Below are positions 1 through 20,079 of a DNA stretch of 20,079 nt, piece after piece. Made by a program: the position numbers and the translations under genes. This DNA is from a virus. Location of the stretch: IMG/VR virus record IMGVR_UViG_3300050025_000012, positions 1-20,079 of that record; one strand, given 5' to 3'. The number at the start of each line of letters is the position of its first letter. The first letter of the stretch is position 1. The notes under the pieces were generated by a model, which saw nothing but the letters and a program-made list of their open reading frames with translations, made no database searches and was not told the origin of the DNA.

Positions 1-76
1 GCTCGATACCGGCCGGTAATTCGCTAACGCCAATCAATCCAAGATCTCCGTGACGATAATTGTTTTTATTTTCCAT
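1..76 (-). CDS. Partial leftward gene, hypothetical phage protein with RHGDL motif
   Basis: A reading frame opens on the minus strand at an ATG at 76 and runs off the left edge after 25 codons. The start is supported by a strong Shine-Dalgarno run (GGAGGAG on the minus strand, about 79-87) at good spacing. The visible N-terminus contains YRHGDLGLIGVSELP. A short N-terminal YRHGD...LI...LP pattern is, from memory, common in small uncharacterised phage and metagenome proteins of unknown function. Only the N-terminus is present, so no function can be given. It is divergent from the helix-turn-helix gene at 234 and shares its control region, so it may be the leftward gene regulated by that protein. 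Confidence 0.6.
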   Translation of the reverse strand, partial: MENKNNYRHGDLGLIGVSELPAGIE

Positions 77-132
77 TATCTCCTCCCATATTTTATTGCC
101 TCCGCTTTGATGTGGGCATTTGATTTACGCAT

Positions 133-161
133 AGCCTAATTTATTTTTAATCGTTTGTCAA
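133..161 (-). promoter_or_regulatory. Candidate leftward promoter
   Basis: On the minus strand a perfect TTGACA (161 to 156) is followed after 17 bases by TAGGCT (138 to 133), a moderate -10 match. It would start transcription near 126 and leave a leader of about 50 bases with a strong ribosome site before the ATG at 76. The -35 match is exact. The -10 match is weak, so this is a candidate only. Confidence 0.4.
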
Positions 162-168
162 GAACTAT

Positions 169-185
169 TTTACATTTGATGTGAA
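169..185. promoter_or_regulatory. Operator-like palindrome 1
   Basis: TTTACAT-TTG-ATGTGAA is a 17-base imperfect dyad with one mismatch between the arms. It lies between the divergent promoters and resembles a second dyad at 199-214 (TTGACA-TATT-TGTGAA) in its TGTGAA arm. That is the pattern expected for paired operators of a phage repressor or Cro-like protein. Binding by the neighbouring helix-turn-helix protein is inference. Confidence 0.4.
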
Positions 186-198
186 TTATTTTTTGTGC

Positions 199-227
199 TT
201 GACATATTTGTGAACCTCATATACTAT
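199..227 (+). promoter_or_regulatory. Rightward promoter with embedded operator-like dyad
   Basis: TTGACA (199-204) and TACTAT (222-227) are separated by exactly 17 bases, a near-consensus sigma-70 type promoter. TATACT at 220-225 is an alternative -10 with 15-base spacing. The predicted transcription start falls at about 231-235, on or next to the ATG at 234. The -35 hexamer is also the left arm of the dyad TTGACA-TATT-TGTGAA (199-214), so a protein bound there would block this promoter. Confidence 0.6.
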
Positions 228-233
228 GGAGCC

Positions 234-437
234 ATGAAAAAGACAACAACATTCCATAAACTAATCAAAAAAAATAGAAAGTTATTGTTATCTAAGGGGT
301 TTTTGCCCTCCACGCTTACTATGTGGAAGCAGGGAAATCGATATCCGCGCAAAAATATGGCACAGAAACTAGCAAAAATATTAAATGTGCCCATATCTGC
401 AATCCCATATAGAGAAACAAAATGGAATTTAATTTAA
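234..437 (+). CDS. Small Cro/cI-type helix-turn-helix regulator, probably leaderless
   Basis: This 67-residue basic protein has the features of a small phage Cro/YdaS-like DNA-binding protein. The central helix-turn-helix region around residues 20-52 contains GFLPSTLTMWKQGNRYPRKN followed by AQKLAKILNVP. The TLxxWKxGxRxPR pattern with a following LAxxLxV helix is typical of these proteins. A GTG 39 bases upstream is in frame but overlaps the promoter -35 box, so the ATG at 234 is the better start. No normally spaced Shine-Dalgarno is present; GGAG ends only two bases before the ATG. The promoter places the mRNA 5' end at or next to the start codon, as for lambda cI from PRM. Its likely role is repression of the divergent control region, including its own promoter. 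Whether it acts as Cro or repressor cannot be told. Confidence 0.7.
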   Translation: MKKTTTFHKLIKKNRKLLLSKGFLPSTLTMWKQGNRYPRKNMAQKLAKILNVPISAIPYRETKWNLI

Positions 438-516
438 CCGCGCCTAACCAAAAGAGTTAGCAGGCAGGAAAGAAGAAAGCGCCGGTTTATTAATGCACAG
501 ATGTTGAGGCTAATCA

Positions 517-723
517 ATGACTAGAACTAAAGGCCCATATATTGTTCAGATACAAAAACCGGACAAGCGCAATAAAAGCGGTTTTCGCTGGAAATTCTAC
601 TCTGATCACGGATGGGACGAGATAGCAATCATCAGCGCCAAAAGTGTTTCTACCTGCCGCAAATGTAAAGCGCGGGTTATTTTTACGCCGAAAAGAAAAG
701 TTATATTTGAGGTAGGGGAATGA
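517..723 (+). CDS. Small hypothetical early protein with CxxC motif
   Basis: A 68-residue protein whose ATG is preceded by GAGG seven bases upstream. It is basic and has a single CRKC pair near residues 47-50, inside STCRKCKARVIF. This could hold a metal ion only with partners, since two cysteines alone do not complete a zinc site. I do not recognise the family. It overlaps the RusA-like gene by four bases (ATGA), so the two are translationally coupled and it belongs to the early recombination/replication operon. The longer minus-strand frame across it lacks a matching context and is treated as a shadow. Confidence 0.65.
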   Translation: MTRTKGPYIVQIQKPDKRNKSGFRWKFYSDHGWDEIAIISAKSVSTCRKCKARVIFTPKRKVIFEVGE

Positions 724-1124
724 ATGAATTAATTTTAAATATCCCGGGCAATCCATTAGCAAAGAAACGCCCACGGTTCGCACGTCGCGGCAAATTCGTC
801 ACGACTTACAACGCGCAGGAATCAGAGGAAGGTAAGTTTATTTGCCTGATGCAATCGCAACTGAACGGGCATGATCCGATTCCGGCCGGCACACCGATTA
901 AATTAAATCTTATTTTTTATATGCCGATTCCGGAAAGTATTTCTAAAAAGAAGTTACAGGCGGGCATTTTCCATACAAAGAAGCCCGATTTGGACAATCT
1001 TATTAAGTTCGTAAAGGATTGCTTAAACGGCGTCGTCTGGCACGATGACAGCCAGGTAAACGATATTCAGGCTTCAAAAGTTTATAACGTATCACCGTCA
1101 ACTGTAATTAAGTTGATGTGGTAA
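720..1124 (+). CDS. rusA: RusA-family Holliday-junction resolvase
   Basis: A 134-residue protein, close to the roughly 120 residues of E. coli RusA. The N-terminus has the typical INIPGxPxAKKRPRF-like stretch (here NIPGNPLAKKRPRF). The catalytic region is KKPDLDNLIKFVKDCLNGVV followed by WHDDSQV. In the family the acidic residues of PDLDN and of DDSQV bind the metal ions that cut junctions, and the lysine in LIKF also matters; all are present. RusA enzymes are small dimeric endonucleases that resolve Holliday junctions, and phages use them to remove branches from DNA before packaging. The gene is coupled to its upstream neighbour by ATGA. A 61-base gap, which contains the stub at 1150, separates it from the next gene. 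Confidence 0.93.
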   Translation: MNELILNIPGNPLAKKRPRFARRGKFVTTYNAQESEEGKFICLMQSQLNGHDPIPAGTPIKLNLIFYMPIPESISKKKLQAGIFHTKKPDLDNLIKFVKDCLNGVVWHDDSQVNDIQASKVYNVSPSTVIKLMW

Positions 1125-1149
1125 AAATAGTATTTAAAAGGGGTAGGAA

Positions 1150-1176
1150 ATGAGCAAAGACCCGGCAATATTATAA
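1150..1176 (+). pseudogene. Eight-codon stub resembling the start of a DUF1376-type replication gene
   Basis: ATG at 1150 follows a purine-rich ribosome-site-like run (GGGGTAGG) and encodes MSKDPAIL before a TAA. MSKDPA[FI]LFY is a common opening of phage DUF1376-type replication proteins (family knowledge, from memory). The next full initiator-like gene starts at 1518 with a different N-terminus, and a GIY-YIG-like gene lies between. I read this as the retained 5' end of an older initiator gene whose body was replaced. It could instead be a chance short frame or a translated leader peptide. Confidence 0.4.
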
Positions 1177-1185
1177 GAGGAAGTT

Positions 1186-1527
1186 ATGGATAAGCAAAAT
1201 CTTTATTTAATTAAATTAGAAAACAAAAAAGAGTCTTTTTATAAAATAGGAACTTCCGTTCATAGGTATTGCCGTTTTTATCAAATAATGAAATTTGGTT
1301 ACAGGGCAACCATAATTTATATGTTGATGGGGTTAGATTGTCGTGACGCCATGCAAGCAGAGATGTATCTCCATGGTATTTTTAATCCTTACGATCCTAA
1401 AAAGAAATTTGGCGGATATAGAGAATGTTTTCAGGATATTGATATTGAATATTATAAATCAAAAATAAATAATTTAATCCCAAAATCAAAAGAAATAATA
1501 GAAAATTTGGAGATATCATGGCGCTGA
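1186..1527 (+). CDS. GIY-YIG/T5orf172-like stand-alone protein
   Basis: A 113-residue protein with a ribosome site GAGG five bases before the ATG. It follows the small GIY-YIG (T5orf172-like) layout. A first strand is LYLIKL (residues 6-11) and a second is FYKIGTSVHRYCRF (residues 18-31), with the usual KIG and following arginines. A helix then carries the acidic residue of MQAEMYLHGIF, and GGYRECF lies near residues 76-82. The classical GIY and YIG triplets are reduced to YLI and KIG, as usual in this subgroup, and activity is unproven. Related phage proteins are free-standing nucleases, some acting in homing. Its end overlaps the initiator gene by 10 bases. It is very A+T rich, unlike the resolvase gene upstream, so it looks recently acquired. 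Confidence 0.7.
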   Translation: MDKQNLYLIKLENKKESFYKIGTSVHRYCRFYQIMKFGYRATIIYMLMGLDCRDAMQAEMYLHGIFNPYDPKKKFGGYRECFQDIDIEYYKSKINNLIPKSKEIIENLEISWR

Positions 1528-2306
1528 GAGATCAACCTTATTTACCGTTGTATATTCAAGATTTTTTAACTGATGAAAAATTAATTGAATGTAGCGCGGA
1601 ATCAACCGGTGTTTATATTCGCCTAATGTGTATTTTACATAAATCAGATGAATATGGAAAAATTTTGCTTAAGCAAAAAGACAAGCAAGACTCTAAGCAG
1701 GTCAAAAATTTTGCTTTAAAGTTGCTTAAACAAATGCCCTACACTCTGGAGGTGATAGAAAAATCCCTACAAGAATTGATTAATGAAAAGGTCTTACTGA
1801 TAGAAGGTGATTATCTTTATCAAAAACGAATGGTTAAGGATAATAATATATCAATTAAAAGAGCTGAATCAGGTAAAAAAGGTGGAGAAAAGACTCAATT
1901 TGCTTCTAAATTTGCTAAAGCAAAAAGACAAGCAAACTCTGAAAATGAAAATGAAGATGAAAATGAAGATGTAAATAAAGATTTAATTAATAATAAATTA
2001 AGTACATTTGAGCAATTTTATCAATCCTACCCAAAAAAGAAATCCAAAGGGCAAGCAGAAAAAGCCTTTTTAAAAATCAATCCTGACGAGCAGCTCTTAG
2101 CGGTGATGATTGCATCCGTGGAGCGGGCCAAGACATCAGAAGATTGGATTAAGGAAAAAGGCAAGTATATTCCACATCCAGCAACATGGCTAAACGCTAA
2201 AGGCTGGCTTGATGAAGATACGGAAGCGCACCCCCTGGCCGGGAAAGTATCAGATAAAACAATCGGCACAGTAAGAATGCTTGATGAATGGAGGCCTCCG
2301 GTATGA
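1518..2306 (+). CDS. Replisome-organizer-like replication initiator (mosaic)
   Basis: A 262-residue two-part protein. Residues 1-130 start with MALRDQPYLPLYIQDFLTDE and SAESTGVYIRLMCILHKS, the pattern of replisome-organizer/DUF1376-type N-terminal domains that bind phage origins. A low-complexity acidic linker (ENENEDENEDVNKD, about residues 141-154) follows. The C-terminal part has FEQFYQSYPKKKSKGQAEKAF and IPHPATWLNAKGWLDE, a motif set found at the C-end of many phage O-like replication proteins, probably for contact with the helicase or its loader. GGAG lies seven bases before the ATG. The gene overlaps its upstream neighbour by 10 bases and the next gene by ATGA. Base composition changes sharply near 2040, at the linker/C-terminal boundary, which suggests a domain swap. 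Its 5' half carries a candidate origin. Confidence 0.8.
   Translation: MALRDQPYLPLYIQDFLTDEKLIECSAESTGVYIRLMCILHKSDEYGKILLKQKDKQDSKQVKNFALKLLKQMPYTLEVIEKSLQELINEKVLLIEGDYLYQKRMVKDNNISIKRAESGKKGGEKTQFASKFAKAKRQANSENENEDENEDVNKDLINNKLSTFEQFYQSYPKKKSKGQAEKAFLKINPDEQLLAVMIASVERAKTSEDWIKEKGKYIPHPATWLNAKGWLDEDTEAHPLAGKVSDKTIGTVRMLDEWRPPV
1663..1694 (+). repeat. Direct repeat copy A (32 bp)
   Basis: This copy matches 1910-1940, with the identical core AGCAAAAAGACAAGCAA and a shared ACTCT end. There are two substitutions in the left arm and one extra G in this copy. Here the shared DNA is read as KQKDKQDS; in the other copy it is read as AKAKRQANS. The conservation is therefore at DNA level. Confidence 0.75.
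1910..1940 (+). repeat. Direct repeat copy B (31 bp)
   Basis: Partner of the repeat at 1663-1694, lying 247 bases downstream and in another reading frame of the same gene. It immediately precedes the A+T-rich tract. Confidence 0.75.
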
Positions 2307-2845
2307 AAAACGAAATTAAATTCAAAGAGTATATGGCGACGCTTTGCGAGCTTCACGACCGCACAATGTCGAGATTATTAACGGATTTATACTGGAAAGT
2401 GCTTGAACCATTCACAGATGAACAATGCGAAGAAGCTTTTAAAGAAATTATTTATTCCAATAAATTCTTTCCAAAACCTGCTGATTTTCGTGAGGTTCTT
2501 TGCGGTAAAAAAGAAAATAAAGCAACTGAAGCATGGCTTGAGGTTTTAAACGCTGTTGCCCGGATAGGTAATTATAAAAGCGTAAAGTTTAACGATCCGG
2601 CAATACATTCGGTTATCAACGCAATGGGAGGATGGCCTCAACTTTGCCTCATGGAAAGCAAAGAAGAGAAGTGGAAGCAAAAAGAGTTTGAGCGCCTTTA
2701 TGATGTGATTAATTCTCGTGACGGAAAGCACCCTGAGTATTTACCCGGAACGCATGAAATGGAAAATTTCAGGATGGGAAATGAACTTGAAAGGGAAATT
2801 ATCAAGATCAGGCTAGATGGAAAAAGTAAGAAGCTTTTAAATTAA
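2303..2845 (+). CDS. Probable helicase-loader-type replication accessory protein
   Basis: The start at 2303 (180 residues) is chosen over an in-frame ATG at 2288 because GGAGG lies eight bases upstream and the ATG forms an ATGA overlap with the initiator gene. The N-terminal half is helical and contains TDEQCEEAFKEI and KFFPKPADFREVL. The second half contains AWLEVLNAVARIGNYKSVKF, then DPAIHSVINAMGGWPQL. These F-P-x-P-A-D-F and W...IG.Y..V.F.DP....I..MGG patterns recur in phage proteins encoded directly after initiators, where the lambda P-type helicase loader would be expected (inference from position). No ATPase motif is visible, so it is not a DnaC/DnaI-type loader. The C-terminal tail is charged. 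Confidence 0.65.
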   Translation: MKNEIKFKEYMATLCELHDRTMSRLLTDLYWKVLEPFTDEQCEEAFKEIIYSNKFFPKPADFREVLCGKKENKATEAWLEVLNAVARIGNYKSVKFNDPAIHSVINAMGGWPQLCLMESKEEKWKQKEFERLYDVINSRDGKHPEYLPGTHEMENFRMGNELEREIIKIRLDGKSKKLLN

Positions 2846-2898
2846 AACGGCAACGGCAACGTGAGGATTATTAATGGCTGGGTGGAAAAAAACAATTC

Positions 2899-2927
2899 TT
2901 GATTAGTAAAAACCCATATGTTATTAT
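2899..2927 (+). promoter_or_regulatory. Candidate late promoter upstream of terminase
   Basis: TTGATT (2899-2904) and TATTAT (2922-2927) are 17 bases apart, inside the 136-base gap between the replication and packaging genes. This is one of the few gene-free gaps in the window. Transcription would start near 2934 and give a leader of about 48 bases to the terminase small subunit. The same gap holds a short ACGGCA-type repeat at about 2847-2860 and a 10-codon frame at 2874 of doubtful meaning. A cos or pac site could also lie here but cannot be recognised by eye. Confidence 0.4.
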
Positions 2928-2981
2928 AAGGTCAAAGTAAGAAAGTCTTTGTAGTGACGATTTAAACATAGGTGTTTTTGT

Positions 2982-3437
2982 ATGTCGGAAGCAAAAAAAC
3001 CGAAAAACCAAGAAAAGAAGAAAAACGGGAGACCCTCTAAAAAAGGAACAATCAATTTAAAAACATTATGCGCTCTATACGCAGAGGGGAAAACAGATTT
3101 ACAGGTTGCGCAAATCCTTGATATTTCACGGAGAACCCTACTTTATTATAAAAAAGATAAAAAGTTTTTGCACGCTATAACGAAAGGAAAAGAGGAAGTT
3201 GATAAAGAAGTCGAAGTTTCTTTATTTAAAAGGGCCACGGGATACGAACATGAAGATGTAGATATTAAAGTAATCCGAAATCAAATCGTGAAAACAAAAA
3301 TCATTAAACATTATCCCCCGGACGCAACGTCAATGATATTTTGGTTAAAGAACCGTAAGCCTGAACAGTGGCGGGATAAACAAGAGCTTGAACATTCAGG
3401 AACTTTAAAACTTGAAGACCTTGTTGCTGGAGACTGA
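2982..3437 (+). CDS. terS: Terminase small subunit
   Basis: A 151-residue protein with a basic start (KNGRPSKKG) and a helix-turn-helix-like segment, LCALYAEGKTDLQVAQIL then SRRTLLYYKKD (residues about 29-59), for binding viral DNA. A helical segment VDKEVEVSLFKRATGYEHED follows, then the hallmark PPDATSMIFWLKNRKPEQWR (about residues 112-131), found in many small terminases. The protein recognises packaging sites and regulates the large subunit, probably as a ring oligomer. The ribosome site is AGGTG, seven bases upstream. The stop codon shares one base with the start of the large subunit gene (TGATG), which confirms the pairing. Confidence 0.92.
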   Translation: MSEAKKPKNQEKKKNGRPSKKGTINLKTLCALYAEGKTDLQVAQILDISRRTLLYYKKDKKFLHAITKGKEEVDKEVEVSLFKRATGYEHEDVDIKVIRNQIVKTKIIKHYPPDATSMIFWLKNRKPEQWRDKQELEHSGTLKLEDLVAGD

Positions 3438-4885
3438 TGACTAATCTAGAAAAGTCCAAAAAAAAAATCCAGAGCTGGCGCAAATCGGCGTTGAAGTTTG
3501 TTGCTGATAACTGGCCTAATGTTGTTTTGGATAAGTGGCAGTATGAAGTTCTTGAAGCAGCTCCCGGTAATAATCGCATTGCTATGAAGGCATGTACCGG
3601 TCCCGGCAAAACAATGGTTCTTGCTCTCATTGGATGGTGGAGACTCTCGTGTTTCGCTGATAAGGGTGAACATCCAAAGGGCGCGGCGCTTTCAATTACT
3701 AAAGATAATCTTGCTGATAACCTCTGGCCAGAACTTTCAAAATGGCAATTGCAATCAACATACTTAACTCGTGCCTTTGAGTGGCACAAAGAAAGAATAC
3801 AGGCTAAAGATCATCCAGAGACATGGTTTCTTTCCGCACGTTCTTACGCAAAAGACGCAGATCAGGATGCGATAGGACGCTCTCTAAGCGGACTTCATAG
3901 TAAATATCCATTCATCCTTTTAGATGAAACGGGCGATATGGCACCCGCGGTAGGTAAAGCAGCAGAACAAATCTTCACAGGAGCGCCCACAGACGCTTTA
4001 ATCATGCAAGGTGGAAATCCTACCTCGAGAAATGGACTTTTATATCAGGTCTGTAATACCCTCAGAAATCAATGGAGGGTAGTCACTGTCACTGCTGATC
4101 CTGACGATCCTAACCGTACAAGCAGAGTTTCAATTGAATACGCCAGAGAGCAGATCGAAACGCATGGCAGAGAAAACCCCTGGGTAATGGCAACCATCCT
4201 CGGACTATTCCCGCCGCAGGGATTTAATGCTTTACTGGGCATTGAAGAAGTTGAAGCCGCAATGAAGCGGCAAATAAAGAAAGATGATTTTGAGTGGGCT
4301 GGCCGTGTGCTGGGTATTGATGTTGCGCGGTTTGGCGATGATCGGACAGTCATTTTCCCGCGTCAGGGATTATTTGCCGGAATGCCGACAATTATGAGGC
4401 AGGTGAGGACAACAGAGATAGCGGCTAAATGCGCCATGATTAAGCGTGATTGGGATTGTGATAGTTTCTTTATTGACGACACCGGACATTGGGGGCATGG
4501 AGTTATTGATAATCTACATACGGCAGGATATCATCCTCTGGGCGTAATGTTCCACGGCAAGCCGATTGATCCTCGATATGCCAATAAACGGGCTGAGATG
4601 TGGTTTGCTATGGCCGATTGGGTAAAGAGCGGCGGACAATTACCGCATTTACCTGAGCTTATAGCTGAAATGACAACGCCGACATATTCATTTACCAACG
4701 GGAAAATAATTCTTGAAGACAAGGATCAGGTAAAAAAACGATTGGGCCGGTCGCCGGATTTGGGAGATGCTTTAGCATTAACTTTCGCGTTCCCAGTTGC
4801 CCCTAGACAAACAGAAAAAAGTATGTTATATGGCAATCAAAATCATAAACATGAATACAATCCGTTCGAGGAGGCAAAAGTATAA
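3437..4885 (+). CDS. terL: Terminase large subunit (packaging ATPase/nuclease)
   Basis: A 482-residue two-domain motor. The N-terminal ATPase has a Walker A-like loop KACTGPGKT (residues 51-59), a Walker B segment FILLDETGD (159-167; D163, E164) and a coupling-like stretch IMQGGNPTSRNG (189-200). The C-terminal RNase H-like nuclease has VLGIDVARFGDD (291-302; D295), FFIDDTGHWGHG (344-355; D347/D348) and DLGDALALTF (441-450; D444), the expected acidic metal ligands. The Walker A loop has a proline where many P-loops have other residues (TGPGKT), which is common in terminases. It docks on the portal and pumps DNA into the prohead, then cuts it. The length is complete and no motif is missing. 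Confidence 0.96.
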   Translation: MTNLEKSKKKIQSWRKSALKFVADNWPNVVLDKWQYEVLEAAPGNNRIAMKACTGPGKTMVLALIGWWRLSCFADKGEHPKGAALSITKDNLADNLWPELSKWQLQSTYLTRAFEWHKERIQAKDHPETWFLSARSYAKDADQDAIGRSLSGLHSKYPFILLDETGDMAPAVGKAAEQIFTGAPTDALIMQGGNPTSRNGLLYQVCNTLRNQWRVVTVTADPDDPNRTSRVSIEYAREQIETHGRENPWVMATILGLFPPQGFNALLGIEEVEAAMKRQIKKDDFEWAGRVLGIDVARFGDDRTVIFPRQGLFAGMPTIMRQVRTTEIAAKCAMIKRDWDCDSFFIDDTGHWGHGVIDNLHTAGYHPLGVMFHGKPIDPRYANKRAEMWFAMADWVKSGGQLPHLPELIAEMTTPTYSFTNGKIILEDKDQVKKRLGRSPDLGDALALTFAFPVAPRQTEKSMLYGNQNHKHEYNPFEEAKV

Positions 4886-4887
4886 TC

Positions 4888-5085
4888 ATGTGTTTCGGAG
4901 GAAGTCCATCAGCATCACCTACGCCAGCACCGCCGCCACAGCAGGCAGACCCATCAGTTCAAGCGGCAGCCGACGCGGATATGCGGAGACGGAGAGCATC
5001 GGCAAGTAATACAACATTAACCAGTCCTCTGGGAGTAACCAAACCGGCAGACACAAAACCAAAAAGTCTTTTAGGGACAAACTAG
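4888..5085 (+). CDS. Small Pro/Ala-rich virion-region protein (MCFGG type)
   Basis: A 65-residue protein beginning MCFGGSPSASPTPAPPPQQ, then an ADADMRRRRASASN stretch and a TTLTSPLG...LLG end. Short proteins with an MCFGG start, proline-rich middle, RRR patch and LTxPLG...LLG tail are frequently encoded between the terminase and portal genes of podoviruses (family knowledge); their function is unknown. The best ribosome site, GAGGAGG (4868-4874), lies 13 bases upstream inside the end of the terminase gene, which is rather far. An overlapping 70-codon frame at 4797-5009 is basic and serine-rich without family resemblance and is rejected. Disorder is likely over most of the length. Confidence 0.75.
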   Translation: MCFGGSPSASPTPAPPPQQADPSVQAAADADMRRRRASASNTTLTSPLGVTKPADTKPKSLLGTN

Positions 5086-5094
5086 GAAAATTAA

Positions 5095-5385
5095 ATGGAC
5101 AATTTAACACTTGTAATAAATCAGGGCGTTTGGATCATGGGAAAACTCGACCTCGCTAAAAACAGAGTCAACGATCCTATGCGATTCATGACAGTGCGCA
5201 AGGCACCTAATTCGCCTGAGACCTTAATGGGGTTAGAATACTTCCCCGGCAAGCCCGCTTTCTGGGCCATGATAGGCGCGTATTCATACTATCCCGTCAA
5301 AGACGATGATATGATAGGGATGTATTTACAGGCGACCACGGGCCTTGTAGTGCCTGAGAAAAGCAAATTATCACTGGTGAGTTAA
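5095..5385 (+). CDS. Hypothetical small protein before portal
   Basis: A 96-residue protein with AGGA seven bases before its ATG. Visible features are GVWIMGKLDLAKNRV, AYSYYPVKDDDMIGMYLQ and a hydrophobic VVPEKSKLSLVS end. It has aromatic residues throughout and no signal peptide or membrane segment. I do not recognise it with confidence. Its place between terminase and portal suggests a packaging or head-assembly accessory role. An internal ATG at 5137 (MGKLDL) is possible but has no better ribosome site. The stop overlaps the start of the next small frame by one base (TAATG). Confidence 0.6.
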   Translation: MDNLTLVINQGVWIMGKLDLAKNRVNDPMRFMTVRKAPNSPETLMGLEYFPGKPAFWAMIGAYSYYPVKDDDMIGMYLQATTGLVVPEKSKLSLVS

Positions 5386-5474
5386 TGTCGGAAGATAGTA
5401 AAGAAATTATCAAAACATTAATCCGTGGGCTGAAACAAATGATAGGCTTACTGGAAGCACTTTTGAAAAAGTAA
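5385..5474 (+). CDS. 29-residue amphipathic helix peptide
   Basis: The start codon shares one base with the previous stop (TAATG), which favours translation by re-initiation. The sequence starts MSEDSKEIIKTLIRGLKQM and ends IGLLEALLKK. Leucine and isoleucine recur every three to four residues with charged residues between, so it should form one amphipathic helix, perhaps a coiled-coil or membrane-surface helix. It is too short for many gene callers. No family assignment is made. Support comes from the coupled start, clean helix pattern and lack of any competing gene in this stretch. Confidence 0.5.
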   Translation: MSEDSKEIIKTLIRGLKQMIGLLEALLKK

Positions 5475-5531
5475 AATAAATTCTTTTCCTGCCTCTCTTT
5501 AAGACACGCGGGGAATTAAAGTCAACACGCG

Positions 5532-5567
5532 AAAGCCTCTTGATTAAGATCAGGGGGCTTTTGTTTT
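5532..5567 (+). terminator. Terminator-like hairpin that includes the portal ribosome site
   Basis: AAAGCCTCTTGAT (5532-5544) pairs with ATCAGGGGGCTTT (5549-5561) in a 13-bp stem, with two G-T wobbles and a TAAG loop. It is followed by a T-rich run (TTGTTTT) ending one base before the portal ATG at 5568. This is a good intrinsic terminator shape. The right arm holds GGGGG (5553-5557), the only plausible Shine-Dalgarno for the portal gene, so the same hairpin would also hide the ribosome site. Either role would limit portal expression relative to the terminase block. Just upstream, ACACGCG occurs twice, 21 bases apart (5504 and 5525). Confidence 0.65.
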
Positions 5568-7271
5568 ATGGCGCAATTATCGGATAATCCATCAAAGATA
5601 GAAATTCTCCGTGATCATTTCATGCGGCGTTATTCTAGCATGGAAGACGAGCGCAGTTCATTTCTTCCCCACTGGCAGGAGATAGCAAGCTACATCAGGC
5701 CGCGGTCAGTCCGTATTAATAATACCATAGATCCGAGCAAAGGCACCAAAACCAATCGAAAGATCATTGATTCCACGGCGACGCTTGCGAGCAGGACGCT
5801 TCGTTCTGGCCTCATGGCAGGACTGACATCCCCTACGCGGCCGTGGTTTAAACTTGGGACCACTGACCCACAATTACAAGAGTTCGGTCCTGTCAAGCAA
5901 TGGCTGTACGATGTTGAAACAATCATGCGCGACATCATGACTAAATCAAACCTGTATAAGGTATTACCCTCAGTTTATGGCGCGCTGGGAGATTACGGTA
6001 CCGCTGCGATGTCCGCGCTCGAAGATGATGCCTCGACCTGTCGATTCTACTTTTTTATGAATGGCCAGTACCTGATAGCGGTCAATGAGCAAAACCGATG
6101 TGATTCACTGTACCGCAGATACCCTATGACGGTTCGGCAGTTGGTCAAGATGTTTGGAGAAGATAAAGTCTCTGATTCTGTTTTACAGATGTTCCGATCG
6201 AAACAATTAGAAACGGAAATTGAAGTTGTCCATTGCATAGAGCCGAATGATGACAGAGACCGAGTAAGAGTATCCGCCGACAATAAGCCGTTTCGTTCAG
6301 TGAAATTTGAGTGGGGCGCGAGCTACGAGAAGATGTTGAGCATAGGCGGATATGAAGAATTCCCTATCATGGCTCCGCGCTGGGATTTGTGGGATGATTC
6401 CGCTTATGGTTATTCCCCTGGGATGGATGCCTTGGGCGATATCAAGGCTCTGATGCTCGAGCAGAAACGCAAGACGCAGGCGATTGACAAGTGGGTTGAC
6501 CCTCCGATGCTGGGTGATTCGCTTCTTCGAACAGCACGGACATCAACACTACCTGGGGACATAACCTATCTGGATGGCTTGGCAAGCAATCAACACGCGG
6601 GCTTCCGGCCACTGTATCAAGTAAAACCGGAGATTTCCCCACTTCTTGAAGACATTCAGGAAATACAATCAAGGATAAAACGCTGTTATTTTGAAGACAT
6701 GATGCAGATGATTACCGAGTCTGACAATCCGCAAATGACAGCGAGAGAGATCGAAGAACGGCATTCAGAGAAAGTTCTGGCTTTAGGACCGGTCATGGAA
6801 AGGCTCAATGATGAACTTCTTGACCCACTGATTAAGAGAGTTTTTGGAATCTGTTTTAGAAGGGGATTAATCAAGCCTCCGCCTCCAGCGCTGGCGGGGA
6901 AGGACTTCCCACAGAAGATTGAATATACATCTATACTGGCTCAGGCTTCTAAGCTTGTAGGCACGGCGAACATCGAAAGAGTGGCGCAGTTCACCGGTGA
7001 ATTAGCGCAGTCTCATCCCGAAATTCTTGATAAATTTGATGCTGATGAAGCACTTGACACATACGCGGAAATGCACGGAATTAATCCTAATATCATTCGG
7101 ACGAAAGAACAGGTTGTGCCGTTAAGGGAGGCGAGACAGAAACAAAAACAGATGGAGCAAATGGCTCAGATGGCAAGGCCGATGAAGGATGCCGCTCAAG
7201 CAGGAAAGGCGGCTGGTGAAACCAACTCCGGCGGCGTTCAAGATTTAGTGAAGAGCATGACAGGTCAATAA
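5568..7271 (+). CDS. Portal (head-to-tail connector) protein, podovirus type
   Basis: A 567-residue protein of the podovirus head-to-tail connector family, at typical length. The N-terminus has RYSSMEDERSSFLPHWQEIA and SYIRPRS, followed by ASRTLRSGLMAGLTSPTRPWF. The middle has ALGDYGTAAMSALEDD and YGYSPGMDALGDIKALMLEQ. The C-terminal third has SDNPQMTAREIEERHSEK and ERLNDELLDPLIKRVFGI, then a glutamine/methionine-rich tail. Twelve copies would form the ring at the capsid vertex through which DNA passes. The ATG lies directly after the hairpin's T tract. The next in-frame ATG (5622) would remove conserved N-terminal sequence and has no ribosome site. The stop overlaps the next start by one base. 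Confidence 0.93.
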   Translation: MAQLSDNPSKIEILRDHFMRRYSSMEDERSSFLPHWQEIASYIRPRSVRINNTIDPSKGTKTNRKIIDSTATLASRTLRSGLMAGLTSPTRPWFKLGTTDPQLQEFGPVKQWLYDVETIMRDIMTKSNLYKVLPSVYGALGDYGTAAMSALEDDASTCRFYFFMNGQYLIAVNEQNRCDSLYRRYPMTVRQLVKMFGEDKVSDSVLQMFRSKQLETEIEVVHCIEPNDDRDRVRVSADNKPFRSVKFEWGASYEKMLSIGGYEEFPIMAPRWDLWDDSAYGYSPGMDALGDIKALMLEQKRKTQAIDKWVDPPMLGDSLLRTARTSTLPGDITYLDGLASNQHAGFRPLYQVKPEISPLLEDIQEIQSRIKRCYFEDMMQMITESDNPQMTAREIEERHSEKVLALGPVMERLNDELLDPLIKRVFGICFRRGLIKPPPPALAGKDFPQKIEYTSILAQASKLVGTANIERVAQFTGELAQSHPEILDKFDADEALDTYAEMHGINPNIIRTKEQVVPLREARQKQKQMEQMAQMARPMKDAAQAGKAAGETNSGGVQDLVKSMTGQ

Positions 7272-7606
7272 TGGCTGAGAAAATAAAGACATATGCTGAA
7301 AAGCTCGCGGATTGGGATGACGAAAATCTTCGGTCAATTTTAAAGTTAAAATACGGCCGTGAGTTTGTCTGGCGGATATTAAGTAATTGCGGAGCGTTCA
7401 GGCAATCGTTAGTCCCTGACAATATGTATCTAACTGCTTTTAACGAGGGCAGACGATCAATAGGGAACGCATTACTTTCACAAGTGATACGCTTAGACCC
7501 GGACGCTTATTTACTGATGATGAAAGCCGGAAGGCAGGAAGAGAAATACGCAAAACAAGCAGCAGAAAAAGAACTAAAAGAAAGAGAGGAAAAAGATAAT
7601 GACTGA
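7271..7606 (+). CDS. Bbp19-like phage protein
   Basis: A 111-residue helical protein with LKYGREFVWRILSNCGAF (about residues 27-44), FNEGRRSIGNALLSQVIRLD (about 58-77) and AYLLMMKAGRQEE. The pattern (G.EFVWR.L..CG.F ... F.EGRR..G..L ... Y..MM) matches the small Bbp19-like family of BPP-1-type phages, which is encoded between portal and scaffold. The exact function is not known to me; a role in head assembly is likely from position. The C-terminus is a charged coil (KQAAEKELKEREEKDND) that overlaps the scaffold gene start by eight bases. The start shares one base with the portal stop. Confidence 0.8.
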   Translation: MAEKIKTYAEKLADWDDENLRSILKLKYGREFVWRILSNCGAFRQSLVPDNMYLTAFNEGRRSIGNALLSQVIRLDPDAYLLMMKAGRQEEKYAKQAAEKELKEREEKDND

Positions 7607-8336
7607 ACCAACCGAGACCCCAACAACTGAAACAAACAATGAAGTAACCGAGACCAAAGAAACACAGCCTGATGATCTTTCCAAGCTGTTTACGGAAGAT
7701 GACATCAAGGCGAAGAAGGAGACCATTGCCAAAACCAAAGCCGAAGATGAACGCAGAGCGAAACTATCAGAAGACGACCGGAAGGCAGAGGACAAGGTAA
7801 AGGCTGATGAAGCGGCAAAGCAAGCCGACGAAGCAAAGAAGGGGATCGTGCCGGAAGAATACGCGGAATTTAAAGTACCTGACGGCATGGAACTCGATAA
7901 GGAAATGATGAACGAAGTAACTCCTTTGTTCAAGGAAATAGGATTGACTCAGGAGAAAGCCCAGAAGGTAGCCGACCTCTACGCGAACAAGGTAATGCCA
8001 ATGATTTTAAGCAGATGGCAGGAAGCAATGGAGACGCAGAAAGCCGATTGGCACGCCGAGACTATCGCCAACAAGGAAATAAAACTTGATGCTGATGGTC
8101 GAAATCTGGACGCTATCAGGGTGATCAATACTCTATTCCCGCAGGACAAGGCCGATGCTTTGAGATCGGATTTAGTCAAGCTGGGAATGGATCAGCATCC
8201 AGGGCTTAATCTCTTACTGGCAAAAATGGCAGTCCATTTAAAAGAGGACACTATCGAACTGGGGAAAGAAGGGAAACCTAAAGAAAACGCAAAGTCAGTT
8301 GATGACTACGCAAAAGCAATTTACGGAAAAAAATAA
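7599..8336 (+). CDS. Scaffold-like capsid assembly protein
   Basis: A 245-residue acidic protein placed directly before the major capsid gene. Residues 1-35 are low-complexity Thr/Glu/Pro. Residues about 45-90 are a strongly charged Lys/Glu/Ala helix. A better ordered part begins at GIVPEEYAEFKVPDGMELDK (about 88-107), and the protein ends SVDDYAKAIYGKK. A disordered start, long charged helix and basic C-terminal hook, together with the VPEEYxEFxxPDGxxLD motif, are typical of podovirus scaffolding proteins. It would guide assembly of the procapsid and leave before maturation. No protease motif is seen. AGAGAGGAAAAAG upstream provides the ribosome site within the previous gene. Confidence 0.82.
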   Translation: MTEPTETPTTETNNEVTETKETQPDDLSKLFTEDDIKAKKETIAKTKAEDERRAKLSEDDRKAEDKVKADEAAKQADEAKKGIVPEEYAEFKVPDGMELDKEMMNEVTPLFKEIGLTQEKAQKVADLYANKVMPMILSRWQEAMETQKADWHAETIANKEIKLDADGRNLDAIRVINTLFPQDKADALRSDLVKLGMDQHPGLNLLLAKMAVHLKEDTIELGKEGKPKENAKSVDDYAKAIYGKK

Positions 8337-8358
8337 ATTAAAGGAAGGTAAATAAATT

Positions 8359-9414
8359 ATGGCAGTAATGTTTGGTACGGGGGCATGGCCCTCATTGTTA
8401 TCGGTAGCGAAGACGCTTGATCCCGATGGGAAGACAGCGAGAATCGTAGAACTTTTACAACAGACAAACCAACCTCTTTTAGATATTCCGTGGAAAGAGG
8501 GCAATCTCCCCGATGGGGAAAGAACCACAATCAGGACAGGACTCCCCGTTCCTATCTTCAGGAAGTGGTATCAGGGTGTTCCGGTAACCAAGTCGACCTA
8601 CGCCCAGGTAACCGATACCTGTGCGGACTTGCAGGCGCGGCATGAAGTGGACAAGAAAGCAGCTGAGTTTAACGGAAACACCGAAAGTTTCAGGATGATT
8701 GAAGGTCTCGGAGAAATTGAAGGGCTGAACCAAGCCCAGATGACCGCCCTGATGTATGGCGATTCAACTCTGAACCCGGAGCAGTACAACGGTCTTTCTC
8801 CTCGTTTTTCTTCTCTATCCGCTGGTAATGCGCAGAACATCATTGATGCGGGCGGGACCGGAGCCGATAATATGTCAATCTGGTTGATATGCTGGGGATT
8901 GTACACCGTATTCGGTATTTATCCCAAAGGAAGCAAGGCTGGATTGACCCATCAAGACCTCGGAGAGATTGACTGCTTTGATTCTAACGGCGACAAGTTC
9001 CGTGGTTATGCGGATATATGGGATTGGGAATGCGGCCTGTGCGTGAAGGATTGGAGATATATTGTGCGTATCGCTAATATTGACGCTTCCGACCTTATAG
9101 CTCAGAATGCGAACGCGCCCAATATCATCAACCTGATGGTCAAGGCATTACACAGAGTCCCGGCCCTCGGTAATGTGCAGACCGGCATTGAGAATCCCCC
9201 TGCGAATGGAGCGGCTCCGATTCCTCTTGCACCGAATCCCGTATTCTATTGTAACAGGACCGCCGCAGAATACCTGGACATCGAATCACTGAACAAGACA
9301 GAGTACACCTTAAAATCAGGCAATGATGTTTTCGGCCGGCCGGTAACTTTCTGCCGTGGGGTCCCTGTAAGAACTTGCGATCAGTTGTCGTCAGGTGAAG
9401 CACGGATAACGTAA
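8359..9414 (+). CDS. Major capsid protein, BPP-1 (Bbp17)-like
   Basis: A 351-residue protein following the scaffold gene. It begins MAVMFGTGAWPSLLSVAKTL and continues with TNQPLLDIPWKEGNLPDGER, TTIRTGLPVPIFRKWYQGVP and SLSAGNAQNIIDAGG. The ELLQQTNQPLLDxxWxEGN...TTIRTGLPxPxxRxxYxGVxxTKSTxAQV pattern is the signature of capsid proteins of the BPP-1-type group. In BPP-1 this protein has an HK97-like fold with altered topology (established by cryo-EM, as I recall). It forms the icosahedral shell. The ribosome site AAGGAAGG is 11 bases upstream. Its 3' end is followed by a 48-base untranslated spacer before the decoration protein gene. Confidence 0.92.
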   Translation: MAVMFGTGAWPSLLSVAKTLDPDGKTARIVELLQQTNQPLLDIPWKEGNLPDGERTTIRTGLPVPIFRKWYQGVPVTKSTYAQVTDTCADLQARHEVDKKAAEFNGNTESFRMIEGLGEIEGLNQAQMTALMYGDSTLNPEQYNGLSPRFSSLSAGNAQNIIDAGGTGADNMSIWLICWGLYTVFGIYPKGSKAGLTHQDLGEIDCFDSNGDKFRGYADIWDWECGLCVKDWRYIVRIANIDASDLIAQNANAPNIINLMVKALHRVPALGNVQTGIENPPANGAAPIPLAPNPVFYCNRTAAEYLDIESLNKTEYTLKSGNDVFGRPVTFCRGVPVRTCDQLSSGEARIT

Positions 9415-9462
9415 TAATAAAGTAACATAACAATAGTAAAATAAGTCAAGGAGGACTTTCAG

Positions 9463-9966
9463 ATGAATTTATCAGTATTATCAGCTTTTTGCTTTAAATA
9501 TGCGCTGGCCGGCGCGGGGCCGATGTATTCAACCGGAGACACAAGTGCCGGTACATTCGGGACGGGTTATATTGATTTGGGCGCGTCAGATGAATTTGCC
9601 GTAAGCGGCGGCAAGATTTATGAAGGAGTGGGCGAACCTATAATGGTTGAAGCTCTACTCACAACTACGTTGAATGACGCAAATACACCGAGGACTATCA
9701 CCTGTGCTGTTACATTGCAGTCGGACACCGTGGCAACTTTTAATAGCGGCGGTCAGTTCACCGTTATGACGCTTGGCACTTTCGGGGCTGGTGCAGTCGC
9801 TGGATCGGCTTTGATCGGGTATCTACCTGTCAGTGTTGGTTTTTTCCGGTACCTGAGAATGGTATTCACATTCTCCGGTTCGCTTACCGGCGGAGCGATT
9901 TCAGGTTTCTTGATGCACGATGCACAGCTTAACACGAGCTATCCGTCAAGAATTACCATAGGTTAA
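9463..9966 (+). CDS. Bbp16-like capsid decoration (cement) protein
   Basis: A 167-residue, beta-rich, glycine/threonine/serine-rich protein. Visible segments are GTGYIDLGASDEFAVSGGKI, VGEPIMVEALLTTTLNDANT and SALIGYLPVSVGFFRYLRMV. The position straight after the capsid gene and the PIMVE...T.L.DA...T and R/YLRxxFxxxG features fit the Bbp16-like family, which in BPP-1 is a jellyroll-type protein stabilising the shell (from memory). It has the best ribosome site in the window: AAGGAGG at 9448-9454, eight bases before the ATG. This fits a protein needed in hundreds of copies. The gene is followed by a hairpin at 9978, which closes the head block. Confidence 0.8.
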   Translation: MNLSVLSAFCFKYALAGAGPMYSTGDTSAGTFGTGYIDLGASDEFAVSGGKIYEGVGEPIMVEALLTTTLNDANTPRTITCAVTLQSDTVATFNSGGQFTVMTLGTFGAGAVAGSALIGYLPVSVGFFRYLRMVFTFSGSLTGGAISGFLMHDAQLNTSYPSRITIG

Positions 9967-9977
9967 ACTTTTTACCG

Positions 9978-10008
9978 GGCAGGGGAGCGAGAGGGCTTCC
10001 CTGCCTTT
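9978..10008 (+). terminator. Hairpin after the capsid block, weak terminator or attenuator
   Basis: GGCAGGGGA (9978-9986) pairs with TTCCCTGCC (9997-10005) in a 9-bp, mostly G-C stem with one G-T wobble and a 10-base loop, followed by only three T residues. The short T run suggests partial termination or an RNA end that protects the upstream capsid mRNA. It sits between the most highly expressed head genes and the glycosyl cassette. The next gene's ribosome site (AGGAG, 10009-10013) starts right after the stem. Confidence 0.5.
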
Positions 10009-10017
10009 AGGAGAGTC

Positions 10018-10617
10018 ATGAATATTCTTGTGGTAATAGGAACGGCTCGTTGCCTTAATGAAGACATAAAAAGTCTGTCTGCGTTAATGATCCATCGTTG
10101 TGAAGAGCGAACTGTTGCCTTTATGGCTGCGGGGATTGACGCGTTTAAATTCCCTCTGCCGTGGAAATATGCCGCCACAGGTCATTATGAGGACTTGCCG
10201 GATATAAGGGCATACGCAAAGGATCACGAGATCAAGGGCTATAAATTAATCCATTATGAACCGAGTCCCGGAGTTGATATTGTAGTCCCACGTGAAACAT
10301 GGGAGGGGGGGTCGTCTGCCCTTATGGGAGTCATGGCCGGGATTAAGGAAGGATATAAGAAGATTGTCCTTTGCGGCTGCCCAATGGAAGGCCCGAACCC
10401 CGGACATCCCGGCGCAGACTATTCAATGTTTCAAGGTAAGTGGACGGAGAGCGTTTCTATATTACATCAATATGTCAGATCGATGTCAGGATTTACAATG
10501 AGGCTTTTAGGAAAGCCGGAAGCGTGGTGGTTATATGTATGCCGTTCCTCAAGTTATAATGGAAATAATGGGGAGAGAACCAGATCAAATATTCCCCGAT
10601 ACGTCATGGGCTTTTAA
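10018..10617 (+). CDS. Phage Rossmann-like protein, possibly glycosyltransferase-29/DUF115-like
   Basis: A 199-residue protein starting MNILVVIGTARCLNEDI, a Rossmann-like first strand. The core is PRETWEGGSSALMGVMAGIK and KKIVLCGCPMEGP (residues 91-124), then ADYSMFQGKW (133-142) and VRSMSGFTMRLLGKPEAWW (153-171). The pattern GGSS.L.AV..A...G...I.L.GCP......Y..F...W...VRSMSG.T...LG.P is one I recognise from phage proteins annotated as glycosyltransferase-29-like or as unknown; no reaction is established. The last 28 residues after W171 look unlike a protein domain, and they overlap a better-looking frame at 10535-10624. The natural end may therefore once have been near W171. It opens the glycosyl cassette and has AGGAG four bases before the ATG. 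Confidence 0.65.
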   Translation: MNILVVIGTARCLNEDIKSLSALMIHRCEERTVAFMAAGIDAFKFPLPWKYAATGHYEDLPDIRAYAKDHEIKGYKLIHYEPSPGVDIVVPRETWEGGSSALMGVMAGIKEGYKKIVLCGCPMEGPNPGHPGADYSMFQGKWTESVSILHQYVRSMSGFTMRLLGKPEAWWLYVCRSSSYNGNNGERTRSNIPRYVMGF

Positions 10618-10624
10618 ATTATGA
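10535..10624 (+). CDS. Small overlapping frame (29 residues)
   Basis: In the +1 frame relative to the upstream gene, an ATG at 10535 opens a 29-residue frame. It starts MYAVPQVIMEIMGREPDQIF and ends PDTSWAFKL, and its stop overlaps the next start as ATGA (10621-10624). Its composition is more protein-like than the low-complexity tail the upstream gene has over the same DNA. It may be a real small gene whose upstream neighbour has lost its stop and reads through it. The ribosome site is weak (GGTGG). Expression is unproven. Confidence 0.4.
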   Translation: MYAVPQVIMEIMGREPDQIFPDTSWAFKL

Positions 10625-11220
10625 TTCATATCGTAATGGGATTCAATAGACCATCTATGGCGAATATCTATGCAGACTTTTTCCGTCCGCAAGATATTAT
10701 ATTACATCCCATTATGCGTGACAACATTGTTGATTGGCCGCCGGAAAAGTGGATTAATCCAATAGTCTCACCTGTTCGTCCGAAAGTAATAATAGACGGT
10801 CTTTATTTTAAATTCAATTACTTTATCGAAAACCAGCCAATAAATGATGAAGATCATTATATGTTTCTCTGTGATGATGACTCGATTGAAGGAAATGTTA
10901 TTAGCGAGATCAAGAAAATGGATGATCCTGTAATATTCATTTCGATGAAACGCGGACACAATATAAACTATGAGCACCCATCAAATACTTGGCATGGTAC
11001 GAACACGCTTTATGCTAGGCCGGAATGTATTAAAGTATGCGAGGTAGGTCTTGAACAGTTCATAATAAAAGGAAAGATTTTAAAAGAAGTCAGGTTTGTA
11101 GATCATAATTGGGCTGATGGTTATATGTGCGAATATTTAAAAGAACATTATCCTGTTACGTATAGGGAGGATTTATTTTCCTTGTTTAATTTTTATGAGC
11201 CGGGAAGGTGGGATAAATGA
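10621..11220 (+). CDS. Glycosyltransferase-like protein with DDD motif
   Basis: A 199-residue protein. The start MIHIVMGFNRPSMANIYADF resembles the first strand of a GT-A fold, and residues 80-93 (YMFLCDDDSIEGNV) carry an acidic triplet D85-D87 in the place of the metal/nucleotide-sugar binding DxD. A later HGTNTLYARPE and VDHNWADGYMCEYLKEHYPV provide a second acidic region, as expected for an acceptor or catalytic site. At 199 residues it is a minimal GT-A domain. It is coupled on both sides by ATGA overlaps and is A+T rich. A likely role is adding a sugar to virion proteins, phage DNA or a host surface polymer. Donor and acceptor cannot be inferred. Confidence 0.65.
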   Translation: MIHIVMGFNRPSMANIYADFFRPQDIILHPIMRDNIVDWPPEKWINPIVSPVRPKVIIDGLYFKFNYFIENQPINDEDHYMFLCDDDSIEGNVISEIKKMDDPVIFISMKRGHNINYEHPSNTWHGTNTLYARPECIKVCEVGLEQFIIKGKILKEVRFVDHNWADGYMCEYLKEHYPVTYREDLFSLFNFYEPGRWDK

Positions 11221-12890
11221 TTACAGATGAAACTATCACGGGTATAGTTGTAACCCATAATACAAAAGATTTATTCCAACGGGCTTACGAGTCTGTCAGG
11301 AAGTTTCATCCTGGTATGAAAATAATCATAGTTAACGGGTCGGATAAAAACAATCCCTGCCGTAAATACGTTGAGTCTCTTTCTGACGATAAAACTATGG
11401 TTATTAAGTCCGATGTGAATATCGGTCATGGGCGCGGGATTAATTGGGCGCTGGGGTTTGTCAAAACTCCTTATGCCCTGATCTTCGATTCCGATATTGA
11501 AATGATCAAGTCTCCGGTAGAAGAAATGATGACCTCTCTGGAAGATGATATCTATGGAGTCGGCACAGTCATCAAGACCGATTTGGGCGGTTTTAACTTC
11601 GGAGAACGGCCGGACGAAAGTAAGTTGGGATCAATGAAATACCTCCAGCCTTATTTTTGCCTGATACAAATAGCGGAATATAAAAAGTACGCTCCCTTTA
11701 TTCATCATGGTGCGCCTGCCGTTTCAACTTGTCTTGATATTCGCCGCAGAGGATTAGATAAAGCAATCAAGAACTTTGACCTTTCTGGATATATCAAACA
11801 TGATTTCTACGGGACTAGAGGCGTAAGAGTTGCGGCAAACAAACCTGAAATAGAGGACGAGTGGGATAAAGTAATTAAACCTAATAGTATCACTTGCATA
11901 ACCTGTACCGGAGATAGGATCGTTGCTTTTGATTTGTGCGCGAGATGGATGCAAGATCAAACTATTATTCCATCTCAGTGGATCGTAATTGACGATGGGA
12001 AAATACCCATGGCCAATATTCCTAAAAATTGCGAATACATCCGCCGTGAGCCGCAAAAGAATGATCCACTTCATACCATGGTCATTAATCTTAAATTGGC
12101 ATTGTCAAAAGTGACTGGCGATAAAATAATAATCATTGAAGATGACGAGTACTATGCACCCGAGTACATCAAGGAAATGTCTAAACAACTTAATGGATAT
12201 GATCTTGTTGGTATAGGAAAGAGTAAATATTATAACATTCAGGCATTTAAGTATTACCAGCATAACGGTAAAGAGTTCTCCGATCATGCGTCATTGGCTC
12301 AAACAGCTTTTAAGAAATCTTTAATTCCATCAATCTTAGGAAAAATGAACGGCGATCAATTCCTAGACATTAGAATATGGCAAGGACTCAAAGGCAATGC
12401 CCATATTTTGGTTGATGACAAAGAAAGCCTTTATGTGGGGATGAAAGGTTTGCCCGGCCGCTCAGGGATAGGCTCAGGGCATAATCCTAATATGGAAGGT
12501 TACAAAAACGACAATAATAAAACAGTTCTTAAGGAATGGATAAAAAACAAGAAACATCTTGACTTATATTTAGATTTAAAAATTAAAGCATCAGAAAGGA
12601 GAGAATCAATGGGAACATATAAAGCAATTGAAAACGGTGGACACATCCATCCCAATAGTCCGCACAAGTCATCTCTTTACGGGGTGATACGTCCGGGAAC
12701 TGTCTTCACGTATGAAGGGCCGAAAGGCAGTTGGATGCAACCTATTGACGAACCTGAAAAGAAAATAGTGCCGGTCGAGGAGCTTCCATTTTACGCCGCC
12801 GCAAAGAAAATAGCGGACGACAAAGGTGACCCGGCACTCGATCAAACGCCGCTTTCGCCTGCGCCAAAACTTAAAGGGAAAAAGAAATGA
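11217..12890 (+). CDS. Tandem-domain glycosyltransferase (GT2-like) fused to a small C-terminal domain
   Basis: A 557-residue protein with three parts. Residues 1-215 are GT2-like: TGIVVTHNTKDLFQRAYESV, GHGRGINWALGFVKTP and a DSD motif in LIFDSDIEM (88-96). Residues 223-445 are a second GT-A-like unit: SITCITCTGDRI, WIVIDDGKIP (255-264) and IIIIEDDEYYAPEYI (304-318), with acidic residues for metal and nucleotide-sugar binding. Residues 465-557 are a small domain (see the nested start at 12609). Two different GT units in one chain suggest successive transfer of two sugars or a repeat polymer. No membrane segment is seen, so it acts in the cytoplasm. Its stop overlaps the adaptor start by ATGA and its start overlaps the previous gene. 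Confidence 0.75.
   Translation: MITDETITGIVVTHNTKDLFQRAYESVRKFHPGMKIIIVNGSDKNNPCRKYVESLSDDKTMVIKSDVNIGHGRGINWALGFVKTPYALIFDSDIEMIKSPVEEMMTSLEDDIYGVGTVIKTDLGGFNFGERPDESKLGSMKYLQPYFCLIQIAEYKKYAPFIHHGAPAVSTCLDIRRRGLDKAIKNFDLSGYIKHDFYGTRGVRVAANKPEIEDEWDKVIKPNSITCITCTGDRIVAFDLCARWMQDQTIIPSQWIVIDDGKIPMANIPKNCEYIRREPQKNDPLHTMVINLKLALSKVTGDKIIIIEDDEYYAPEYIKEMSKQLNGYDLVGIGKSKYYNIQAFKYYQHNGKEFSDHASLAQTAFKKSLIPSILGKMNGDQFLDIRIWQGLKGNAHILVDDKESLYVGMKGLPGRSGIGSGHNPNMEGYKNDNNKTVLKEWIKNKKHLDLYLDLKIKASERRESMGTYKAIENGGHIHPNSPHKSSLYGVIRPGTVFTYEGPKGSWMQPIDEPEKKIVPVEELPFYAAAKKIADDKGDPALDQTPLSPAPKLKGKKK
12609..12890 (+). CDS. Nested in-frame gene: small virion-type protein from an internal start
   Basis: Codon 465 of the glycosyltransferase frame is an ATG at 12609, preceded by AAGGAG (12596-12601) at seven-base spacing, a better ribosome site than that of the full gene. 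The 93-residue product starts MGTYKAIENGGHIHPNSPHK and contains SLYGVIRPGTVFTYEG, then KGSWMQPIDEPEKK and a Pro/Lys-rich tail. Small stand-alone phage proteins with a YKA...G.I.....I..G.VF.Y.G..GSWM.P.DE pattern are common near head-tail genes (from memory). This suggests an ancestral separate gene now read in frame with its upstream neighbour. Both the fusion and the short product may be made. Confidence 0.6.
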   Translation: MGTYKAIENGGHIHPNSPHKSSLYGVIRPGTVFTYEGPKGSWMQPIDEPEKKIVPVEELPFYAAAKKIADDKGDPALDQTPLSPAPKLKGKKK

Positions 12891-13549
12891 ACAGCTCAAG
12901 CCAGATTTCTATTTACAATATGGCGCTTAATGCCATCGGAAATTCGCAGAACATTAACGACATCACCGAGGGCAGTCTTCAAGCGAATGTCTGTAATACT
13001 TTTTGGGATGCCGTAGTTGATCAGGTGTTGCAGGCTTTTCCCTGGGGCTTTGCTATGGAATATGCAAATTTGGCTTTGATTACATTGACCGTTCCTCGAT
13101 GGCTTTTCTGTTTCGCCTATCCGTCTGACTGTCTTCAAGCAAGGTTTGTATTGCCTCAAATGCCACAGGATATTACAGATCTTGAGTCATTGGGTTATTG
13201 CGGGGTATCGGGAGTGAATTGCGGACTACGTGAAAACCATCATATCCCATTTGCAGTTGTCTCCGATGCCGCGAATGGCCGCAATGCGATTGCAACCAAT
13301 TTGCCAGATGCCATCTTAGCTTACACCGCGAGAGTGACAACAATTCCCTTATGGAGTCCGGCGTGTGTCAATGCGGTGATGTGGCTTCTTGCTTCAAAGA
13401 TTGTCGCCCCGCTTTCAGCTAATCCGGATTTTGCGGTGACCGCAGGCAAGGCTTACGAATCGGCTCTATTGGAAGCGGGCGCTCTTCAGTTGAATGAAGG
13501 TAGGGAACATAAGGAACCAGAAAGCCGTTTTATTACGGAGAGATATTAA
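12887..13549 (+). CDS. Head-tail adaptor (tail tubular A/gp11-like)
   Basis: A 220-residue protein with the hallmark start ISIYNMALNAIGNSQNINDI, then GSLQANVCNTFWDAVVDQVL and QAFPWGFAMEYANLAL (about residues 8-64). The IYNxAL..IG...I.....S..A..C...WD...DxVL..FPWxFA pattern is characteristic of podovirus adaptor/tail tubular A proteins that attach below the portal ring. Middle and C-terminal helices include VNAVMWLLASKIVAPLSANP and AGKAYESALLEAGALQLNEG. It is coupled by ATGA to the gene before, and its stop directly abuts the GTG start of the nozzle gene. The next step in tail assembly is encoded immediately after it, which supports the assignment. Confidence 0.88.
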   Translation: MNSSSQISIYNMALNAIGNSQNINDITEGSLQANVCNTFWDAVVDQVLQAFPWGFAMEYANLALITLTVPRWLFCFAYPSDCLQARFVLPQMPQDITDLESLGYCGVSGVNCGLRENHHIPFAVVSDAANGRNAIATNLPDAILAYTARVTTIPLWSPACVNAVMWLLASKIVAPLSANPDFAVTAGKAYESALLEAGALQLNEGREHKEPESRFITERY

Positions 13550-16000
13550 GTGGCGAGTAAAAGATCAAATACTGCTCAAGGAATCCCGCAGGCCAGTTTC
13601 ACCGCGGGGGAGATTTCGCCTTTATTATACGGGCGGATTGACTTTGAGCAATATTATAAAGGGTTAAGAACCTGCAAGAATTTCATCGTAACGAAATACG
13701 GCGGGGCTGATAACCGGCCCGGCACTGAATTTGTTGCGGCATTAACAGGCAAAGTTCGGTTTATTCCTTTTCAGTTCAACGAAAGCCAGCAGTATGTCAT
13801 AGTGCTGGGCGACTACACTATGCAGGTAGTGATCAATGGCGCTCTTGCTATGAACGACTCGAATTCCGTAATAGTTGTCAATACTCCGTGGGCTGTGGCT
13901 GATTTGTTTAAGTTAAAATATATTCAATCAGCGGACGTTATCACAGTCTGCCATCCCGATTACCCGACTTATCAGATCAACAGACTATCAGAAACAAGCT
14001 GGACGATTACGCCCTTTGCGAATGTAAACGGACCTTTCAGGGATATTAACATTGATGAAAATATCCTTGTCAGTGTTAGCGACTGTGGAGTTGGTAGTGG
14101 AACAACCGTGACAGCAACGGCCGATATATTCACGGCGGATATGGTAGGTCTAGAATTTTACATCCAAGCGTCTCCTAATGTTTTAACCGCGTCTTGGGAA
14201 GTTAATAAATCGGTTTCTTATGGTGATATCGTTGTGTATGGAAATAATTATTATCAGGCAGGGGGATCAGGAGGGACTACGGGGACAATCCCCCCCACTC
14301 ATACGGAAGGTTCACAATATGACGGTTTTGAAGGTGTTCTATGGATATACCTTCATTCCGGATTTGGAATTGTCAAAATAACCGGGTTTACCAGTGCGAA
14401 AATTATTACCGGGATTGTTTTATCAACATTGCCTAACTCTTTAGTAACAAGTCTGCCGGTTGCGATAACCGAGCTGGGGCATTCCAATAATGGTTATCCG
14501 ATGGGTGTCTCTACCGCAACTGCAACATTTCCTTATGTTAATGGTCAAGCCGTAACCATTTCAGGACTTTCCGGTGCCGCAACCGAAGTAAATGGTGTAT
14601 GGCGACAAGCTGGTGTAGGTTCTAATTTCTTTTATATGGATAATTATTGGAATCAAAGCGTCGGTCTGCCCGTCACCGGGGGAGTCGTGACAAAAGGCGC
14701 TGCTTCATACCTTTGGGCTTTACCTGCATGGGGGTCAGATCAGGATTATCCCGGCACAACAACATACTTTCAGGATAGGCAGTTATTCGCAAGGACTAAT
14801 GGCCAACCGGCAACTTTCTGGGGTAGCCGCACAGATGCCTTTATTGATTTCGGTGTAGGAAATCCCGCCCTTGATGATGATGCGATTACCTATAAATTAT
14901 TGTCAGATAAAGTAAATGAGATTAAACACTTTTTAAATCTGCAATATTTATTGCTTCTGACTACCGGCGGGATATGGATGGTGCAAAGCGGGAAAAGCGG
15001 GCAAGACGTTCTTACCGGGACAGGAACGCTTGATTTAAGTTGGCAGGGGGATAATCCGGCGTGTGATGTACCGCCCCTGAAAATTAATAATTTCGGGCTT
15101 TTCGTTTCGGAATTAGGGAATGAAGTCAGAACACTTGGATATTCATTCTCTGAAAATGCCTTTGTCGGAACTGACATCACAATAATGAGTCATCATCTTT
15201 TACAATTCAATCAGATAGTTGACTGGACATATCAGAGAAATCCTTATTCCTGTATCTGGGCGGTTAGGGACGATGGCGAATTGTTGGGCTGTACATTCTT
15301 CCCAGAACAACAGATCAACGCATGGCATCACCACGACACACAGGGGACCTTTGAATCTGCCTGCTGTATCATCGAAAATAATGCCAATGTAGTTTATTTC
15401 AGCGTCAAGAGAACAATGCAGGGTCAAGATGTTTGGTGTATCGAAAGAATGATGCCGCGGCAATTTAAAGATCAGGTGGATGCTTATTTCCTTGATTGCG
15501 CTCTTACGTTTGATGGCAGACCCTCTACGCCAGCAAATCATTTCTCCGGAGCGTCTCATTTGGCAGGTATGACAGTTGTCGTCCATGCCGATGGTTTTGT
15601 TTTGCCTTCGTTCGTCATGCCGGACAATGGAGAATTTGACCTTGATAATCCGGCGCTTGTTGTTCATGTTGGTCTTGCTTACACATCTGATTTTGAAACT
15701 CTAGATATATCGTCTATGAAATCAGACATCAGAGATAAGAAGAAAAACATTAATTCGGTTTCGGTAATAGTTGACCAGTCAACGGGCTTCCTTACCGGCC
15801 CGGACGCTGATCATCTTGTCCCTTACAAACAGGCAAGACCGGCAACTTACGGGCAACCGGACGCTTTAGTAAGTGATATTATTGATATTAACATAAAGTG
15901 TGGCTGGAATAAAGAAGGACGGGTTTTTATTCGGCAGTCTCAGCCGTTGCCGTGTTCTATACTTTGTGTCATTCCGAGACTCGAATTAGGTGGGAATTAA
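13550..16000 (+). CDS. Tail nozzle protein (tail tubular B-like) with embedded sugar-binding-type modules
   Basis: An 816-residue protein starting with GTG directly after the adaptor stop; GGAG lies nine bases upstream. The opening QASFTAGEISPLLYGRIDFE, then YKGLRTCKNFIVTKYGGADN and RPGTEF is the signature of podovirus nozzle/tail tubular B proteins. Two inserted modules interrupt the propeller. Residues about 214-268 (W216, SYGDIVVYGNNYYQAGGSGG, W265) resemble a carbohydrate-binding CBM5/12-type module. Residues about 323-380 (YVNGQAVTISGLSGAATEVN) resemble the small beta module found in many tail proteins. Conserved nozzle sequence resumes at YFQDRQLFARTNGQPATFWG and DDDAITYKLLSDKVNEI. It would form the tail tip tube and the inserts may touch host glycans. 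The stop overlaps the next start (TAATG). Confidence 0.88.
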   Translation: MASKRSNTAQGIPQASFTAGEISPLLYGRIDFEQYYKGLRTCKNFIVTKYGGADNRPGTEFVAALTGKVRFIPFQFNESQQYVIVLGDYTMQVVINGALAMNDSNSVIVVNTPWAVADLFKLKYIQSADVITVCHPDYPTYQINRLSETSWTITPFANVNGPFRDINIDENILVSVSDCGVGSGTTVTATADIFTADMVGLEFYIQASPNVLTASWEVNKSVSYGDIVVYGNNYYQAGGSGGTTGTIPPTHTEGSQYDGFEGVLWIYLHSGFGIVKITGFTSAKIITGIVLSTLPNSLVTSLPVAITELGHSNNGYPMGVSTATATFPYVNGQAVTISGLSGAATEVNGVWRQAGVGSNFFYMDNYWNQSVGLPVTGGVVTKGAASYLWALPAWGSDQDYPGTTTYFQDRQLFARTNGQPATFWGSRTDAFIDFGVGNPALDDDAITYKLLSDKVNEIKHFLNLQYLLLLTTGGIWMVQSGKSGQDVLTGTGTLDLSWQGDNPACDVPPLKINNFGLFVSELGNEVRTLGYSFSENAFVGTDITIMSHHLLQFNQIVDWTYQRNPYSCIWAVRDDGELLGCTFFPEQQINAWHHHDTQGTFESACCIIENNANVVYFSVKRTMQGQDVWCIERMMPRQFKDQVDAYFLDCALTFDGRPSTPANHFSGASHLAGMTVVVHADGFVLPSFVMPDNGEFDLDNPALVVHVGLAYTSDFETLDISSMKSDIRDKKKNINSVSVIVDQSTGFLTGPDADHLVPYKQARPATYGQPDALVSDIIDINIKCGWNKEGRVFIRQSQPLPCSILCVIPRLELGGN

Positions 16001-16452
16001 TGGAAGTTAAAATTTTAAAAGCTAAGGCCGCACATATAAAATATATTGCAGATCACGTGCGGGATGCAGATCGTCAAGAGATGCTTGATTATAATATGAT
16101 GACTCCGATGGAATCAATTCAATTATCCCTCTGGAACTCGCAGGGCGAGGCGTGGACGGGACTTGTTGACGGGGTGCCGGTGACTATGTTCGGAGTGGCT
16201 AAACCTGACTGGATATGGTTGGTAGGCACAAAAGACATACATAAATACGAAACCATGTTCCTGATTAAAAGCCGGAAGATATTAAAGAAACTGATAGAGA
16301 AACATCCAATGCTTGAGAATTACGTTGAGGCAAAGAATACACGTTCAGTTGAATGGTTGAAATGGCTTGGGTTTGAATTTGGAGATCCCGAACCTATGGG
16401 CGCACATAATGAATTATTTATACCATTTTGGATTACAGGAGAAAGCAAATGA
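16000..16452 (+). CDS. GNAT-fold protein, T7 gp13-like
   Basis: The start at 16000 (150 residues) is preferred to an in-frame ATG at 15952 because it forms a TAATG overlap with the nozzle stop and lies behind GGTGGG. The sequence shows a GNAT-like course: a first strand VKILKAKAAHIKYIADHVRD, LVDGVPVTMFGVAK (55-68) as the central strands, and a C-terminal VEAKNTRSVEWLKWLGFEFG (109-128), which resembles the acetyl-CoA-binding end of acetyltransferases. T7 gp13 and relatives share this layout and are needed for virion assembly. Whether the acetyl-CoA loop is functional is unclear; no good Q/RxxGxG/A motif is seen. It is coupled by ATGA to the ATP-grasp gene. Confidence 0.78.
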   Translation: MEVKILKAKAAHIKYIADHVRDADRQEMLDYNMMTPMESIQLSLWNSQGEAWTGLVDGVPVTMFGVAKPDWIWLVGTKDIHKYETMFLIKSRKILKKLIEKHPMLENYVEAKNTRSVEWLKWLGFEFGDPEPMGAHNELFIPFWITGESK

Positions 16453-17822
16453 TTAAGACTCCGTATGGTTATATTTTACCGGCGAACAAGAAAGCAGTTC
16501 CTACGATATTGAAAGGTGACGACCTGTCCAAAAAGAAAGCTCTTGTTTATGGATACGGTATCTTTGACGTATTTCTTGCTCAAACTTTGGCGCAGGATTT
16601 CGGAGAGGTCTTTTTATTCGTTCCGTGGATGGGGCCGTGGCCGACACCTGATTATCAAAACATAGGCAAGGGCGTACCAGGCATAACGAGAGTTGAAAGC
16701 TACGAGGACACGAAGGCCATTGTTAAGGAAAACAAGGGGACGTTTTTTTTCTTCGATGTTGGCGACGCTGATAAGCAATGGGAATTGAGACAGGAAGGAT
16801 GTGCGGTTTTTGGCGCGGGCGGGATAAGAAACAGCGAAGGAAGATACCCTGCTCAAGACTTGGAATTTGACCGGTCATTCTTTAAGGATACTTTAAAAGG
16901 CGTCGGCCTTCCCTTTGCGCCTTACCGGATAGTTTACGGCATAGATAGTCTTTCTTCAATTCTTAGAAAAGAAGATGACTTGTGGGTAAAGATGGACGTT
17001 ACTATCAGGGGGGTCAAGGAAACCTTCCATCATATTGACTGGAAAAGTTCAATAAATGAAATTGACGAACTGGCTCATAAGCTGGGATTTTACCGTGATG
17101 TTGCAGAGTTCATGGTTGAAGTTCCTGTTGAAAAGGAAGGCGTGGAAATCGGTGATGATTCTATGCGGTTGCACGGGGAATCTTTTGAAAATTCTCTTTA
17201 TGGCATCGAGGTAAAAGGCGACGGGTATTCCTGCAAGGTTATGCCGAGTGATAAACTTCCCGTTCCAATTCAAATAGTCAACAAGGCAATGCTCCCTATT
17301 TATCGGAAATACGATATTAACGGTGCTATATCTACCGAGAACCGCTGGGGAAAAGAAAAAAAGGCTTATTACATTGACGCTTGTATGAGAATGGGGAATC
17401 CACCGGCCGCTTGTATTTCAGAAATCAGAAAAAACTTTTCGAAGGTATGTGACGGAATCGCAAACGGAATAAAAGTTAAAGAGGAATTAAACGCGAAGTA
17501 TGCCGCAGAGTTGAGCGTGGAAGCGCAGAATGCGGACTGCGAATCAATCCCGATGGAGATTGATGAAAAGGATTTTCATTCGATCAAAATTCGGAGAGCG
17601 TGTAAAATCGGAGATCAGTATTATAATATTCCTTTTCATGATAAAGTAAGCACGGTTGTCAAGGCGGTGGGTCTGGGAGATACTTTAGAGGAAGCTCAAG
17701 GTCGGTGCATGGAAGCCGCAGAGAACTTCAAGTGCAAGGGGAAGACGTTTAACAAAAACACCTTTGAAGAGCTTAACGAAATAACTGACCGGTCAGTCAG
17801 TTTGGGAATAGCGAGATTATGA
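16449..17822 (+). CDS. ATP-grasp enzyme of PurD/carbamoyl-phosphate-synthase type in a virion operon
   Basis: The start at 16449 (457 residues) has GGAG seven bases upstream and an ATGA overlap with the previous gene; an in-frame ATG at 16428 lies inside that gene. The layout is that of an ATP-grasp ligase. KKKALVYGYGIFDVFLAQTL (28-47) is a Rossmann-like N-domain and CAVFGAGG (118-125) follows. Further on are FKDTLKGVGLPFAPYRIVYG (145-164) and LWVKMDVTIRGVKETFHH (178-195). FMVEVPVEKEGVEIGDD (221-237) covers the nucleotide-binding hinge, and STENRWG and YYIDACMRMGNPP (295-319) carry acidic and basic ligand residues. Such enzymes join a carboxylate to an amine or similar group using ATP. Related phage proteins exist near structural genes but their substrate is unknown to me. 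GNAT-like genes flank it on both sides. Confidence 0.72.
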   Translation: MIKTPYGYILPANKKAVPTILKGDDLSKKKALVYGYGIFDVFLAQTLAQDFGEVFLFVPWMGPWPTPDYQNIGKGVPGITRVESYEDTKAIVKENKGTFFFFDVGDADKQWELRQEGCAVFGAGGIRNSEGRYPAQDLEFDRSFFKDTLKGVGLPFAPYRIVYGIDSLSSILRKEDDLWVKMDVTIRGVKETFHHIDWKSSINEIDELAHKLGFYRDVAEFMVEVPVEKEGVEIGDDSMRLHGESFENSLYGIEVKGDGYSCKVMPSDKLPVPIQIVNKAMLPIYRKYDINGAISTENRWGKEKKAYYIDACMRMGNPPAACISEIRKNFSKVCDGIANGIKVKEELNAKYAAELSVEAQNADCESIPMEIDEKDFHSIKIRRACKIGDQYYNIPFHDKVSTVVKAVGLGDTLEEAQGRCMEAAENFKCKGKTFNKNTFEELNEITDRSVSLGIARL

Positions 17823-18160
17823 TATTAAAATGCAACAGAACTTTTGACGGTTTTGAGATTAACGCTTGCGAGGGCGAAAAAACGGCGGCGTCCCTAACAA
17901 TACAGATAGATCGTCCGTATGTGATGGTTCATAATACAGTAAATCTATGGACTCCGAGGGCATGGAGGTTTTACAAAGAAGGGTTTGATTTACTGAAAAA
18001 GGACATGAAAGACGCAGGATATAAATTTATTATCACCACCGGCAAATATGATAATGATTTGCCCAAAAAACAAAAATACTGGCGGATGATGGGTTTAGAT
18101 ATTTTCACAGATATGAATTATCAAGGGGAAAAAATAAGAGCCGCCGGATTGGAGTTGTAA
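17819..18160 (+). CDS. Second small GNAT/gp13-like protein
   Basis: A 113-residue protein coupled by ATGA to the ATP-grasp gene. It has PYVMVHNTVNLWTPRAWRFY, then FDLLKKDMKDAGYKFIITTG and QKYWRMMGLDIFTD. The helix, strand and final W..MG...F pattern resembles the C-terminal half of a GNAT fold and the end of the first GNAT-like protein (EWLKWLGFEF). The N-terminal acetyl-CoA-binding part is short, so this may be a non-catalytic relative or a partial fold. Similarity between the two small proteins is by eye and weak. It ends just before the ejection protein gene. Confidence 0.55.
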   Translation: MILKCNRTFDGFEINACEGEKTAASLTIQIDRPYVMVHNTVNLWTPRAWRFYKEGFDLLKKDMKDAGYKFIITTGKYDNDLPKKQKYWRMMGLDIFTDMNYQGEKIRAAGLEL

Positions 18161-18161
18161 T

Positions 18162-18674
18162 ATGGTAGCAGTAGCAGGATTAGTTATCGCGGCAGTTGGC
18201 GCGGCAGTGGCGGGAGCTTCCGCAATTCAGCAAGGACAGAACGCCAGAACGCAGGCGAACATGACGGCAGATGCCCAGAAGAACACCGCTGTTAGTGTTG
18301 AGAATCAAGCGGCAGCAGTTGCCTCAAACGAGAAAATGAAAGCCAGAAGGATTGAAGCCTCTCAAGTGGCCGCCGCTGGCGCCGGTGGAGTAAGCCCTTC
18401 AACCGGTACGCCGTTGACTATCGAAACCCAGACCGCAGAATTCGGCGAACTGAACAGTTTACAGATAATAAACAATGCTCAAAGGACGGCATGGGGATAT
18501 AATACAGAGGCGAATATAACGCAGTTCGGCGGAGAGCAGAAACAAGACGCGAGTTATCTTCAAGCCGGTGGCAGTTTGTTGGGTGGTGCGTCAAGCGCAT
18601 CTTTTGGATATGCGGGAGCCGGAAAGGGTGGTGTGTCAAGCGCATCTGTTGGATATGCGGGAGCCGGAAAATGA
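18162..18674 (+). CDS. Internal virion/ejection protein, T7 gp14-like
   Basis: A 170-residue protein with a hydrophobic Ala/Gly/Val N-terminus, VAVAGLVIAAVGAAVAGASA (residues 2-21), which could insert in a membrane. A helical, glutamine/alanine-rich body follows, with EKMKARRIEASQVAAAGAGG, VSPSTGTPL, and LNSLQIINNAQRTAWGYNTE then AN (about 58-118). The order of hydrophobic start, AGAAG-type turn and A.GY..EA repeat is typical of gp14-like proteins that leave the capsid with the DNA and cross the host envelope. The C-terminus is a two-copy 15-residue repeat (18582-18671). ATGA couples it to the large internal protein gene. The ribosome site is GGAG in GGATTGGAGTTGTAAT. Confidence 0.8.
   Translation: MVAVAGLVIAAVGAAVAGASAIQQGQNARTQANMTADAQKNTAVSVENQAAAVASNEKMKARRIEASQVAAAGAGGVSPSTGTPLTIETQTAEFGELNSLQIINNAQRTAWGYNTEANITQFGGEQKQDASYLQAGGSLLGGASSASFGYAGAGKGGVSSASVGYAGAGK
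18582..18671 (+). repeat. Tandem duplication, 2 x 45 bp, at the end of the ejection protein gene
   Basis: Unit 1 (18582-18626) and unit 2 (18627-18671) differ at only three of 45 bases. Each encodes GG(A/V)SSAS(F/V)GYAGAGK, and unit 2 ends directly at the stop codon. Two of the differences change amino acids (A/V, F/V); the third (AAG/AAA) is silent. The high identity indicates a recent duplication. Confidence 0.95.
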
Positions 18675-20079
18675 TACTTCCTCAATACACTGAAAGGGTA
18701 GAACCCAACACACAGGCCGCGCCTAACTTCCAGACGGGCAGCCCGGTTGCTCAGGCAGGCGAACAACTAGGCCGACAGATTGAAGGTGTTGGCGGGCAAA
18801 TGCAGGAGTTCGCACATCAGGAAAAAGTTAAGGCCAATACAACGGTTGTCCGGGATGTCTATGTTAACTTCTCAAAAGAAATAATTGATCTTGAGTCCGA
18901 TGGATTAAGAAAAAAAGGTAAAGACGCTTTAGACCTCGAACCTTACGGCCAAAAGTTTACGGAAATAATCGGCAAATATAAAGGTCAGTTGAAAAACGCT
19001 GATCAGATTCGGATGTTTGAAAATCAAACAAAGATGGAAGAAATAAGGTTTTACACTTCCTTACATCGTCATGCAGCGGTTGAAGGCGATAACCTAAACA
19101 AAGACAATGCCAAAGCTCAAACGGAAATGGATGAACAGAAATTATCCCTAGGCTATCAAGACCCCGCGAATTACGACACAAAGAACCCTCTCAGCCTCAT
19201 GAGTAAGTTTTTAGTATCAGTCCATGAGCAATTAAAATCGAATGGTGTTCCGGAAGACAGCCCCGAATACAAGGAAGAAATGTTTAACGCAAACTCTAAG
19301 GCTTTCACCGATAGAGCCAAGTTGATGAGGGCTGACAACCCGTCAGAAGCCCTTAAATTTGTAACTGAACATAAATCAGAGATAGCCACTAAGGATTATG
19401 AATCTTTGGAGAAATCTCTTAAACATGGAAGCGAAGAAAAACAAGGTTTGGATGCTTCTTTTTCATATTTGTCAGATATTGCCAATGGAAAGAAAACTGA
19501 GACAGAAATCACCAAAGAACTGCATGATAAATTTATTGATAATCCGGGCGCATTTAAAGTTGCACAGGCGGAAGTAAATCATCTGTTTGCCCAGAACCAC
19601 GCCGATCAGGTAAACGCGGCGGCAGGAGTTGGCACGAAGATTGAAGCCGCTATTGGCAAGGCTGTGGGGAATGGGCAAGGCGTTTCTCTTAAACTTTTAA
19701 AGAGTATTCCCGAATATAACGATCTTGAAAAACTGGCGGCAAGTGGAAATAAATCCGCCGAAACCGAATTGGACAAAATGAAATCCTATGTCTCAAAGAC
19801 AGAACACATGCAGAAACAAGAGCGCAAAGCGGATGCATCCGAAGCCAAAAGGCAACAGGTAATCGACAGACAGAACTTCATGCTGGATATTTCCGATCCT
19901 CAAACTTTGCGCACCATGACGGAAACGCAGATCAGGGAAGCGGGAAGGGAGCACGGATTGAGATACGCTCAAATCAATCAGCTTGTAGCTGAGAGAAAGA
20001 AAAACATTACCGATTCCCAAAATCTAAAGATGATGCACCATGAATATATTCAAAACAGTTTTATTAATTCGATTATGGA
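18671..20079 (+). CDS. Large internal virion protein, N-terminal part (runs off window)
   Basis: The ATG at 18671 overlaps the previous stop (ATGA), and the frame stays open for 469 codons to the right edge. It starts MILPQYTERVEPNTQAAPNF, then VAQAGEQLGRQIEGVGGQMQ and EFAHQEKVKANTTVVRDVY. The rest is mostly long, charged helices rich in Lys, Glu, Gln and Ala (for example KTEHMQKQERKADASEAKRQ). This is the usual N-terminal design of the large podovirus internal core proteins (gp15/gp16-like or transglycosylase-bearing). They form a coiled inner core and are ejected with the DNA. No lytic transglycosylase motif lies in the visible part, but such a domain could follow. The product is incomplete only because of the window edge. 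Confidence 0.8.
   Translation, partial: MILPQYTERVEPNTQAAPNFQTGSPVAQAGEQLGRQIEGVGGQMQEFAHQEKVKANTTVVRDVYVNFSKEIIDLESDGLRKKGKDALDLEPYGQKFTEIIGKYKGQLKNADQIRMFENQTKMEEIRFYTSLHRHAAVEGDNLNKDNAKAQTEMDEQKLSLGYQDPANYDTKNPLSLMSKFLVSVHEQLKSNGVPEDSPEYKEEMFNANSKAFTDRAKLMRADNPSEALKFVTEHKSEIATKDYESLEKSLKHGSEEKQGLDASFSYLSDIANGKKTETEITKELHDKFIDNPGAFKVAQAEVNHLFAQNHADQVNAAAGVGTKIEAAIGKAVGNGQGVSLKLLKSIPEYNDLEKLAASGNKSAETELDKMKSYVSKTEHMQKQERKADASEAKRQQVIDRQNFMLDISDPQTLRTMTETQIREAGREHGLRYAQINQLVAERKKNITDSQNLKMMHHEYIQNSFINSIM

Follow-up and report, generated by a model that had tools for sequence, protein, structure and literature searches.

A Putative Initiator-Binding Replication Origin Embedded in Two Reading Frames of a Phage Initiator Gene

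A region of a tailed-phage genome fragment is, with high probability, an initiator-binding origin of replication, composed of iterons and an unwinding element and embedded in the initiator's own gene. This assignment is drawn from sequence patterns in the fragment and in its relatives, which bear out the observations of the preliminary description and, to the extent that sequence can show, its interpretation. Embedded origins are a known kind; the unusual part here is the layout, in which two arrays occupy two reading frames, together with a coordinated switching of the half-site.

Repeats in the initiator gene

The window analyzed here is an entire IMG/VR record of 20,079 bases, a fragment whose plus strand carries genes for terminase, the head-tail connector, and the tail. 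Its replication initiator gene (1518–2306, plus strand) encodes 262 amino acids and matches the replication initiation protein family phrog_270 (E 3.6e-20), as well as phrog_9474 and phrog_9327. It is directly preceded by an endonuclease-domain-like gene (1186–1527, plus strand; phrog_681, E 2e-12, with a weak T5orf172 match at E 0.088) and followed by a DUF6475 gene (2288–2845, plus strand; PF20081, E 8e-17), whose product we infer to be a candidate replication partner of the initiator C-terminal domain.

Two pairs of direct repeats lie within the initiator gene. A 32-nt stretch at 1663–1694 (TTTTGCTTAAGCAAAAAGACAAGCAAGACTCT) recurs as 31 nt at 1910–1940 (ATTTGCTAAAGCAAAAAGACAAGCAAACTCT), with two substitutions and a one-base difference in length, and the 13-nt sequence AAAAATTTTGCTT is present in identical copies at 1658 and 1704. 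The first bases of the longer repeat's copies fall at codon phases 1 and 2, and those of the shorter repeat's at phases 2 and 0, which bears out the statement in the preliminary description that both pairs lie in different frames. The perfect 16-base palindrome that it reported is TTTTGCTTAAGCAAAA at 1663–1678, which equals its own reverse complement and forms the first half-site dyad of block 1. The palindrome codes ILLKQK, in a loop of the N-terminal domain, and is kept in 81 relatives with its arms co-varying. As for the "about nine" TTGCTT/AAGCAA copies, eight are exact (1665, 1671, 1683, 1711, 1722, 1900, 1918, and 1930), and three further copies are near-sites: AAGCAG at 1695, AAACAA at 1728, and TTGCTA at 1912.

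The half-sites form two arrays. Array A (1663–1733; block 1) comprises the dyad at 1663–1678, AAGCAA at 1683, AAGCAG at 1695, TTGCTT at 1711, and TTGCTT at 1722 with AAACAA at 1728, with spacings of 12, 12, and 11 bp. Array B (1900–1935; block 2) lies in the other reading frame and comprises TTGCTT at 1900, TTGCTA at 1912, and AAGCAA at 1918 and 1930; it codes FASKFAKAKRQA and was compared across 77 relatives. Over the whole window, AAGCAA/TTGCTT occurs 32 times versus 17.5 ± 4.2 in dinucleotide shuffles. Within the initiator ORF, AAGCAA occurs 8 times versus 2.2 expected from 300 synonymous-codon shuffles of that ORF (P = 0.003). A repeat test using synonymous-codon shuffles finds 44 repeated 8-mer pairs in the initiator ORF versus 17.2 ± 5.5 (z = 4.9), and lambda O, the positive control, scores z = 6.6. 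Only one other gene in the window exceeds z = 3, with a tandem duplication at 18162–18674.

Conservation at the DNA level

Relatives were drawn from IMG/VR and GTDB contigs, yielding 97 non-redundant initiators, 96 of which were usable. The 48 aligned relatives share 52–72% identity with the window's N-terminal domain. Contigs with this domain come from metagenome bins assigned to Syntrophaceae, Clostridia, Bacillales, and Bacteroidales, which leaves the hosts uncertain. Among cultured phages, no close N-terminal relative was found, the best being a weak match to Bacteroides phage Versailles (26% identity, E 7e-3).

Comparison of about 96 non-redundant relatives demonstrates that selection, as read from their sequences, acts on DNA rather than peptide in both repeat blocks. 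The repeat test exceeds z = 3 in 63 of 96 initiators versus 12% of 305 other ORFs used as negative controls, and the synonymous-shuffle excess of the half-site is present in the window and in most relatives; a few relatives have no clear array (L050, L155, and L159). Codon usage in both blocks is strongly unlike that in the remainder of the same genes. In block 1, Lys before Gln is AAG 158 times and AAA 29 times, versus 706 and 1710 elsewhere; in block 2, Ala before Lys or Asn is GCA in 214 of 263 cases versus 293 of 843 elsewhere. Preservation of the repeats at synonymous sites, which the preliminary description had named as a check on its proposal, is found in about 90 relatives, where the repeats lie in different frames and change in a coordinated manner.

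Conservation among the relatives extends to the peptides LLKQKDKQ and FAxAKxxAN; the frame of block 1 codes LLKQK and that of block 2 codes FAxAK. In three relatives (L147, L154, and L100), block 2 gives LLKQ/LFKQ-type peptides in place of FAxAK and the repeat is retained. A GK-rich loop substitutes for KQKDKQ in block 1 of two others (L044 and L048), again with the matching repeat retained, and in L051 the half-site is present in all three frames. Same-strand half-sites across the relatives are spaced by 12 (217 cases), 24 (73), 11 (38), 23 (22), and 36 bp (22), and also by 22 bp. Because these spacings include non-multiples of three, helical spacing rather than codon phase sets the distance. 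The initiator coding sequence has one hallmark of embedded origins, namely, repeated sites that are selected as DNA.

In L049 (initiator at about 5001–5438), the block 1 repeats are lost and block 2 has four tandem 12-bp units of the CCTATCGCAAAA type; TCGCAAA is found five times in this initiator, and no 350-bp stretch elsewhere has more than one copy. Other ORFs close to the initiator, in L029 (3898–4606) and L091 (9456–10530), are extremely repetitive internally (z = 29 and 24, respectively).

Half-site variants that change together

The half-site variant matches between blocks 1 and 2 in 78 of the 79 loci classed in both. Identical half-sites in the two blocks are AAGCAAA in 48 of 70 loci, AAACAAA in 4, and CGGCAAA in 3. 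Blocks 1 and 2 have 1256 7-mers in common versus 815 ± 36 when permuted, a value that exceeds all permutations, and the 24 loci without AAGCAA in block 1 have 261 versus 100 ± 24. The dyad arms co-vary within each block (at one pair, C-G in 68 and T-A in 6), and dyad symmetry is maintained in both blocks despite the half-site change. The best tree has approximately six half-site switches, only one of them on strongly supported branches, and kinship limits the counts; a tree-based test of joint switching had only one pair on strongly supported branches, which is too few.

It is possible, and we offer the reading tentatively, that the origin DNA dictates the protein. The loop and linker peptides would then be passengers of 8–12 binding sites in two frames, and a lineage would change origin specificity by a joint switch of all sites from AAGCAAA to either AAACAAA or CGGCAAA; the winged helix would presumably change to match. 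Residues that correlate with half-site class (T30, K71, and others) were set aside as confounded by kinship and by repeat-coding columns.

A+T-rich tract and search for other origins

The A+T-rich tract at 1940–2011, a candidate DNA unwinding element, codes an acidic segment (SENENEDENEDVNKD...) with 11–12 G/C per 70 bases. The 70-base tract with 12 G/C noted earlier corresponds to 1941–2010; the local minimum is 11, in 1942–2011, which ranks second among the A+T-rich 70-mers of the window. The most A+T-rich 70-mer of the window (1436–1505, 9 G/C) lies outside the proposed origin, in the final part of the endonuclease-like gene upstream.

Mean GC in the relatives is 0.265 in the acidic tract after block 2, 0.386 in the other initiator ORF sequence, and 0.405 in the loci. 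Glu is encoded by GAA in 521 of 549 tract codons versus 1158 of 1725 elsewhere and, at loci with a GC content of at least 42%, in 178 of 195 versus 330 of 631. The tract keeps its A+T richness in most GC-rich phages, the exceptions among GC-rich loci being L155, L088, and L160. By composition, 1940–2011 fits the adjacent A+T-rich unwinding element of an embedded origin, its melting being putative.

A search for better iterons elsewhere covered the window and 15 relatives with contigs of 34–52 kb and found none. In all 15 relatives, the densest half-site cluster is in the initiator gene. The initiator has 5–12 half-sites per 350 bp versus at most 4 anywhere else; for the AAGCAAA class the motif was taken from the window, but for variant classes it was read from the initiator itself, which biases the comparison in favor of the initiator. 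GC skew in these long relatives runs mostly in one direction along the contig, with extremes mostly at contig ends; only in G006 does the skew minimum (25972) fall next to the initiator (26058), possibly by chance. The GC skew of the window, a 20-kb fragment, was uninformative, the DnaA-box pattern TTWTNCACA has zero occurrences in the window, and a promoter scan gave no excess worth reading.

Initiator protein and mosaic structure

The initiator is laid out as an N-terminal winged-helix domain (amino acids 1 to ~141), a repeat-coding linker, an acidic tract, and a C-terminal domain (amino acids ~161–235). AlphaFold predicts a winged helix for the N-terminal domain (pLDDT 81), in which block 1 falls in a strand-loop segment and block 2 near the end of a long helix. 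A fold search of the PDB returned largely generic winged-helix hits, with no E-value under 0.001. The N-terminal domain is likely distantly akin to DUF1376. In addition to the winged-helix prediction, it has weak profile similarity to DUF1376, DnaD-N, and Phage_rep_org_N winged-helix proteins, in that 35 of the 49 members match DUF1376 weakly, the best of them at E 3.8e-4, and 5 match DnaD_N. The window protein itself stays below the threshold for DUF1376, scoring 14.1 bits versus the Pfam gathering score of 30.1.

The C-terminal domain (1998–2306, plus strand) is a candidate partner-recruiting domain, with matches in IMG/VR and INPHARED that begin at approximately residue 159–164. Many relatives match the window protein only over amino acids 1 to ~140–160, and others only from about residue 159–164. 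L002, L007, and L020 each have a 53–56% identical counterpart of the upstream gene (1186–1527) at the same position, beside the shared N-terminal domain, and this gene is probably carried along with the initiator cassette; in L046 and L052, the DUF6475 gene accompanies the shared C-terminal domain. G+C content is ~0.28–0.33 over 1100–2010 and then 0.45, with the step at about 2010. Taken together, the partial matches, the gene linkage, and the G+C step place a junction most likely just after the A+T tract. Both the mosaic relatives and the step near 2010 support the earlier suggestion that the N-terminal domain and the repeats were acquired as one segment. The cassette comprises the N-terminal domain, the iterons, and the A+T tract, which move as a unit and join unrelated C-terminal domains.

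Unrelated N-termini are found on initiators with the same C-terminal domain, several with their own linker repeats (L058, L064, and L067); origins embedded in this way may be a general feature of the C-terminal family. The repeated 6-mers at L058, L064, L067, and L053, which all have this C-terminal domain, are TCGGAC, GGGACA, GCGGAC, and CGGTAC.

Proposed mechanism and alternatives

In the mechanism that we propose, the half-site AAGCAAA would be recognized by the N-terminal winged helix, which probably acts as a dimer. Each of the two arrays is built on a dyad, TTTGC(n4)GCAAA, followed by half-sites every 11–12 bp on roughly the same face of the DNA; the array at 1663–1733 codes a loop within the DNA-binding domain, and that at 1900–1935 codes the linker. 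Binding may load or bend the DNA, melting the adjoining A+T tract at 1940–2011, after which the host helicase would be recruited by the C-terminal domain, perhaps aided by the DUF6475 protein encoded downstream. Binding by the N-terminal domain, melting, helicase loading, and origin activity are suggested by analogy with lambda and SPP1; what is observed with respect to initiator binding of the repeats is co-transfer and co-variation only.

Initiators often both autoregulate and act at origins. The repeats could instead be autoregulatory operators, through which the initiator blocks transcription of its own gene, with the origin located elsewhere. A repressor array would also be compatible with a dyad and phased half-sites, and the initiator is a predicted winged-helix protein. 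However, the sites lie 150–420 bp into the gene rather than at its start, the conserved A+T-rich tract comes directly after them, and the annotation of the protein family is replication initiation. We regard operators with an origin elsewhere as improbable; autoregulation and an origin role are compatible.

A signal that acts in the mRNA, as hairpins or as an RNA-binding site, is very improbable. Co-variation of the dyad arms speaks for it, as does the folding of array B, which is somewhat stronger than that of shuffled sequence (z = −2.0 to −2.2). Against it, the array A sense strand folds no better than shuffles (z = −0.6), direct repeats at 11–12 bp do not pair mutually, and the same repeat test detects known DNA iterons, those of lambda O. 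Least credible, and already contradicted, is that the repeats are a by-product of a KQ/AK-rich charged peptide needed by the protein: LLKQKDKQ and FAxAKxxAN are conserved, but codon usage is far from the genes' own, the same DNA gives different peptides in two frames (and LLKQ/LFKQ-type peptides from block 2 of L147, L154, and L100), the 11- and 23-bp spacings disregard codons, and L044 and L048 keep the matching repeat under a GK-rich loop.

Comparison with known origins

The embedded origin proposed here has two well-described counterparts. Phage lambda oriO has iterons and then an A+T-rich tract within the initiator gene and is bound by the initiator (PMC7466680); in NC_001416, the annotated iterons are at 39034–39118 inside O. 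The window is like oriO in having iterons and an A+T-rich tract inside the initiator gene, and the term "lambda-type" used in the preliminary description holds for this layout. It does not extend to homology of the initiator with lambda O, for which searches were run: Phage_rep_O (PF04492) has no match in the window protein and matches 1 of 49 relatives at E 0.084. In lambda, a single array holds four 18-bp iterons 20–24 bp apart, whereas the window has two arrays ~170 bp apart in different frames, with 6–7 bp half-sites at 11–12 bp, and one of these arrays falls within the stretch that encodes the DNA-binding domain. SPP1 oriL lies in the phage's initiator gene, gene 38 (replisome organizer G38P), which contains direct repeats together with an A+T-rich unwinding element (PMC6316719), and the window is similar in both respects. 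SPP1 also has a second origin, oriR; none is seen in the window, which is a fragment. A literature search restricted mostly to non-subscription journals turned up no account of iterons preserved in two reading frames.

Through this analysis, an initiator family without a Pfam assignment gains a candidate origin and half-site across approximately 100 mostly uncultivated phages. Because the same site, with three spelling variants, occurs in two reading frames, co-evolution of initiator and origin is directly testable, and the variant pairs predict which initiator would fire which origin. Repeats beyond synonymous expectation in initiator genes also provide a simple origin finder for metagenomic phages.

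Two observations concern the remainder of the window. The near-identical tandem duplication at 18162–18674 (repeat test z = 4.5), with the C-terminal sequence GGxSSASxGYAGAGK, looks recent. Within the structural gene region, 10621–12890 contains two ORFs that, by eye, may be glycosyltransferases (VTHNTKDLFQRAYESVRKFHPGMKIIIVNG...).
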